NCBI GenBank assembly: GCA_944358985.1
Contig: CALVSI010000006.1
Span: forward strand, 1 to 63,297
Direction: 5' to 3'
Source of the DNA: an uncultured Bacilli bacterium
Lineage (GTDB): Bacteria; Bacillota_I; Bacilli_A; RFN20; CAG-826
DNA length: 63,297 nt
The first letter of the stretch is position 1; every line of letters begins with the position of its first letter. The notes under the pieces are model-generated. The model did not search any database, was not told where the DNA came from, and worked only from the letters and a program-made list of their open reading frames with translations. Shown piece by piece: positions 1 through 63,297 of this stretch. The position numbers and the translations under genes are program-made.

Positions 1-34
1 CAATGTTAGATAATTACTATAACAAACCAAAATA

Positions 35-77
35 AAAAGGGCTCTACTCACCATCTAGGTTTTCGAACAGCCCCTTT
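35..77 (-). terminator. Intrinsic terminator after small membrane protein gene
   Basis: Read on the minus strand, a GGGCT/AGCCC stem with a bulged base and a loop of about 25 nt is followed by TTTTTATTTT. It lies about 30 nt downstream of the stop codon of the gene at 106-474. Confidence 0.7.
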
Positions 78-105
78 CATAATAAATTATTAATATATTT
101 TCTAC

Positions 106-474
106 TTATTCTTTAACTTCAGCATCGCTGATTTCAGAACTTAAATTATTGATTTGTCCTTGTAATCTAGCAGCGCGTCGGCTTTCTTTTTCGGCTTCGC
201 GATCATAACCTGTCGCATAAATACATAAAACTATAACGCACAAGATTACACCAATCGTTAATAAAACTAAGCCCCAGTTAGTAAAGGACATACCAAATAA
301 AGAAATATATGTTTGTTGAGCTTGGTACAATGGAAAATCACTAACACGGATATCCGCAAATTCAACAATTAAACCTAATATAATTTCAACAATGCCCCAG
401 ATAGCTAAAATGCCGCTGATGGAATAAAAGACAATTTCTTGCACGTGAATTTTGTTTTTGGATTTAGTTTTCAT
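106..474 (-). CDS. Small two-helix membrane protein of unknown function
   Basis: The 122-residue product is not recognised. It has a short basic N-terminus, a hydrophobic segment at about residues 11-39, a roughly 20-residue polar loop, a second hydrophobic segment at about 60-86, and a charged, probably helical C-terminal tail at 88-122. This predicts two membrane helices with both ends in the cytoplasm. A clear ribosome site (GGAGGT) lies 5-6 nt before the ATG. A terminator follows the gene, which is 58 nt downstream of the next upstream gene, so it may be transcribed alone or as the end of the HAD operon. The helix-loop-helix layout loosely resembles the first half of the four-helix proteins at 10983 and 11578, but no homology is claimed. 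Confidence 0.75.
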   Translation of the reverse strand: MKTKSKNKIHVQEIVFYSISGILAIWGIVEIILGLIVEFADIRVSDFPLYQAQQTYISLFGMSFTNWGLVLLTIGVILCVIVLCIYATGYDREAEKESRRAARLQGQINNLSSEISDAEVKE

Positions 475-532
475 AATTAAACCTCCAATGCATATTTATT
501 TATAACATAAATAATTTTTTAAATAAACAAAT

Positions 533-1411
533 TTAATTATCATTTCTTACATCTGATTTTTCTAAAGATTCTTCTGCGTGTTTAGCGGCTTGCTCTTTAG
601 CGAGCTCCACCATTTCTTCCATAATTGGTTTATAAGCATTTTGCCAATTAAATTCGGCATCTTTAATATATTCATCAAGATGGGTGAAATGAGTTTTAAA
701 CAAATCAGAAAAAGAGCGGTTGTCTCTTCTTTGACGTCTTCCTTCTGTCATTTCTAATAATTGAATGCCTTCATCTAATAAATCTAATGTTTTGTTGTCG
801 GTTAAGTGACAATTTTGTCTAGAGGAACGAATATAAGATGCATATTTTGCCAACTCGTTTTTGACGATAAAATTACTCTGGGGTGTTTGTACACCTTTTG
901 ATTCATTCATTACTTTATTATATTCAGCAAATGACTTTTCATAATCAATCATTACAAGTTTATCTAATACCGAGCGGTAAAGACTTTCGTCAGTCAACAA
1001 TAACTTAATTGTAGGTTCCTCTAATTCATTATTTTTTCTTGCAAAATTGATATAAGAAAAAATAATACCGCGAAGAATTTCTGTTAATTCGACAACATAA
1101 TCATAAATTTTAATATGTTGGGTATGATCAACCCTAACACTTCCACCCGCTACTACTAAAACCGTCGAAGAATCACTATAAATATCGTCGACAAAATTTT
1201 GAAGTTTAGATAAAATTTCTTGTCCTTTTTCGCCATTTTTATCTAAAAAATTTTTTAAGGCAGTGTTTTTAGTTAAATTGTCCTCGATTACTTGTTTTCT
1301 TGCGTTATAAATTGCTACAGGATGATCTCTATCAATCGCAAATTCTAAAGTGTTTCTAACATTTAAAAGTGTCATGTATAAATTAGCAATATATCTACTA
1401 GTGTTGTTCAT
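533..1411 (-). CDS. Hypothetical helical cytoplasmic protein
   Basis: A 292-residue protein that I do not recognise. It has no signal peptide or membrane segment, is mostly predicted helical, and has a charged C-terminal third (residues about 225-292) rich in Glu, Lys and Asp. Its start is supported by AAAGGAG four to five nt before the ATG. The start overlaps the end of the upstream HAD phosphatase gene by 14 nt, so the two are very likely co-transcribed and translationally coupled. No catalytic motif is visible, so no function is assigned. Confidence 0.75.
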   Translation of the reverse strand: MNNTSRYIANLYMTLLNVRNTLEFAIDRDHPVAIYNARKQVIEDNLTKNTALKNFLDKNGEKGQEILSKLQNFVDDIYSDSSTVLVVAGGSVRVDHTQHIKIYDYVVELTEILRGIIFSYINFARKNNELEEPTIKLLLTDESLYRSVLDKLVMIDYEKSFAEYNKVMNESKGVQTPQSNFIVKNELAKYASYIRSSRQNCHLTDNKTLDLLDEGIQLLEMTEGRRQRRDNRSFSDLFKTHFTHLDEYIKDAEFNWQNAYKPIMEEMVELAKEQAAKHAEESLEKSDVRNDN

Positions 1412-2258
1412 TTTTGCTCCTTTCTAACAAATACTTTTCTAACTTATAAACGCGTGAAATTTTATGACTCGCATATTTCTTCACACTCGGATAGGCATGC
1501 GACATCACAAATGAATTTTCTTTAAAAGATTTAAACATTGAAATATCATTACCGCTATCGCCGACAACATATACATCTTCATCGCCGTGATTGATGAATT
1601 TTAAATACGTTTTCAACGAATTTCCTTTACTACAACCATATGGAGAAAATTCTAATGCAATTCCCATCCATGATGATTCTATCGAAGGATATTTTTCGAT
1701 AATTTCTTTGTTTATTTTTTTATTTAAGTTACTATATTTTCTACCAAAGCCAAAGAAACATTTAACACTATATAACCTACCACTTTTTAATTGATTTTTA
1801 AATAATTTTGAATCTGCAATAAAATCTTCTCTATAAATTCCAAAAGCTAATTTATACCAAAACAAATATAGTTTTTCAAAAAATTTCCCAATTTTGATAT
1901 GTACTTTCAATATAAGAGGCATACCTTTGCACGTCAAAATATACGCGATTGGGTTGTATTCTTCATAAATATCATCAAGAATTGATTTTAAATTTTCGTT
2001 TGGAATTGATAAATCTTGTTTAACGACACCATCGCATTTAATAATTGAACCAGTGAGTGCTATATAATCAACACTTAAATTAAGTTCATCCACAACTTTT
2101 TCACAAAATTCCTGTGTTCTAGAGGTAACAAGAACAACTTTATTTCCTTCCTCTACAAATCTTTTCAAAAATGAAGTATTTTTTTTGCTTACAAGACGCT
2201 TATGTCCTTTTGGATAAAATAAAGTGCCGTCCAAATCTAAAGCCAAAATCTTTTTCAT
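1398..2258 (-). CDS. HAD superfamily (Cof-type, IIB) phosphatase
   Basis: A 286-residue hydrolase of the haloacid dehalogenase superfamily, probably acting on a sugar phosphate or similar small phosphoester in the cytoplasm. Motif I (DLDGTLF, residues 8-14) supplies the nucleophile aspartate. Motif II is near the VTSR stretch, and motif III/IV is GDSGNDISMF near residue 235. The large cap between motifs II and III fits the IIB (Cof) class. I chose the ATG at 2258 (MKKILALDLDG) over an in-frame start six codons earlier because that earlier start falls inside the -10 element. No Shine-Dalgarno is present. A TATAAT ends 7 nt before the ATG, so the mRNA is probably leaderless. The substrate cannot be inferred. 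Confidence 0.85.
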   Translation of the reverse strand: MKKILALDLDGTLFYPKGHKRLVSKKNTSFLKRFVEEGNKVVLVTSRTQEFCEKVVDELNLSVDYIALTGSIIKCDGVVKQDLSIPNENLKSILDDIYEEYNPIAYILTCKGMPLILKVHIKIGKFFEKLYLFWYKLAFGIYREDFIADSKLFKNQLKSGRLYSVKCFFGFGRKYSNLNKKINKEIIEKYPSIESSWMGIALEFSPYGCSKGNSLKTYLKFINHGDEDVYVVGDSGNDISMFKSFKENSFVMSHAYPSVKKYASHKISRVYKLEKYLLERSKNEQH

Positions 2259-2265
2259 AGTTAGC

Positions 2266-2294
2266 ATTATACACAATTTAAATGCAAAAACAAA
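2266..2294 (-). promoter_or_regulatory. Promoter of HAD phosphatase, predicted leaderless
   Basis: TTTGTT, 17 nt spacer, TATAAT, then 7 nt to the ATG. Transcription would begin at or next to the start codon. Confidence 0.6.
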
Positions 2295-2336
2295 CCGAGT
2301 TTTTTTCTAAATTTATTTTATATAAAATTAACAATT

Positions 2337-4967
2337 TTATTCGATTGACTTCAACGATTCCACCATTTGAATCTTTTTAATTTTATAAGTTAATAAAGCG
2401 TTGACAAGCAAAGCGGTACCAATAGTAATTAATATTGATAAAACATAGCTTAATGGATATACGACGTATAAAAATTCCACCAGCGGAGTTAAATTAACAA
2501 TTAAAACAAGAATTTCCATTGGCAATCCTAAAAACATTCCAAGAGTAACTCCAATAATTGTCAATGTCATGCTTTCTATTAATAAAGAATTAGCAATTTC
2601 TAATCTTGAAAAACCTAAAACTTTTAAAGTGGCAATATCTCTTGCTCTTTCTTTATAGTTTAATAAGCATAAATTATATAAAACCACTACCGCGAGTAAG
2701 ATGGCAAAAACTTTTACCGCAAGTGTCATTAATTGAATACTAGACATATAATTGTTGATTATATCAATGCTTTCTTGTTTTGTTCGACATCCTGAAATTC
2801 CATTTATTGAAACGACATCATTTATAATTTGATTAGATGTTTCGTTTTGGGAAAAACTAATCCATGCATTAGTTTTAATATTAAATAAAGTATTATAATT
2901 ATTGTAAGTACTATTTATGTATATTCCATGCATATAAAATACTTCCAATATATAACCAACTTCTCCTTTAAAATTAAATCCTATCGAAGAAAAATCTATT
3001 TTATCCCCAATTGATAATCCTAATTGATTTGCAACTTTATTAGATACTACTATTTTATCTTTTAATTCGAAATCATCTAATTTAAAAAACGAAGAATTAT
3101 CTTCTAAAACATAAACATAGCTATCATAACTTTTGTCATTAAATGTAATATTAGTGGGTAAATTTGTATATTCTTCAGCTTTATCTATACCTTCAATAGA
3201 AAGTAACTCGTCTTTGTGTGATGAAGTGTTTGAATAAAAAACAAATCCATCCGCAGCAAAAAAATGTTTAACATCGACGTTTATACCATTTTGTAAAGTA
3301 TCGTCGATTCCAAAACCACATACTAAAAGTGCACTACACCCCATAATTCCAATAATGACCATCAAAGATTTTGTTATATTCAATCTTATATTTCTAAAAG
3401 CCATTTTAAATGGAATCGCTTTGCTTGATTTGATATAGTCTTTTTTAGGTGGTTTAATCGTTTTAACAATTATCCCATTCATGCTTTGGCTAGGATTTAG
3501 TTTAACTCTTTGACGAATAACTAAATATGTTACTAAAATAGTCGCCAATATTGTTAAAATACTAGAAATTAATGCTTCAGGAATACTTATTGTATACACC
3601 ATCGCTGGTAATGAATATAAAATAGCGTATTTTTGATTCATTATTAAAGGTAAAATAAACGGTCCAAGAACAATACCTAAAACTATACCAATTAAAATAA
3701 CAAAAGAGGCTAAAGACATATAATGAATAATAATTTGAGCATTGCTTAGACCTAACGCTTTTAAAGTTCCAATTTGAATTTGATCTTTAATAATTAATTG
3801 TGAAACAGTTGTTAAAACTACTAATATTGCCACTAAAAAGAAAACAATTGGAAAAATATAGGCGAGTTGTTTAGCTTGAACAATATCATTTTGAACAATA
3901 ACATTAAAGGGCTGATTATCCACTGACAAACTCAAAAGTAAATTATTTTCTTTGCCTTTGCTAGCAAAATAATTTTGAATTTTATCCATTACAATTGATG
4001 TTTTACTTGAATCATTTAATTTGATTACATATTGATTTGATGAAAACAAATTATGAATATTGTTTTGAATAACTTGAATAATATTAATACCGCTATTGCT
4101 CGCTAAGTTTAGTAATGTTTTTAATTCAAATAAGGGGTCGTCTGATGTAATTGGATATGGGATTGCGTAGTTTTCTTCAATCATTTGATCTAATGTTTTT
4201 AAGAATAATTTTTTAGATAAAACAAAATTTGAACTATTAATTAGTGAAGATTGAACATTCTCAGCAAATTCAGCACTGCCAGTTATTTGAAATCGCATAT
4301 TTAAATATGCTGAATCAAATATATTCTTCTTCCCCTCATTCGTATTTGTTAGGGCATTTAAAACATCCATCGCAGTAAAATCGTTAAATACTTTCAATTC
4401 ACTCAAGGCTGATTGGTAATTAGAAATAGAAAAATTAACAGGTACTTGAAGATAATTTCCCTCATAATCTTTCCAAACAATGGTTGTTGAATTATTGTCT
4501 TGAGTTTCTAATAAACGATAATCCATGATTAAAAAATTGGTTTGTTCTTTGTTATCTGTATTAGCAGGACAATTGATTGTCGGAATGTAATCGTATAATA
4601 AAGCATTTGAAGTATATGAATTTAAGTCGCTTGAAATAGTGAATCTTTCTTCTACAACACCATTATCACCCACTATTTCACGAATTTTCTCAATATCAGT
4701 GCTTTTATTTTCATTATCGTTTTCACTTAACAATTCAAAACTTATGTCAGAGTTATTTAAAGTTAACCATATGTCCGCAATATTTCCTTCTTCGTACAAT
4801 TGATTAACACGATTATTTATCGATTTTGCATTACTAGTTAATCCAACATATAAAGTCATTGCGATTGCACTAATAAAAATAACAGCAAGAAATTGAAAAC
4901 GAGAACGTAAAAACGTTCTAACGTTCATTTTTGTTAGCAAAGAAAGTGTTGAAACTTTTTTTACCAT
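2337..4967 (-). CDS. FtsX/MacB-type ABC transporter permease
   Basis: An 876-residue membrane protein with two FtsX-like permease halves. A first membrane helix (about residues 20-45) is followed by a large extracytoplasmic domain (about 45-365), then a three-helix FtsX block carrying the IGTLKALGLS motif. A second helix (about 540) is followed by another exported domain and a second FtsX block carrying the ATLKVLGFS motif near residue 785. Such permeases pair with an ATPase and transmit force to extracytoplasmic substrates (peptides, lipoproteins, cell-wall enzymes) rather than forming a simple channel. The ATG overlaps the end of the ATPase gene by 7 nt. The substrate is unknown. Confidence 0.88.
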   Translation of the reverse strand: MVKKVSTLSLLTKMNVRTFLRSRFQFLAVIFISAIAMTLYVGLTSNAKSINNRVNQLYEEGNIADIWLTLNNSDISFELLSENDNENKSTDIEKIREIVGDNGVVEERFTISSDLNSYTSNALLYDYIPTINCPANTDNKEQTNFLIMDYRLLETQDNNSTTIVWKDYEGNYLQVPVNFSISNYQSALSELKVFNDFTAMDVLNALTNTNEGKKNIFDSAYLNMRFQITGSAEFAENVQSSLINSSNFVLSKKLFLKTLDQMIEENYAIPYPITSDDPLFELKTLLNLASNSGINIIQVIQNNIHNLFSSNQYVIKLNDSSKTSIVMDKIQNYFASKGKENNLLLSLSVDNQPFNVIVQNDIVQAKQLAYIFPIVFFLVAILVVLTTVSQLIIKDQIQIGTLKALGLSNAQIIIHYMSLASFVILIGIVLGIVLGPFILPLIMNQKYAILYSLPAMVYTISIPEALISSILTILATILVTYLVIRQRVKLNPSQSMNGIIVKTIKPPKKDYIKSSKAIPFKMAFRNIRLNITKSLMVIIGIMGCSALLVCGFGIDDTLQNGINVDVKHFFAADGFVFYSNTSSHKDELLSIEGIDKAEEYTNLPTNITFNDKSYDSYVYVLEDNSSFFKLDDFELKDKIVVSNKVANQLGLSIGDKIDFSSIGFNFKGEVGYILEVFYMHGIYINSTYNNYNTLFNIKTNAWISFSQNETSNQIINDVVSINGISGCRTKQESIDIINNYMSSIQLMTLAVKVFAILLAVVVLYNLCLLNYKERARDIATLKVLGFSRLEIANSLLIESMTLTIIGVTLGMFLGLPMEILVLIVNLTPLVEFLYVVYPLSYVLSILITIGTALLVNALLTYKIKKIQMVESLKSIE

Positions 4968-5683
4968 ATTATTTTATCCGGGTCGGATGGATTTTTATTT
5001 TCTTCGTCTTTAATAATTTTTCCATCCTGTATATGCAAAACGCGATCAGCAACTTTGGCTATTTTGCTGTTGTGAGTAACAATTACTACAATTTTTTCAT
5101 ATTTTTTAGAAACATCGCGAAGCAATTTAATTATTTTCCCCCCAGTTTTGCTATCTAAAGCACCAGTTGGTTCATCACAAAGTAAAAGGGTTGGATTCTT
5201 AACAATTGCACGTGCAATAGCAACACGTTGCTGCTCTCCACCAGATAATTGACTTGGAAAATTTCTCATTCTTTGTTTTAATCCAACACCATCTAAAACT
5301 TCTTCGCTATCTAATGGATTTAAAGCAATAGATTCATTTAATCTAACATTTTCAAGTGCGGTCAAATTTGGCATCAAATTATAAAACTGAAACACAAAGC
5401 CAATATCATGTCGGCGATATTTTGAAAGCTGTTTGTCATTAAATTTGATGATATCTTTTTCATTAACAATACAAGATCCGCTAGTCGCAGTATCCATTCC
5501 GCCTAATATATTAAGTATTGTCGATTTACCCGCTCCTGAGGCACCTAAAATGACAACAAATTCACCTTTTTTTATTTTGAATGAGACATTATCTAATGCA
5601 GTTACTTTTGTTTCTTTAGTAGCTCCATATATTTTTGTGACGTCGGTTAAAATAACTTCATATATTTCTTCTTGATTTATCAT
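4961..5683 (-). CDS. ABC transporter ATP-binding protein (MacB/LolD type)
   Basis: A 240-residue ATPase partner of the permease encoded immediately downstream. It has Walker A (GASGAGKST), Q-loop (FVFQFYNL), signature LSGGEQQR, Walker B ([12 protein letters not shown]) and a switch histidine in VTHN. The PTGALD variant is characteristic of the MacB/LolD/FtsE branch. There is no Shine-Dalgarno. An extended -10 element (TGaTATGAT) lies 6 nt before the ATG, so the operon message is probably leaderless. Confidence 0.92.
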
Positions 5684-5689
5684 GCAATT

Positions 5690-5698
5690 ATCATATCA
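5690..5698 (-). promoter_or_regulatory. Extended -10 promoter of ABC operon, predicted leaderless
   Basis: TG-A-TATGAT (extended -10) followed by 6 nt and the ATG at 5683. The -35 region is weak, as expected where an extended -10 is used. Confidence 0.5.
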
Positions 5699-5727
5699 CT
5701 ATTAAATTTAAATTGATATTTAAATGT

Positions 5728-5765
5728 AATAAAAAACACCTTAAGTGCTTTCTACATAAGGTGTT
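5728..5765 (-). terminator. Intrinsic terminator after hpf
   Basis: A perfect 9-bp stem (AACACCTTA/TAAGGTGTT) with a 13-nt loop, followed on the minus strand by TTTTATT. It lies 15 nt downstream of the hpf stop codon. Confidence 0.85.
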
Positions 5766-5779
5766 TAATATATGAAATG

Positions 5780-6337
5780 TTATTTCATTGGATTTTCAGC
5801 TTGAATTACTCCATATCCTCCATCGGTTCTAACATAGACAACCGAAACACGATCATCTTCTTCGTCTAAATAAACAAAGAAGTTGTGACCTAAAGCATCC
5901 ATTCTAGTAATCGCTTCTTCTATTGACATCGGTTCTAAATAATATGATTTTGCACGAACAATCACATCTCTAACATTTGGCGTTGGTTCGCTTTCATCTT
6001 GAATGTTTTCAAAGGCAATCGCTTCGCCTAATGATGGTTTAGCGGTATTTCTTGCCATACGGGTTTTTAATTTTCTCATTTGTCCTTGCAATTTGTCCAT
6101 TGCTAAATCAATAGCAGCATATAAATCTTTATCAGAAACTTCAGCACGCAAGGTCATTTTTGGAATGAAAATTGTTATTTCCACCTTTTGTGAATTTTTC
6201 TTTGCGCTGCAAACAACGCGGCACGTAACATTCTCGTTAATCAAAAAGTATTTATCCATACGAGAAAGTTTCTTTTTCAGTGCGGATTCAATACCTTTTG
6301 TTATTTCGATTTGTTTTCCGATAATTTGGTATTTCAT
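5780..6337 (-). CDS. hpf: Long-form ribosome hibernation promoting factor
   Basis: A 185-residue protein of the long HPF class. It binds the 30S decoding site through its N-terminal S30AE domain (about residues 1-100) and dimerises 70S ribosomes through its C-terminal domain (about 125-180, containing the EEAITRMDALGHNFFVY stretch). Length matches long HPF of Bacillota. The ATG at 6337 is preferred to a TTG two codons earlier because GAAAGGAG is well spaced from it. Upstream, two possible promoters suggest growth-phase control, and a strong terminator follows. Confidence 0.92.
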   Translation of the reverse strand: MKYQIIGKQIEITKGIESALKKKLSRMDKYFLINENVTCRVVCSAKKNSQKVEITIFIPKMTLRAEVSDKDLYAAIDLAMDKLQGQMRKLKTRMARNTAKPSLGEAIAFENIQDESEPTPNVRDVIVRAKSYYLEPMSIEEAITRMDALGHNFFVYLDEEDDRVSVVYVRTDGGYGVIQAENPMK

Positions 6338-6391
6338 ATCCAACTCTCCTTTCTTAAATATAATTATGGTATGAAGGTTGTTTACAATTTT

Positions 6392-6421
6392 ATTATAAGG
6401 TTAAATGGTTAATAAAAACAA
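6392..6421 (-). promoter_or_regulatory. Promoter upstream of hpf
   Basis: TTGTTT, 18 nt, TATAAT on the minus strand, giving a leader of about 45 nt. A second, weaker TTGTAA plus AT-rich -10 candidate lies closer to the gene. Confidence 0.5.
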
Positions 6422-6456
6422 TTTTTTTACAAAAATATTTGATATTTGCACAAAAT

Positions 6457-7623
6457 TTATATCGAATGTAACATTTTCTTAATTTCATCAACTTTATCTA
6501 GTTTTTCCCATGGTAAATTTAAATCTGGACGACCAAAATGACCATAATTTGAAAGTTGACTATATTTAAAACTAGGATTAGTTAAATTAAAATTTTTGAT
6601 AATCATGCCTGGACGGCAATCAAAAACTTTTTTAATAATATTTAAAATTAATTCATCAGAATATTTGCAAGTATGAAATGTTTTGATTCCAATACTAAGA
6701 GGGTGTGAAATTCCAATCCCGAACGCTAATTGGACTTGTATTCGATCACAAACTCCTGCTGCTACTAAATTTTTAGCTATATATCTTGCCATATATGCAC
6801 CACTTCTATCAACCTTAGTTGGATCTTTTCCAGAAAATGAACCACCTCCGTGTTCGGCGGTACCACCATACGTATCTACAATAATTTTTCTTCCAGTTAA
6901 ACCAGTATCACCAGTTGGGCCGCAAATGACAAAACGCCCAGTCGGATTAATATAATAGGTAAAATCAGTATTTAGGTTAAATGATTTAACAACATTGACC
7001 ATTATTTCATCGTGAATATATTTTTTAAATTTATCTAAATCTACATTTGGTTCATGTGAACAAGACATCAAAATCGTATCAACACGGATATTGTTTTTAT
7101 CAGTATAGTCGATAGTGACTTGTGATTTCATATCCGGACGAGCACCAACAAATTTGCCTTCTTTTCTCAATTTTGTAGCTATCCTGACAAGTTTATGAGC
7201 GATGCTTATCGCCAGTGGCATATATCCTTCTGATTCATTACTAGCATAACCAAACATAATACCTTGGTCACCAGCACCTGTATCTTCTATCTTTTCTTTT
7301 TTTATACCCATTGAAATATTATCGGATTGCTTATTAACTAAATTAATAATCTTAACCGTATGATAATCAGTACCAATATTTGGATTATCATAACCAATAT
7401 CTTTTAAAACATTTTTTGTAATATTATCAAAATCAATAACAGCTCGACTTGTTATTTCTCCTGCAATTATAACAGTATTTTTTGTAACTAATACTTCACA
7501 CGCAACACGAGATTCTTTATCTTGACTTATCGCGGAATCTAAAATTTCATCCGCTATTCGATCACATATTTTATCAGGATGACCTGGAGCGACAGATTCG
7601 GATGTAAATAATATTTTTTCCAT
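6457..7623 (-). CDS. metK: S-adenosylmethionine synthetase
   Basis: A 388-residue enzyme making S-adenosylmethionine from methionine and ATP, essential for methylation and radical-SAM enzymes such as MiaB. Diagnostic motifs are GHPDKICDRIADEILD near the N-terminus, GAGDQGIMFGYA near residue 116, and the glycine-rich GGGSFSGKDPTKVDRS loop near residue 258. Length is normal. The start is fixed by AGGAGGG five nt upstream. The preceding leader is a SAM-I riboswitch with a terminator, so expression should fall when SAM is plentiful. Confidence 0.97.
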   Translation of the reverse strand: MEKILFTSESVAPGHPDKICDRIADEILDSAISQDKESRVACEVLVTKNTVIIAGEITSRAVIDFDNITKNVLKDIGYDNPNIGTDYHTVKIINLVNKQSDNISMGIKKEKIEDTGAGDQGIMFGYASNESEGYMPLAISIAHKLVRIATKLRKEGKFVGARPDMKSQVTIDYTDKNNIRVDTILMSCSHEPNVDLDKFKKYIHDEIMVNVVKSFNLNTDFTYYINPTGRFVICGPTGDTGLTGRKIIVDTYGGTAEHGGGSFSGKDPTKVDRSGAYMARYIAKNLVAAGVCDRIQVQLAFGIGISHPLSIGIKTFHTCKYSDELILNIIKKVFDCRPGMIIKNFNLTNPSFKYSQLSNYGHFGRPDLNLPWEKLDKVDEIKKMLHSI

Positions 7624-7634
7624 ATTCCCTCCTA

Positions 7635-7660
7635 AAAATAAAACCTCCAGAAAGGAGGTT
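7635..7660 (-). terminator. Riboswitch expression-platform terminator
   Basis: AACCTCC/GGAGGTT stem with a 5-nt loop, followed by TTATTTTT on the minus strand, between the SAM aptamer and metK. The 5' arm (CCTCC) is also complementary to the metK Shine-Dalgarno AGGAGGG at 7627-7633. Confidence 0.88.
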
Positions 7661-7672
7661 ATAATCTTATCC

Positions 7673-7770
7673 TTTCATCGTTCAGATATTTGTATCTGCT
7701 AGGAAAAGCACTTACTATAAAAGAGTTGCTACCGCATTTTTTCATTCCCAGTATGCGGTTCTTGATGAAA
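7673..7770 (-). promoter_or_regulatory. SAM-I (S-box) riboswitch controlling metK
   Basis: On the minus strand the conserved S-box elements appear in order: ATCAAGA after the P1 5' arm (TTTCATC), CTGG, ATGAAA, GGTAGCAAC, AGTGCTTTTCC, GCAG, and the P1 3' arm GATGAAA. P1 pairs TTTCATC with GATGAAA. The aptamer is followed by an intrinsic terminator and metK. SAM binding is known to stabilise P1 and favour termination in this class. The aptamer is rather short, with a compact P2. Confidence 0.88.
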
Positions 7771-7778
7771 CTAAATTG

Positions 7779-7784
7779 ATTATA
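7779..7784 (-). promoter_or_regulatory. -10 element for the metK riboswitch transcript
   Basis: A consensus TATAAT lies 8 nt before the P1 arm of the aptamer and directly abuts the stop codon of the upstream TSCPD gene. I see no good -35. Confidence 0.45.
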
Positions 7785-8042
7785 CTAACTTATGGATTTC
7801 AATGCTAGTGAAATTTGATCAGGACAAGACGTTTGTCCGTTTTTAGAACCAGGACATTTAATTCCTTCAAGCAAAGAAATGGCTTTGCTAATTTCCATTC
7901 CTTTTAATAAATTTGATAGCCCAAGCGTATTTCCTGGACATCCTCCAATGATATGAATGTTTTTAATAATGCTATTATCATAAGTAATAACATATTTTCT
8001 TGAACACACATTTTCAGGGATATAAATAATTTCTTTTTCCAT
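7785..8042 (-). CDS. TSCPD domain-containing protein
   Basis: An 85-residue protein with the TSCPD signature near residue 71, preceded by GGCPGNT (residue about 33) and IKCPG. This matches the small stand-alone family (TIGR03905 type) whose domain is also found at the C-terminus of some ribonucleotide reductases. The biochemical role is not established. The three conserved cysteines suggest metal binding, which is inference. Its ATG overlaps the end of pduL, so it is translationally coupled to it. Its last codon abuts the -10 element that drives metK. Confidence 0.85.
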   Translation of the reverse strand: MEKEIIYIPENVCSRKYVITYDNSIIKNIHIIGGCPGNTLGLSNLLKGMEISKAISLLEGIKCPGSKNGQTSCPDQISLALKSIS

Positions 8043-8614
8043 TATTTTATTAATGTTCCAAATACTTCACCACGGCAATTAGCAGCATTAGATTCGTCAG
8101 TATCAATGTGCATAGCTAATTTAAAATCATCACGAACACGAACCACAACATCACCAAATATAGTTTTGCGGTCAGTAGTGTCAACTTCTACTGAAACTAT
8201 ATCACCATTGTTTACACTAAATTCTTTTGCATCTTCACTAGTCATATGAATGTGTCTTTTTGCGACAATTAAGCCTTCATTAAGTGAGATTTCACCTTTT
8301 GGACCTCTTAATATAATAGGAGCAGAATCTTTTGTATCACCAGATTCTCTAATTGGAGCACTGACGCCTAAAGTGCGACAATCAGTTAAAGACATTTCCA
8401 CTTGAGCATTTTTTCTAAAAGGTCCCAAAATAGATACACGAGAAATAGTGTTTTTTGGACCAACAACATCTAAACGAACATCGCTTACAAATTGTCCTGG
8501 TTGCGATAAATACGCACGAACATTTAAAGTGGCATCCTCTCCGCAAAGAACTTTAAATTGTTCTTCATTAACATGAATATGTCTTGCACTTGTTTCAACT
8601 AAAATTTTTTTCAT
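8042..8614 (-). CDS. pduL: PduL-type phosphate acyltransferase
   Basis: A 190-residue enzyme that interconverts acyl-CoA and acyl phosphate (acetyl or propanoyl). It is the analogue of Pta and can feed acetate kinase for ATP production. Two zinc-binding histidine motifs are visible: SARHIHVN near residue 10 and KRHIHMT near residue 118. There is no N-terminal encapsulation peptide and no microcompartment genes nearby, so it is probably a free cytoplasmic phosphotransacetylase. The start is supported by GAGGTG seven nt upstream. Confidence 0.93.
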   Translation of the reverse strand: MKKILVETSARHIHVNEEQFKVLCGEDATLNVRAYLSQPGQFVSDVRLDVVGPKNTISRVSILGPFRKNAQVEMSLTDCRTLGVSAPIRESGDTKDSAPIILRGPKGEISLNEGLIVAKRHIHMTSEDAKEFSVNNGDIVSVEVDTTDRKTIFGDVVVRVRDDFKLAMHIDTDESNAANCRGEVFGTLIK

Positions 8615-8714
8615 AATTTCACCTCAAAATAATATTATTACTAAAATAAGAAAAAATCATCATTTTATTCTATAAAATGTATTAAATTTATTTTTTTAGG
8701 TTTAAAATAAAACC

Positions 8715-10145
8715 ATGGAAATTGGAAATTTAAATTTAGAACTTAATCACGCTATTAAAAGTAAAGATATTGAGAAAATAAATTCTATTTTTGAAACATT
8801 CCCAACAATAGATATTGCTGAAATAGTTGATGACTTAAAAGATATAACAGATGTTGTATATATTTTTAGAGTTGTTAAAAGTTCTTATACCGCGGAATTA
8901 TTTAAAGATTTAAGTAGCACCAAACAAGAAGAATTGATAAATAGTTTTTTAGATAAAGATATTGTTAAAGTTCTTTCATCTGCATTTGCTGATGATGTTA
9001 CTGACTATTTATCTGAAATGCCTGCAAATTTGGTCAGTAGAATATTAAAAGTTGCACCTAAAGACATGCGTGAAGACATCAATCATTTATTAAATTATAA
9101 AGATAATACAGCGGGATCTATAATGACTACTGAATTTTTACTGTTTGATGAAAATGAAACAATTAAATCAACAATTTCAAAAATAAAGGAAAAGGGAAAG
9201 CAAGCTGTAACAATATATACAATTTTTATTCGGGATAGTCTAAGAAATTTAGTTGGAACTGTCGATTTAGATGAATTGCTTTTTAACGATACTACAAAAC
9301 CTTTAAAAGAAATTATGAATAAAAAGTTTCAAACCGTTGATGTAAATTTAGATCAAGAAGAGGTTGCTAAATTATTTAAAAGATATGATTTAACCGCTAT
9401 GGCGGTATTAAATAGCGATAAAAAAATATGTGGAATAATTACTGCAGATGACATTTTTGATGTTATAACTGAAGAAGCGGCTGAAGATATTTCAAATATC
9501 TCTAACGTTTCTAAAATTGATAAACCATATTTAGAAACCCCAATAATGAAACTTGTTTTAAAATGTGCCCCTTGGATTGTGGTTTTAATGATTTTGCAAG
9601 TCTTTTCTAGCATGATATTGTCTTCGTTTCAAAGTGAAATTAATAAATTCGCAATACTGAGCGTTTTTTCACCGATGATTTTGGATGCAAGTGGGAATTC
9701 TGGAGGGCAAACCACTGGCTTAATGATACGCTCGCTTGGTTTAGATGAAATACATCGCGGAGACTGGAAAAAAGTTGCATTAAAAGAATTTCTTGTTGGA
9801 ACAATTGTTGGTCTAATAGTGTCGGTTTTTGCTTTTGGCTGGGCGATGTTAGAAATGTCAACTGGTCTTGTCTCATGTCATATTGAAGATTACCCTGCTA
9901 TCCAAGGCGTTAGCAACGATACGATTCTTCATCTTGTTGTAGCGGGACTTGTCGGAATAACATTGTTAATTTCTATTGTGCTTTCAAAATTATTTGGCGT
10001 TGGATTATCATTTATAGCATACAAATTAAAAAAAGATCCAGCAGTTATGGCACAGCCGCTTGTTACAACTCTAGTTGATATATCATCCCTATTGATTTAT
10101 TTTGGTGTATGGATGTTATTTTTTGAATATTTTCTTGGCATATAA
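8715..10145 (+). CDS. mgtE: MgtE-family magnesium transporter
   Basis: A 476-residue magnesium channel. The cytoplasmic half has the superhelical N domain (about residues 1-130) and two CBS domains (about 135-255; TAGSIMTTEF begins the first). The membrane half (about 285-476) has five helices with the conserved pore stretch DASGNSGGQTT near residue 325. The CBS/N domains gate the pore in response to cytoplasmic magnesium. No Shine-Dalgarno is visible. TAAAAT lies 6 nt before the ATG, so the message may be leaderless. Divergent from pduL. Confidence 0.95.
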   Translation: MEIGNLNLELNHAIKSKDIEKINSIFETFPTIDIAEIVDDLKDITDVVYIFRVVKSSYTAELFKDLSSTKQEELINSFLDKDIVKVLSSAFADDVTDYLSEMPANLVSRILKVAPKDMREDINHLLNYKDNTAGSIMTTEFLLFDENETIKSTISKIKEKGKQAVTIYTIFIRDSLRNLVGTVDLDELLFNDTTKPLKEIMNKKFQTVDVNLDQEEVAKLFKRYDLTAMAVLNSDKKICGIITADDIFDVITEEAAEDISNISNVSKIDKPYLETPIMKLVLKCAPWIVVLMILQVFSSMILSSFQSEINKFAILSVFSPMILDASGNSGGQTTGLMIRSLGLDEIHRGDWKKVALKEFLVGTIVGLIVSVFAFGWAMLEMSTGLVSCHIEDYPAIQGVSNDTILHLVVAGLVGITLLISIVLSKLFGVGLSFIAYKLKKDPAVMAQPLVTTLVDISSLLIYFGVWMLFFEYFLGI

Positions 10146-10162
10146 ATTTTAAGTATTACAAT
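10135..10162 (+). promoter_or_regulatory. Promoter of the GtrA-family gene, predicted leaderless
   Basis: TTGGCA (inside the end of mgtE), 16 nt, TACAAT, then 6 nt to ATG. Confidence 0.5.
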
Positions 10163-10168
10163 AGTCCT

Positions 10169-10717
10169 ATGAATAAAACTATCGATAAGAAAAAAAACAT
10201 ATGGTACGAACTACTAAGATTTTGTATCACTGGATTAGTCAGTGCACTATTTGATTATTTAACTTGCCAATTAATTATTTTGGCTTTTTCAAATGCAAAT
10301 ATTAATCAATATGCTATCACTGCAATTTCAACAGCGGGTGGCTTTATAATTGGTGTTATTATTAACTACTTAATGTCAACTTTTTGGGTATATCAAAATG
10401 TTGACAAAAAAACTAAGACCAAAACACCTCTTTTCATTTTTTTATTTGTTTTGTTTTCTTTCCTTGCGATGGTTATATCTATACTAGTGATGTTACTATG
10501 CGATTTAGTTGTGGAAAGTTCTTTTGGACAGAGCATCAGTGAATTATCAATTATTGATTTATTTAAAGATTATGGATGGAATTTTATTGCACAGGGTATA
10601 TTTTGGTCATATGCAATTTCATTTGTCCTTAAAACCTTAGCAGGACTAATTTTTAATTATTTCACAAGAAAATATATTTTGTATAAAGCACCAAAAGAAG
10701 AAAAACAGGAAAATTAA
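10169..10717 (+). CDS. GtrA-family membrane protein
   Basis: A 182-residue protein with four membrane segments (about residues 17-40, 48-72, 86-112 and 145-170). The N-terminal RFCITGLVSALFDYL stretch and the C-terminal FNYFTRKYILYK motif match the GtrA family, which is thought to help flip or present polyprenyl-linked sugars for cell-surface glycans. No glycosyltransferase lies alongside, so the substrate is unknown. No Shine-Dalgarno is seen. TTGGCA-16-TACAAT ends 6 nt before the ATG. Confidence 0.88.
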   Translation: MNKTIDKKKNIWYELLRFCITGLVSALFDYLTCQLIILAFSNANINQYAITAISTAGGFIIGVIINYLMSTFWVYQNVDKKTKTKTPLFIFLFVLFSFLAMVISILVMLLCDLVVESSFGQSISELSIIDLFKDYGWNFIAQGIFWSYAISFVLKTLAGLIFNYFTRKYILYKAPKEEKQEN

Positions 10718-10764
10718 ATAAAATATTTATTTTTATTCGTTCTTTTGTTAGAATAACGAAGCAT

Positions 10765-10849
10765 GCACGAGTGGCGGAACTGGTAGACGCGTACGTTTGA
10801 GGGGCGTATAAGGCAACTTGTGTGAGTTCGATTCTCATCTCGTGCACCA
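10765..10849 (+). tRNA. tRNA-Leu (anticodon GAG)
   Basis: A class II tRNA with a long variable arm. The acceptor GCACGAG pairs with CTCGTGC, the anticodon loop is TTGAGGG (GAG), the T-arm contains GTTCGATTC, and CCA is encoded. A -10 candidate TAGAAT lies 9 nt upstream. Confidence 0.95.
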
Positions 10850-10862
10850 TTTAAAAAATATG

Positions 10863-10905
10863 CTCTTTCGCTAAACTAAACTAGTTATAAGAAGGAGTTT
10901 TTTTT
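10863..10905 (+). terminator. Terminator after tRNA-Leu
   Basis: CTCTTTC pairs with GAAGGAG (one G-U pair) across a 21-nt loop, and is followed by eight Ts. Confidence 0.7.
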
Positions 10906-10982
10906 ATTGATTTATACATTGTCTAAATTATGTTATTTTTATAAATTAATTTTTCTTTTATAATATTTTCGAGGTGATTTGC

Positions 10983-11522
10983 ATGAAAAAAATTTTAAAA
11001 TCCTTATTTTTGTTTTTGTCGACCTGCTTAGCTATTGGAGCGGTTTGCATGATTTTCGTTTCTCCATTGCAGTTTTACGTTGATTCATTAGAAAATGTTG
11101 ACCCGCTTTTAATTCCTTATAACAATGCTTATTTTGGTGGCGATTTAGTATATACAATTAAAATTTTGTTTATTGATACTGAAATTAATTTAGGAACGTT
11201 AAATTTCAATTATCTTCCAGTTATTGGATTTATTATGATTTTAGTAGGCGGAATTTTGTCATTATTGATGATGCTAAAAAGAAGAAAGAAAGGTTTATTT
11301 TTCTTAGCAATGTGTCTTGCAAGTATTGCACTTACAATAGGTGGCGGTGTATTAACCTTTTTTGTTCGCGATGGATTCTTAGCAGTAAATGAAATTAGTG
11401 ATTGGCCAGAATTTATTTTGGATACAATTCAAATAACTTATGCACCATATCTTTCCATCTCATTTGCTTGTGCTAGCGGTGCACTGACACTAATTTCTCT
11501 TTTTATTAAAAGCAAAAAATAA
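10983..11522 (+). CDS. Four-helix membrane protein, unknown function
   Basis: A 179-residue integral membrane protein with segments at about 7-27, 78-98, 104-127 and 155-176. An extracytoplasmic loop of about 50 residues lies between helices 1 and 2, a short basic turn (KRRKKG) between 2 and 3, and a second exported loop between 3 and 4. The ATG at 10983 is chosen over an upstream in-frame GTG because GAGGTG is well spaced before it. TATAAT lies at 10959-10964. The next gene encodes a protein of the same topology. Neither is recognised. Confidence 0.78.
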   Translation: MKKILKSLFLFLSTCLAIGAVCMIFVSPLQFYVDSLENVDPLLIPYNNAYFGGDLVYTIKILFIDTEINLGTLNFNYLPVIGFIMILVGGILSLLMMLKRRKKGLFFLAMCLASIALTIGGGVLTFFVRDGFLAVNEISDWPEFILDTIQITYAPYLSISFACASGALTLISLFIKSKK

Positions 11523-11577
11523 ATACTTTTAATACTCGATATTTTTATTTAAAATTATACCTAGCGGAGGTGTTTTT

Positions 11578-12048
11578 ATGGCGAAATTTAAAAAAGTTAT
11601 AACAAGCGAAACCATGATGTTAATCGGCTTTTTATTCGCGGTTTTAGCTATTATTATGATGTTTGTTCCTGCTATTGATGGAAAAATTATTAATAGTTCG
11701 GTTGATATATTTTTTGATCGCCCTGGTGCAGATATCCGTGTCGGAGTTTGGCCGGTTTTTGTTGGTTATATGTTAATCGCTTTAGGCGGGATTATTTTAT
11801 TAATAATGGCATTACCTTTTGTTAAACCAACTTTAAAACTTGAAAAAGCAATATTAATCATAACTATCATTTTGTTAACAGCAGGCACTGTTTTATGTTT
11901 CATTACTTATAATTTGGTTATTATAATGAATAATTTTTCCTCTGGATTACAAAATGTATATTCTCCGCTTGCTGGTCCGTATCTAGCAGGAATATTTTCT
12001 TTGATTTCGGCTGGATGCACTGTTTGGGCATTAAAACTAGATTGGTAA
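11578..12048 (+). CDS. Four-helix membrane protein, unknown function
   Basis: A 156-residue membrane protein with helices at about 12-32, 58-82, 92-118 and 133-153. An exported loop of about 25 residues follows helix 1. The topology repeats that of the gene 55 nt upstream, and both share a short basic N-terminus, so they may be a tandem pair acting together. GGAGGTG six nt before the ATG fixes the start. A bidirectional terminator follows. No function is assigned. Confidence 0.78.
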   Translation: MAKFKKVITSETMMLIGFLFAVLAIIMMFVPAIDGKIINSSVDIFFDRPGADIRVGVWPVFVGYMLIALGGIILLIMALPFVKPTLKLEKAILIITIILLTAGTVLCFITYNLVIIMNNFSSGLQNVYSPLAGPYLAGIFSLISAGCTVWALKLDW

Positions 12049-12078
12049 AAAAATCCGCTAAAAGCGGATTTTATTTTA
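12048..12078. terminator. Bidirectional intrinsic terminator
   Basis: AAATCCGCT/AGCGGATTT stem with a 3-nt loop. It has T-rich tracts on both strands, so it can end both the plus-strand membrane-protein transcript and the minus-strand pepF transcript. Confidence 0.88.
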
Positions 12079-12099
12079 ATATTATTGTAATATTAATCA

Positions 12100-13794
12100 T
12101 TATAATTCTTTTTCTTTTAATATTTTATAAGCTTTGAGCACTATTTTCTTAACATTCCCATCAACGAATGGATTAACTAAATGATTTTTTTCAAGCAATG
12201 TTAAGAATGGATATTTCCCCCCACATTTGCAAAGTTTTATATACTTTTTAAAAGCTTTATCTTTATTTTTGTACATCATTACAAGGAAAGACATAGCAAT
12301 AACTTGCGCTAAAGTATAGTCAATGTAATAAAATGGTGATGAGAAAACATGAGTCTGTCTCATCCAATATCCACCATGACTATAACATGGACAATCTATA
12401 TATCTCTTGTGAGGAGTATATTTGCTTTCGATTTCTTTAAATTTTTTGCATCTTTCTTCATGACTTACATTTGGATTTTCATATACCCAATGTTGAAACT
12501 CATCAATTGTTATACCATAAGGCAAAAATTTAATTGCATCCTCTAAATGTGATACACAATATTTTTTTGCATCATCTTTAAAAAATAAATCCATATAAGG
12601 CCAAGCAAAAAATTCCATTGACATTGAATGTATTTCACAAGCCTCTAATGTTGGCATGCGATAAGAAGGAATGGAAATATTTCTACTTAAATAGCCTTGA
12701 AAAGCGTGCCCTACTTCATGTGTTAAAACATTAACATCGGCTTCTGTTCCATTAAAATTAGCGAAAATAAATGGTGACTTATATTTATTTATAAAAGTCA
12801 TATATCCGCCTGGGGCCTTGTATTGTCTTGCTATTAAATCCATTAGATGGTTATCAAGCATAAAATTGAAAAATTCTCCGGTCTCTGGTGACATATTTTC
12901 ATACATCTTTTTTGCACATTCTAATAAATATTGAGAATCTCCAGCAGGTTTTGGATTTCCATCTAAAAATGCAATATTAAAATCATATGCAGCCATCTTG
13001 TTAAAATTAAGTTTCAATCTTTTGGCTTGTTTTTTGTATAATTTTTGGCAAATATTAACTACCGTTTCACTTATTTGTTTTCGATAAGATGATACCATCT
13101 CACTATTGTAATCACTTCGATATAAACGCAAATAGCCGAGTTCGACAAAGTTTTTAAAGCCCAATTTCTTAGCCATGTTATCACGAACATGAACTAATTC
13201 ATCATAAATATCGCCTATCTTTTTTTCATTATCTCCAAGCCATTTATCAACAGCGATAGAAGCTTCTTTTCTAGTTTTACGATTGATATCAGAGATAAAT
13301 TTACCCATTTGTGATAAATTATATATTTCTCCTCTAAATTCAATTTGAGCAGAACTCATAACTTTATCATATTCGCTTGTTAATTTGTTTTCCTTGACCA
13401 ATTCATCAATTATTTTTTCATCGTAAATTCGTAAAGAATTTTCAATCATAAAGAAGTAAAAATTGCCAAGTTTTTCTCTTAAAAAATTAACATATTTGCT
13501 TTCAAGAAGTAACTTATAAAAATTGTTAATTAGATTGTTTATTAGTGGTGATGTTTCATCGATTATTTCATTTGCTTTCACGATTTTTTCATCGTTTGTA
13601 TTTAAAGAATAATGAATCGAAACAAGTGTCATTTCAGTTTCTATTTCATCTGTAAAACGATGGAACTTTTTTACAACATTTAAAGCTTTTTGTTCATTGT
13701 CAGCACTTCTAAATTCTTCAACAATTGCCTCCATTTTTTTCTTAATTTTAGAAAATGGGGTGAGTTTTACAGGCATATTTTCAAATTTTGTCAT
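12100..13794 (-). CDS. pepF: M3 family oligoendopeptidase
   Basis: A 564-residue zinc metallopeptidase of the M3 (thimet/PepF) family that cleaves short peptides in the cytoplasm. The HEVGH zinc site is near residue 350, in the context LTHEVGHAFQGY, and the third ligand is probably in EACEIHSMSMEFF about 25 residues later. The ATG at 13794 is preferred over an in-frame start seven codons upstream because AAGGAG lies six nt before it. It begins 13 nt after gpmI ends, so the two form an operon. Confidence 0.93.
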   Translation of the reverse strand: MTKFENMPVKLTPFSKIKKKMEAIVEEFRSADNEQKALNVVKKFHRFTDEIETEMTLVSIHYSLNTNDEKIVKANEIIDETSPLINNLINNFYKLLLESKYVNFLREKLGNFYFFMIENSLRIYDEKIIDELVKENKLTSEYDKVMSSAQIEFRGEIYNLSQMGKFISDINRKTRKEASIAVDKWLGDNEKKIGDIYDELVHVRDNMAKKLGFKNFVELGYLRLYRSDYNSEMVSSYRKQISETVVNICQKLYKKQAKRLKLNFNKMAAYDFNIAFLDGNPKPAGDSQYLLECAKKMYENMSPETGEFFNFMLDNHLMDLIARQYKAPGGYMTFINKYKSPFIFANFNGTEADVNVLTHEVGHAFQGYLSRNISIPSYRMPTLEACEIHSMSMEFFAWPYMDLFFKDDAKKYCVSHLEDAIKFLPYGITIDEFQHWVYENPNVSHEERCKKFKEIESKYTPHKRYIDCPCYSHGGYWMRQTHVFSSPFYYIDYTLAQVIAMSFLVMMYKNKDKAFKKYIKLCKCGGKYPFLTLLEKNHLVNPFVDGNVKKIVLKAYKILKEKEL

Positions 13795-13807
13795 ATTTTC
13801 TCCTTGA

Positions 13808-15412
13808 CTAATCATGGATGATTAAACTATTTTCATCCATTTCTTTTGGTTTTTCTTCCCCTAACAAATCAATAATTGTAGGTGCAATATTTGCAAGTTT
13901 ACCACCACTTTGCAAAAGTTTAATGTCAGTTCTGGATATGCAAAATGGTACAGGATTTGTCGTATGAGCAGTAAAAGGATGATCTTTGTCGTCTAATATT
14001 TCTTCGGCATTGCCATGATCTGCGGTAACAATTAAAGTTCCATTATTTTTTTCACACCACTTAATTAATTTGCCAACACATTCGTCAACTGTCTCAACAG
14101 CTTTTACACACGCCTTGTAAATTGCTGTATGCCCAACCATATCACAATTAGCAAAATTAACAATAACTACATCCAAATAATCTTTATTTAATTCTTCTAA
14201 TAAAGAGTCACAAACCTCATATGCAGACATTTCAGGTTTTAAATCATATGTTGCAACTTTGGGTGAGTTAATTAATATTCTTTTACAATTTTTAAGTTCT
14301 GGTCTTTCCACACCATCAAAGTTCATAGTTCCATCAAAAAAGAAAGTAACATGAGCGTATTTTTCTGTTTCTGCGATGCGTAACTGATAGTAATTGTTAT
14401 TAGCAAGCCAAACACCTAAAATATTATCTAGTTTTGGCAAGGCAAAAGCTATTTCTCCTTTAACTGAATCAGCATATTTCATCGTGCATACATAAAAAAT
14501 GTTTTTAAGAATGTGGTTTGGAACATAAGGTTTATACGCTAATGTTCCATCCTCTTTTAAAGGTGGATTTTGATAAAAGTATGGATTTGTAATAATTGTT
14601 GAAATTTGTATTGCTCTATCTGGTCTGAAATTCATGAAAATAATTGCGTCATTATCCATGATTCTTCCATCAACGTTTTTATTATATGCTGGGATTAAAA
14701 ATTCATCGCTTGCATCTTTTCCAGTCTTTGGCAAATTTTCATATTGCTGTTTTAAATATTGATGGAAATCATCAAAAGATTGTCCATCATGATCGACCAT
14801 CACACGATAAGCAACGTCAACGCGATCTAAATTTTTATCTCGATCCATGACATAATAACGACCACCAATATCAGCTATATGACCAAAATTTAATTCATTC
14901 ATCAAATTTTGTATCTCGTCTAAATATTTGACACCTGCTTGTGGATCGACATCTCGTCCATCCATAAAAGCATGATAATAGACATCTTTTAATCCTTCTT
15001 GCTTGGCCATTTTTATCATTGCTTTAACATGATTGATATGTGAATGTACACCACCATCGCTTGTCAAGGCAAAAATATGCAATTTAGAATCGTGTTTTTT
15101 TGCATGTTCTATAGCACTAAGGTAATGTTTATTTTTGAAAAAGGTACCATCTTTAATAGCTTTATTAATTAAAGTTAATGATTGATAAACAATTCGACCA
15201 GCACCTATATTCATATGTCCAACTTCAGAATTTCCCATTTGGCCTTCTGGCAAACCGACAGCTTCGCCACTTGCTTCAATCGTAGTGTAAGCATATTTGT
15301 TGAAAAAATAATCTAAATTAGGTTTATGTGCGTCTTTTATGGCGTTACCATGGTCCGATTTTCTTAGACCATATCCGTCCATGATACATAAAATAATTGG
15401 TTTTTTATTCAT
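13808..15412 (-). CDS. gpmI: 2,3-bisphosphoglycerate-independent phosphoglycerate mutase
   Basis: A 534-residue glycolytic enzyme of the alkaline-phosphatase superfamily that interconverts 3- and 2-phosphoglycerate using manganese. The N-terminal IMDGYG aspartate, the catalytic serine in GQMGNSEVGHMNIGAGR near residue 60, and TADHGNAE near residue 455 are all present. It is slightly longer than the usual 510 residues. GGAGGT precedes the ATG at 15412. A TTGACT -35 candidate lies upstream, with an ambiguous AT-rich -10. Confidence 0.97.
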   Translation of the reverse strand: MNKKPIILCIMDGYGLRKSDHGNAIKDAHKPNLDYFFNKYAYTTIEASGEAVGLPEGQMGNSEVGHMNIGAGRIVYQSLTLINKAIKDGTFFKNKHYLSAIEHAKKHDSKLHIFALTSDGGVHSHINHVKAMIKMAKQEGLKDVYYHAFMDGRDVDPQAGVKYLDEIQNLMNELNFGHIADIGGRYYVMDRDKNLDRVDVAYRVMVDHDGQSFDDFHQYLKQQYENLPKTGKDASDEFLIPAYNKNVDGRIMDNDAIIFMNFRPDRAIQISTIITNPYFYQNPPLKEDGTLAYKPYVPNHILKNIFYVCTMKYADSVKGEIAFALPKLDNILGVWLANNNYYQLRIAETEKYAHVTFFFDGTMNFDGVERPELKNCKRILINSPKVATYDLKPEMSAYEVCDSLLEELNKDYLDVVIVNFANCDMVGHTAIYKACVKAVETVDECVGKLIKWCEKNNGTLIVTADHGNAEEILDDKDHPFTAHTTNPVPFCISRTDIKLLQSGGKLANIAPTIIDLLGEEKPKEMDENSLIIHD

Positions 15413-15474
15413 TTTGCTAACCTCCATGTAAAATTATAAATATTTATATATTTAAATTACAAGTCAAACGATAA

Positions 15475-16005
15475 TTAAATTAGTTCTCTTTTTTTAACAT
15501 CATTGAATAAAAATATATAAACATATGGTGCAAATCTTATCCAATAATTATATCCAATCACGTCCGCATTATAACTCGCAGATAAGATTCTAAATTGACT
15601 ATCAATATCATCGATAATTTTAAAGTTAAATAGCAACTCTTCATTTTTTTTAAAACTATCATTCGTCTTAAATAAATAATAAAGTTCTTGTTTTAAGACA
15701 GACATTGTTTGTCTAGCAGATATACATTCTGTGCTGGTCAAATTTTTAAATGAAACAATATCGATTTCATTATATTTGGTCAATGTGGTCGAATTAATTT
15801 TATTTAATGTAGAATTTTTATTAAAAATATTAATAATTGATTTTAAACATTCAAAACGTTCATTTAGCAATATTGTTAGAGCATTAGTGTGTGTTTTTAG
15901 TCTTTTTAAAAACAAATAAACAAAAATAAGATTCACAAAAAAGAAAAAAGCATAAACAATTATTATTGTTGACAAAACAATCAATGTAATACAAAATGCA
16001 TTCAT
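15475..16005 (-). CDS. LemA-like membrane-anchored protein
   Basis: A 176-residue protein with one N-terminal membrane helix (about residues 5-33) and a helical soluble part. The stretch SASYNADVIGYNYWIRFAPY near residue 145 resembles the LemA family pattern of paired YN motifs before a proline. LemA proteins are membrane-anchored helical bundles of poorly known function. The assignment rests on this motif and on layout, so it is tentative. TAAAAT lies 7 nt before the ATG. AAGGT is present but only 1 nt from the ATG, too close for a normal ribosome site. Confidence 0.6.
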   Translation of the reverse strand: MNAFCITLIVLSTIIIVYAFFFFVNLIFVYLFLKRLKTHTNALTILLNERFECLKSIINIFNKNSTLNKINSTTLTKYNEIDIVSFKNLTSTECISARQTMSVLKQELYYLFKTNDSFKKNEELLFNFKIIDDIDSQFRILSASYNADVIGYNYWIRFAPYVYIFLFNDVKKRELI

Positions 16006-16058
16006 ACCTTACATTTTAATAGAGAAAAATAAATTTACAATTTATAATTAATGTAGTC

Positions 16059-17450
16059 ATGAAAAAATCAGTTGTACTTTTATTTTTTGTAGCAGCATTA
16101 TCATTAACAAGTTGCGATTTTATAAATAATTTATTTTTTTCTTCTTCTGAAAACAAAACTACACAATCGACAACTACAATATCAACTTCTTCAAGTGAGA
16201 ATGCAAAAAATCAAACTTTTTATCATGTTTTTTCAAAAGATGATTTTAATGAAGATGGCGGGCAAACTACAATTAATGGTCTTAACTTTGTATATGATGA
16301 ATTTACTTATTACTCCTTATATTGGGGTTATGGGATACAAATTGGATCGTCAGGAAATCCACAAAAAAATGATTGGAATTTAACTTGCACCTTTAATGAT
16401 GAAAATGTGATTTTAAAATCATTAACTATGTATTTAACTGTCGCAAATAATGGATTAGGGAATTTTAAAGTAACAACAAATAATTACAAAAATAATGGAA
16501 TTATCGAGATTTCAAACGATCCACAAAAATTTACATATAGCAATATAAATGATGAGACTAATTTTTTAACGATTTCTCTATCGTCTGAAAAAAACAGTGC
16601 TTTATATTTTTATTCATTGGAATTTGAAATCGAGGTTAATGATAATTCCACTATTTCAATCACTGGTGATGAAGAAAACAGGACTTCTATAAAACCTGGT
16701 GAAGGAGACATTCCTATGACTGAATATGATTTAATATCAGTTGATGAATATTATGATGGTGCGGATTTAACCTTAACGGGTGAGGATTTAAAAAAAGAAT
16801 TGAATGAAAAAACTTCTGATTTAACTAAATATCGTTACGAAGACGCTAAATATATATTGCAATATACTGATGAAAATCCAAACAAACCAGGCTACATGTA
16901 CGGATTATTTGATGGCGATAATATTCCACAAAACTGGGATGGCGGTTCTTCTTGGCAAAGGGAACATGTTTGGGCGTGTGCTAGAATGAATTTAACTGGA
17001 ACTGCTCGTCCAACAGAATCTACAAAAAATCACGCTTCAGATTTACATAATTTGCGTGTCGCATGTCGAGGTGCAAACCAATACCATTCTGATAAATATT
17101 ATGATGAAGAAATAACGAGCAATAGCCTATATCCAAATTTAACTCATGACCAAATGACTGGAATGCATTCTTTCAGTGGTGATCATCGTGGCGATATTGC
17201 AAGAATTTTATTTTATATGTACGTGACGTACGATGGTTTAATTTTAACAAATGAAAAGTCACAAATGGAAGATGATGAAAATGAAAATTATATTTATTCG
17301 ATGGGTGTTTTAGATATGTTAATCAAATGGAATGACGAGGATAAGGTAGACGAATTTGAAAAGCAAAGAAACGACAGAATTTATCAATATCAAAAAAATA
17401 GAAATCCATTTATTGACTATCCTAATCTTGTAGAACAATTATTTGCATAA
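16059..17450 (+). CDS. Secreted lipoprotein with endonuclease I domain
   Basis: A 463-residue lipoprotein. The signal peptide ends in the lipobox LTSC with the lipidated cysteine at residue 19, followed by a Ser/Thr-rich linker (about 25-48). The middle part (about 55-205) is a beta-rich domain I do not recognise. The C-terminal half (about 225-460) is an endonuclease I/NucM-type nuclease: WQREHVWAC near residue 300 supplies the catalytic histidine, and SDLHNLRVACRGANQYHSDK supplies the metal-binding asparagine. Such enzymes degrade extracellular DNA or RNA for nucleotide scavenging. TATAAT lies 10 nt before the ATG with no Shine-Dalgarno. Confidence 0.88.
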   Translation: MKKSVVLLFFVAALSLTSCDFINNLFFSSSENKTTQSTTTISTSSSENAKNQTFYHVFSKDDFNEDGGQTTINGLNFVYDEFTYYSLYWGYGIQIGSSGNPQKNDWNLTCTFNDENVILKSLTMYLTVANNGLGNFKVTTNNYKNNGIIEISNDPQKFTYSNINDETNFLTISLSSEKNSALYFYSLEFEIEVNDNSTISITGDEENRTSIKPGEGDIPMTEYDLISVDEYYDGADLTLTGEDLKKELNEKTSDLTKYRYEDAKYILQYTDENPNKPGYMYGLFDGDNIPQNWDGGSSWQREHVWACARMNLTGTARPTESTKNHASDLHNLRVACRGANQYHSDKYYDEEITSNSLYPNLTHDQMTGMHSFSGDHRGDIARILFYMYVTYDGLILTNEKSQMEDDENENYIYSMGVLDMLIKWNDEDKVDEFEKQRNDRIYQYQKNRNPFIDYPNLVEQLFA

Positions 17451-17451
17451 T

Positions 17452-17481
17452 TTGACTAAAATATTAGATGTATGCTATTAT
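17452..17481 (+). promoter_or_regulatory. Promoter of HAD hydrolase/S1/pgi region
   Basis: TTGACT, 18 nt, TATTAT, beginning 2 nt after the stop of the nuclease gene. Confidence 0.6.
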
Positions 17482-17501
17482 TTTGTTATGGAAGGTAACT
17501 A

Positions 17502-18353
17502 TTGAATATGGCAAATCAACCAATAATGGCTATCATGTATGATTTTGATAAAACTTTATCTACAACAGACATGCAAAATTATTCTTTTATTCCTAATTTG
17601 GGTTTAACTCCGCAAGAATTTTGGGGAGATACGACAATTTTTAGTGAAAAAACTGGAGTTGAAAGAATTCTTTCTTATATGTATGTAATGATCCAAAAAG
17701 CAAAAGAAAAAGGAATAAAAATAAATAGAGAATATTTAAGAGAATGCGGAAAAAATATCAAATTCTTTCCTGGCGTATCAACTTGGTTTAAAAGAATTAA
17801 TGAATATGGTGCTTCAAAAGGTGTCAAAGTTGAACATTATTTAGTTTCATCAGGCACAAAAGAAATTATTGAAGGATGCTCTATTATTAACGAATTTAAA
17901 GCTGTTTATGGTTGTGAATATTATTATGAAAATAATGAACCTGTCTGGCCAAAAATGGCAATAAATTATACGCAAAAAACTCAATTCTTTTTCAGAATCG
18001 CAAAAGGAGTTTATGATCCTAGCGATGATGAGGGAGTAAATGAAAAAACGAGAAAACTTAGGGTTCCATATGGAAATATTGTCTATATGGGCGATGGAAT
18101 GACAGATATTGCATGTATGACATTAGTAAAGAAAAATGGCGGTCATTCAATTGCCTTATATCCAGAAAAAGACCAACAAAAAGTTAAACAACTATATGAT
18201 GAGGGCCGCGTTAGTTTTATTTGTCGTGCTGATTATAGTGCTAATTCAGATTTAGAAAAAGTAATTGAGCTGTTAATTGATAAAATAGCAACATATGCTG
18301 AGATTGAAAAAAAGCAAAATCTCCTAGCAAATAAAGACGCAAAAGAACTTTAA
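17502..18353 (+). CDS. HAD-family hydrolase (phosphoserine phosphatase-like)
   Basis: A 283-residue haloacid dehalogenase-type phosphatase. DFDKTLST near residue 14 is motif I, LVSSGT near residue 122 is motif II, and YMGDGMTDIACM near residue 200 is the C-terminal metal-binding motif. The helical cap between motifs I and II fits the phosphoserine-phosphatase-like class. The substrate is unknown. The TTG at 17502 is spaced 6 nt from GGAAGG. An ATG two codons later is the alternative start. Confidence 0.82.
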   Translation: MNMANQPIMAIMYDFDKTLSTTDMQNYSFIPNLGLTPQEFWGDTTIFSEKTGVERILSYMYVMIQKAKEKGIKINREYLRECGKNIKFFPGVSTWFKRINEYGASKGVKVEHYLVSSGTKEIIEGCSIINEFKAVYGCEYYYENNEPVWPKMAINYTQKTQFFFRIAKGVYDPSDDEGVNEKTRKLRVPYGNIVYMGDGMTDIACMTLVKKNGGHSIALYPEKDQQKVKQLYDEGRVSFICRADYSANSDLEKVIELLIDKIATYAEIEKKQNLLANKDAKEL

Positions 18354-18372
18354 ATAAAAATATAAAACACCT

Positions 18373-18402
18373 TTGTTTTATATAGTAATAGTGATATATT
18401 AT
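18373..18402 (+). promoter_or_regulatory. Promoter of S1-protein/pgi operon
   Basis: TTGTTT, 18 nt, TATTAT, 15 nt before the ATG at 18418. Confidence 0.5.
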
Positions 18403-18417
18403 TTAGCGAGGTAAAAA

Positions 18418-18792
18418 ATGCCCACTAAACACTTTGTAGATGAAATGCTTTATGTCACTATTAAGGAAGTGAAGCCATACGCTGCTTTTTTTATTACGGA
18501 TGATAATCAAAACGGCATGGTCCACATATCTGAAATTAGTGATAATTTCATTAAAGACATCTCAAAATTTTTTGTAAAAGGTGATGTTATTAAAATTAAA
18601 ATTTTGCAAATCGATGAAAAAGATGGGTTTATTCGTGGTTCATATAAAAGGATTAAAGATGAAGAAAAATTTTCTTCACACATCGATCTTAGATATGCGT
18701 TAGATAGTGACAAAGCTGATTTTGAACCTCTTGCAAATAAAATACCTCAGTGGATAGATGAAACAATTAAAAGAAAGGGTTTAAAAAAATGA
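18418..18792 (+). CDS. S1 RNA-binding domain protein (YugI/CvfD-like)
   Basis: A 124-residue protein with one S1 domain at about residues 8-80 (VTIKEVKPYAAFF, GMVHISEIS, FVKGDVIKIKILQID). It resembles the YugI/GSP13 general stress family, which associates with ribosomes or RNA. The C-terminal 40 residues are charged. GAGG precedes the ATG. The stop overlaps the pgi start (ATGA), so the two are translationally coupled. A yugI-pgi neighbourhood is also known in Bacillus. Confidence 0.85.
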   Translation: MPTKHFVDEMLYVTIKEVKPYAAFFITDDNQNGMVHISEISDNFIKDISKFFVKGDVIKIKILQIDEKDGFIRGSYKRIKDEEKFSSHIDLRYALDSDKADFEPLANKIPQWIDETIKRKGLKK

Positions 18793-20087
18793 TGCCAGAA
18801 TTGATATTATTGAATTTAAGACATACCGATGGTTTTTTGGATTGTATGAAAGAATACGAAGAAAAAGTCGTGAATATTGATAAAATGATTAGAGAAAAAA
18901 CTGGACTCGGTAATGATTATCTTGGTTGGTTTGATTATCCAAACACAATTGATAAAAATATTGTCTTCAAAATTAAAAAAGATGCCGAATTTGTCAGAGA
19001 AAATTTTGATGTTTTGGTAGTTTGTGGTATCGGTGGATCGTACTTAGGTGCACGTGCCGCGATTGAAGCACTGGGTGGGCTTAAAAGAGAAGACAAAATT
19101 GAAATTATATATATGGGAAATACTTTTTCCCCTGCTTATACAGCACAAATTTTAGACTATTTAAAAGACAAAAAATTTGCGATAAATGTGGTTTCTAAAT
19201 CAGGCACAACCACAGAAACTGCTATTGCTTTTAGATTATTGAGAGAATTGTTAATAGCACAAGTTGGTGAAGAAGAAGCTAAAAAAGCTATTTTTGCAAC
19301 AACTGATAAAGATAAAGGTGCTTTAAAAGAACTTTGCGATAAATATGGCTACACAAGATATGATTTGCCATCAAATGTTGGAGGTAGATTTTCGGTTTTT
19401 ACACCAGTTGGACTCTTCCCAATAGCGGCCGCAGGATTTGATATCGAACTATTTTTAATAGGCGCTAAAAGAGGTTATTATGATTTTGATGATTATCATT
19501 TAAATGATAATCAAGCTTACGAATATGCATGTTTTCGCGATTATATGTATCGCAAAAAAAATAAAAGTGTTGAATTATTTGTTCAATATGAACCACAATT
19601 TTGTCAACTTAACGAATGGTTAAAACAATTATTTGGTGAAAGCGAAGGAAAAGAAAAAAAAGGTTTATTACCTGATTCGGTATCTTTTTCCACTGATTTA
19701 CATTCATTAGGACAATTTATTCAAGATGGATCTCCACTTTTATTTGAAACAATATTAAAAGTTGATAAACCGCTAGAGGATGTAGAAATACCATTTGATA
19801 AGGATGATTTAGATGGTTTAAATTATTTACAAGGTAAAAAATTATCATTTGTGAATGAGATGGCCTTTGAAGGAACGGTTAAAGCACACGCTGATGATGG
19901 AAAGGTTCCATGTATAACTATTTATCTTGAAAAAATGGATGAATATAACCTTGGTTATTTGATGTACTTTTTTATGAAAGCTTGTGCAATGTCAGCGTAT
20001 TTATTGGATATTAATCCATTCAATCAACCTGGTGTTGAAATTTATAAGAAAAACATGTTTCATTTGTTAGGAAAAAAAGGCTATTAA
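18789..20087 (+). CDS. pgi: Glucose-6-phosphate isomerase
   Basis: A 432-residue glycolytic enzyme interconverting glucose-6-phosphate and fructose-6-phosphate. The SIS fold is evident from GIGGSYLGARAA near residue 80 and the phosphate-binding VSKSGTTTET near residue 137. The catalytic glutamate/histidine region is in NEWLKQLFGESEGK near residue 278, and PFNQPGVEIYK is near the C-terminus. Length is close to the Bacillus enzyme. AAAGGG precedes the ATG. Coupled to the upstream S1-domain gene. Confidence 0.96.
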   Translation: MMPELILLNLRHTDGFLDCMKEYEEKVVNIDKMIREKTGLGNDYLGWFDYPNTIDKNIVFKIKKDAEFVRENFDVLVVCGIGGSYLGARAAIEALGGLKREDKIEIIYMGNTFSPAYTAQILDYLKDKKFAINVVSKSGTTTETAIAFRLLRELLIAQVGEEEAKKAIFATTDKDKGALKELCDKYGYTRYDLPSNVGGRFSVFTPVGLFPIAAAGFDIELFLIGAKRGYYDFDDYHLNDNQAYEYACFRDYMYRKKNKSVELFVQYEPQFCQLNEWLKQLFGESEGKEKKGLLPDSVSFSTDLHSLGQFIQDGSPLLFETILKVDKPLEDVEIPFDKDDLDGLNYLQGKKLSFVNEMAFEGTVKAHADDGKVPCITIYLEKMDEYNLGYLMYFFMKACAMSAYLLDINPFNQPGVEIYKKNMFHLLGKKGY

Positions 20088-20103
20088 AAAGGTAAAAATA
20101 TTA

Positions 20104-20133
20104 TTGACTTTATTTGGCGTAAAATGATATATT
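20104..20133 (+). promoter_or_regulatory. Promoter of tRNA cluster
   Basis: TTGACT, 18 nt, TATATT, 25 nt upstream of the first tRNA. Confidence 0.6.
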
Positions 20134-20158
20134 ATTAAAGCGCATTGCAGGCCCAACA

Positions 20159-20234
20159 GGATGCTTAGCTCAGTTGGGAGAGCATCGCCTTTACACGGCG
20201 GAGGTCGTGGGTTCGAGTCCCTCAGCATCCACCA
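20159..20234 (+). tRNA. tRNA-Val (anticodon TAC)
   Basis: Cloverleaf with acceptor GGATGCT/AGCATCC, D-arm GCTCAGTTGGGAGAGC, anticodon loop containing TAC, T-loop GTTCGAGTC, and encoded CCA. Confidence 0.96.
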
Positions 20235-20250
20235 AATAAAGTTTAAATAT

Positions 20251-20334
20251 GGAGGGGTAGCGAAGTGGCTAAACGCGGTTGACTGTAAATCAACTCCTAC
20301 GGGTTCGGCGGTTCGAATCTGCCCCCCTCCACCA
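20251..20334 (+). tRNA. tRNA-Tyr (anticodon GTA)
   Basis: Class II tRNA with a long variable arm. Acceptor GGAGGGG/CCCCTCC, anticodon loop CTGTAAA (GTA), CCA encoded. Confidence 0.96.
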
Positions 20335-20348
20335 GATTTATCAAAGTT

Positions 20349-20424
20349 TGGGGTGTAGCCAAGCGGTAAGGCAACAGACTTTGACTCTGTCATCTCGGTG
20401 GTTCGATCCCACCCACCCCAGCCA
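20349..20424 (+). tRNA. tRNA-Gln (anticodon TTG)
   Basis: Acceptor TGGGGTG/CACCCCA, D-arm GCCAAGCGGTAAGGC, anticodon loop CTTTGAC (TTG), CCA encoded. The U1-A72 pair is typical of tRNA-Gln. Confidence 0.95.
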
Positions 20425-20478
20425 ATATTTAAAAAATATTGACATCATCAAGCAAATTATTAAAATAATATTTGCTAT

Positions 20479-20554
20479 CTCCCGTTAGCTCAGTTGGTAG
20501 AGCACTTGACTTTTAATCACGGGGTCAGAAGTTCGAATCTTCTACGGGAGACCA
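20479..20554 (+). tRNA. tRNA-Lys (anticodon TTT)
   Basis: Acceptor CTCCCGT/ACGGGAG, D-arm GCTCAGTTGGTAGAGC, anticodon loop CTTTTAA (TTT), CCA encoded. Confidence 0.95.
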
Positions 20555-20559
20555 AAAAT

Positions 20560-20649
20560 GCCCGGGTGGCGGAATAGGTAGACGCACAGGACTTAAAATC
20601 CTGCGGGACCAACACTCCCATACCGGTTCGATTCCGGTTCCGGGCACCA
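20560..20649 (+). tRNA. tRNA-Leu (anticodon TAA)
   Basis: Class II tRNA with a long variable arm. Acceptor GCCCGGG pairs with the 3' strand (TCCGGGC, one wobble pair), anticodon loop CTTAAAA (TAA), CCA encoded. Confidence 0.95.
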
Positions 20650-20657
20650 ATTATTAA

Positions 20658-20680
20658 ATCCCTATTAAGGGTTTTTTATT
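20658..20680 (+). terminator. Terminator-like hairpin inside the tRNA cluster
   Basis: CCCT/AGGG stem with a 4-nt loop followed by TTTTTT. It lies between tRNA-Leu(TAA) and tRNA-Gln(CTG). Confidence 0.65.
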
Positions 20681-20684
20681 TTAT

Positions 20685-20758
20685 TGGGGTGTAGCCAAGC
20701 GGTAAGGCAGCGGGCTCTGAACTCGCCAGCCCTGGTTCGAATCCAGGTACCCCAGCCA
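20685..20758 (+). tRNA. tRNA-Gln (anticodon CTG)
   Basis: Acceptor TGGGGTG pairs with TACCCCA (one G-U), the D-arm is identical to tRNA-Gln(TTG), the anticodon loop is CTCTGAA (CTG), and CCA is encoded. It starts 5 nt after a terminator-like T-run, so its expression may depend on read-through or RNA processing. Confidence 0.92.
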
Positions 20759-20800
20759 AAAAATTATGTATATTAGTAAACAAAATTAACTTAATTTTGA

Positions 20801-20806
20801 TATAAT
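20801..20806 (+). promoter_or_regulatory. -10 element of nfu, predicted leaderless
   Basis: TATAAT 9 nt before the ATG at 20816, with no Shine-Dalgarno. Confidence 0.5.
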
Positions 20807-20815
20807 TTATGCGAT

Positions 20816-21049
20816 ATGGAAAATCAAGACAAACAAATTATTGAAACATTAGATAAAATTAGACCATTTATCCAACGCGATGGCGGTGATATTGAATTTA
20901 AAAAATTTGAAAATGGTGTTGTTTATGTTAAAATGCATGGCGCATGTCAAGGCTGTTCATTTATTGATTTAACAATTAAAGAAACAATCGAAGTTATACT
21001 TCAAGAAGAAGTTCCTGGTGTAGCAAAAGTTGAAGTTGTTGAAGATTAA
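20816..21049 (+). CDS. nfu: NifU C-terminal-domain Fe-S carrier (Nfu)
   Basis: A 77-residue stand-alone Nfu domain that carries and delivers 4Fe-4S clusters to target proteins. It has PFIQRDGGDIEF near residue 16 and the cluster-binding CQGC near residue 45, followed by the family's IDLTIKETIE helix. This is the usual length for Bacillota Nfu (YutI-like). It complements the SUF machinery at 54.6-59.2 kb. The stop codon overlaps the stop of the convergent cysQ gene within a TTAA palindrome. Confidence 0.95.
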   Translation: MENQDKQIIETLDKIRPFIQRDGGDIEFKKFENGVVYVKMHGACQGCSFIDLTIKETIEVILQEEVPGVAKVEVVED

Positions 21050-21828
21050 AGCAAAAAGTTTTTCATATTATTACAAATAATATACCCATTGCGATTATAA
21101 ACATCTTTGCGATTGTAAGTTAAACGTTTTCCATTTGGCTCTAAAAAGATACCACCTGCTTCGTTTACAATTATATTAATTGCCGCGGTATCCCATTCCT
21201 TAGTCATTGGAGAAAGTCGATAAGAAATTTCCGCTTCTCCACTGCTAATTAAACAGGCTTTTATAGACGAGCCTTTTTTTAATACTTTTGTTATTTTATC
21301 AGCGTGACGAAGTATCATATTTTGTTCTTTTACATTATGATGAAAAACAGAAATTAGACAGGTTAAATTTTCTGTTTTGTTATTAACATGAATCTTTTTA
21401 ATTGAACCATTTTTATTGATGTGAAAAGCACCTTTGCCTTTAATTGCATAATAAATTTCGTTGTATGCGGGAATTAAAACAACACCGACAACTATTTCAT
21501 GTTTATAGCATAGTGCGATATTAGTGGTAAATTCATCATCCTTATTAATAAAATCTTTAGTACCATCAATAGGATCAATAATCCACACATAATCTTTATT
21601 TAATCTTGAAAAATCATCAACGCTTTCCTCTGTTAAAAAACCATGATTAGGAAAAAGCGAAGATAAGTAATCTTTTAAAATTTTATCAGCCAATTTATCG
21701 GCTTTTGTGACTGGGGAATTATCACTTTTAATTTCAACATTTAACTCATGGCTATTATAAATATCCATGATAGGTTTTATAACCATCTTGGCCGCTTGTA
21801 ATGCAGCATTTAAAAATATTTCATACAT
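21046..21828 (-). CDS. cysQ: CysQ/inositol-monophosphatase family phosphatase
   Basis: A 260-residue magnesium-dependent phosphatase. EESVDD near residue 72, DPIDGTKDFIN near residue 89 and EWDTAAINIIVNEAGG near residue 210 are the family metal sites. The KDF variant after DGT points to the 3'(2'),5'-bisphosphate nucleotidase (CysQ) branch, which removes the 3' phosphate from pAp, rather than to inositol monophosphatase. The ATG at 21828 is preceded by GGGAGGG inside the end of nrnA, just 1 nt after its stop. Confidence 0.87.
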   Translation of the reverse strand: MYEIFLNAALQAAKMVIKPIMDIYNSHELNVEIKSDNSPVTKADKLADKILKDYLSSLFPNHGFLTEESVDDFSRLNKDYVWIIDPIDGTKDFINKDDEFTTNIALCYKHEIVVGVVLIPAYNEIYYAIKGKGAFHINKNGSIKKIHVNNKTENLTCLISVFHHNVKEQNMILRHADKITKVLKKGSSIKACLISSGEAEISYRLSPMTKEWDTAAINIIVNEAGGIFLEPNGKRLTYNRKDVYNRNGYIICNNMKNFLL

Positions 21829-21829
21829 T

Positions 21830-22780
21830 TTAAATTCCCTCCCCATTTAAAACTTTATTGATATCTTTAATTATATTAGAAATTAAATCATTTTTAAAAT
21901 TGATTTTTTGAATACCACAAGCAAGATTATGTCCACCACCGCCATATTTTTTTGCGATAGAGACAACACCAACAGATTTGCTTCTAAATTCAACTGTTAA
22001 AGTATCATCATCATTTTCAATAAACAAAATCCAAACTTCTATGCCGTTTAGATTTCCCAAAGTATTTACATATTTTCCAATATATCCAACATCAAGAAAA
22101 GCATTTTTGATTTCTTTTGGAACAACACAATAAATGACTTTATTATCAATTTTAAAATTTGAATATATGTATGAGGTTACTTTAAAAGAAGATAAACTAG
22201 TTAGTGAGATATTTTGATACACCGATTTATAATCCACACCTAATTTAATAAGTTTCTTACAAATTGTAAGACTTCTTAAATCATTTTCTAAATACATAAA
22301 TCGATTAGTGTCCGCTACAATACCATAAAAAAGTGCTGTTAGCATCATATTAGAGATTTTAAAACATTTTTTAACTAATAATTTATAAAGTAAAGAGGCA
22401 CAACTTGATGCACTGTTATCTATATAACTAAAAGAAGTATTATTAATAGAGTGGGGACCAACATTATGGTGGTCGATAACTGCTAATTCTTTGCAATTAA
22501 AAATTCTTTGATCTTCACACCTGTAATCTTCATTAAAATCCAAAGCAATTCCTAAACTAGAAAAAAATATCTCGTCGTCTAAAACGTGTGGTTTAAAAAA
22601 TAAAGAAAACATCTTTTCGACGCCACTACCAACAAGATATACTTTTTTATTTTTAAAGTTGTTTTTAATAAATTCATACATGGCGATTTGCGAAGAAAAA
22701 CAATCTCCATCGCAATTCATATGTCCAAATATGATTATGTTATCATATTTGTTCAGCAAACGTATAAACTTATTAATCAT
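21830..22780 (-). CDS. nrnA: DHH phosphoesterase NrnA (nanoRNase/pAp phosphatase)
   Basis: A 316-residue DHH/DHHA1 enzyme. GHMNCDGDC near residue 20 and AVIDHHNVG near residue 98 are the manganese-binding motifs, and GGGGHNLACG near the C-terminus is the DHHA1 substrate-binding loop. NrnA degrades 2-5 nt RNA and dephosphorylates pAp. The ATG overlaps the rpoE stop as TGATG. Upstream rpoE and downstream cysQ are in the same operon. Confidence 0.92.
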   Translation of the reverse strand: MINKFIRLLNKYDNIIIFGHMNCDGDCFSSQIAMYEFIKNNFKNKKVYLVGSGVEKMFSLFFKPHVLDDEIFFSSLGIALDFNEDYRCEDQRIFNCKELAVIDHHNVGPHSINNTSFSYIDNSASSCASLLYKLLVKKCFKISNMMLTALFYGIVADTNRFMYLENDLRSLTICKKLIKLGVDYKSVYQNISLTSLSSFKVTSYIYSNFKIDNKVIYCVVPKEIKNAFLDVGYIGKYVNTLGNLNGIEVWILFIENDDDTLTVEFRSKSVGVVSIAKKYGGGGHNLACGIQKINFKNDLISNIIKDINKVLNGEGI

Positions 22781-23175
22781 CAATACATATCGCTTTCACT
22801 TTGATTAGAATCGTTGTAGTCTTCTTCATCTGAATCATCATGTTCAGAATTATCATCTAATGATTCGTCTTCATCCATATCTTCATCATCAAGTTCTTCT
22901 TGATAATCGTTTTCTTCGTTATATGCATCCTTCATATCAATGTGAACTTTTTCAAATGTATGACGATTTCTTAAATCCCATAAGTTGTCACCAAGCAAAA
23001 CAAAACGTCCATCTAATGTCAAATTTGTATAAAAACTTGATATTTTGTTGCCAGCTTCGTCTTCTGTTAAATTTAAAGTGTCTTTAACATAATTCCATAA
23101 ATCAGCAAATGAAACAGGCTCCTTTGCATTTTTGTCTAAATAATCATAGGCTAAATCTAACATTGATTTTTCCAT
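22780..23175 (-). CDS. rpoE: DNA-directed RNA polymerase delta subunit
   Basis: A 131-residue protein with the folded HARE-HTH domain at about residues 1-85 (SMLDLAYDYL, FADLWNYVKDTLNL, NLWDLRNR) and a disordered, strongly acidic tail of Asp, Glu and Ser. This is the usual delta architecture in Bacillota. It displaces RNA from core polymerase, speeds recycling and raises sensitivity to the initiating nucleotide. AAGGAGG precedes the ATG. Confidence 0.95.
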   Translation of the reverse strand: MEKSMLDLAYDYLDKNAKEPVSFADLWNYVKDTLNLTEDEAGNKISSFYTNLTLDGRFVLLGDNLWDLRNRHTFEKVHIDMKDAYNEENDYQEELDDEDMDEDESLDDNSEHDDSDEEDYNDSNQSESDMY

Positions 23176-23192
23176 ATAAGTTTTTTTCCTCC

Positions 23193-24827
23193 TTACATTT
23201 TCTCTAAAACTTTAACGCCAATTAAATTTAAACTATTTTTTAAAACAATAGTACTTGCCTTGGCTAAAGCAAGTCTACTTCTAGTTAAATTGATGTTTTC
23301 ATTACCAACAATTCGACATTCACTATAAAATGCATGAATACATGTGGCTAATTTTTGAATATACGCCGTTAATAAATATGGTTCTAAATTATTTGCGGCA
23401 TTTTTTATAACGTTATAGTATTCACCTAAAATTTTCATTAAATCAATTTCTTTTGAATTGTTCAATAAAAGATAATCACCATCTAAAGAACAATCAGGAC
23501 TACTTTTTAAAACTTTATTTAATCTAGCGTAAGCATATTGTGCATAATAAACGGGATTTGATGCAGATTGTTCTCTTGCTAAATTAATATCAAAATCCAA
23601 ATGAGTGTTTGCACTTCTATTAACAAAGAAATATCTTATCGCATCCGTCCCAGCTTCTTCACATAATTCACGCAAAGTAATTGTTTGGCCGGTTCTTTTT
23701 GATAATTTCATTTCACTACCATCTTTAAAAATTCTTACCATTTGAATTAAAGAAACATTTAAAACGTCTTTTGAATAACCATGCATTTCTAACACGGATT
23801 TCATACGATTGATATATCCATGGTGATCAGCACCTAAAACATCAATTAAATAGTCAAAACCGCGATTTAATTTATCCAGATGATAAACTATATCAGGCAT
23901 AAAATATGTGAATTCACCATTTGATTTAACAATTACTCGATCTTTATCATCAAGAAAATCGCTAGTTTTCAACACTAACGCACCATCTTGTTCATAAACT
24001 AAATTATTATGTTTTAAATAATCTATTTCTTTTTCGATAGAATTATTTTTTCTTATATCGGTTTCAAAAGTAAAAACATCAAACCTCACATTAAAATCTT
24101 TTAAGTCTTTTTTAATTATGTCTAAAAGAATATTTTTTGCTTTATTTTTGCAAATTTCAATAGCTTCACTTTCACTAATATTCAATAGAGAATCATTGAA
24201 TTCATGCTTTATTTTCTTTGCGACTTCAATAATTTCAAAGCCATGGTACATATCTTGGCTAAGTTCAATATGATGTCCAAATAATTCCTTATAACGAAGA
24301 AAAGTTGAAATTCCTAAATTGTTGATTTGATTACCGGCGTCATTAACATAGTATTCGCGTGTTATACTATAACCAGCCTTAGAAAGTATTCTAGCTAAAC
24401 TATCACCGACAGCAGCACCACGTGCATGCCCAAGGTGTAAATAACCTGTCGGATTAGCACTTACGAATTCCAAATTAATCTTTTTCTTATGTGAATAGGA
24501 AAATTGGCCATATCGGTCTTTTTTTTGCAAAATTTCTTTTATGGTAGTTGCAAAAACTTCATTTGAGAGGGAAAAGTTTATAAAACCAGGTCCGGCAACT
24601 TCTATTTTTTCTAAATAAGAGCGATCAATATTTTTGACAATATCATTTGCGATATCACGTGGATTGCGCTGAAACAATTTAGCAAATTTTAAAGCTATGT
24701 TGCAAGCATAATCGCCATGACTATTATCTTTTGATGAAACAATTTCAATATCTTTTATTAGAACCTTGACATTAATTTTTTTTAAGGCATCTTGAATTTT
24801 CTTTTTTAAAAGTATTTCAATATTCAT
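23193..24827 (-). CDS. argS: Arginyl-tRNA synthetase
   Basis: A 544-residue class I synthetase charging tRNA-Arg. The N-terminal Add1 domain (about 1-95) is followed by the HIGH-type motif (ANPTGYLHLGHARG near residue 120), a KLSKRTG motif near residue 380, and the helical DALR anticodon-binding domain at the C-terminus. Length is normal. There is no Shine-Dalgarno. A strong promoter ends 9 nt before the ATG, so the message is probably leaderless. Confidence 0.97.
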   Translation of the reverse strand: MNIEILLKKKIQDALKKINVKVLIKDIEIVSSKDNSHGDYACNIALKFAKLFQRNPRDIANDIVKNIDRSYLEKIEVAGPGFINFSLSNEVFATTIKEILQKKDRYGQFSYSHKKKINLEFVSANPTGYLHLGHARGAAVGDSLARILSKAGYSITREYYVNDAGNQINNLGISTFLRYKELFGHHIELSQDMYHGFEIIEVAKKIKHEFNDSLLNISESEAIEICKNKAKNILLDIIKKDLKDFNVRFDVFTFETDIRKNNSIEKEIDYLKHNNLVYEQDGALVLKTSDFLDDKDRVIVKSNGEFTYFMPDIVYHLDKLNRGFDYLIDVLGADHHGYINRMKSVLEMHGYSKDVLNVSLIQMVRIFKDGSEMKLSKRTGQTITLRELCEEAGTDAIRYFFVNRSANTHLDFDINLAREQSASNPVYYAQYAYARLNKVLKSSPDCSLDGDYLLLNNSKEIDLMKILGEYYNVIKNAANNLEPYLLTAYIQKLATCIHAFYSECRIVGNENINLTRSRLALAKASTIVLKNSLNLIGVKVLEKM

Positions 24828-24836
24828 AGCAAAAAT

Positions 24837-24864
24837 ATTATACTAACAACAAAATAATTTTCAA
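24837..24864 (-). promoter_or_regulatory. Promoter of argS, predicted leaderless
   Basis: TTGAAA, 16 nt, TATAAT, then 9 nt to ATG. The -35 overlaps the stop codon of ispF. Confidence 0.68.
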
Positions 24865-25346
24865 TTATTTTCGTTAGATTCAACTAGAACAACCGCATAT
24901 GCAATTATTGCTTTACTATTCCCGACATCGCCTAATCCTTCATTTGTTCCTGCTTTAATTGAAATATTAGAAATATCAGTTTTGCATAAAAAAGCCGTGT
25001 TTTGACGCATATTTTGAATAAATTCGCTCAATTTTGGTTTTTCTAATGATATAAAAATATCAGCGTTAACAAGATGAAAATTGTTTTTTGTTAAAAGTTC
25101 AATCGCACGTTTTAAAATAATTGAAGAAGAAACGTTTTTATAAGTTTCATCATTATCTGGAAAGTGATAACCCAAATCACCTAAGGCCAAACTTCCAAGA
25201 ATCGCTTCACTTAATGCGTGATAAACAACGTCTCCATCACTGTGTGCAATTGTTTTTAAATCACATGATATGTGTTCACCTGCTAATATTATGCCATCAC
25301 CTTTTTCTAAACGATGTATGTCTTTAGAAAACCCAATTTTAAACAT
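24861..25346 (-). CDS. ispF: 2-C-methyl-D-erythritol 2,4-cyclodiphosphate synthase
   Basis: A 161-residue enzyme of the non-mevalonate isoprenoid pathway that forms the cyclic diphosphate intermediate. SKDIHRL near residue 8 (Asp and His metal ligands), AHSDGDVVYHALSEAILGS near residue 34 and GDLGYHFPD near residue 56 are all diagnostic. Length is normal. The ATG overlaps the ychF stop as TAATG, so the two are coupled. Its presence implies the DXP pathway in this organism. Confidence 0.97.
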   Translation of the reverse strand: MFKIGFSKDIHRLEKGDGIILAGEHISCDLKTIAHSDGDVVYHALSEAILGSLALGDLGYHFPDNDETYKNVSSSIILKRAIELLTKNNFHLVNADIFISLEKPKLSEFIQNMRQNTAFLCKTDISNISIKAGTNEGLGDVGNSKAIIAYAVVLVESNENN

Positions 25347-26452
25347 TATACATTAAACCTAAAAAACATTATATCGCCATCTTTTGGACAATAATCTTTT
25401 CCTTCACTTCTTAATCTTCCAGCTTCTTTAATAGCTGTCTCAGACTTATATTTAAATATATCATCATATGTATAAACTTCAGCACGAATAAATCCTTTCA
25501 TAAAATCGGTATGAATAATTCCCGCACATTGGTTTGCTTTCATACCATTAATAAATGTCCACGCACGACATTCATCTTCACCGACAGTAAAAAATGTCGA
25601 TAAATTTAACAATCGATAGGTTGCTTTAATTAATCTATCTAATCCTGATTCTTTCAAATTTAAAGAAGATAAATATTCGGTTTTTTCTTCGCTTGTTAAT
25701 TCTGATAATTCACTTTCAATTTGACATGAAATACTAATAACATCACTTTTTTGACTTTTTGCATATTCCACTAATCTATTGTAATTATCATTATTGCTCA
25801 AGTTTAATAAATCATCTTCACTAACATTTGCAACATATAAAAGTGGTTTGTTAGTTAAAAGAAAATAATTTTTATCAATAAACTCCTTTTCTTCGCTTGT
25901 TAAATCTGCACAACGAAGTGGAATTCCTTTTTCCAAATTTTCTTTAATTTTTTTAGTTAAATCCAGTTCATACAATGAAAGTTTATCCTTAGCAATTTTG
26001 GCTTTTGTTTCTATCTTAGAAATACGATTAATGATGGTTTGTAAATCAGCAAGACATAATTCAAGATTAATAATGTCTGCGTCGCGAACTGAATCAATTG
26101 TATTTTCAACATGAATAATGTCTGAATTTTCAAAACATCTTACAACCTCAACAATCGCGTCACATTGACGTATATTGGCTAGAAATTGATTGCCCAATCC
26201 TTCTCCTTTTGAAGCCCCTTTTACGAGTCCAGCAATATCAAAAAATTCACAAGTTGCGTATATTGTTTTCTTAGGCTTAAATATATTAGACAAAAACTCT
26301 AAACGATCATCTGGAACATTTACGATTCCAGTATTTGGATTTATTGTAGCAAATGGATAATTTGCTGCTTCAACATGCGAATTTGTTATAGCATTAAAAA
26401 GTGTAGATTTGCCAACATTTGGAAGACCAACTATTCCTGCTTTTAATGACAT
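25346..26452 (-). CDS. ychF: Ribosome-associated P-loop GTPase/ATPase YchF (OLA1)
   Basis: A 368-residue protein with the Obg-like G domain (GLPNVGKST near residue 8, DIAGLVKGASKGEGLGNQFL near residue 70), a coiled-coil insertion and a C-terminal TGS domain ending in KDGDIMFFRFNV. YchF hydrolyses ATP and binds ribosomes. I chose the ATG at 26452 (MSLKAGIVG), which fits the family start. The in-frame extension to 26500 is unlikely. Only a weak purine-rich ribosome site is visible. Confidence 0.95.
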   Translation of the reverse strand: MSLKAGIVGLPNVGKSTLFNAITNSHVEAANYPFATINPNTGIVNVPDDRLEFLSNIFKPKKTIYATCEFFDIAGLVKGASKGEGLGNQFLANIRQCDAIVEVVRCFENSDIIHVENTIDSVRDADIINLELCLADLQTIINRISKIETKAKIAKDKLSLYELDLTKKIKENLEKGIPLRCADLTSEEKEFIDKNYFLLTNKPLLYVANVSEDDLLNLSNNDNYNRLVEYAKSQKSDVISISCQIESELSELTSEEKTEYLSSLNLKESGLDRLIKATYRLLNLSTFFTVGEDECRAWTFINGMKANQCAGIIHTDFMKGFIRAEVYTYDDIFKYKSETAIKEAGRLRSEGKDYCPKDGDIMFFRFNV

Positions 26453-26484
26453 ATAAATTTTCTTCTTTCCGTGAGTATTATAAA

Positions 26485-29280
26485 CTAGTTTTTTAAACAT
26501 TCCAAAGGATTTAACTTTAAAACTTTTTTTATAAGAAATAGTGCACTTAAAAAACCAGTAATTAGTGAAAAAACAAATATAACTAAATATGGAAGAAAGG
26601 AAAAGTTTAAATTCACGCTGATGTTAAATAACTTTGAAAATCCAAATTTAAAAGAAACAAAAATAATTAATAATTGTAAACAGGCAGAAACAGCACCAAT
26701 TATTGTGATTAAAAAAGAATGAACGAATAATAATTTTAAACTCTCCTTTTTATTTATTCCAAGACAGCGTAATAACCCAATATCTTTTCTTATTTCGACT
26801 AAATGCAAATAGTTACACAACCCAACTAAACAAACCCCTACCATGCTAATCATAATTGATAGTGCCCATAATATGATTTCTAAATATGAACACATTTTAT
26901 TTGTTTGTATTTTGATATCATGCATCGGATTTAAAAATTGATAATAAGAATAAAGTTTTGATAATTCATCAACTACTTCTTGACTGTCTACGCTATGATT
27001 AACATCAAAGGACATACCAATTGGCACAAGATCAAATCCACTTATACCTAATTGTGTTTGGAAAAATAAAATTGACCATAAATTATCGTGATATATAACG
27101 TTTTGTCCGTTTTCAATGACACCAACAATTGTAAAAGATTGTGTTATAATTTCATTGTTATTTTGACTTTTAACTATCGATAAATAAATTTCTTCACCAA
27201 TAACATCTGTTTTAGAAAATAATTTATTAGCTAAATTAGTCGAAATAGCAAATTCAGTATAATTATTCGGCAACGAACCATTTTGTATTTTTTGGTTGTC
27301 TAATGTTTTAAAAAAGACACCATCGTTAGATGTTTTGCTGTAGTGGCCACACGTAATTCCTTCTGGAAGTTCCACCATTGCTGAAGGTTCGAAATCCATA
27401 GAAGAAAAAACGCCAGTAGTTTCATCTAATAATGATAATGAGCTAGAAATAAAAATCATATTTGAAAAACCGCTTAACAAACTGGTTCCATAAACCGAAT
27501 ATCCTCCTACCGAAGAATATATCGGATTATGTATTTCCTGATATAGATCCTTAAATTGATTGTAATCTAAATAATTAAAAGCATCGAATGGATTTTTAAA
27601 AATTAACAGCCTGTCAACGTTTCTAGGATTTGTTTCAGCGTATAGCCAAGGATAATAATTTTTGTTTGCTATTTCAAATATATAGTTATTTAAATATTCA
27701 TCCACAAATGAATTACGCAAAAATTTTTCTACATCATTAACTTTTATATATCTTATTTTTTTAAGTATCCAAGGATAATACTCTTCCTCAGTAATGTTAG
27801 TGTTTGTTTTGAATCTCATCATTTCTTCAAATACAAATTCATTAAAGTCATGATTACTATGATAAATAGTTGGCTCATTAGAAATTGTAAATCCCCTGAT
27901 TATGAATATTTGTTCGTCGTTATATTGCCATGAGTTATTTGCAAGTTCAAAGCATACCATTAAATCATTTGTTAAGATATAGTTTGATAAGGATTCAATA
28001 GTTCTAACAATTCTTAATTGATAACAAATTTCACTTAGCATAAAAGGGTCAATAGAAATAACAATTTCATCATTTTCTAAAAAATCAATTTGCTTTGGAT
28101 AAATAACATCTTTACAGTCTTCTAACCATATAAAATCGTTTACATGTCTAATTGAATACCCTCTTAAAACATAACGATACGTTGTATTAGCAAGTGTCAA
28201 ATGGTTTAAATCTTTAAAGTACTTCTCAAAATTAGCAAGATAGCAAATTCCATCATCATATGAATATTGACTTGTTTTTTCAAGAATAGTATTAGATTCT
28301 TCATCGGATATACTTTCTATATTTTCAGAAATAGCTTCTGTGTCTTTATTTGAAACAATCACTTGATTATCACTGATAATATTTGAATAAACCGACATTA
28401 CACTTGAATATATTGTATCGCTTAATAACAAAGCAAGACCAACACTTAAAAAGCCAAAAGAAACAACAATATTTGTAATTATACTGCGAAACTTCCTTTT
28501 TTTAATAGAATTTTTACTATATCGCAACAAAAAATGAAGTGGCAAAGCAATCTTATTTTTAGAAATTTTGTATTGTAAAATTGGTAAAGACTTTTTTGTT
28601 TCATGTGTAAAATCATTATTAATCTTTTCTTCTAAATAAAATGTTTTATCTTTATAAACATAAATTGTATCAGCGTAATTATTAGCTAAATCTATATCAT
28701 GACTTATGACAATTACTAAAACGTATTTAGAAAGAGTTTTTAAAATGCTCATTATTTCTATTTTTGTTTTACTGTCTAAAGATCCAGTTGGCTCATCACA
28801 AAGCAAAATTTTCGCTCCACTTATTAAACATCTTCCTATTGCCACTCTCTGTTTTTCTCCACCCGAAAGATCACATACTGGCGAATTTTTTAAATGATAG
28901 ATATTTAAAATTTTTAAAATATCATAGCATCTTTTGATTTGCTTTTTTGCATTAATTTGTTCAATGCATTTTAATGGTAACAAAATATTATTAAGCACTG
29001 TTTCATCATTGAATAATTTAAAATCTTGATATACATAGCCAATATTTTCAAGACGAAATTTTGAAATTTCTTCATCATTTAAAGTTCTCAAATTTATTCC
29101 GTTTATGATAACTTCACCATCATAATCAATTAAGCCAGATAATATATTCATAAGGGTGCTTTTTCCGCATCCTGAGGGACCTAAAATAAAATACATTCCT
29201 ATATTTGGAAAGCATAAATTTACATTTTCTAATATTGATTCATTATTAAATTTTTTATATAAATGTTTAACTTCAATCAT
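26485..29280 (-). CDS. ABC transporter ATPase-permease fusion (MacB-like)
   Basis: A 931-residue fusion. The N-terminal ATPase (about 1-220) has Walker A GPSGCGKST, signature LSGGEKQR, Walker [13 protein letters not shown] and a switch histidine in VISHD. A first membrane helix follows at about 262-285, then a very large extracytoplasmic region (about 290-795), then three helices of an FtsX domain with GLLRCLGINKKES near residue 835. It overlaps the upstream, similarly built fusion gene by 4 nt (ATGA), so the two probably form a heterodimeric exporter or mechanotransmitter. The substrate is unknown. Confidence 0.88.
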   Translation of the reverse strand: MIEVKHLYKKFNNESILENVNLCFPNIGMYFILGPSGCGKSTLMNILSGLIDYDGEVIINGINLRTLNDEEISKFRLENIGYVYQDFKLFNDETVLNNILLPLKCIEQINAKKQIKRCYDILKILNIYHLKNSPVCDLSGGEKQRVAIGRCLISGAKILLCDEPTGSLDSKTKIEIMSILKTLSKYVLVIVISHDIDLANNYADTIYVYKDKTFYLEEKINNDFTHETKKSLPILQYKISKNKIALPLHFLLRYSKNSIKKRKFRSIITNIVVSFGFLSVGLALLLSDTIYSSVMSVYSNIISDNQVIVSNKDTEAISENIESISDEESNTILEKTSQYSYDDGICYLANFEKYFKDLNHLTLANTTYRYVLRGYSIRHVNDFIWLEDCKDVIYPKQIDFLENDEIVISIDPFMLSEICYQLRIVRTIESLSNYILTNDLMVCFELANNSWQYNDEQIFIIRGFTISNEPTIYHSNHDFNEFVFEEMMRFKTNTNITEEEYYPWILKKIRYIKVNDVEKFLRNSFVDEYLNNYIFEIANKNYYPWLYAETNPRNVDRLLIFKNPFDAFNYLDYNQFKDLYQEIHNPIYSSVGGYSVYGTSLLSGFSNMIFISSSLSLLDETTGVFSSMDFEPSAMVELPEGITCGHYSKTSNDGVFFKTLDNQKIQNGSLPNNYTEFAISTNLANKLFSKTDVIGEEIYLSIVKSQNNNEIITQSFTIVGVIENGQNVIYHDNLWSILFFQTQLGISGFDLVPIGMSFDVNHSVDSQEVVDELSKLYSYYQFLNPMHDIKIQTNKMCSYLEIILWALSIMISMVGVCLVGLCNYLHLVEIRKDIGLLRCLGINKKESLKLLFVHSFLITIIGAVSACLQLLIIFVSFKFGFSKLFNISVNLNFSFLPYLVIFVFSLITGFLSALFLIKKVLKLNPLECLKN

Positions 29281-31364
29281 TCATCTTTTAACTCCTTACT
29301 AATGTTTATATTTTTAGAAAAGTAAATAGGCAAATAAGTTGAAAAATAAGTAATAAAAAATGAGAAAAATACTATTATAGTTGGTAAAAATAATGGAATA
29401 TTAAATGCAGTAATAAAAGGAATATTTATTAAATCCTTTAGTTGAAAAACATTAAATATTAATTTGTTAATTATTGGCTGAAATATAAAAGATAAAATAA
29501 ATCCAAATATCAATGATAAAACCAAAATAAAAAAGTTTTCTAAAATATAAATTGAAAACAACTGCTCGATATTAATACCAAGACTAATCAAAATAGCGTT
29601 TTGTTTCTTTTTAAAAGCAAAAGTAGAAAAAGATGAAATACCAATGATAAGTACCATGCCTATTATTGTTAATATCATAAAAATAAAAACACCTATCCTA
29701 ATCGCATAAATAATGTCTTCGAATGTGTTTTTTAACAAATAACCATCACAAGAAACTTCAATATCATCAGTGCTATTAATAGAATCAATAAATGCATCAA
29801 AATCTCTTATCTTAGACAAGTCATTGAGGAATATATAATGGGAAAAACTGGTTTGTTCTTCGTTTCCAGATGAATTATAAATATAATCAAACCAAGTATA
29901 GTTTTTTGAATAATATTTTGACAAATTGATGGATGAAATATTTTTCATATTTGAATCAAAATCTTGATAACAAAGATAAATTTTAGGCGTGCTTAAAAAA
30001 TTAAATTCACTAACTATCCCTTTAACAAAATAAGATTTTTCAAAGGAAAATTTATCAGAAATTTGCTCGCCATTATCATACAAATCAAATCTAAATTCTT
30101 TGAATAATTTTATATTAATATAACGACCTAAAGCTGTTTTTATATTTAATTTTTCTTGTAACTTTTTATCTAATGATTCATTTATATAAATACCATCGTT
30201 TGCAGTCTTTTCTCCAACAATTATTAATTCTTTATTAATGCAATCAAAATTATAAACAAAAGATAAACTATAACTTTCTAATTTATGATTGTCGATATAC
30301 GCTGATGAATTTTCTAATAATTTATTATAATTCATTCCAAAACTAATAAATGGATATGACGAAATTAACTTTTCAAGTTCACTATGAGATAATCTTTCCA
30401 TTTTATTTAATTTTAAAAACGAATTATCAATATGAATTTCTTCGATTTTGGAAATAGTTGAAAAGGAATAGTCGAAACGTGCATAAGTTTCTTTATTTAA
30501 AAAATCATTAGAACCATTAACAAAGCCAAGAACTATAAGACTAGAAAAAATACAAAACGAGGTTGAAAGCAAAATTAACAAATTTTTGATCTTATTATTA
30601 AGAAAATTTTTAATCGAGAATTTTATGAAATTAAAAAAATGTATATGGTTCTTTTTAAAATTAAATCTTTTTAAAGAATTAATATAGTGTAAATTATGTT
30701 TTTCCTTTAATTTTCCATCGCTTAAATAAAGAATATTATCAGCGTATGTCTTAATTAAGTCATAATTATGACTAATAACAATAATTAAATGTCTTTTTGA
30801 TAACTTTTTTAATAATTTAATGACCTGAATCGAATTTTTTTCATCTAACGCACCAGTTGGTTCATCACAAATTATAATTTTGGGGTTGTTAATAAGACAT
30901 CGTGCGATTGCAACACGCTGTTTTTCACCACCCGATAAATTTTTACAAACTTTGTTTTCTAGTTTTCTAATATTTAATTCATCTAATATTTTTTCAGCGT
31001 CTGCAACAGCATTTGATAGTTTATCTTGAATAATTTTTCTTGGTAATATTACGTTTTCTAAAACAGTCAAATCTTCGATTAAGTTATAATGTTGAAAAAC
31101 CATCCCCACTATTTTTTGCCTATAATAGTTGAGATTGACTTGGTTCAATTTATTAATCTCAATATTCTCATATAATATATGACCTTCGTCTGGTTTTTCA
31201 AAACTAGCAATCAAATTAGCTATAGTAGATTTTCCACTTCCACTTTTTCCATACAATAAATAAAAACCAGTTTCAGAAAATTCATAATTTATTGAATTAG
31301 CAGCATAAAAATATTGGTCTTTATTTCTTTTGTATTTTTTTCCTACATCTATTAATTTTAACAA
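29277..31364 (-). CDS. ABC transporter ATPase-permease fusion (MacB-like)
   Basis: A 695-residue fusion of an ATPase (about 1-215: Walker A GKSGSGKST, signature LSGGEKQR, Walker [17 protein letters not shown]) with an FtsX-type permease (helix about 255-280, exported domain about 285-550, three C-terminal helices). The start is a TTG at 31364 with GGGGGA spaced 6 nt before it. This ribosome site and the start codon lie inside a terminator-like hairpin and its U-tract. It pairs with the following 931-residue fusion. Confidence 0.87.
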   Translation of the reverse strand: MLKLIDVGKKYKRNKDQYFYAANSINYEFSETGFYLLYGKSGSGKSTIANLIASFEKPDEGHILYENIEINKLNQVNLNYYRQKIVGMVFQHYNLIEDLTVLENVILPRKIIQDKLSNAVADAEKILDELNIRKLENKVCKNLSGGEKQRVAIARCLINNPKIIICDEPTGALDEKNSIQVIKLLKKLSKRHLIIVISHNYDLIKTYADNILYLSDGKLKEKHNLHYINSLKRFNFKKNHIHFFNFIKFSIKNFLNNKIKNLLILLSTSFCIFSSLIVLGFVNGSNDFLNKETYARFDYSFSTISKIEEIHIDNSFLKLNKMERLSHSELEKLISSYPFISFGMNYNKLLENSSAYIDNHKLESYSLSFVYNFDCINKELIIVGEKTANDGIYINESLDKKLQEKLNIKTALGRYINIKLFKEFRFDLYDNGEQISDKFSFEKSYFVKGIVSEFNFLSTPKIYLCYQDFDSNMKNISSINLSKYYSKNYTWFDYIYNSSGNEEQTSFSHYIFLNDLSKIRDFDAFIDSINSTDDIEVSCDGYLLKNTFEDIIYAIRIGVFIFMILTIIGMVLIIGISSFSTFAFKKKQNAILISLGINIEQLFSIYILENFFILVLSLIFGFILSFIFQPIINKLIFNVFQLKDLINIPFITAFNIPLFLPTIIVFFSFFITYFSTYLPIYFSKNINISKELKDE

Positions 31365-31392
31365 AAAAATCCCCCTAATTATTAATAGGAGG
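31363..31392 (-). terminator. Terminator/attenuator overlapping the ABC start site
   Basis: CCTCCTA/TAGGGGG stem (7 bp, one G-U) with an 8-nt loop, followed by A and seven Ts. It lies between the DUF951 gene and the ABC fusion. The 3' arm is the ribosome site of the downstream gene. Confidence 0.72.
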
Positions 31393-31399
31393 AGTTTAT

Positions 31400-31621
31400 T
31401 TATTTTTCTAAAAATATTTCCTTATCGGAGTGTTGTAATATTTTTCTTATGCGATGATTGAAATGATCGCGATCTATTAGAATGATATTTCCACACCCAA
31501 GACACTTAATTTTTAAGTCAGCACCAAGACGAACAATTTGAAATTTTTTGCACCTAGTAGAACAAGGATGTTCTTTTTTCATTTCGACTATATCAAAAAG
31601 TTGATAATCTAAATTTTTCAT
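31400..31621 (-). CDS. DUF951 family small zinc-ribbon-like protein
   Basis: A 73-residue protein matching DUF951 (YyzM-like). It has DIVEMKKEHPC near residue 10, CSTRC near residue 20, and the LKIKCLGCGN pair near residue 36. The cysteines suggest a small zinc ribbon. The function is unknown. Its ATG overlaps the fhs stop (TAATG), giving translational coupling. Confidence 0.88.
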   Translation of the reverse strand: MKNLDYQLFDIVEMKKEHPCSTRCKKFQIVRLGADLKIKCLGCGNIILIDRDHFNHRIRKILQHSDKEIFLEK

Positions 31622-33240
31622 TAAATTGGCTCATCTTCCATTTTGCACGCTGCAGGTATTTTTGGTAATCCTGGCATTGTCATGATATTACCAAGTAGCA
31701 CTACAACAAAATTTGCACCACTAGATAATGTAACATCCCGTATAGTAACTTTAAAATTTTTGGGAGTGTTTAAAAGCTTAGGATTATCAGAAAAAGATTG
31801 GGGTGTTTTTGCTATGCATACAGGTGTCTTGTCATAACAAAGCTCGATTATTTTTGCAATAGATTCCAATGCTTTATCTGTATATTCAATTTCACTTGCC
31901 CGATAAATTTCTTTGCAAATTGTTTCTATTTTATTGCGAATTGGCATTTTTTCATCATAAAGATAGTGAAAATTAGAATTGTTATTTTCCAATTTTTCGC
32001 TAACAACTTTCGCAAGCTCAATACCACCTTTTGAGCCTTTTAAAAAAGAATCACAAAAAGCATACTTGTATTTATTTTCTTCTAACCAATTCTTAAATAC
32101 TTTAACCTCATTTTCGCTATCTTTTTCAAAATGATTAATGCAAACAACTGTATCAACACCAAACTTTTTGATGTTATCTAAATGTTGTTTCAAATTGCTA
32201 ATACCGTCTAGTAAAGCACTAATATTTTCTTTATTTAAATCTTCAAAATCGACACCACCATGAAGTTTAAGTGCTCGAATTGTAGCGACCATAACAACTA
32301 AATCTGGCTTTAAATTTCCGACACGACATTTTATATCAAAAAATTTTTCTGCACCTAAATCAGCTCCAAACCCCGCTTCAGTTATAACTATTGGAGATAA
32401 TTTTAACGCCAGTTTTGTGGCTAATAAAGAATTACAGCCATGAGCAATATTTGCAAAAGGACCGCCATGAATTATGCATGGATTTCCTTCTAATGTTTGG
32501 ACTAGATTAGGATTAAGTGCATCCTTCATTAAGCGATATATAGCATGCGATATTTTTAAAGATTTTAAATATATTGGCTTATCATCGTAATCATACGCTA
32601 CTAAAATGTTATTAATGCGATTTAAAAAATCTTCTTTGTTTAATGACAAGCACATTATTGCCATCATTTCGCTAGCGACAGTAATAACAAATTGTTCATT
32701 ATGAGGAATCCCTTTTTTATCATTTTGCATTATTGTTATATTTCTTAGTGCTCTATCATTCATATCTAATGCCCGACGCCATAAGATTTTATCAGGATTA
32801 ATTCTTAATTCGTTTCCTTGATAAATATGATTATCGATTACTGCACTAATTAAATTTATTGCACTAGTTAATGCATGCATATCGCCAGTAAAATGAAGAT
32901 TGATTTCTTCGCTTGGAATAACTCTAGCTAACCCGCCGCCAGTTGCTCCGCCTTTAATGCCAAAAACTGGTCCTAAAGAAGGTTCGCGCAAACATAAAAG
33001 CGATTTAACACCAAGACGCGAAAGACCATCATGCAAAGCTATCGACATAGTTGTTTTGCCTTCGCCAGCTTTGGATGGAGTAATTGCAGTAACAAGAACT
33101 AATTTGCCATTTTTGTTTTCTTTAACTTCATCATATATATCAAGCGAAACTTTAGCCTTATTTTTTCCATAAGGAATAATATATTTATCATCAATTTGAA
33201 GTTGATGTGCTACATCATAAATGTTTTTGCAATTATCCAT
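31621..33240 (-). CDS. fhs: Formate-tetrahydrofolate ligase
   Basis: A 539-residue ATP-dependent enzyme forming 10-formyltetrahydrofolate for purine and formyl-Met synthesis. The phosphate loop TPSKAGEGKTTMSIAL near residue 57, REPSLGPVFGIKGGATGGG near residue 85 and a C-terminal IMTMPGLPKIPAA are diagnostic. I chose the ATG at 33240 (MDNCKN). No Shine-Dalgarno is present. GATAAT lies 9 nt upstream, so the message is possibly leaderless. An unused AAAGGAG lies further upstream at about 33287. Confidence 0.96.
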   Translation of the reverse strand: MDNCKNIYDVAHQLQIDDKYIIPYGKNKAKVSLDIYDEVKENKNGKLVLVTAITPSKAGEGKTTMSIALHDGLSRLGVKSLLCLREPSLGPVFGIKGGATGGGLARVIPSEEINLHFTGDMHALTSAINLISAVIDNHIYQGNELRINPDKILWRRALDMNDRALRNITIMQNDKKGIPHNEQFVITVASEMMAIMCLSLNKEDFLNRINNILVAYDYDDKPIYLKSLKISHAIYRLMKDALNPNLVQTLEGNPCIIHGGPFANIAHGCNSLLATKLALKLSPIVITEAGFGADLGAEKFFDIKCRVGNLKPDLVVMVATIRALKLHGGVDFEDLNKENISALLDGISNLKQHLDNIKKFGVDTVVCINHFEKDSENEVKVFKNWLEENKYKYAFCDSFLKGSKGGIELAKVVSEKLENNNSNFHYLYDEKMPIRNKIETICKEIYRASEIEYTDKALESIAKIIELCYDKTPVCIAKTPQSFSDNPKLLNTPKNFKVTIRDVTLSSGANFVVVLLGNIMTMPGLPKIPAACKMEDEPI

Positions 33241-33313
33241 AAAATTCACATTATCCAGTTATATTTTTTAACGAATAATATTCTCCTTTCCAAGTTATAA
33301 TTTGCCTATACAA

Positions 33314-34024
33314 CTAATCTTCTTCATTCATGAAATATTTCACAATATAGTAACAGATAAATAAACCCGCTGCACTTGGAACCATTATCATCGAATTTGG
33401 TGTTTCAGATTTCATCAACGGATGTTCTTTTGAATGGACAGTCATAACGCTTGAACAATCAATACCATTTTCGCGACATTGATGTCGTAAGGATTTTGCT
33501 AATGGGTCATCAGTAGTTTTATCTAATGGTAAAAGTTCAATCAAAGTTGGATCTAATCTATTGCCCATACCGACACTTACAACAATGGGAATGTTATGTT
33601 TGTGAGCGTATTTAATAAGTGCGACTTTACCTTTTACATCATCAACAGCGTCAACAATAAAATCAATACGATATTTGCCTAAAATTTCTTCAACATTATC
33701 CTCGGTAATTCTTTCATTATGGAATGGAGCTTCAATACCATCGGTTAATGCACCTAAAAATGAAGCGGCAACGTCAACTTTTCTTAAATCAACATCTTCG
33801 CTAGAAAATAGAATTTGTCGATTTAAATTTGAATATTCAACACGATCGCAATCAATCAAAACAAATTTTAAAAAACCAGAACGTGCAAGTGCTTCAAGTG
33901 CAGTGCCACCTACTCCACCAAGACCAACGATAGCAATTCGTTTCGTCGAAAAATTATCAACATTATGTTCTCCAATTAAATTACATGTTCTTTCTTGAAT
34001 TTTTTTATTAATCCCTCTTCTCAT
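33314..34024 (-). CDS. tcdA: tRNA threonylcarbamoyladenosine dehydratase
   Basis: A 236-residue ThiF/E1-like ATP-dependent enzyme that cyclises t6A37 to ct6A in tRNAs reading ANN codons. GLGGVGGTALEALARSG near residue 33 is the nucleotide-binding loop, followed by DCDRVEYSNLNRQ and VDAVDDVKGK, with MVPSAAGL near the C-terminus. AAGGAG precedes the ATG, which overlaps the miaA stop. It sits with miaA and miaB, all acting on tRNA position 37. Confidence 0.93.
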   Translation of the reverse strand: MRRGINKKIQERTCNLIGEHNVDNFSTKRIAIVGLGGVGGTALEALARSGFLKFVLIDCDRVEYSNLNRQILFSSEDVDLRKVDVAASFLGALTDGIEAPFHNERITEDNVEEILGKYRIDFIVDAVDDVKGKVALIKYAHKHNIPIVVSVGMGNRLDPTLIELLPLDKTTDDPLAKSLRHQCRENGIDCSSVMTVHSKEHPLMKSETPNSMIMVPSAAGLFICYYIVKYFMNEED

Positions 34025-34923
34025 TTTTTCACTCCTTTTTTTGAATTTATAAAACTTTTTTTAAACTCACTTATATCATTATACATAATACAGGGCAGTT
34101 GGTGTTTAAAAAAAGTAATTTGTCTTTTAGCGTAACGGCGAGTTTTTTGTTTAATTGTTTCTTTTAATTCTTCCATCGTTATATTATTATCAAGAAATTG
34201 TAATGTTTCTTTTACGCCAATTGCGTTTATCGATGTTAAAGAAAAATTATGTGTCTTTCTTAAATTATCAATCTCATTTATTAATCCACAATTAATCATC
34301 TCATCAACGCGATCATTTATTTTGAAATATAATAAAATACGATTTGGATTTAAACAAATAAACTGAACATCATCATAAATAATTTTATGTTCTTGCTTTC
34401 CGACATATTCTGTTTTTGACATTTTCATTTCACGAATCAACGCTAGTGTGCGAATCACTCTTTTTCGATTATTTGGATGCATTTTAAGACTTTCATCATA
34501 ATCAAGTTGTTGCAATAATTCATAAAGTTCAGCGTTACTAAATTTTTCATATTCGCTTAAATCAATTGTTTTTTCGTGTTCATAAAATTCATAATCATAA
34601 AATAATGCACGAATATACAAACCAGTCCCACCAACAACAATCACATCCTTATTATTTTTTATAGCATCGTCAATTATGCTTCTTGCCATCTTTTGATATT
34701 GATAAACCGAAAAACATTCATCAACATCAACAATATCAATCATTTTATAATGCTTATAATATTTTGAACCTTTGCTTACTTTTGCACTTAGTATATCTAA
34801 ACCTTTATAAATTTGATACGCATCGGCATTTAAAATAATAGGAAAATTATCTAAATGGTCAAAAATCCAATGGGCCAAACTAGTTTTTCCACTTGCAGTT
34901 GGACCACATACAACATAAATCAT
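34021..34923 (-). CDS. miaA: tRNA dimethylallyltransferase
   Basis: A 300-residue enzyme that transfers a dimethylallyl group to N6 of A37 in tRNAs reading UNN codons. CGPTASGKTSLAHW near residue 6 is the P-loop, VVGGTGLYIRAL is near residue 98, and the C-terminal AIGVKETLQFLD and KRQITFFKHQ complete the signature. Length is normal. Its start overlaps the end of the YlbF-family gene. The product is the substrate of MiaB, encoded two genes upstream. Confidence 0.96.
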   Translation of the reverse strand: MIYVVCGPTASGKTSLAHWIFDHLDNFPIILNADAYQIYKGLDILSAKVSKGSKYYKHYKMIDIVDVDECFSVYQYQKMARSIIDDAIKNNKDVIVVGGTGLYIRALFYDYEFYEHEKTIDLSEYEKFSNAELYELLQQLDYDESLKMHPNNRKRVIRTLALIREMKMSKTEYVGKQEHKIIYDDVQFICLNPNRILLYFKINDRVDEMINCGLINEIDNLRKTHNFSLTSINAIGVKETLQFLDNNITMEELKETIKQKTRRYAKRQITFFKHQLPCIMYNDISEFKKSFINSKKGVKK

Positions 34924-35207
34924 AGTGCTTCTATTTCCTCTTTGATTTCTAATAACATTTTTCTTATTTCTTGTTCAACAACATTATAATTATTTATTAG
35001 TGGATGATTTTCATACATTTCCTTATATTTTTCCAAATTGATGTGATCGTTTTTATGTGCAAAAAATTTTATATTCTTGACTAAAGATAAAATATATTCA
35101 TCGTTATTGATATCATCTTTCAATTTAAAATAAGTTTTTACTAAATCACTATTGTATAATACGTCGTGTAAGTTTTTGATTGCAATAGACAAGTCAAAAT
35201 CATTCAT
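34920..35207 (-). CDS. YlbF/YmcA (RicA-like) family protein
   Basis: A 95-residue helical protein of the Com_YlbF family, in the position of ymcA (ricA) directly after miaB as in Bacillus. In Bacillus the YlbF-YmcA-YaaT complex binds Fe-S clusters and guides RNase Y maturation of operon mRNAs. This copy is short and has no cysteine at all, so it cannot ligate an Fe-S cluster itself. The ATG at 35207 overlaps the miaB stop. Family assignment rests on length, helical pattern and synteny. Confidence 0.7.
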   Translation of the reverse strand: MNDFDLSIAIKNLHDVLYNSDLVKTYFKLKDDINNDEYILSLVKNIKFFAHKNDHINLEKYKEMYENHPLINNYNVVEQEIRKMLLEIKEEIEAL

Positions 35208-36651
35208 ATATTTCACCAATTAACGAATAAGTATGCGAAGAAATAATTTTAACTTTTATTATTTTTCCGATTAATGATAAATTCTTAGAAGGAAAATGAA
35301 CAAGTTTGTTTTCTTCTGTATATCCTGAAAACATTAACGGATTATTCTTAGAAGGACCATCAACTAAGACATTAAAAACATTTCCAACCATGCTATTAGC
35401 ATAATTTGAAATATGCTTTTCTAAACACTTAACTAAACGATTAAATCGTTCATGTTTAATTTCATCTGAAACATTATCAATTAATTTTGCGGCAGGTGTA
35501 CCACATCGTGGTGAATAAATAAATGTAAACGCACTTTCATATTTAACATAATCGACCATCTTTAAAGTGTCTTCAAACTGTTCTTCGGTCTCATTTGGAA
35601 AACCAACAATGATATCAGTGGAAAGCGTTAATCCTGGAATTTTACGTCGCATTTTATCCACTAAATCACGATATGATTGACTGTTATATCTTCTTCCCAT
35701 CAATCTTAAAATTTGATCATTTCCAGATTGAACTGGAAGGTGTATAGATTTCATGATATTAGGATATTTTGCAATAACATCGATTATATCATCGCTAAAA
35801 TCAAAAGGATGTGATGTTGTAAATCTAAGGCGCGGAATATTTAAATTAGCAATTTGTTCTAAAAGTTTTGCAAATGTCGAACCATCATTTAAATCTTTCC
35901 CATATGCGTTTACATTTTGACCTAATAATGTTATTTCTTGATATCCTTGTAAAACTAGTTCGTTACATTCATTAATAATATCTTTCATTAAACGACTTCG
36001 TTCTCTTCCTCTTGTAAATGGAACAATGCAATACGTACAAAACTTGTTACAGCCATACATAATATTAACAAATGCTTTATATTTATTTTGACGATGACTT
36101 GGGAAATTTTCAAAAACGGAACCGCCTTGTGATTTAACGTTCACCAAACGTTTATATCCATTTTTTAAAAGACTAGAAAGATTGTCACAAAAATAAGGTA
36201 ATTCGTGTGTTCCCAAAATTAAATTGACATGTGGATATGTATTCAATATTTTATCAACATTACTAGGCTGCTCACAAACACAGCCAATTATAGCACAAAC
36301 TTGACATTTTTTTTGACGATATGATTTGCATTGCCCAATTTCACCAAACATTTTATCAACAGCGTTTTCTCTAACTGCACAAGTATTAATAACAATAATA
36401 TCAGCATCGTCCATCTTTTCTGTTTGTGTCATATTCATCTTGTCAAATAAACCAGCAACTATTTCACTATCTCTTACGTTTGCTTGGCAACCAAAAGTTC
36501 GAATAAAATATTTTTTATTTTTACCATATTCCTTTAAAAAATCATCAACAACAAAGCAATCACGATGGATTATATTTTGATCATCATTTTTTAATCTTGC
36601 ATTTGCGAGGCAAGGCAAGGAAATAAAATTATCAATTTTTTTCTTCTTCAT
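35200..36651 (-). CDS. miaB: tRNA-2-methylthio-N6-dimethylallyladenosine synthase
   Basis: A 483-residue radical-SAM methylthiotransferase that adds a methylthio group to i6A37. The N-terminal UPF0004 domain holds three cysteines for the auxiliary cluster (FGCQANVRDSE, INTCAVRENA, IGCVCEQ). The radical-SAM motif is CNKFCTYCIVPFTRGRERSR, followed by a C-terminal TRAM domain. I chose the ATG at 36651 because GAGGT precedes it. The longer in-frame start would overlap ymdB more deeply and lacks a ribosome site. Confidence 0.96.
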   Translation of the reverse strand: MKKKKIDNFISLPCLANARLKNDDQNIIHRDCFVVDDFLKEYGKNKKYFIRTFGCQANVRDSEIVAGLFDKMNMTQTEKMDDADIIVINTCAVRENAVDKMFGEIGQCKSYRQKKCQVCAIIGCVCEQPSNVDKILNTYPHVNLILGTHELPYFCDNLSSLLKNGYKRLVNVKSQGGSVFENFPSHRQNKYKAFVNIMYGCNKFCTYCIVPFTRGRERSRLMKDIINECNELVLQGYQEITLLGQNVNAYGKDLNDGSTFAKLLEQIANLNIPRLRFTTSHPFDFSDDIIDVIAKYPNIMKSIHLPVQSGNDQILRLMGRRYNSQSYRDLVDKMRRKIPGLTLSTDIIVGFPNETEEQFEDTLKMVDYVKYESAFTFIYSPRCGTPAAKLIDNVSDEIKHERFNRLVKCLEKHISNYANSMVGNVFNVLVDGPSKNNPLMFSGYTEENKLVHFPSKNLSLIGKIIKVKIISSHTYSLIGEIYE

Positions 36652-37432
36652 TAGCAAAAACCTCTTTAATTGTAATAATATCTTTGCAAAAGTTGCTTTC
36701 TTCATCAAATTTCAACAAAACAGCATTAAATAGCAAATCATCATTTTCATCAATTTCAAAACGACCATTTTTTCCAAAAATAATCTTATTTATAACACTA
36801 TCTTTTTCAAATCCGATAACAGAATTATAACTTCCACACATCCCAACATCACTAATAAAAGCTGTGTGTTTTTCTAAAATTTTTCCATCATTAGTTTGCA
36901 CATGTGTGTGTGTACCTAAAACAGCGGAAACAAGTCCATCTAAAGCATACGCTAAACATTGCTTTTCACTAGTAGATTCAGCATGAAAATCCACTATATG
37001 TATATCAGCGGGTTCCTCGTTATCAATAACGTCTTTTATAGAAAGATAAGGATTATTTACTTCTTCATTAATAAATGCAGAACCTAATAAATTTGTCACA
37101 CGCACTTTAAGATGGTTAACTTTAAAAACTAAACTTCCGACACCAGGATAAGGACGAATGATATTTAAAGGACGAATGATATTATCGACTTGAGTAATAT
37201 ATCTTTTGATTTCTGCTTTGTTATCAAAATGATTTCCTAAAGTTATAACATCAATACCATAGTCCATTAATTCATCATAATGTTTTTCTAAAAGACCTCG
37301 ACCGTGTGAAACATTTTCACCATTAGCAATAACAAAATCGACTTGATTTTTTTTACAAACCAAATCGATTCCTTTTTTTGCGGCTTTTCTTCCGCTTTTC
37401 CCAACAATATCACCTATAAATATAATATTCAT
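36632..37432 (-). CDS. ymdB: YmdB-family metallophosphodiesterase
   Basis: A 266-residue calcineurin-like phosphodiesterase of the TIGR00282/YmdB family. FIGDIVGKSGRKAAK near residue 5, ANGENVSHGRGL near residue 36, TLGNHFDNK near residue 65 and GTHTHVQTND near residue 172 are the metal-site motifs. In Bacillus it hydrolyses 2',3'-cAMP or cAMP and affects biofilm and motility gene expression. Its start follows the RNase Y stop directly (TAATG), matching the conserved rny-ymdB pair. Confidence 0.94.
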   Translation of the reverse strand: MNIIFIGDIVGKSGRKAAKKGIDLVCKKNQVDFVIANGENVSHGRGLLEKHYDELMDYGIDVITLGNHFDNKAEIKRYITQVDNIIRPLNIIRPYPGVGSLVFKVNHLKVRVTNLLGSAFINEEVNNPYLSIKDVIDNEEPADIHIVDFHAESTSEKQCLAYALDGLVSAVLGTHTHVQTNDGKILEKHTAFISDVGMCGSYNSVIGFEKDSVINKIIFGKNGRFEIDENDDLLFNAVLLKFDEESNFCKDIITIKEVFANEEEKN

Positions 37433-38994
37433 TATTTTGCTGTTTCAATCGCGCGATATTCTCTTATAACACTTACCTTAATTTGACCAGGATATGTCAT
37501 CTCGTTTTCAATTCTATCTTTAATTGAACGTGCTAAGTTAAATGCACCTAAATCATCTATTTTATCAGGAATGACCATAACACGTATTTCGCGTCCTGAT
37601 TGCATCGCATAAGATTGATAAACTCCGTCGTATGATTTACAAAGTTCTTCAAGTTGTTCGATACGTTTAACATACGATTCAAGTGTTTCACTTCTTGCAC
37701 CAGGTCTAGCAGCGGATAATGTATCAGCAGCTTGAACGATATGTGATATAACACAATTAGCAGGAACGTCGCCATGATGAGATTCGATAGCGTTAATTAC
37801 AACATCTGGTTCGCCATATTTTCTAGCTAGTCTAGCACCAATTTCAACGTGACTGCCATCGACTTCAAAATCAGCAGCCTTTCCTATATCATGTAATAAT
37901 CCTGCTCTTTTTGCTAAGTTTTGGTCTAAACCTAGTTCCGCTGCCATAATGCCAGATAAATAAGCGACTTCTAAACTGTGGTCATAAGCATTTTGCCCAT
38001 AACTTGTACGATATTTTAGACGGCCGACATAATTTAATAATTCCTTATTTATACGTGGCAATCCTAATCTAAATGCAGCTTCTTCACCAGCTTTTTTGAT
38101 TTGTTCTTCAACATCTTTTTTTGCTTTGTTAGATAATTCTTCTATTCTTCCTGGTTGTATACGTCCATCCTTAATCAAAGCTTCTAAGGTAAGACGTGCA
38201 ATTTCTCTTCTAATTGGATTAAAGCAAGAAATAGTAATAACTTCAGGAGTGTCATCAATAATTAAATCGACACCTAATAATTGTTCCAAAGAACGAATGT
38301 TACGACCTTCACGACCTATAATTCTTCCTTTCATCTCATCGTTTGGCAACGCTACAGCATAAACAGTTCTTTCATTTGTAGATTCTTGAGCAAATCTAGA
38401 CATCGCTAGTGATAAAATTTCAACGGCTTTCGCGTCACATTTTTCGTTTGCTTCATCTTCTTTGTTTTTAATATAAACCGATATTTCTTGTGCCATTTTG
38501 CTTTCAACACGACGGAAGATTTCATCGCGAGCTTCTTGAATAGACATATTGGAAACTTTTTCAAGTTCATTAATAATTCCATCTATTTTTTCTTGCAAAA
38601 TTTTCTCTTTTTTAGCATTTTCATTAATTTGACGCGTTAATGAATCGTTTTTTTGATCTATTAAAGTTTCTTTATTGGTCAAAATACTATCACGTCGATC
38701 AATATTTTGTTCGCGTTGTAGCAAACGATTTTCGGTTTGTGCTAATTCATTACGTTTTTCTTTAATTTCCTTTTCAGCTTCTAGTTTTAATTCGGCAACA
38801 CTTTGTTTACCGTCAATTTGTGCATTTTTAACTATTCTATCCGCTTTTACTTCTGCGTCATGAATAATTTTTAAACTTTTTTTATTGCTAGCTTTTTCTC
38901 TAAAATATGGAACTAGGAAGAAAATTCCAACACCTAAAGCAATTCCCGCAACAGCGGCAACAACAATTAAAGTAATAGCTAAACTCAAATCCAT
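37432..38994 (-). CDS. rny: Ribonuclease Y
   Basis: A 520-residue membrane-anchored endoribonuclease that starts decay of many mRNAs. It has an N-terminal membrane helix (about 5-30), a long charged coiled coil (about 35-175), a KH domain ([16 protein letters not shown] near residue 218) and an HD domain ([12 protein letters not shown] near residue 365, with the His-Asp metal site). Length is typical. GAAAGGAG lies 9 nt before the ATG. It has its own promoter and an unusual structured leader of about 155 nt. Confidence 0.97.
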
Positions 38995-39150
38995 AACATA
39001 AAACTCCTTTCATAGTAAATAAAAATTCACACTTAAATAACTCATTAAAATATTGCAGAAAACATGCATTATTTATATTAGACAGCATAGCTGATAAATA
39101 ATTATCTCGAAAGATAAATATATATATTGAGCACTTCATCAAGTGCACTT
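38995..39150 (-). promoter_or_regulatory. Structured 5' leader of rny
   Basis: From the 5' end the predicted leader can form four hairpins: GCACTT/AAGTGC (39131-39146), TTATCT-TTCG-AGATAA (39102-39117, UUCG loop), CAGC/GCTG (39083-39093) and TGCA/TGCA (39054-39068). The Shine-Dalgarno follows. It has no coding content that I believe. It may serve autoregulation by RNase Y, which is inference. Confidence 0.5.
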
Positions 39151-39152
39151 TT

Positions 39153-39181
39153 ATTATACTAATCAAAATAAAATATAACAA
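39153..39181 (-). promoter_or_regulatory. Promoter of rny operon
   Basis: TTGTTA, 17 nt, TATAAT. Transcription would start about 7 nt later, just before the first hairpin of the leader. Confidence 0.7.
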
Positions 39182-39183
39182 TA

Positions 39184-40059
39184 TTATATTTTTGTCGAGC
39201 TGCTATTTAAACATTTATTGACGATAATGTGACATTTGCCATTATATTTATTATTTTCATTAATAATTTCACCAACATCGTCACAAATTATAGTCCCACT
39301 TAGTGGATTTTTTATACTCTGGATTTTGCCATTAATGCGAGCGTCTACTTCGCTATATTCAAAAGAAAGATTACAATTTTCCATCGTACAATTTATTAAC
39401 TTTAAATTTTTGCAATAACAAAATGGCTGACTACCAGTTATCTGACAATTTATTAAGGTTAAATTTGTTGAATACCAAGCAAAAAATTCACCATCGATTA
39501 TACAATCTTTAATCGTGCAATTTTTACTATGCCAAAAGCCGTCTTTTGCAGATAGAAAACAGTTTGTCGCTTCACAATTTTCGTTATACTGAAACGAATA
39601 TTTAGAAGTAATACGACTGTTTTTCAAAATCAATTTTTTTGTTTCGAAAAATGCATAATTACTAGTTATATTGCAATCCAAAACATAAAAATTTATATTT
39701 TTCCAACCAAATTCATCGCTTATAATTTGACAATTTTCTAATTTGACATCTCTACACTCTCTTAATGCCTTAACCGAATTAATAAATGTATCTTTAATAA
39801 TTAAATTTTCACCATACCAAAATGGTGCACGAGATGTTTCATAAAAAATGCAATTATGTAAGAAAAGATTAGTGTTGTGCCAAATAGGATAGCGCAAATA
39901 AAAATAGCAAGATTCAACACTCAAATTTTCACACTCTTTTAACGGAGACTCACCATCATTTATACCATTAAAAGTGCAATCGAAAATTTTATATTTTGAA
40001 ATATTGTACAACGCGCGCTCTTTGTCAAATTTTTGATGAGCAATAATTTTTGTTTCCAT
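39184..40059 (-). CDS. DUF3737 family right-handed beta-helix-like protein
   Basis: A 291-residue protein matching DUF3737. The N-terminal ERALYNISKYKIFDCTFNG and the repeated pattern of short hydrophobic-Asn-Cys strands (about 20 residues per turn, residues 20-255) suggest a pentapeptide-like or parallel beta-helix fold. The function is unknown. It has its own promoter and interrupts the usual recA-rny neighbourhood. The ribosome site is weak. Confidence 0.87.
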   Translation of the reverse strand: METKIIAHQKFDKERALYNISKYKIFDCTFNGINDGESPLKECENLSVESCYFYLRYPIWHNTNLFLHNCIFYETSRAPFWYGENLIIKDTFINSVKALRECRDVKLENCQIISDEFGWKNINFYVLDCNITSNYAFFETKKLILKNSRITSKYSFQYNENCEATNCFLSAKDGFWHSKNCTIKDCIIDGEFFAWYSTNLTLINCQITGSQPFCYCKNLKLINCTMENCNLSFEYSEVDARINGKIQSIKNPLSGTIICDDVGEIINENNKYNGKCHIIVNKCLNSSSTKI

Positions 40060-40084
40060 ATTGCGAACCTACACTTAATTAAAT

Positions 40085-40114
40085 TAATAACACTTAAAGT
40101 TCACTTTATGTCAA
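40085..40114 (-). promoter_or_regulatory. Promoter of the DUF3737 gene
   Basis: A consensus TTGACA, 18 nt, TTATTA, about 25 nt before the ATG. Confidence 0.6.
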
Positions 40115-40122
40115 TAATTTAT

Positions 40123-41127
40123 TTAGTTACTACTTGGATTTGCCTCGCCATTTCTAATTTTATCAACGATTTTATTTTTTATATCGGTATTTTCTTTTAA
40201 AAATATTTTTGCAGATTCACGTCCTTGTCCGATTTTTTCTCCGTCATATTCATACCAGGAGCCAGATTTTTTAATTATATTATTTTGACAAGCTAAATCT
40301 AAAATTTCGCCTTCCTTTGAGATTCCCTTTCCATAAATAATATCGATTTTGCAAGACTTAAATGGTGGCGATACTTTATTTTTCACAATTTTAACTGTAC
40401 AGGTATTGCCAATAATATCAGAACCATTTTTAATAGCCTCGCTTCTTCTAATATCTATTCTGATTGAGGCATAAAATTTTAAGGCACGTCCTCCAGATGT
40501 TGTTTCTGGATTTCCATACATTACTCCAACCTTTTCTCTTATTTGATTAATAAAAATAATTGCACAACTCGATTTATTTAAAACACCCGCTAATTTTCTC
40601 ATAGCTTTCGACATTAAACGTGCCTGTAAACCAACTTGATTATCAGCCATAACACCATCTAATTCGGCTTGTGGAACTAATGCAGCAACACTATCAACTA
40701 TAATTAAATCAATCGCTTTACTTGCTGCTAACATTTCAACAATTTCCAAAGCTTGTTCGCCGCTATCAGGCTGTGAAAGTATCAGCTCATCAATATTTAC
40801 ACCTAAATTTTTAGCATAAAGAGGGTCGATAGCGTGTTCAGCATCAACAAATGCTGCCCTTCCACCTTGTGCTTGACACTCACTAATTGCGTGCAATGCA
40901 AGAGTGGTTTTTCCAGATGATTCCGGACCAAAAATTTCAATAATACGTCCTTTTGGATATCCTCCAACCCCCAAAATATCGTCTAATAAAAGAGAGCCAC
41001 TTGGAATAACATCCATATCAACAGGTGGTCTCTGACCAAGCTTCATGATTGAGCCTTTACCAAATGTTTTTTCAATTTCTTTAAGAGTTTGTTCTAAAAC
41101 AAGATCTTTTTCATTTTTGTCTGCCAT
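40123..41127 (-). CDS. recA: Recombinase A
   Basis: A 334-residue ATP-dependent strand-exchange protein for homologous recombination and SOS signalling. Walker [10 protein letters not shown] near residue 66, the [10 protein letters not shown] stretch, IIVDSVAAL Walker B and loop L2 ([17 protein letters not shown]) are present. The ATG at 41127 is preceded by GGAGGT. Length is near normal. It follows pncC and pgsA in the conserved pgsA-cinA-recA order. No clear LexA/DinR box was found in the 43-nt upstream gap. Confidence 0.98.
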
Positions 41128-41170
41128 ATTTACCTCCATAATTACTAATAGTGTTTTAAATCAATTTTTT

Positions 41171-41650
41171 CTAATGACTAAAATATTTTTTTATTAAATC
41201 AATCAAACAATTGATAGCAACATTAACACATTGTTTTCTTATTTCATTTCGACTACCAAAAAATTGGTATTTTCCAACAATAACATTTTGAAAATATGCT
41301 ATACCTATATAAACCAAACCGACTGGTTTGTTCTCCATCGCATCAGGACCAGCATTTCCAGTAAACGAAACGCACAAATCTGATTTAGTCAAATTTTTAG
41401 CATTACTGGCCATTTGCATTGCAATTTCTTGTGAAACAACACCATATTTATCAATATAATCATAACTTATGCCTAACAAACGAACTTTTTCTTCTGTCAT
41501 ATAAGTAACAAAGCCGCCTTTATAAAATTTTGAGGCACCTTTGACTTCTGTCATTGTTTTTGCAAAAAGACCACCAGTTAAAGATTCAGCACTAGAAAGA
41601 GTTAAATAATACTTGTTTAATAGTGTTACTAATTCGTTTAAATTATTCAT
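41171..41650 (-). CDS. pncC: Nicotinamide-nucleotide amidase (CinA C-terminal domain only)
   Basis: A 159-residue stand-alone CinA C-terminal domain. LSSAESLTGGLFAKTMTEVKGAS near residue 17 and SFTGNAGPDAMENKPVGLVYIG near residue 98 are the deamidase signature. It converts nicotinamide mononucleotide to nicotinate mononucleotide. The N-terminal COG1058 domain of Bacillus CinA is absent. The ATG at 41650 overlaps the end of pgsA. It keeps the pgsA-cinA-recA gene order. Confidence 0.92.
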   Translation of the reverse strand: MNNLNELVTLLNKYYLTLSSAESLTGGLFAKTMTEVKGASKFYKGGFVTYMTEEKVRLLGISYDYIDKYGVVSQEIAMQMASNAKNLTKSDLCVSFTGNAGPDAMENKPVGLVYIGIAYFQNVIVGKYQFFGSRNEIRKQCVNVAINCLIDLIKKYFSH

Positions 41651-42293
41651 TTTTATTATTACTCTCCTTAAATATCTTTCTATTTTGCCAAACATATATA
41701 ATGCCGCTTATAAAAGAAACAAAAGTAGCGATATAGACGATAAAATCAGTTATATGAAGACCAATTGGCCAACTATTATCAAAATAATTAAAGGGCCAAC
41801 CATTAAGCAGAACAAATATAATTGCTACCATTTCTAAAACAGTTTTGGCTTTCCCAAAAATATTTGCTGCAATAACAATATTTTTTTGAGCAGCAATAAA
41901 CCTTAATGCATCCACAACAATATCTCTTGCAACTAAAATAATTGCACACCACATATTGAATGAGATTTGATTAGCATTCGAATTATAAGGCGCAAATATA
42001 CTAGGTGCAATCAGAAATATCACCAAAGAATTAATTAATAATTTATCAGCGACAGGATCTAAAAACTTTCCTAAAGAAGTTACTTGATTATTTTTTCTTG
42101 CTAAATAACCATCTAACCAGTCAGTAAAAGAGGCTAAACAAAAAATTATACAAACAATAAAAAATGTCAAATCAATTCCACTATTTCCAAGAGAAATACT
42201 TTTAAAATCTATTAAAGACATTACAAATAAAGCAATAATCATCAAAATAATAATTATGATTCTAGATATCGTTATTTTTGTCGGCAAATTCAT
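41643..42293 (-). CDS. pgsA: CDP-diacylglycerol-glycerol-3-phosphate phosphatidyltransferase
   Basis: A 216-residue membrane enzyme forming phosphatidylglycerophosphate. The CDP-alcohol phosphotransferase signature DWLDGYLARKNNQVTSLGKFLDPVADKL spans about residues 63-90, with the conserved aspartates. About five membrane helices are visible. The ATG at 42293 is preceded by AAAGGAG. Longer in-frame starts lie inside the RNase P RNA and are artefacts. It begins 26 nt after rnpB. Confidence 0.96.
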   Translation of the reverse strand: MNLPTKITISRIIIIILMIIALFVMSLIDFKSISLGNSGIDLTFFIVCIIFCLASFTDWLDGYLARKNNQVTSLGKFLDPVADKLLINSLVIFLIAPSIFAPYNSNANQISFNMWCAIILVARDIVVDALRFIAAQKNIVIAANIFGKAKTVLEMVAIIFVLLNGWPFNYFDNSWPIGLHITDFIVYIATFVSFISGIIYVWQNRKIFKESNNKNE

Positions 42294-42319
42294 TTTATTC
42301 TCCTTTTTAAAAAGTGAGT

Positions 42320-42649
42320 ATCGGTCCAGTAAGCCATGTTCTGTTTTAGACAATAATTTATCTATGCAATGCATGCCATCTCTTATTCGTTTCTAATTGA
42401 TGACTTCCCCTACCAAATTTGGGTTTCTCGCTTGTGGGGTTTACCAACGTTCCACTTCATTGTTTCCAACTATTCGTCACTGTGGCACTTTATGGAAATA
42501 GTCATAGCAAGCCTTAGACATCTTTCCGCCGTTATACGCTCCCGCATACCTAGCGTTATTTTTTCCGCTAGCACAAACACTACAATCATCTCAGACTGTG
42601 CGAGCATGGACTTTCCTCTAAATTAAATTAGCTATTGTCCAGACCGATT
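42320..42649 (-). ncRNA. rnpB: RNase P RNA, type B
   Basis: On the minus strand the conserved blocks are GAGGAAAGTCCATGCTCGCA (P4 5' side), GTAGTGTT, GTGCCACAGTGACGAA, GTAAACCCC, GCGAGAAACCCAAATTTGGT and ACATGGCTTAC. P1 pairs ATCGGTC with GACCGAT. The similarity to the Bacillus type is clear, including AAAGTGCCACAG. It removes 5' leaders from pre-tRNAs with RnpA. The 5' end overlaps the gpsB stop codon, and pgsA follows without a terminator, so the RNA is probably processed from a gpsB-rnpB-pgsA transcript. Confidence 0.96.
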
Positions 42650-43019
42650 ATTTAATGTTGTTTGGATTAAAGCCTTCTTTCCATAGAAATTTTTCCAACT
42701 TGTTGATTCTTTTTAATAAATCAATATTACTAGAAGTAGCTTTACTAATGTCGCTAATTCCATCTAATTTATCTTGATATGATTTTAAAGAGATTTCTAA
42801 ATATTCATTAGTTTTTTTTAATTCTTCGTTTTCTTTGATGATGTTCGCGTAATATTTTTTATTAAGCAAACAATTTTCTTCGACTAAACGATAATCGCTT
42901 AAAACTTTATCTAAATATTCATCCACTTCATAACTATCATATCCATTTTTAGCACCTTTAAATTTTTTATCCAAAATCTCAGTGCTTTTTAAAGATAAAT
43001 TAAGAATTTCTTTAGCCAT
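42648..43019 (-). CDS. gpsB: GpsB/DivIVA-domain cell division protein
   Basis: A 123-residue cytoplasmic coiled-coil protein. The N-terminal DivIVA-type lipid-binding motif is FKGAKNGYDSYEVDEYLDKVLSDY (about 20-43), followed by a coiled coil (about 44-85), a linker and a short C-terminal helix. GpsB links penicillin-binding proteins and division proteins. It sits immediately upstream of rnpB as in Bacillus. TATAAT lies 7 nt before the ATG with no Shine-Dalgarno, so the message is probably leaderless. Confidence 0.9.
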   Translation of the reverse strand: MAKEILNLSLKSTEILDKKFKGAKNGYDSYEVDEYLDKVLSDYRLVEENCLLNKKYYANIIKENEELKKTNEYLEISLKSYQDKLDGISDISKATSSNIDLLKRINKLEKFLWKEGFNPNNIK

Positions 43020-43026
43020 ATTTAAT

Positions 43027-43095
43027 ATTATATATTAAGAGCGTGAAATAATGTAATATATTTTACTTTTTTATATTTATTTTAAATGTTATACT
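43027..43095. promoter_or_regulatory. Divergent promoters, both predicted leaderless
   Basis: Minus strand: TTACAT, 18 nt, TATAAT, 7 nt before the gpsB ATG. Plus strand: TATACT at 43090-43095, 6 nt before a GTG start at 43102. The -35 on the plus side is weak. Confidence 0.5.
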
Positions 43096-43101
43096 CATTT
43101 T

Positions 43102-43839
43102 GTGAATAAATTATCAAAATTATTAAAAAATAGACGAAATTTGGTTTTTATAGATTTAGAAGGTACTCAAACAAGTCATGAAATGATTGCTATTGGTGCT
43201 TTAAAAGTTAATTTAAATCAAAATAATACGATTAAAAAATTTCATAAACCGTTTTTAAGATATGTCAAATGCCAAGGAAATGTTGGTCATATTGTAGAAG
43301 AACTAACTGGTTTAAATGATGATTTTATCGAGAAAAATGGAGTGGATTTTGAATCTGCAATGTATGATTTTAAAAATTATCTTAGTGATTGTATCAATAA
43401 TTGCATTTTTTTAAGTTTTGGAAATCACGATTTAAGAATTATCTCTCAAACTCTTCACGCAAATAATGACCAATGCAAACAAATTTGTGAATTGATATTT
43501 GATAACCATATTGATTTTTTAAAATTAATTCAAGAATTTGTAAAAGACAATGAAGGCATGCCCTATTCTTTAATAAATTACTGCAAAATATTTTCTGTTG
43601 ATGTTAAGAAACCTTTGCATAGTCCAGATAATGATGCAATAAATTTAGCTAAACTGTATGATGCTTTTTTGAAAAAAAGACAAATAATTATCGAAGAATA
43701 TAAAAAAGCTATAACTAAAGGTCATATCATCGCTGAGCCAATTATTAAGGTTATTGGTAAATTAAATTCTAATCAAAATGTAACAAGTCAAGAATACGAA
43801 CAATACATAAGAGGTTATATAGATGATAAATTATCCTAA
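43102..43839 (+). CDS. DEDDh-type 3'-5' exonuclease
   Basis: A 245-residue protein with an RNase T/DnaQ-like exonuclease domain at about residues 14-190. FIDLEGT supplies the first acidic pair, and the C-terminal HSPDNDAINLAKLYDAF near residue 174 supplies the histidine and last aspartate. It may act on DNA or RNA ends. The start is a GTG with no Shine-Dalgarno and a -10 hexamer 6 nt upstream. It overlaps recU by 17 nt, so a role in recombination or repair with RecU is plausible but inferred. Confidence 0.8.
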   Translation: MNKLSKLLKNRRNLVFIDLEGTQTSHEMIAIGALKVNLNQNNTIKKFHKPFLRYVKCQGNVGHIVEELTGLNDDFIEKNGVDFESAMYDFKNYLSDCINNCIFLSFGNHDLRIISQTLHANNDQCKQICELIFDNHIDFLKLIQEFVKDNEGMPYSLINYCKIFSVDVKKPLHSPDNDAINLAKLYDAFLKKRQIIIEEYKKAITKGHIIAEPIIKVIGKLNSNQNVTSQEYEQYIRGYIDDKLS

Positions 43840-44413
43840 TAAGAAAAAACCTTTAACCGAGAAACAATATAAAAAACAAATTTTGCCATCAAAGAAAACA
43901 AATACCGCTAACCGGGGAATGGACTTAGAACATGATTTAAATATTTCAAATGAGTATTATGTGAATAATTCCGTTGCACTAATTTATAAAAGACCTACGC
44001 CAATCAATATTGTGAAAGTAGATTATAGTAAAGGGGCAAGAATTATCGATGCTTATTTTGAAAAACAATCAACCACAGATTATAACGGCGTTTATAAAGG
44101 AAGATATCTAGACTTTGAAGCAAAATCTACACATAACTTATCTTCCTTTCCGCTACACAATATATATAGTCACCAGATAGATCATTTAAAAAAAGTCAAC
44201 GAATGTGGAGGCATCGCATTTTTTATTATTGAATTTGTAAATTTAAATGAAGTATTTTTTCTAGATAGTAAATTTGTTATCGATTTCTATCAAAATAGCA
44301 AACGAAAATCAATTCCATATCAGACGATTAAAGAAAAAGGAATATTAATTGAAAGAAAATTTAAACCACGATTAGATTATTTAAAAGCTGTTGAACAGTT
44401 TTATGATTTATAA
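43823..44413 (+). CDS. recU: Holliday junction resolvase RecU
   Basis: A 196-residue resolvase of Bacillota. NRGMDLEHDLN near residue 30 and DFEAKSTHNLSSFPL near residue 92 hold the active-site acidic and lysine residues, with HQIDHLKKVNECGGIAFFI typical of the family. It cuts four-way junctions during recombination and chromosome segregation. It is usually next to a class A penicillin-binding protein gene, which is missing here. It overlaps the convergent nth gene by 13 nt. Confidence 0.95.
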   Translation: MINYPNKKKPLTEKQYKKQILPSKKTNTANRGMDLEHDLNISNEYYVNNSVALIYKRPTPINIVKVDYSKGARIIDAYFEKQSTTDYNGVYKGRYLDFEAKSTHNLSSFPLHNIYSHQIDHLKKVNECGGIAFFIIEFVNLNEVFFLDSKFVIDFYQNSKRKSIPYQTIKEKGILIERKFKPRLDYLKAVEQFYDL

Positions 44414-45027
44414 TAGTTACAATATTTTTTTAATTTGCAATTTTCACACTTTGGATTTATTGCTTTACAAAAATATCTGCCGAAAAAAATTAATTGATGA
44501 TGCATTTTAATATGAAATTCTTTAGGAAATATATTTTCTAATAATTCTTGGGTTTTTGCAGGGTTTTCATTAGAACTTACAAGATTTAAACGTTTTGCTA
44601 CTCTTAAAACATGTGTATCGACAGCTAAAAATGGTAAGCCATAATATTCTGCTAGAAATACGCTTGCACTTTTGTTACCAATACCACTTAATTTTATTAA
44701 TTCATCATAAGTTTTAGGTATTTTTCCATCATAATTTTCAACTACAGTTTTCGATAAAGAAAGTATATTTTTTGCCTTGTTATTAGCAAGTCCAAGAGGT
44801 TTTAAAATTTTAACTAGTTCGCGAATATCAGCGTTACTTAATGAAAAAACATTTGGATAAGTTAAAAATAATTTTTTTGTGACATCATTTACTTTTTTAT
44901 CTGTTGTTTGTGCACTTAATAATATTGCAATTAGTAAAGAATAATCATCAAAATAATTTAATTCGCATTTAGCATTGGGAAATAGTTCATTAATAAAGTT
45001 AATAATGTCATTTATCTTTTTCGTCAT
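44401..45027 (-). CDS. nth: Endonuclease III
   Basis: A 208-residue DNA glycosylase/AP lyase removing oxidised pyrimidines. The helix-hairpin-helix with catalytic lysine is KLSGIGNKSASVFLAE near residue 108, the catalytic aspartate is in AVDTHVLRV, and the Fe-S cluster cysteines (C-x6-C-x2-C-x5-C) lie at the C-terminus. The ATG overlaps the dnaD end. The dnaD-nth pair is conserved in Bacillota. Confidence 0.97.
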   Translation of the reverse strand: MTKKINDIINFINELFPNAKCELNYFDDYSLLIAILLSAQTTDKKVNDVTKKLFLTYPNVFSLSNADIRELVKILKPLGLANNKAKNILSLSKTVVENYDGKIPKTYDELIKLSGIGNKSASVFLAEYYGLPFLAVDTHVLRVAKRLNLVSSNENPAKTQELLENIFPKEFHIKMHHQLIFFGRYFCKAINPKCENCKLKKYCNYYKS

Positions 45028-45667
45028 CAATATTTACCCATGGAGTTTGCGCTATTTTAATTGTCTCTTCAATATTCTTATGCCAATCTTCATCGATTAC
45101 ACTATGCCCTTCTTTTTCTAAATCATCGCGTTTAGACCAATTTAATAAAATTTTATCAACACTGCGTAAAGATTTTTTATTTTTAGAAATTGCTTCTTTT
45201 AAGGCATCTAAAATTATTTCTTCAGAATATCCAAATGTTAGCCATTCTTTGATTCTTGAAAATTCAATCGGGGAAAGATTTCTTCCCAAATAATCTTGAA
45301 ATTTTTTATATATGTTGTTGATATCTTCTTCATATTTTTCTTTTTTTCTTAAAAGATTTTCGTTATTTAGAGAAATTTCAAATTCACGATACAAAAGTTT
45401 TTTTAATGGCTCTAATGTAGTCACTACTTTTTTATTATCTTCTATATAATCAATCATTTTTTTTCTTAAAAGATCGGCTAAAACTTTATCAATGTCTTTA
45501 ACCGGCATAGTCATCTTTAAAGATAGCAAATCTGCTGTAATCATAGGATTACCTTGTTCAATAAAATGATCTATTATAAAAAGCGTAGCAAGTTCAACTT
45601 CAGTTAATTTAAGTTTTTTATAATTTTCAATAAGCAAATAACGGAAATCAAGAGCTTCTCCTACCAT
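45008..45667 (-). CDS. dnaD: DnaD-domain replication initiation protein
   Basis: A 219-residue protein with an N-terminal winged helix (about 1-90) and a C-terminal DnaD/DnaB2 domain (about 115-190) carrying FGYSEEIILDALKEAI. DnaD remodels origin DNA and recruits the helicase loading complex with DnaB and DnaI. It overlaps cca by 20 nt and nth by 20 nt, so the three are co-translated. Confidence 0.9.
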   Translation of the reverse strand: MVGEALDFRYLLIENYKKLKLTEVELATLFIIDHFIEQGNPMITADLLSLKMTMPVKDIDKVLADLLRKKMIDYIEDNKKVVTTLEPLKKLLYREFEISLNNENLLRKKEKYEEDINNIYKKFQDYLGRNLSPIEFSRIKEWLTFGYSEEIILDALKEAISKNKKSLRSVDKILLNWSKRDDLEKEGHSVIDEDWHKNIEETIKIAQTPWVNIDDEKDK

Positions 45668-46376
45668 ATTCTAATACTCCTTTAAGAATTATATCTTTGT
45701 CTAAATTTATATGATACATTTTTAATGCTTGACGTATTTTAACAGGTGAAACGTTATATTTTAATATTTTATTAATTTCTTGCTTAATTTTTTCTTTATT
45801 TAGATTATCAAGTAAATAAGAATTTTTCAAAATTGCAAAATATAGACTTTCTTCAATGTCAAAATCATAGACAAGAGAGAAACGAATTGCCCTTAATATT
45901 CTTAATGGATCTTCGACCAGCCTTTTATCTGGATTGCCAATCATTCTTATTAAATGATATTTTAAATCATCAATTCCACTTGAAAAATCAATAACTTTCT
46001 TATCTTTATTAGCATATAAACCATTGATTGTGAAATCTCTTCTTAAAAAATCTTGACGAATATCACTAACAAAAGTTATTTCATCAGGATGCCGATAATC
46101 TAAATATTTTTTCTCACTTCTTAAAGATGTATAATCAAAAACAATGTTATCGAATTTAATTTTTACACATCCATATTTTTTAAAAGTTACATCAATATCT
46201 AAATTAAATTTTTCAATATCTTCAATTAAAGCATTACCGCAAATATCAATATCATCAACATCTAAACCTAATATGTAGTTTCTCACAGCACCACCAACAA
46301 TATATAATGAAAATCCATTAGACATAAATACTTCATTAAGTTTTAAATATATATCAAATAAATCATCAAATTTCAT
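45648..46376 (-). CDS. cca: Short class II CCA-adding-type nucleotidyltransferase
   Basis: A 242-residue protein with the class II tRNA nucleotidyltransferase head and neck. GGAVRNYILG near residue 29, DVDDIDICG near residue 40, RRDFTINGL near residue 117 and EDPLRILRAIRF near residue 155 are present. Family enzymes are usually about 380-450 residues. Here the body and tail domains are almost wholly missing. The GGxVRD motif reads VRN. All tRNAs in this window encode CCA, so only repair of CCA ends would be needed. A leaderless promoter precedes it. Confidence 0.85.
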   Translation of the reverse strand: MKFDDLFDIYLKLNEVFMSNGFSLYIVGGAVRNYILGLDVDDIDICGNALIEDIEKFNLDIDVTFKKYGCVKIKFDNIVFDYTSLRSEKKYLDYRHPDEITFVSDIRQDFLRRDFTINGLYANKDKKVIDFSSGIDDLKYHLIRMIGNPDKRLVEDPLRILRAIRFSLVYDFDIEESLYFAILKNSYLLDNLNKEKIKQEINKILKYNVSPVKIRQALKMYHINLDKDIILKGVLEYGRRSS

Positions 46377-46382
46377 AATCTT

Positions 46383-46410
46383 ATTTTATATAAAATAAAG
46401 CATTTTACAA
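46383..46410 (-). promoter_or_regulatory. Promoter of cca-dnaD-nth, predicted leaderless
   Basis: TTGTAA, 16 nt, TAAAAT, 6 nt, ATG. Confidence 0.62.
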
Positions 46411-46440
46411 ACAAAAAAGCAGGATTACCTGCTTTTTGTT
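46411..46440 (-). terminator. Terminator after HU gene
   Basis: AAAAAGCAGG/CCTGCTTTTT stem with a 4-nt loop and T-tracts on both sides. It ends the HU message before the cca promoter. Confidence 0.88.
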
Positions 46441-46462
46441 AAAATCAAATTATTTTAAGAGA

Positions 46463-46732
46463 TTAAAGTTTTTCTTTTAAGCCCTTGCTGACTTTAAATC
46501 CGACGGTTTTAGCAGCTGGAATAACAATCTTTTGCTTTGTTTGTGGATTAGTACCGTTTCTTTCTTGACGTGTTTTAACAGCAAATGTACCAAAATCAGT
46601 TAATTTAACAACATCACCGGAAACCAATTTGCTAGCAATTGTTGCTAAAGCACGATTGATAACCAATTCAACATCTTTTTTATTTAAATTAGTTTCGTTA
46701 GCAACTGCTTCAATTAATTCTAGTTTGTTCAT
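46463..46732 (-). CDS. hup: DNA-binding protein HU
   Basis: An 89-residue histone-like protein that bends and compacts DNA as a dimer. GTFAVKTRQERNGTNPQT near residue 47 is the arm region and KIVIPAAKTVGFKVSKGLK is the C-terminal signature. It has its own strong promoter, ribosome site and terminator, as expected for a highly expressed gene. Confidence 0.97.
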   Translation of the reverse strand: MNKLELIEAVANETNLNKKDVELVINRALATIASKLVSGDVVKLTDFGTFAVKTRQERNGTNPQTKQKIVIPAAKTVGFKVSKGLKEKL

Positions 46733-46753
46733 TCAAGCATCCTCCTTAATTTA

Positions 46754-46782
46754 ATTTTGGACTATTTTGTATAATTTGTCAA
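46754..46782 (-). promoter_or_regulatory. Promoter of HU gene
   Basis: A consensus TTGACA, 17 nt, CAAAAT, about 20 nt before AAGGAGG and the ATG. Confidence 0.62.
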
Positions 46783-46818
46783 AAAAAGTTTTTACTAGAC
46801 TGAAATTTTTGAAATATT

Positions 46819-48126
46819 TTAAGTTCTTTTTCTTAATACAATGTTAATTGGAGTTGATGAAAAATCAAAGCTGTCTCTAAGACGATTTAATATGTATCTT
46901 TGATAAGAAAAATGCATAAATTTTGGATTGTTTACAAATAGAACAATTGTAGGAGGTGCAACATCAACTTGGTTCGCGAAGTAGATTTTCAATCTACCTC
47001 CATTAAAATTAGGTGATTCATTCATCATTTGAGCATCTTGAATAACTTCATTTAATACGTTAGTAGGTATCCGTTTGTGGTACGCAATATAAGCATCATT
47101 AATAAGTGTAAAAATGGAGTCAATATTCTTTTTATTTTTAGCTGAAACATACACGATAGGAGCATAATCTAAAAAAACAAATTCATTTTTAATTTTTTTT
47201 GTAAAATCATTTTTATTTGTCACTTTAGAATCAATAAGATCCCATTTATTAACCACTATTATGATGGCCTTGTGCTGTTCAAAAGCATAACTAACCACGT
47301 GTTTATCTTGTAACTTTATCCCCTCGTTTGCATCAATAACAAGAAGGACAATTTCACTTCTTTCAATTGCTCTTAATGCTCTTAGAGCAGCATATTTATC
47401 AATTGATTCATATATTTGACCACGTTTTTTTAAACCTGCTGTATCAATCGCAACAAAATCTTGTCCATCATGTTGAAAATATGTGTCGACACTATCACGA
47501 GTTGTACCCTCAATGTTTGAAACAATAACACGTTTTTCGCCCAACAAAGCATTCATTAAAGAAGATTTGCCAACATTCGGACGACCAATAATTGAAAATG
47601 TGATTGCATCATTGATTTCTTCTTTTGAATTTTCAGGCAAATACGAAACGATTTTATCTAACAAATCACCAACACCTATACCATGTGCACTCGAAAGACA
47701 AATTGGCTCTCCGAATCCTAATCTATAAAATTCACTACTATTGTCTTTTAAGTTGATATCATCGATTTTATTTACAGCTAAAATAATTGGTTTTTTGCAT
47801 TTGTATAACATTTTGGCCACCAATTCATCGTCTCTGCTTAAACCAACATTTCCATCGCAAATAAAAACTATTACATCAGCTTCATCAATTGCCAGTTGAA
47901 CTTGCTGACGTATTTCATCTTGAAAACTTCCTTGTTTAATTTCAATTCCGCCAGTATCGACTAATAAAAATTCATGTCCTAACCAGTTCGCATCACCATA
48001 GATGCGATCTCTTGTCACTCCAGCTTGATCGTCAACTATTGCGTGACGATAACCAAGTATTCTATTAAAAATTGTAGATTTGCCAACATTAGGAGAACCA
48101 ACAATAGCAACGATTGATTTACTCAT
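46819..48126 (-). CDS. der: Ribosome biogenesis GTPase Der (EngA)
   Basis: A 435-residue protein with tandem G domains (GSPNVGKST near residue 10; GRPNVGKSS near residue 184) and a C-terminal KH-like domain. It acts in 50S subunit maturation. Each G domain has its own NKxD motif (NKID and NKWD). It overlaps the end of cmk by 8 nt. The cmk-der-hup order is conserved in Bacillota. Confidence 0.97.
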   Translation of the reverse strand: MSKSIVAIVGSPNVGKSTIFNRILGYRHAIVDDQAGVTRDRIYGDANWLGHEFLLVDTGGIEIKQGSFQDEIRQQVQLAIDEADVIVFICDGNVGLSRDDELVAKMLYKCKKPIILAVNKIDDINLKDNSSEFYRLGFGEPICLSSAHGIGVGDLLDKIVSYLPENSKEEINDAITFSIIGRPNVGKSSLMNALLGEKRVIVSNIEGTTRDSVDTYFQHDGQDFVAIDTAGLKKRGQIYESIDKYAALRALRAIERSEIVLLVIDANEGIKLQDKHVVSYAFEQHKAIIIVVNKWDLIDSKVTNKNDFTKKIKNEFVFLDYAPIVYVSAKNKKNIDSIFTLINDAYIAYHKRIPTNVLNEVIQDAQMMNESPNFNGGRLKIYFANQVDVAPPTIVLFVNNPKFMHFSYQRYILNRLRDSFDFSSTPINIVLRKRT

Positions 48127-48799
48127 TTGGTTTTACTCCAGTTTTCTTTTCTATAATTTGCAAAACTTTATCAACGCTTTCTTCGATTGTTAAATATGAG
48201 GTATCTAATAAAACAGAATCGCCCGCAGCTTTTAAAGGAGCAAAATCACGATGAGAATCAATATAATCGCGACTTCTAACATCGTTTTCAATTTCTTCTA
48301 AAGTACATTGAATACCTTTGGAAATATTTTCATCATATCGTCTTACCGCTCTTGTTTCAACACTGGCAATTTGAAATATTTTGACATCAGCGTTAGGCAA
48401 AACATATGTACCAATATCACGACCATCCATGACAACAGAATGTTTTTCGGCCATTTTTCTTTGCTGATCAACTAAAAATAATCTAACATCTTTATAGGAT
48501 GCAATATATGAAACTTGACTAGAAACACGCGGTTGTCTAATTTCCTTTGTTACATCATGATTATTGCAAAGGACTATATTATTAGGACGAAGTTCTATAT
48601 GAATTTCATCAATAAGTTTTAAACAACTTTTTTCATCTTTACAATCAACATTTTTTTCTAATGCATACCAAGTAAAAGCACGATACATTGCTCCTGTATC
48701 AATATAAGTGATGTTCAAGGCTTTAGCCACTAATTTTGCAACAGTGGATTTACCTGCTGCAGCAGGACCGTCAATAGCGATTGTAATTTTTCTTTCCAT
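48119..48799 (-). CDS. cmk: Cytidylate kinase
   Basis: A 226-residue kinase phosphorylating CMP and dCMP. AIDGPAAAGKSTVAKLVAK near residue 7 is the P-loop, TGAMYRAFTW is near residue 35, and VVMDGRDIGTYVLP near residue 123 is the CMP-binding loop. Of two adjacent ATG codons, the second (48799) is better spaced from GAGG. Coupled to der. Confidence 0.96.
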   Translation of the reverse strand: MERKITIAIDGPAAAGKSTVAKLVAKALNITYIDTGAMYRAFTWYALEKNVDCKDEKSCLKLIDEIHIELRPNNIVLCNNHDVTKEIRQPRVSSQVSYIASYKDVRLFLVDQQRKMAEKHSVVMDGRDIGTYVLPNADVKIFQIASVETRAVRRYDENISKGIQCTLEEIENDVRSRDYIDSHRDFAPLKAAGDSVLLDTSYLTIEESVDKVLQIIEKKTGVKPNE

Positions 48800-48806
48800 C
48801 ATAACC

Positions 48807-49139
48807 TCACATAAATATAACTATCGCACTAGCAATTATCGCAGCAGTAATTAAAACACAGCCAACAATAATCAAAGTTATTTTTAATATTTTTTTCTTA
48901 TCGTAATGTTTTTTTTCATTAAGCGAATTGTCTATGTCGTTTGTTGCTTTCATTATTTCATCAAATGGAACAGATAAAGTTGATGACGTAGGAGTTTTTT
49001 GTCTTTTTTCACTTAAAACATCTTCTGCTGTTTTGTTTTCATTATTATCAATAAGCACATCATAAGGCAAAATATCTGGTTCAACTTGATTCAATGATAA
49101 TCGATAATTTTTATATTTTTTAATTCTCGTCTCTTGCAT
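48807..49139 (-). CDS. Putative tail-anchored membrane protein, unknown
   Basis: A 110-residue protein with a polar, probably disordered N-terminal region (residues 1-82) and one hydrophobic helix at the extreme C-terminus (about 86-110), preceded by KKKILK. This fits a tail-anchored protein with a cytoplasmic domain. It is not recognised. It sits 7 nt upstream of cmk and is likely in its operon. TATAGT lies 6 nt before the ATG with no Shine-Dalgarno, so the message is probably leaderless. Confidence 0.68.
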   Translation of the reverse strand: MQETRIKKYKNYRLSLNQVEPDILPYDVLIDNNENKTAEDVLSEKRQKTPTSSTLSVPFDEIMKATNDIDNSLNEKKHYDKKKILKITLIIVGCVLITAAIIASAIVIFM

Positions 49140-49221
49140 AATTTCACTATACTCTTTTATATATTAATATAAACTGAATTTTAGTTCATTAAAAAAATAA
49201 AAAAATTAATTAACGTAATAA

Positions 49222-49250
49222 TTGCAAAATTATTCAAATCAGTTTATATT
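49222..49250 (+). promoter_or_regulatory. Promoter of ferredoxin gene
   Basis: TTGCAA, 17 nt, TATATT, about 26 nt before the ATG with AGGAGG between. Confidence 0.68.
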
Positions 49251-49276
49251 TAAAACGTCTACAGGAGGACAAATAG

Positions 49277-49456
49277 ATGGCAAGAAAAAAAGTCACTATT
49301 GACCAAAGCCTTTGCATAGGTTGTGGAACTTGTGTTGGCGTCTATGCTGATGACTTCACAATGAATGATGCTGGATTAGCAGAACCTATCACTGGCGAAG
49401 CTGACGAAGAAGCAAAAGATATTTGCCCAGTCGGTGCGATTAGTGTTGAAGACTAA
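49277..49456 (+). CDS. fer: 4Fe-4S ferredoxin
   Basis: A 59-residue electron carrier. Cysteines at 13, 16 and 19 (CIGCGTC) and Cys50 followed by Pro bind one 4Fe-4S cluster. The second cluster motif of clostridial ferredoxins is absent. AGGAGG is well spaced before the ATG, and a terminator follows, so the gene is monocistronic. A possible client is unknown. Radical-SAM enzymes such as MiaB and other reductive pathways need such donors. Confidence 0.95.
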   Translation: MARKKVTIDQSLCIGCGTCVGVYADDFTMNDAGLAEPITGEADEEAKDICPVGAISVED

Positions 49457-49469
49457 TTTAAAAACCATA

Positions 49470-49498
49470 AAAGCTAGGATGATTCCTAGTTTTTATTT
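49470..49498 (+). terminator. Terminator after ferredoxin gene
   Basis: CTAGGA/TCCTAG stem with a 4-nt loop followed by TTTTTATTTT. It overlaps the stop codon of the convergent ribU gene. Confidence 0.88.
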
Positions 49499-50196
49499 TG
49501 ATTATAAGATATTTTGTCTATCAAACGATGCATGCTTTTATAAAGTATTAATGTAACAATAATAACCATTAAATCTTTAATTGCATTAAATGGTACACAA
49601 ACATAGCCAAAAAAAGGCCACATCAAATCAGTAATCAAAGGATTAACCGCCTGACACATATTTAGTAGCATGTCATAAGAAAATCCCATGACAAACATAT
49701 AAAAATCTAACATTACAAAAGTAGTAAAAAAGCTAGATACTACAATTTGAATAAAAAAGCCTGAAATAAAACCAATAATTGCGCCCTTAAAATTATGCAT
49801 GCGTCGATATATTAAACAACTTGGAATAACAAAAGCTATACTATATAAAAAATCCGCTAATTCACCAACACATAATGTACTTGAAAAAGGAAGCTTTATA
49901 ATTGTTTTAATAAGAATAACAAAAAATCCTGACAAAGGACCATATGCAAACCCTGCAATAAAAGCAGGTATTTCATCTAAGTGAATCGAAAGAAAAGAAG
50001 GAAATATAGGTAACGAAAAATTAAAAATAGGAACTACATATAAAATTGATGATAATGCAGCAAAAATAGCGGTACCTGTTATAAATTTAGCCGTAAATCT
50101 CGACTTTTTTTTAAAAATTTTATTAAAAATAATTACTAATCCTATCAACATAATTGATAGAGAAATTATTAATCTTGTAATTTCGTTGTCGCTCAT
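49486..50196 (-). CDS. ribU: Riboflavin ECF transporter substrate-binding protein RibU
   Basis: A 236-residue S component of an energy-coupling factor transporter, with about six membrane helices. The LDEIPAFIAGFAYGPLSGFFVILIKTIIKLP stretch (about 72-102) is typical of ECF S components. The FMN riboswitch upstream identifies the substrate as riboflavin. The shared ECF ATPases and T component are not in this window. The Shine-Dalgarno AGGAGAG lies 11 nt before the ATG, a little far. Confidence 0.93.
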   Translation of the reverse strand: MSDNEITRLIISLSIMLIGLVIIFNKIFKKKSRFTAKFITGTAIFAALSSILYVVPIFNFSLPIFPSFLSIHLDEIPAFIAGFAYGPLSGFFVILIKTIIKLPFSSTLCVGELADFLYSIAFVIPSCLIYRRMHNFKGAIIGFISGFFIQIVVSSFFTTFVMLDFYMFVMGFSYDMLLNMCQAVNPLITDLMWPFFGYVCVPFNAIKDLMVIIVTLILYKSMHRLIDKISYNQNKN

Positions 50197-50213
50197 AAAA
50201 CATTACTCTCCTA

Positions 50214-50241
50214 ATAAAAAAACCTGCTCATTCAAGGCAGG
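50214..50241 (-). terminator. FMN riboswitch terminator
   Basis: CCTGC/GCAGG stem followed by a run of seven Ts on the minus strand, between the aptamer and ribU. Confidence 0.85.
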
Positions 50242-50255
50242 GATAGGATAAAAAA

Positions 50256-50367
50256 CTTCTTCCATCTTGACTATACAATCGCTACTTGAATCGCACAAGT
50301 TCAATCCTAAATTTTAGGAGTCGTGGAGTTTTACCACCGGTCAGGAATTTCACCTTGCCCTGAAGCA
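50256..50367 (-). promoter_or_regulatory. FMN (RFN) riboswitch
   Basis: On the minus strand the RFN elements TTCAGGGCAAGGTGAAATTC, CTGACCGGTGGT, CCACGACTCC and the 3' GATGGAAGAAG are all present, with P1 closing GCTTC-type and GAAG arms. With the downstream terminator it should stop ribU transcription when FMN is abundant. Confidence 0.95.
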
Positions 50368-50372
50368 AATTT

Positions 50373-50400
50373 ATTATATACCTAATTAACGACAAGTTAA
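50373..50400 (-). promoter_or_regulatory. Promoter of ribU riboswitch transcript
   Basis: TTAACT, 16 nt, TATAAT. An 8-bp inverted repeat (TAATTAAC/GTTAATTA, 50383-50403) overlaps the spacer and -35. Confidence 0.5.
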
Positions 50401-51227
50401 TTATTTTTTAATATTTTTTCAAAGAATTTATTTTTATTCGTTTCGCTTTCAAAGGAAAATTTTGCACTATTTTTGTTAATATTAACTTTACAGTTAAATT
50501 TGTTTTCTAATTTGTTTTGTATATTGGAAAAATCAACTTTATTTTTATATTCATAAATCATTTTTTCCGTTTGACGAACAGATAAATTATTTTGATATAT
50601 TTTTTCAACCATCTCTTCAATCAAATCATCAGGCAATGTAATTAATGCCTTAGCGTGACCAAATGATAATTTTCCATATGAAATGTCTTTTAAAATATTT
50701 TCGTTAAAATTTTTAAGACGCATAATATTGGATATTTGGCTTCGTGACTGATGTAGTAATTTAGCCAAATCTTCTTGTGAAAAATTATAATCTTTGTTCA
50801 ATTTATTGCAAACAAGCGATAACTCAACCATATTTGAATAATTGGAATCACGAATATCTGCTGCAAGCATCACTAATAATTCTTCTTCACTAACATCAAT
50901 AATTACGCAAGGAACTTCATTAAGATGAAAACATTTTGCAGCTGTCAATCTTTTTCTACCCAAAACAATTTCATAATGATCTTTTTTTCTTCTAACTATT
51001 AGTGGAGAATTCAAACCTTTTTCTTTTATTGATATCAATGATTGACATATTGCATCTTTATTCAATTTTACTTTTTTTAAATATTCATTATCATCAATCA
51101 ATTTAGGTGAAATAAAAGATGGTTTTGTCTGTTGATATTCTTTTTCCATGTTAGCGATAACATCCGCTTTTTCGAATCTTTTAACAAGACGATCAAAAGC
51201 TATGTTAACAAAATTATCTTTCTTCAT
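50397..51227 (-). CDS. parB: ParB-family chromosome partitioning protein
   Basis: A 276-residue ParB/Spo0J-like protein. The N-terminal CTPase domain has LKNKGLNSPLIVRRK-like and VLGRKRLTAAKCF (GERR-type) motifs, followed by the helix-turn-helix SQEDLAKLLHQSRSQISNIMRL near residue 150 and a C-terminal dimerisation part. It overlaps parA by 14 nt. I saw no consensus parS 16-mer in this window. Confidence 0.93.
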   Translation of the reverse strand: MKKDNFVNIAFDRLVKRFEKADVIANMEKEYQQTKPSFISPKLIDDNEYLKKVKLNKDAICQSLISIKEKGLNSPLIVRRKKDHYEIVLGRKRLTAAKCFHLNEVPCVIIDVSEEELLVMLAADIRDSNYSNMVELSLVCNKLNKDYNFSQEDLAKLLHQSRSQISNIMRLKNFNENILKDISYGKLSFGHAKALITLPDDLIEEMVEKIYQNNLSVRQTEKMIYEYKNKVDFSNIQNKLENKFNCKVNINKNSAKFSFESETNKNKFFEKILKNN

Positions 51228-51984
51228 AATCAATTAATTCTTTTGCCAACGAAATATAAGCCTGACTAGATATAGAATTTGGTCGATAAATGGTTACTGG
51301 CATCCCTTTTGCGTTGCTTTCTGGTATTGAAATATTTCTAGGTATCATCGATAAAAAGGTATTTTCTTTAAAAAGCGAACGAACTTGACTCGCAATCTCA
51401 ACCGACAAACGAGTTTTGCTATCATACATCGTTAACAAGAAACCTTGAATACCGAGATTTTGATTATAAGTGTTTTGAATAGAAGAAATATTTGCCAAAA
51501 TTTGTGCGACTGCTTCTAGTGCAAAATATTCGCATTGGACAGGTATTAAAACTTTATTCGCAGCACATAATGCATTAATAGTTAATAATCCTAAACTAGG
51601 CGGGCAATCTATAATCATATAATCATATTTTTTGTTAATTTTTTTTAAGTTATTTTTTAATAGATAAAATGGTTCATTTACTTTTCCATTAACCGCAGAA
51701 TCTAAGTTGGCAAGAATTAATTTTGGAGAAATTAAGTCAAGATTTTTAATCATTGTTTTTCTAATAACTTTATTTATATCTTGTCGATCTAATAAAACAT
51801 CATAAATATTTCGCGAAATTAAAGAAATGTCCACGCCCATACCACGAGAACAGTTACCCTGTGGATCCATGTCTATGAGCAAGACTTTTTTGTTTAAATA
51901 GGCAAGAGAGCTAGAAAGATTTATCGCGGTGGTGGTTTTTCCGACTCCGCCTTTTTGATTAGCAATAGCAATAATTTTACACAT
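51214..51984 (-). CDS. parA: ParA/Soj chromosome partitioning ATPase
   Basis: A 256-residue deviant Walker ATPase. ANQKGGVGKTTTAINL near residue 8 is the deviant Walker A, DMDPQGNCSRGMG near residue 38 and IIDCPPSLGLLT near residue 125 complete the site. It works with ParB in chromosome segregation. No Shine-Dalgarno is seen. GATAAT lies 9 nt before the ATG. The mnmG-rsmG-parA-parB order is the classical origin-proximal arrangement, but dnaA and rpmH are not here. Confidence 0.96.
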   Translation of the reverse strand: MCKIIAIANQKGGVGKTTTAINLSSSLAYLNKKVLLIDMDPQGNCSRGMGVDISLISRNIYDVLLDRQDINKVIRKTMIKNLDLISPKLILANLDSAVNGKVNEPFYLLKNNLKKINKKYDYMIIDCPPSLGLLTINALCAANKVLIPVQCEYFALEAVAQILANISSIQNTYNQNLGIQGFLLTMYDSKTRLSVEIASQVRSLFKENTFLSMIPRNISIPESNAKGMPVTIYRPNSISSQAYISLAKELIDYEER

Positions 51985-52026
51985 AAATCGATTATTATCT
52001 TACATTATCTCCCCATTAAAATAAAC

Positions 52027-52722
52027 TTAAAGAGGTTTTTTTAAAATGTCTTTATATTGTCTTGGGTATTTATTAGAAGTTTTTTTAAATTTTTTAATGA
52101 ATAGTACAGCGCGAAAACTATCAACATCTAAATCATATTTCAACACATTTGAAAGTTTTAGATTTAGTTTTTTAAAAGCGTTTTCACATTCTTTAATTTC
52201 ATTAAGATAATTTAAAGATTTTAAAGCAATAATGTCGCCATTAGTTTTGACAAAACCCGCGAGTAGTTCAACAAGAATATTCAAAGATTTTAAACCCCTA
52301 GCAATAGCAAAATCATATGCTTCTCGTTTGTCTATTACAAAATCTTCAGCGCGTTTATTAACCACTGTAACGTTATTTAGATTCAGTAACTTTATCATTT
52401 TGCTAATGTGTTGACATTTTTTATTAGTAGCCTCTAAACATGTTACATGAGCGTTATCTAAACAAATAGCAACAACTAATCCAGGAAATCCCGCTCCACT
52501 TCCAACATCAATTATACTAAATTCTTCTTTAGGCATTTCATTTATAAAAATAAGACAATCAATAATCATTTTCAAATCAAATTCAGTTTCAGAAATTGAT
52601 GTCAAATTAACAAATTCATTTGCAGAAATTGTTTCTTTTTTAAGAATTTCGAGCTTTTCTATCTTATCCTTTGATAGCAAAATATCAAATTTATTCAAAA
52701 GTTTTATAAGACTATTTTCCAT
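52027..52722 (-). CDS. rsmG: 16S rRNA m7G527 methyltransferase
   Basis: A 231-residue SAM-dependent methyltransferase (GidB) modifying G527 of 16S rRNA. DVGSGAGFPGLVVAI near residue 70 is the SAM-binding motif and VNKRAEDF is the adenine-binding region. The ATG at 52722 is preferred because AGAGGA is 7 nt upstream. An in-frame ATG two codons earlier is too close. It overlaps the mnmG end. Confidence 0.96.
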   Translation of the reverse strand: MENSLIKLLNKFDILLSKDKIEKLEILKKETISANEFVNLTSISETEFDLKMIIDCLIFINEMPKEEFSIIDVGSGAGFPGLVVAICLDNAHVTCLEATNKKCQHISKMIKLLNLNNVTVVNKRAEDFVIDKREAYDFAIARGLKSLNILVELLAGFVKTNGDIIALKSLNYLNEIKECENAFKKLNLKLSNVLKYDLDVDSFRAVLFIKKFKKTSNKYPRQYKDILKKPL

Positions 52723-54601
52723 CAACATTTCCTCTTTGTATAGCCATTATCAAAACATTAATATCACTAGGATTGACTCCGCTGATACGAGATGCTTGAC
52801 CGATATTTTTAGGTCTTATATCATTTAGTTTTTGACGAGCTTCTAATGCTAATCCATCAAGATCTAAATAGTTGAAATTATCTGGTATAAATAAGTCTTC
52901 AAGTTTTTTTTGCTTTTCGGCAAGCTTTTGACTATTTAATATGTAGCCTTCATATTTTAATGTTATTTCCACTTCTTCAACGATTTCATCATCTAAATCA
53001 AATTCATTTAATTTTTCGTCAAACTTTAATAAATCGTTAAAATGAATTTTGTCTCTTTTTAAAAAATCAGAAAGACTAACTCCGTGATTCAATTTTGGAT
53101 ATCCTAAATTAAGTAAGAATTGATTTATATCATCTCTTGTACCAATATAGTGAGATTTTAAATATTCAATAATACTATTTATGCTATTTAATTTTTGACA
53201 AAATTGTTCATAGCGTTTTAATGGTAACAAGCCAACTTCAAAACCTTTCTTAGACAAACGAATGTCAGCGTTATCATGTCTTAATAATAAGCGATACTCC
53301 GCACGAGATGATAATAAACGATAAGGTTCTTTTGTACCTTTGAAAACAAGATCATCAATCATGACTCCAATATATGCTTCATCTCTTCTTAAAATAAAAG
53401 GTGATTTATTTTGTATCGCTAAAGTGGCATTTATACCCGCTACTAAACCAAGTGCAGCAGCTTCTTCATAACCCGATGTTCCACATATTTGCCCTGCTAT
53501 ATATAGACCTTTATACTTTTTAATACTTAGTGTTGAATCAAATTCGCTAGAATCAATTGCATCATATTCAATTGCATATGCATACTTTAAAAATTCAGCA
53601 TGCTCTAATCCAGGTAGTGAATGAACCATCTCAATTTGGACATCTTTTGGCATTGAAGTAGAAAATCCTTGCAAATAAATGGAATTTGTCAAACGAGATT
53701 CTGGTTCTAGAAATAATTGATGTCGTTCTTTATCTTTAAAACGCACTATTTTATCTTCTATTGATGGACAGTATCTTGGCCCTACTCCTTTAACAAGTCC
53801 TGAATACATCGAAGATTTATCTAAATTATCCAAAATTATTTTATGTGTTTTTTCATTAGTATAAATTAAATAACAAGGCTCTTGCTTTTCAAATGGTATG
53901 AAGTTATTAGTCTCATATGAAAACGCTAATTTTTGATTATCACCGTATTGTGGGATAGCTTTACTAAAATCTATACTTTCTTTTTTTAATCTTGGAGGAG
54001 TCCCGGTTTTTAAACGATATAATTTAATTCCTAGTTTTTCTAAATTTTCGCTTAAGCCAAGTGATGGTTTTTCGCCATCAGGACCACCAAATTCCTTATT
54101 ATGACCAATCAAAATTTCAGATTGCATATAAGTTCCAGTTGTTAATATAGTTGCTTTAGAAAAATAACGATTTCCATCTTTTAAAACAACACCTAAAATA
54201 GTTTTATCTTTTTCAATTAAATCAACGACTTCACCCTCGATAATAGTTAAATTATTTGTATTCAAAGCTTCTTGTTGCATCAAGCTAGGATAAACCAACT
54301 TATCTTCTTGTGCTCGTAGGCATTGAACAGCGACGCCCTTACCAACATTTAACATTTTCATTTGCAAATATTCTTTGTCGGCAATTTTGCCCATCATTCC
54401 ACCAAGAGCATCAATTTCTCTAACTACAATACCTTTCGCAGAACCTCCAATAGAAGGATTGCAAGGCATGTTTGCCATCATTTTTATATTCAATGTAATT
54501 AAAAGTGTTGACATGCCCATATGTGCAGAAGCAAAAGCAGCTTCCAAACCAGCATGTCCTCCACCAACAACAATAATGTCAAAATTATTATTGCTATTCA
54601 T
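52712..54601 (-). CDS. mnmG: tRNA U34 carboxymethylaminomethyl enzyme MnmG (GidA)
   Basis: A 629-residue FAD-dependent enzyme that, with MnmE, modifies wobble uridine in several tRNAs. The N-terminal FAD motif is VVGGGHAGLEAAFASA, followed by PCNPSIGGSAKG near residue 46 and the signature GPRYCPSIEDKIVRF near residue 270. Length is normal. It follows sufB by 1 nt, so it is probably part of the SUF transcript. Confidence 0.97.
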   Translation of the reverse strand: MNSNNNFDIIVVGGGHAGLEAAFASAHMGMSTLLITLNIKMMANMPCNPSIGGSAKGIVVREIDALGGMMGKIADKEYLQMKMLNVGKGVAVQCLRAQEDKLVYPSLMQQEALNTNNLTIIEGEVVDLIEKDKTILGVVLKDGNRYFSKATILTTGTYMQSEILIGHNKEFGGPDGEKPSLGLSENLEKLGIKLYRLKTGTPPRLKKESIDFSKAIPQYGDNQKLAFSYETNNFIPFEKQEPCYLIYTNEKTHKIILDNLDKSSMYSGLVKGVGPRYCPSIEDKIVRFKDKERHQLFLEPESRLTNSIYLQGFSTSMPKDVQIEMVHSLPGLEHAEFLKYAYAIEYDAIDSSEFDSTLSIKKYKGLYIAGQICGTSGYEEAAALGLVAGINATLAIQNKSPFILRRDEAYIGVMIDDLVFKGTKEPYRLLSSRAEYRLLLRHDNADIRLSKKGFEVGLLPLKRYEQFCQKLNSINSIIEYLKSHYIGTRDDINQFLLNLGYPKLNHGVSLSDFLKRDKIHFNDLLKFDEKLNEFDLDDEIVEEVEITLKYEGYILNSQKLAEKQKKLEDLFIPDNFNYLDLDGLALEARQKLNDIRPKNIGQASRISGVNPSDINVLIMAIQRGNVDGK

Positions 54602-54602
54602 A

Positions 54603-56015
54603 TTATCCGACTGAACCTTCCATATCTAATTTTATTAAAGCATTTAATTCAACAGCGTATTCCATTGGTAATTCTTTTGAAAAAGGTTCGATGAAACCCA
54701 TAATAATCATTTGAGTCGCATCTTTTTTTGATAATCCGCGTGACATTAAATAAAACAATTGGTCTTCATTAATTTTGCTAACAGTTGCTTCATGTTCAAT
54801 ATAAGATGAACTATTTCTTACATCATTATTTGGAATGGTATCGCTTTTTGAAACGTTATCTAAAATCAAAGTGTCACATTCAATATGACTTTTACAGTTA
54901 AACGCTTCTGGATGAATTCTAACAGTGCCACGATAATTAGATATACCACCATCTTTTACAATAGATTTAGAAATTATTGTTGACGTTGTATTGTTTCCTA
55001 AATGAATCATTCTTGCACCAGCATCTTGATATTGATTTTTACTTGCTACTGCAATCGATATGCAAGTTCCTTTTGCATAATCGCCTTTCAAAATGCAGGA
55101 TGGGTACTTCATATTGGTTTGTGAACCTATATTGCCATCAATCCAATCCATCTGACCATTTTCATAAACAATTGCTCTTTTTGTAACTAAATTAATAATG
55201 TTTGTCGACCAATTTTGGACAGTCGAGTAACGGCATTTTGCATTTTTATTAACAAAAATCTCAACCACAGCCGCATGAAGAGATTCTTTAGAATATATTG
55301 GTGCAGTACACCCTTCGACATAATGAACATCAGCATCTTCATCAACTATTATTAATGTTCTTTCAAATTGACCAGATTTTTCATTATTTATTCGAAAATA
55401 AGATTGAAGTGGCTTTTCCAATTTGACTCCTTTTGGAACATAAATAAAACTACCACCAGACCAAACAGCGCTATTTAATGCAGCAAACTTGTTATCGGTA
55501 TAACTTACAATTTTTCCAAAGTATTGCCTTAATAAATCTGGATACAACTTCAATGCCATATCTGTGGAAAGAAATATAACGCCTTTCTCTTCAACTTCTT
55601 TTAGCATATTATGGTAAACGACTTCAGATTCGTATTGTGTCGATACTCCAGATAAATATTTTTGTTCGGCTTCCGGAATTCCAAGCCTCTTAAACGTGTT
55701 TTTTATAGTTTCTGGAACATCGTCCCAATTTGATTCTTCTTTTTCACTTGGACGAATAAAATAAGTAAAACTATTAAAATCAATATCTGCTAGATTGGGA
55801 CCAAAATTAGGCAAAGACATCTTAATAAAAGCGCGATAAGCTTTTAGACGATATTCAAGCATCCAACTAGGCTCGTTTTTATAAAATGAAATTAACCGTA
55901 TCACATCCTCATTTAAACCAACACCAGTATTTAATATGGATACATCTTCGTTTTTAAAAGAATATTCTTGTTTTTGTTCATCTAAAAATAATTTTTCTTT
56001 ATTATTTTTTTTCAT
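54603..56015 (-). CDS. sufB: Fe-S cluster scaffold SufB
   Basis: A 470-residue subunit of the SufBCD scaffold. [25 protein letters not shown] (about 190-215), the beta-helix core and RVHPEAF-like segment [23 protein letters not shown] (about 368-390) are diagnostic. It assembles Fe-S clusters with SufC ATPase, SufD and sulfur from SufS/SufU. It overlaps sufU by 14 nt. Confidence 0.97.
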
Positions 56016-56433
56016 TATCTATTAATTCCTTTAATCCATTAAATCCAATAGTAGCACATCTAATTCTTGCTGCTTGTTTTGATGTATTTTGAAATGCATT
56101 GGCTTCGCTAAGACACGATTCATCATAAGGCTCTTCATGTATCATTTTTAAATAATTTTCAATAATATATAATGCTTTGTCTTTGTCTAGTCCTTTTACC
56201 AAATCACACATAATATCTGTTGAGGCAGTGGATATAGCACACGCAACGCCATCCCAAAGGCAATCTTCGATAACGTTATCATTTATTTTTACATAAACAT
56301 TAATGTCGTCTATGCAGTTATCACTGGACATGTGAACCGATTCATATTCATTGCTAGGCGTCATTTTGTTTTGTGGATGTGAGTAATGTTCAAGAATGAT
56401 TTCACGCATCATTTCATTAGTTAAAGTAGGCAT
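56002..56433 (-). CDS. sufU: SufU zinc-dependent sulfurtransferase
   Basis: A 143-residue IscU-like protein. Cysteines in DNCIDD near residue 40, [13 protein letters not shown] near residue 65 and [10 protein letters not shown] near residue 125 form the zinc/sulfur acceptor site. In Bacillota SufU accepts persulfide from SufS. It overlaps sufS by 17 nt. Confidence 0.95.
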
Positions 56434-57655
56434 CTAAAATATCCCCTCCATTTTTTAATATTTTAACAACATAATCTATTTCTTCCTTTGTCGTATATAA
56501 ATATGTTGACATGCGTACTGTGGCAACTTCATGTAAAAAATCAATTAATATTTTTGCACAATGTTGCCCGCTTCTCATAGCGATGCCTTTACTATTTAAA
56601 TAAGTGGCTTCATCTTGGGCAAAGACACCTTTAATATTAAAAGTTATGATTCCAGTAGAAGCATCCTTGTTGTAAACAATAATATTATCTAAATCAGAAA
56701 TTTTATCCAAAAAATATTTTCTCAAACTTTCTTCATGCTTTTGAATATTTTCCATACCAATTGACATTAAGAATTCACACGCTTTGCCAAGACCCATTAT
56801 ACCAGATAAATTTTCCGTTCCTGCTTCAAATTTACTAGGCGGATTCAAATATTTAATATTTCCACACATATCAAATTTTGAATTCATTCCTCCGCCTGTC
56901 AAAAACGGATCCATAATATCAAGGGTGTGATATTTACCATAAAGTACACCTATTCCAGTTGGGCCACACATTTTGTGACCAGAAAATGATAAAAAATCAA
57001 TATCTAAATCTTTAACATCTGTTTTGATGTGTGGAACAGATTGAGCACCATCAACAGCGATAATTGCACCATATTCATGAGCAATCTTAGCTAATTCTTT
57101 GATTGGAGCAACATAACCAAGTACATTTCCAACATGAGCAACCGCAACAATTTTAGTTTTTATTGAGATAACTTTTCTTAAATTTTCACATGTTAAATGT
57201 CCTTGTTCATCAAGAGGAATAAAATTAATTTTGCAGCCTGTTAATTCACTTATTCGATACCACGGCAAAACATTTGATGCATGCTCTGCTTCTGTGATTA
57301 ATATTTCATCATTTTTTGTTAAAAATTTTAAACCGTAACCATACGCGATTAGATTGATAGACATTGAGGCACCGCTTGTGAAAACAATTTCATTTTCTTC
57401 AGCGTTTATAAATTTGGCAACAAGTCTTCTAGCTTTTGAAACTTCTTGGTCCATGCCATAACACAAATCATAATCTCCACGATGAGAATTGCTAGTTTTA
57501 TAAAGATAATATTCGTTCATTTTATCAATAACACATTGTGGTTTAAAAGTTGTTGAAGCATTATCTAAAAATACTAAAGGATGTCCTTGCATTTTAATTT
57601 TGTTTGTAAACATGGGAAACTCTTGTCTTAATTTATAAACATCATACATAATCAT
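56417..57655 (-). CDS. sufS: Cysteine desulfurase SufS
   Basis: A 412-residue PLP enzyme releasing sulfur from cysteine. The PLP lysine is in SFSGHKMCGPTGIGVLYG near residue 228, and the persulfide cysteine is in RSGQHCAKIL near residue 366. LDNASTTFKP is near the N-terminus. The ATG overlaps the sufD stop (TGATG). Confidence 0.97.
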   Translation of the reverse strand: MIMYDVYKLRQEFPMFTNKIKMQGHPLVFLDNASTTFKPQCVIDKMNEYYLYKTSNSHRGDYDLCYGMDQEVSKARRLVAKFINAEENEIVFTSGASMSINLIAYGYGLKFLTKNDEILITEAEHASNVLPWYRISELTGCKINFIPLDEQGHLTCENLRKVISIKTKIVAVAHVGNVLGYVAPIKELAKIAHEYGAIIAVDGAQSVPHIKTDVKDLDIDFLSFSGHKMCGPTGIGVLYGKYHTLDIMDPFLTGGGMNSKFDMCGNIKYLNPPSKFEAGTENLSGIMGLGKACEFLMSIGMENIQKHEESLRKYFLDKISDLDNIIVYNKDASTGIITFNIKGVFAQDEATYLNSKGIAMRSGQHCAKILIDFLHEVATVRMSTYLYTTKEEIDYVVKILKNGGDILDAYFN

Positions 57656-58419
57656 CACACTTTCTCTAACACTAGATTATTTATGTCATCGTAGAATTCA
57701 TCATTTTTAAAATTTGAAACGATATTATTGAAATAACCTAAAATAATTAAGCGTTTAGCTTCCTTAATCGACAAACCACGACTAAGCAAATAAAATAGAT
57801 GTTCTTCATTAAGCTGTCCAATGCTAGCACCATGATTTGCAATAACATCATCATTTTCAATTTTCAATATCGGTTTAGCTATTCCACTGGCACCTTGATC
57901 TAAAATTAAAATTTTTGCGCGTTGCTGTGTTGAACATTTAATCATGTTTTCACTAATTTTTGAACAGCCTAGTAATTGAATATGGCTTTGATCTTTACAA
58001 ATACCATAATTTTCCACATTTGCAGTTGTAGAATTTGCTAAATGATGAACATTAATTTCAATATTTTTATTATCAACATTTGAACCTAAAGTTGCACATT
58101 TATAATTAAAATTAGCACCGCTTTTCAATAAATAAGCATCAATTTTAATATTTGAATCTTTTTTTGAAAAATCTAAAAAATACACGGAAACAGAAGAGTT
58201 TTTGTTTAAATTTAAAGACATTTTAATATTTTGATTAATACCATCAGTTATTATTTTTAACGTCAATGCTTTGTTTTCCAATATTTCAAAATCAACAGTT
58301 AATGAATGTTGAATATTCTTAAAAACAATGATTTTATTTTCATCTAATTCAAGATTATTTTTAAATTCATCGTCATCCGTATAAACTATGTAATTACTAA
58401 TGATTTTATTTATGGACAT
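57655..58419 (-). CDS. sufD: Fe-S assembly protein SufD
   Basis: A 254-residue SufBD-family protein, shorter than the roughly 430 residues of Bacillus SufD. The C-terminal ANHGASIGQLNEEHLFYLLSRGLS segment and IILGYFNNI are typical. It appears to keep the beta-helix core and C-terminal helices and to have lost most of the N-terminal domain. The ATG at 58419 sits inside the end of sufC, preceded by AAGGA. Confidence 0.92.
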   Translation of the reverse strand: MSINKIISNYIVYTDDDEFKNNLELDENKIIVFKNIQHSLTVDFEILENKALTLKIITDGINQNIKMSLNLNKNSSVSVYFLDFSKKDSNIKIDAYLLKSGANFNYKCATLGSNVDNKNIEINVHHLANSTTANVENYGICKDQSHIQLLGCSKISENMIKCSTQQRAKILILDQGASGIAKPILKIENDDVIANHGASIGQLNEEHLFYLLSRGLSIKEAKRLIILGYFNNIVSNFKNDEFYDDINNLVLEKV

Positions 58420-59239
58420 TTTTAGCAAGTTCCTTTGTAGCACATACTCCAATTGAAACAGAATTCATTTTTTTATCATCATGTTTTTCAATATCAATGC
58501 CATGTTCTGTCTTTAAAAACTCGTATCCTTCTTTATCTACTTTATTAATCAACGATGCATCGCCATGTAATACAATTTGCCCATTCACCATAATGCATGC
58601 ATGGGTTGGATTAATCAAATTAAAAAGTCTTGCATAGTGTGATATTACAAGAAAAGCGTGATTATTATCTTGAAGTTGATTTATAGCATTACTGACATCA
58701 TTAATCGCATCAACATCAAGGCCAGAATCTATTTCATCAAGCATACAAAATGTTGGATTTAATAAAATCATTTGTAAAATTTCATTACGTTTTTTTTCAC
58801 CGCCAGAAAAACCTTCGTTTAAATTACGATTAGCAAGGTCGAAAGGCATATTTAAAATTTTGCAAGCGTTGTCGAGCACCTTATAGAAGTTATAAAGAGA
58901 AATCGGCTTATCATTTCTAGCATTAATTGCAGAACGCAAAAATTCAGCATTTACAACGCCAGGAACTTCACTAGGATTTTGCATAGCTAAAAATAAACCT
59001 TTTATACTTCTTTCGTTTGTAGACAAATTGGTGATATCTTCTCCATTTAAATGAATCGATCCTCTTGTAATATGATATTTAGGATGGCCCATAATCGCGT
59101 TAAATAATGTTGATTTGCCATGACCATTAGGGCCAAGAATCGCTAATGTTTCTCCTTGGTTAATGGTTAGATTGATACCTTTGAGTATTTCTTTTCCTTC
59201 CACTTCGACATGAAGATTTTTAATCACTAAACTTTGCAT
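58406..59239 (-). CDS. sufC: SufC ATPase
   Basis: A 277-residue ABC-type ATPase of the SufBCD scaffold. Walker A GPNGHGKST near residue 35, signature GFSGGEKKRNEI near residue 144, Walker B MLDEIDSGLDVDAI and a switch histidine in VISHYARL. It is about 25 residues longer than most at the C-terminus. AGGTG precedes the ATG. First gene of the operon. Confidence 0.97.
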   Translation of the reverse strand: MQSLVIKNLHVEVEGKEILKGINLTINQGETLAILGPNGHGKSTLFNAIMGHPKYHITRGSIHLNGEDITNLSTNERSIKGLFLAMQNPSEVPGVVNAEFLRSAINARNDKPISLYNFYKVLDNACKILNMPFDLANRNLNEGFSGGEKKRNEILQMILLNPTFCMLDEIDSGLDVDAINDVSNAINQLQDNNHAFLVISHYARLFNLINPTHACIMVNGQIVLHGDASLINKVDKEGYEFLKTEHGIDIEKHDDKKMNSVSIGVCATKELAKNVHK

Positions 59240-59266
59240 AATTTCACCTGCCTAAATCGCTTAAAA

Positions 59267-59295
59267 ATAATACAATAAAATCATACAAGATACAA
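59267..59295 (-). promoter_or_regulatory. Promoter of SUF operon
   Basis: TTGTAT, 17 nt, TATTAT, about 27 nt before the sufC ATG. No obvious regulator site is seen. Confidence 0.58.
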
Positions 59296-59387
59296 ATATA
59301 ATGATAAGTTTTTATTTTATAAAAGGATTAAAATGGTGAAAAAAGCATATTTTTAGTTAAAAAAGATAATTTTAAAAGAAGTTTTTG

Positions 59388-59416
59388 TTGCATAAAAAAA
59401 ATCTAATATATAAAAT
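59388..59416 (+). promoter_or_regulatory. Promoter of the foldase lipoprotein operon
   Basis: TTGCAT, 17 nt, TAAAAT, followed by AAGGAGG and the ATG at 59450. Confidence 0.6.
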
Positions 59417-59449
59417 ATTAACGCTATACAAATTAAGGAGGTCGCACTG

Positions 59450-61324
59450 ATGAAACATAAAAAACTATCTATTTCAGTAGTTTCTGCTTTCATTGCTGCT
59501 TTAGGATTAACAAGCTGTTCCAACAATGTTACAGCCTCTGAAAACGCTATTGTTACCTTAAAAGGATATGATGGCCAAGAGATTGCAATTGATACTAACG
59601 CAATTTATGACAAATATAAAGTTAGCGAAAACGGAATTAGCAGTTTTTACCAAGCAATTTTAGAAGTTATTATCCGAAACTTCTATGAAACAAGTACAAA
59701 TTCAGAAGTTCAATCACAATTAGCGGAATTTGAATCTCAGGCTAGAAATGATGTTACAAGCAAACAAGATGAAGCAAGAGAAAACGCTGATGCTAATGGA
59801 ACTAGTTACGATACTGAATGGCAAGCTATTTTAGATGCAGCAAACGTTGATGATGAAGAAGGTCTTTATCAACAATATTTGTATAATTTAGAAAAAGAGG
59901 ATTATGAGGATCGTTATTTTGAAAGCCATAAAGCTGAATTAACAAATGAATATATCGGATTTAAACTTGATGGCGAATCGTATGTAGATTATGATGGCGT
60001 TCATTCTAGCCAATATCCTTATCATGTCCGTCACGTTTTAGTTAACGTAACTGCAAGCGCTACAGACTATGTTACTGGCGAAATTACTTCAGATGAGGCT
60101 AGACATTTAAATACTGTTTACGAAGCTTTAACAAATGGTAGAAACACATTTGGTGAAGTTGCATATCACTGGAGTGATGATTCATCTAGTAGTAAATATG
60201 GTGACGCTGGAATTATGGCTACAAATACCGAGTTCGTTAATGAATTTAAATTAGGTTTATATGCTTTTGATACAGTGTATGGCACTAGTGTTACTGGTGA
60301 CGCACAAGCTAAAACAAACAAACTAGGTACAGATGGTCAATATAACGAAGGTAGTGAAACTATCGCCGATAAATTATCTAATATTGGTCTTGCTACTGTT
60401 TCCTATGAAGTATTTGAATTATTAGGTGACTACTATAACACAGAAAAAAGTGATGAAGGTTTAACGGTCAATAACGGATTAGCAAAATCTTTCCCACGAA
60501 ATGTTTTCTGGAATAGTTATTTGAACTTACACAACGTTTTTGTTGTAACAGATCAAATGATTTCAGATGAAGAACTAGGCTTAGGATCTGGTGATGTAGA
60601 ATATACCCATTATACAGAACCAGGCGAAGCTATTGAAGGCCGTGCTGGCTTTAGACACGTCGCTGGTCTTGACAGTGTGGTCGGAGCAGGTACACGTGTT
60701 TTAACAGACGAATTTGGTCGTGTTATTGTTTGTGTTAGAAGTGAATATGGGATTCATTTTATGACCATGCAAAGAACACCATTTGAATTTGATGGAACTA
60801 TCAATGGTTATAACAATGGTTCGTACACCTATAACAACACTAATATTGCTGAATACTACACCACTTATGTTCCTAATGATCAAGAATATCCAAAGAATAG
60901 TAATGGTAGTAATAAAGTTACTTACGTTAATTTCTTGATTAGTGAAGAATCGACTTATCAAGAACGTGCTCAAGAAGTAGAAGATGCTATTCAAGCCTTT
61001 GATAATATGTACGATTATCGTATTTTTGAAGAATTAATGGAAAGCGGACAAATTACAATCAATGATGAAGTTGTCGCTAATAAAATTAATGAATTCATTG
61101 ATCAAAAACGCGAATACAATGAATGGGAAGATGCTAAAAAATTAAATGACTCATGGAATTCATATCTTGACAAAATTTCTTTACAATATGAAATTCGTGA
61201 TGATGAAAATGGTGTCGAAAATTCTAAACGTTTAGTCAAACCAACTTGCGGTATTCGTTTCAAAGACTATAATCCAGATGACCCAATTTGGAAATACGGA
61301 GGTGAATGCTATTATGAAAACTAA
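59450..61324 (+). CDS. PrsA-like peptidyl-prolyl isomerase lipoprotein
   Basis: A 624-residue lipoprotein with lipobox LTSC (lipidated Cys23). The N-terminal region (about 28-185) is helical and charged, like the chaperone arm of PrsA/SurA. A parvulin-type segment starts at HVRHVLVNV near residue 192 and runs through TFGEVAYHWSDD and YGDAGIM near residue 250. The strand GIHFMTMQRT that would close the domain is only near residue 434, so about 150-170 residues seem to be inserted. It probably folds exported proteins. A good ribosome site precedes it. Confidence 0.82.
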   Translation: MKHKKLSISVVSAFIAALGLTSCSNNVTASENAIVTLKGYDGQEIAIDTNAIYDKYKVSENGISSFYQAILEVIIRNFYETSTNSEVQSQLAEFESQARNDVTSKQDEARENADANGTSYDTEWQAILDAANVDDEEGLYQQYLYNLEKEDYEDRYFESHKAELTNEYIGFKLDGESYVDYDGVHSSQYPYHVRHVLVNVTASATDYVTGEITSDEARHLNTVYEALTNGRNTFGEVAYHWSDDSSSSKYGDAGIMATNTEFVNEFKLGLYAFDTVYGTSVTGDAQAKTNKLGTDGQYNEGSETIADKLSNIGLATVSYEVFELLGDYYNTEKSDEGLTVNNGLAKSFPRNVFWNSYLNLHNVFVVTDQMISDEELGLGSGDVEYTHYTEPGEAIEGRAGFRHVAGLDSVVGAGTRVLTDEFGRVIVCVRSEYGIHFMTMQRTPFEFDGTINGYNNGSYTYNNTNIAEYYTTYVPNDQEYPKNSNGSNKVTYVNFLISEESTYQERAQEVEDAIQAFDNMYDYRIFEELMESGQITINDEVVANKINEFIDQKREYNEWEDAKKLNDSWNSYLDKISLQYEIRDDENGVENSKRLVKPTCGIRFKDYNPDDPIWKYGGECYYEN

Positions 61325-63182
61325 ATTTATTCCTCTACTATTAGCACCAGCTTTATTGCTCGCAAGTTGCAGTAGCGAAATTATTGCTTACCCAGGTGAT
61401 AACGATTCAGCGCTTGTTGTTGGTCAAAATGGTGCCGCTTTAAGCGAAGAAGTTTATAACAATATTAAAAGCATCGTTTATGATGCGATGCGCGATAATG
61501 GAACTGTCTCTAGTGATGTCTTAGATGAAGTTTTATATCAACTCGCTACATCAGTGGTTGGCGAATATGATGAATTAAGTAATGTTTATGAGTTGTTAGA
61601 AGAAACAAGCACTAATGTCTACGCTAATAACCAAACCATTAATGATTTTATTGACAATCACAAAGCATATTGGGTTAAAGATGTCGATGGAAATCGCTTA
61701 ACTGATGCCGATAGCAAAAACAAAGAATACATATTAGTAAAAAATATGTTTGAAAGAATTCAAAATCGTATTGCAGAAGCATTTTATAGTGAAATTACAA
61801 GCGGTTCGTATCTACGCAATGGATATTTCTATGAGACAGATTATTTAATGTCATTGAGAAATTCTATCAATAATGTTGCCAACCCATTAGATCAAGCTAA
61901 TAATGGATTATTACATGATAAATATTTAATTATTCCTGAAATTGGTGAAGATGAAGTATTCGATTATGATTGGAATGGCGAACATACACTTAAAGGTTTA
62001 TTAACATTATCATTATACGAAAACGAAGAAGCAGGATATGATTATGTTTCTACCTCTATTATTCCAGAAATTTATAGAAACTTATTGGTGGAACAATATT
62101 TGTTTGATAACAACTATAATACTTTAGGTCGTGCATACGCACGTGAAGTAAATATTATTACTATCGAAAACAGAACCGATTATCCTTTAGCAGCCGGCAA
62201 CTTAATGAATGCATATGTTGATAATTATATCAATACTGATAATGCAACGGTGGCTCAAAATGCTTCTTTTGATGTTATTTCAGAAGCTTGGCGCGGTGTT
62301 AATTTACCAGCATCTGGAACTGTTGATGGTTCAATTGATGAACAAGCTGCATTCTTATTAACCGAAGCTGGAATTACTCAAACTTCATATGTCGATAATA
62401 ATGGATTTACAGGTGAAACATATAACTACTTCCCTGGCACTAGCTATGGTGATATGGTTGAAGACTTAAAAGAAGTAGTTAAAGATCCTTTACTCACCGA
62501 TTCCACTATTGAAAATGAATTTACCAATAATGGCGAATACACTATCAGCCAAGGTATTGTTAACAAAACTAACGTTATTTTGCAAGAAGATTATGTCACT
62601 GATGGTTGGTACATCCGCAATGGTGGTTTAGAAGATTTAGGAGAAAGTTTCAGTTCTTTAAGAACACGTCTATTCAATATCGGTGTTGCTAATGCGCTAG
62701 ATGATGCTGATTATCCTGATCGTTTTACATTAAACGAAGACAATACCACATATACATACAGTATTCCTGAAAACGAAGGAAACTATGTTGCCAAAATTCA
62801 TGGACGTTATTTCTTAAAACCAGTTACTCGTGAAAATCCTGGTGATGTTGAGGTTGATTACAGTGTTGTCAGCAATCGTTTAAAAGATATTTTGTGGTCT
62901 GACTCAAATGGTAATTATACAATTGTAGAAATTACACAAGCTGTTTCAAGTAGCAAACTTGCCAAATATTCTTCAACAAATTACGAAACAGTTTACGGCG
63001 GTTTAGATGGCTTTGTCATGATGGAAAATATTGCACATGAAGTTGCATCAGTAATCGCTGAAAACGATTCTTATCGTACACTTTCTACTCAATATTGGTT
63101 GAAAGCTGCTGCGTTAAGTTATCACGATGATGTTGTCTACAAATATTTTGCAGATAATTATCCAGAACTTTTTGAAGAATAA
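61314..63182 (+). CDS. Large lipoprotein, foldase-like partner
   Basis: A 622-residue lipoprotein with lipobox LASC (lipidated Cys19). The ATG at 61314 is chosen because GGAGGTG lies upstream and the signal peptide starts there. A longer in-frame start lacks one. It overlaps the upstream foldase gene by 11 nt. The N-terminal layout (short beta strand, helical arms from about residue 40) resembles that gene, but I see no rotamase motifs. It is probably a co-chaperone or diverged paralogue, which is inference. Confidence 0.75.
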   Translation: MKTKFIPLLLAPALLLASCSSEIIAYPGDNDSALVVGQNGAALSEEVYNNIKSIVYDAMRDNGTVSSDVLDEVLYQLATSVVGEYDELSNVYELLEETSTNVYANNQTINDFIDNHKAYWVKDVDGNRLTDADSKNKEYILVKNMFERIQNRIAEAFYSEITSGSYLRNGYFYETDYLMSLRNSINNVANPLDQANNGLLHDKYLIIPEIGEDEVFDYDWNGEHTLKGLLTLSLYENEEAGYDYVSTSIIPEIYRNLLVEQYLFDNNYNTLGRAYAREVNIITIENRTDYPLAAGNLMNAYVDNYINTDNATVAQNASFDVISEAWRGVNLPASGTVDGSIDEQAAFLLTEAGITQTSYVDNNGFTGETYNYFPGTSYGDMVEDLKEVVKDPLLTDSTIENEFTNNGEYTISQGIVNKTNVILQEDYVTDGWYIRNGGLEDLGESFSSLRTRLFNIGVANALDDADYPDRFTLNEDNTTYTYSIPENEGNYVAKIHGRYFLKPVTRENPGDVEVDYSVVSNRLKDILWSDSNGNYTIVEITQAVSSSKLAKYSSTNYETVYGGLDGFVMMENIAHEVASVIAENDSYRTLSTQYWLKAAALSYHDDVVYKYFADNYPELFEE

Positions 63183-63225
63183 AATAAACAAAAAAACTTA
63201 CATAGTAAATGCTCCTTATTAGGCT

Positions 63226-63290
63226 CTCTACATTCTAACGGGGTTTAACGGGGACCCTTGAGCCAAACTCCCAAAAACTCTACATTCTAA
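63226..63290. repeat. Direct repeat at the window end
   Basis: The 13-mer CTCTACATTCTAA occurs at 63226-63238 and 63278-63290, a 52-nt period, with an internal AACGGGG duplication between. The window ends 7 nt later, so the repeat array may continue. Confidence 0.6.
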
Positions 63291-63297
63291 GGTGGTA

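Follow-up and report, generated by a model that had tools for sequence, protein, structure and literature searches.

The window, a stretch of 63,297 nucleotides from an uncultured Bacilli bacterium of gut type, carries two large open reading frames on the same strand. ORF calling placed them at 59450-61324 (ORF1, 624 aa) and 61278-63182 (ORF2). The start of ORF2 at 61278 was dropped for the ATG at 61314 on the basis of its lipoprotein signal and the overlap pattern in relatives, which gives a protein of 622 aa (61314..63182, + strand) and an overlap of 11 nt with ORF1. The pair adjoins iron-sulfur (suf) genes. The divergent neighbour sufC (58406..59239, - strand), which fixes the locus, is followed by sufD, sufS, sufU, sufB and mnmG. 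The place of the pair is between the suf genes and hit/yhaM, and this neighbourhood is conserved: HIT follows ORF2 in 65 of the 68 loci that have a further gene, while the contig of the window stops before that place. In B. subtilis, prsA presumably also lies near hit and yhaM.

A preliminary description of this DNA had regarded the second gene as coupled to the first and had proposed a survey of co-occurrence, in which the coupling was borne out. ORF2 adjoins ORF1 in 77 of 80 named loci, the remaining three being contig ends, and the overlap measures 8, 11 or 14 nt in 63 of the 77 pairs. These named relatives are uncultured Bacilli or Erysipelotrichaceae genomes, with one Candidatus Alloenteromonas. 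Among wider relatives, 56 ORF1-type ORFs in 54 loci were searched with the ORF2 profile. ORF2 lies alongside in 52, two are followed by a lipoprotein (479 and 495 aa) that the profile misses, and two stand at contig ends. The pair has been duplicated as a unit in two loci, and neither gene was found in 6 of 58 relatives. In one of these six (G005) the suf genes are present without the pair, and this relative at least can do without the system. The proposed two-part, PrsA-like pair has kept its members side by side across an order, and also outside it. The alignment of ORF1 (A2) omits, out of the 80 loci, the truncated or broken L117, L126, L141 and L173 and the near-identical L115; that of ORF2 (A3) omits L115, L141, L156, L160 and L171 and the three loci without ORF2.

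Two lipoproteins with PrsA-like folds

Pfam, alignment and model identify ORF1 (59450..61324, + strand) as a lipoprotein and PrsA-type foldase with a split parvulin domain. Its signal peptide (59450..59518, + strand) runs to the lipobox cysteine C23, which is invariant in 76 rows; ORF2 has the similar layout that had been noted for it, with nearly the same length and a lipoprotein signal whose C19 is invariant in 73 rows. The features of ORF1 that follow all lie on the + strand. An N-terminal helical chaperone part (PrsA/SurA-like NC, about aa 48-184, 59591..60001) begins at model residue 48, from which PrsA structures align. The first part of the parvulin domain (aa 185-277, 60002..60280) comprises strand 1, helices, strand 2 and helix 4 and holds H195, D244 and S246. 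An insertion with the motif PRNxxxNxxxNxH (about aa 278-415, 60281..60694), delimited by model, alignment and motif spacing, sits between helix 4 and strand 3. The last part of the domain (aa 416-444, 60695..60781; model and alignment) contains strands 3-4 and the sequence GIHFM with H436. A C-terminal chaperone part (about aa 445-552, 60782..61105) completes the PrsA-like region, the PrsA alignments stopping at model residues 547-553.

Several lines of evidence confirmed the split rotamase that had been proposed for the first protein. The Pfam match (E 5.7e-5, aa 195-267) breaks off after position 69 of the 97 in the Rotamase family, with GIHFM far downstream. The spacing from GxG to GIH/GYH is 183 residues in ORF1 vs 36-42 in ordinary PrsA (both motifs found in 15 of 17 proteins), which gives an insert of about 145 residues instead of the 150-170 first estimated. 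The AlphaFold2 model of ORF1 (pLDDT 85.9, pTM 0.85) contains the whole parvulin core, flanked on both sides by helical regions as in PrsA structures. In the range 185-444, 97 residues align to human Par14 (2.3 Å, Z 6.5), and the PrsA structures 6vj6, 5tvl and 4wo7 align over 236-245 residues (Z 8.5-8.6); Foldseek E-values were weak (0.006 at best). In the alignment, H195 and H436 are conserved in 76/76 rows and D244 and S246 in 74/76 each, and these residues match the active site H146, D194 and H239 given for S. aureus PrsA (PMC2678132). The draft genome has a single PF00639 match, ORF1. ORF1 probably carries a working prolyl-isomerase core, as predicted from these features. Since this core is complete despite an insert of about 145 residues, ORF1 was classed as a PrsA variant and not as a standard member.

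ORF2 lacks the Rotamase profile and the active-site residues and was therefore classed among PrsA paralogues, not among active PrsA proteins. Pfam gave no Rotamase match in ORF2; its 73 members together matched 25 families, of which Rotamase was not one, and no conserved His was found on the two parvulin strands of the alignment. A PDB sequence search with ORF2 gave no credible match. A Pfam 'UBD' match (E 0.022) was rejected, being under the family cut-off and absent from other members. The suggestion that the second protein is without a rotamase thus held for the motifs but not for the fold. The model shows a degenerate, interrupted parvulin-like domain (aa 274-545, 62133..62948, + strand), of which 92-102 residues align to the parvulin domains of PpiD (Z 6.3) and SurA (Z 5.6) at 2.9-3.1 Å. 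The 11 best Foldseek chains were all PrsA-type, with weak E-values of 0.04-0.34 (best 0.044), and B. subtilis PrsA (4wo7_B) aligned with a VIA Z of 8.5 over 242/256 residues. An unrelated fold for ORF2 was rejected on the basis of this PrsA-like predicted model. The comparison with PrsA and SurA suggested in the preliminary description has in this way given a parvulin core in one protein and a PrsA-like fold in the other. With that core present and the two genes co-occurring, neither outcome named there as refuting the proposal was observed.

Paralogy of the pair and its probable Mollicute counterparts

More distant Bacilli encode an ordinary PrsA and a small PrsA paralogue without an active site, which indicates that the pair arose by duplication and that both copies grew later. 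In profile comparisons, ORF1 matched the small PrsA at 99.7% (E 3e-26), ORF2 matched the small second gene at 94.1% (E 1.2e-7), and the small first and second genes matched each other over nearly their full length at 99.6% (E 6e-24). The small-gene set comprised 11 small pairs and 6 single PrsA from 20 loci, with L234-L236 left out. Control comparisons with 14 unrelated neighbour families reached at most 1.9% for ORF1, 0.3% for ORF2 and 4.2% for the small second gene, and reversed profiles at most 1.4%. The direct match between ORF1 and ORF2 is limited to the first 80 residues, signal included, and the paralogy therefore rests on the small pair and the folds.

In Mollicutes, the same slot holds hitA-hitB-hitL. 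Families f11, f22, f29 and others were assigned to this class by inference, on the grounds of in-gene TGA codons, small genome size and the hit loci. As in the relatives of the window, two large genes lie directly before HIT in 68 of 78 Mollicute HIT loci (50/60 and 18/18 by set), which were hand-picked from HIT matches and are not a random sample; suf genes are often divergent there, and YhaM comes after. Ten of the 60 loci in the first set were uncounted: eight have no pair before HIT (three of these with DUF3713 beside HIT), and two (L287 and L299) have both genes and two further ORFs before HIT. ORF1 matched HitA profiles at 94% (f36, one sequence), 82% (f22) and 40% (pooled others), vs at most 1.9% for unrelated families. 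The link between ORF2 and HitB has partial profile support: ORF2 matched pooled non-f22 HitB at 65.5% (E 6e-5) vs 0.1% for f22 HitB. The M. hominis proteins P80 and P60 (HitA/HitB) are reported as a tight surface complex (PMC539234). The Mollicute hitA-hitB-hitL locus is most likely orthologous to that of the window pair, and ORF1-ORF2 appears to be a relative of the mycoplasma surface protein pair. No paper joining PrsA with P80/HinT was found in the open-access literature searched.

The best structural match of ORF1 was the Mpn444/MG309 homologue (DUF3713; PDB 9gn0, 9qgq), with Z 9.3 over 361 residues of chain 24-615. Mpn444 was deposited as an 'extracellular PPIase', and its N-terminal half is the part that matches ORF1. 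HitA matched the N-half of DUF3713 at 96.9% by profile, and DUF3713 stands beside HIT in L273, L274 and L275. The match of ORF2 to the C-half of Mpn444 is weak (Z 2.8, chain 731-1297), and the profile of the DUF3713 C-half against ORF2 gave 0.5%, which is not significant. PF12506 matched neither ORF1 nor ORF2 and had no match across 149 class genomes. By phmmer, the DUF3713 member L245 finds Mpn444 (E 0), and L251 does not. A paper on the Mpn444 structure was not found in the open-access literature searched.

Proposed function and comparison with known systems

ORF1 and ORF2 are fairly likely to be a heteromeric, PrsA-derived secretion foldase with one active and one pseudo-isomerase subunit, for which we infer the heteromer, the activity and the client role. 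Indirect support for binding between the two proteins comes from the conserved gene coupling and from the P60/P80 complex reported in M. hominis. A tandem duplication of prsA beside the suf and hit genes would have been followed by divergence of the copies. The first would have retained the parvulin active site and gained the ~145-residue insert within the domain, and the second would have lost the active site to become a pseudo-isomerase. The overlapping genes are probably translationally coupled and would yield two lipoproteins on the outer face of the membrane. There, a membrane-anchored heteromer acting after translocation would probably replace the PrsA homodimer. The NC (SurA-like) parts may hold the emerging chain, ORF1 would isomerise X-Pro bonds, and ORF2 would give shape and substrate binding.

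Could ORF1 instead be the PrsA of this lineage, alone or as a homodimer, with ORF2 an independent lipoprotein merely sharing its operon? ORF1 by itself has everything needed, the profile match between the two proteins is confined to their first 80 residues, and in family f17 HIT is accompanied by just one PrsA. We nevertheless consider this unlikely: where the sequence continues downstream, ORF2 nearly always adjoins ORF1, the two are duplicated and absent jointly, ORF2 is PrsA-like by fold and via the small second gene, and P60 is tightly bound to P80 in the M. hominis account mentioned above.

Less probable again is a role for both proteins outside folding, as surface structures (antigens, adhesins or transport-linked) built on an old fold in which the parvulin residues are structural. 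The strong divergence of the Mollicute relatives would suit such a role, as would the release of P80 into the medium, noted in the M. hominis report (PMC539234). The first copy in family f20 has lost active-site His residues, so catalysis is not kept everywhere; in DUF3713 the GVH-type His is the only conserved one; and according to a study cited in PMC2678132, Pin1 can be active without its His pair. In the lineage of the window itself, however, both histidines are invariant and D244 nearly so, and the genome has no PF00639 match besides ORF1.

Papers of 2004-2005 left open what the mycoplasma P60/P80-HinT operon does. If it encodes a PrsA-derived foldase, direct tests can be made of what it does, which partners it has and whether it is essential, and the window lineage, whose pair still has its active site, is a good place for them. 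The heteromeric foldase would also exemplify an extracellular enzyme that has its own dead paralogue as a partner, and ORF1 is a case of a parvulin domain tolerating a large insertion at one site.

Like the pair, PrsA of B. subtilis, S. aureus and streptococci is a lipoprotein with an NC chaperone part around a parvulin domain; ORF1 keeps its active-site residues, and related families have their PrsA in the same suf/hit neighbourhood. PrsA is encoded by one gene, whereas two overlapping genes are found here, with a parvulin insert in ORF1, about twice the length, and a partner with a degenerate, interrupted parvulin. PpiD-YfgM and SurA are Proteobacterial, with other anchoring and partners. 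They share the combination of parvulin and SurA-like helices but are not known to have such a gene pair. Mpn444 differs in being one protein of ~1200-1300 aa, a homotrimer according to its deposition title. The hitABL operon (PMC1173108, PMC539234) has very low sequence similarity to the window pair, the P60-type HitB of f22 is without a profile match to ORF2, and P80 is described in the latter paper as having an uncleaved type I signal, in contrast to the lipobox of ORF1. We see an evenly balanced case for the P80/P60/HinT complex and the Mpn444-type lipoproteins being the PrsA descendants of wall-less bacteria. The window lineage would then be an intermediate, in which one product of a prsA duplication turned into a pseudo-isomerase, both parvulins received inserts and an obligate heteromer kept a full active site in its active subunit, and the two proteins would have been fused in the Mycoplasma pneumoniae group.

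A conserved gene pair beside the suf genes

Mechanical ORF reading placed ORF1 at 59450-61324 and ORF2 at 61278-63182, both on the forward strand. The start of ORF2 is most likely at 61314, giving an 11-nt overlap with ORF1. The genes sufC, sufD, sufS, sufU, sufB and mnmG (names assigned from the sequences) are divergent to the pair, and 115 bases remain 3′ of ORF2 before the contig ends. ORF1 is present in single copy and is the sole match to PF00639 (Rotamase) in the 1.17-Mb draft genome. NCBIfam offered no name for either protein.

In a translated search of 58 relatives, ORF1 was found in 51 and ORF2 in 40. Profile reading of 54 loci placed an ORF2-type gene directly after 52 of 56 ORF1-type ORFs; two of the other four precede a 479- or 495-aa lipoprotein missed by the profile, and two lie at a contig end. 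In two loci (L108 and L109) the pair is present in two copies, arranged 1-2-1-2. Among the best 80 of 188 loci from named genomes, ORF2 follows ORF1 in 77, the other three stopping at a contig end, and 63 of the 77 pairs overlap by 8, 11 or 14 nt. In these 80 loci, sufC lies upstream of the pair in 74, HIT directly follows ORF2 in 65 of the 68 with a further gene, and YhaM is next after HIT in 54 of 66. The pair noticed in the preliminary description is real, and better founded than its reader could have known.

Neither gene was found in six of the 58 relatives by translated search. One of these (G005, locus L332; 0.4 Mb, 66% complete) has the suf genes with both ORF1 and ORF2 missing from their place, an apparent joint loss. 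Another (G050) has sufC without the pair on a short contig. The other four gave no good sufC match, so the relevant contig may be absent.

An interrupted parvulin domain in the ORF1 model and a parvulin-like one in the ORF2 model

The Pfam Rotamase profile matches only the first two thirds of the domain in ORF1 (aa 195-267, E = 5.7e-5). Among 76 aligned relatives of ORF1, Rotamase_3 was found in 64 and Rotamase in 63 at E-values up to 0.1. The AlphaFold2 model built on this alignment is good (pLDDT 85.9, pTM 0.85). It begins the core with strand 191-199, helices 214-228, 234-241 and 245-249, strand 252-256 and helix 264-277; a separate stretch follows, with strands 427-431 and 434-442 after it. 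Of the 101 residues of Par14, 97 align at 2.3 Å to model range 185-444, so the predicted core is whole and broken after helix 4. The flanking helical parts align to PrsA structures (236-245 residues, Z 8.5-8.6).

H195 and H436 are kept in 76 of 76 rows and D244 and S246 in 74 each; these are counterparts of residues that PMC2678132 discusses as part of the S. aureus PrsA active site. The distance from F266 to H436 across the 76 rows is 143-230 residues (median 173), and GxG and GIH are 183 residues apart in ORF1 versus 36-42 in the small PrsA of more distant Bacilli (both motifs found in 15 of 17). The insert carries a near-invariant PRNxxxNxxxNxH motif (aa 349-361, positions 60494-60532), in which R350, N351, N355 and N359 are kept in every row.

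ORF2 was recognised by no family profile, and searching PDB sequences with its own profile gave nothing credible. Its model scored pLDDT 87.8 and pTM 0.86, and the top eleven Foldseek matches were all PrsA-type chains, at weak E-values (0.04-0.34). VIA-align against B. subtilis PrsA gave Z 8.5 over 242 of 256 residues (model residues 29-617); the program's own caution is that a middling Z may reflect a common arrangement. A parvulin-like domain at residues 274-545 aligns to SurA and PpiD over 92-102 residues at 2.9-3.1 Å; because it is spread across about 270 residues, it too is interrupted. Match ranking, coverage and the small gene pair argue for a PrsA-like ORF2. The earlier view of ORF2 as a protein without a rotamase fold is corrected to that of a predicted pseudo-isomerase, whose first and last parvulin strands have no conserved His.

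Origin by duplication of PrsA

The ORF1 profile matched 103 of 395 genomes of the class; its matches in families f17, f20 and f25 were mostly ordinary PrsA of about 320-350 aa. In 11 of 20 such loci read (f20 and f25), PrsA is followed by a same-strand second gene of 283-326 aa. Eight of these small pairs lie beside sufC (one with an intervening gene), and seven are then followed by HIT. PrsA stands without a partner in six of the 20 loci, HIT directly preceding it in three.

In profile comparisons made without signal peptides, ORF1 matched the small PrsA at 99.7%, and ORF2 matched the small second gene at 94.1% versus 0.2% for the small PrsA. The two small proteins matched each other at 99.6% over nearly their whole length. 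The ORF2 profile alone detects three of the 11 small second genes (E 3e-11 to 2e-5). As controls, the highest match of 14 unrelated neighbour families was 1.9% to ORF1, 0.3% to ORF2 and 4.2% to the small second gene; reversed profiles gave no more than 1.4%. Judged from these sequence comparisons, the ORF2-type partner originated as a copy of PrsA whose active site was lost, and the long forms are a later development.

In four f20 small pairs (L227, L228, L232 and L239), the first PrsA has itself lost active-site His residues (e.g., GYH to GYY or GFY), and both members look non-catalytic. Family f16 has a frame of 402 aa at the end of a contig (G088, L234:143-406) that the ORF1 profile detects across the insert region (E about 1e-5); it is possibly another long ORF1 relative.

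Relation to the Mollicute hit operon, Mpn444 and PrsA

The hitA-hitB-hitL operon of M. hominis is described as encoding P80, the lipoprotein P60, which is tightly bound to P80, and HinT, which also binds P80 (PMC1173108, PMC539234). From the order containing these genomes, 78 HIT loci were taken in sets of 60 and 18. Two large genes directly precede HIT in 50 of 60 and 18 of 18; suf genes on the opposite strand and YhaM after HIT very often complete the arrangement. ORF1 matched HitA profiles at 94% (f36, a single sequence), 82% (f22) and 40% (pooled others), and ORF2 matched the pooled HitB profile at 65.5%; crossed comparisons gave at most 0.9% without signal peptides and up to 3.7% with them. 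The f22 HitB gave no match to the ORF2 profile (0.1%), so there the link is one of position alone.

In some Mollicutes, DUF3713 genes (1175-1353 aa) adjoin HIT, directly before it in L273 and L274 (f29) and after it in L275, a placement that links the Mpn444 family with the hit locus. One DUF3713 protein has matches in the PDB to 9gn0 and to 9qgq, whose deposition title is 'Homotrimer of the extracellular PPIase Mpn444'. The best structural match of the ORF1 model is 9gn0 (Z 9.3, 361 residues, chain 24-615), with more residues than any PrsA. The DUF3713 N-terminal half matched HitA at 96.9% and ORF1 at 36.7%. Against the C-terminal half (chain 731-1297), the ORF2 model gave a weak Z of 2.8 and the profile comparison was not significant, so it is suggested, no more, that the Mpn444-type protein is a fusion of two genes.

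B. subtilis PrsA is reviewed as a bowl-shaped dimer with its essential chaperone function in the NC part and an isomerase that matters for some clients (PMC12445088). In the simplest reading, the PrsA homodimer would have become a heteromer in which only one of the two lipid-anchored arms is catalytic; contact between ORF1 and ORF2, activity and clients are putative. Searches of an open-access literature collection found no paper linking PrsA to P80/P60 and Mpn444. The ORF1/ORF2 gene pair is a new variant of PrsA, and the surprising part for specialists is its proposed link to P80/P60 and Mpn444.
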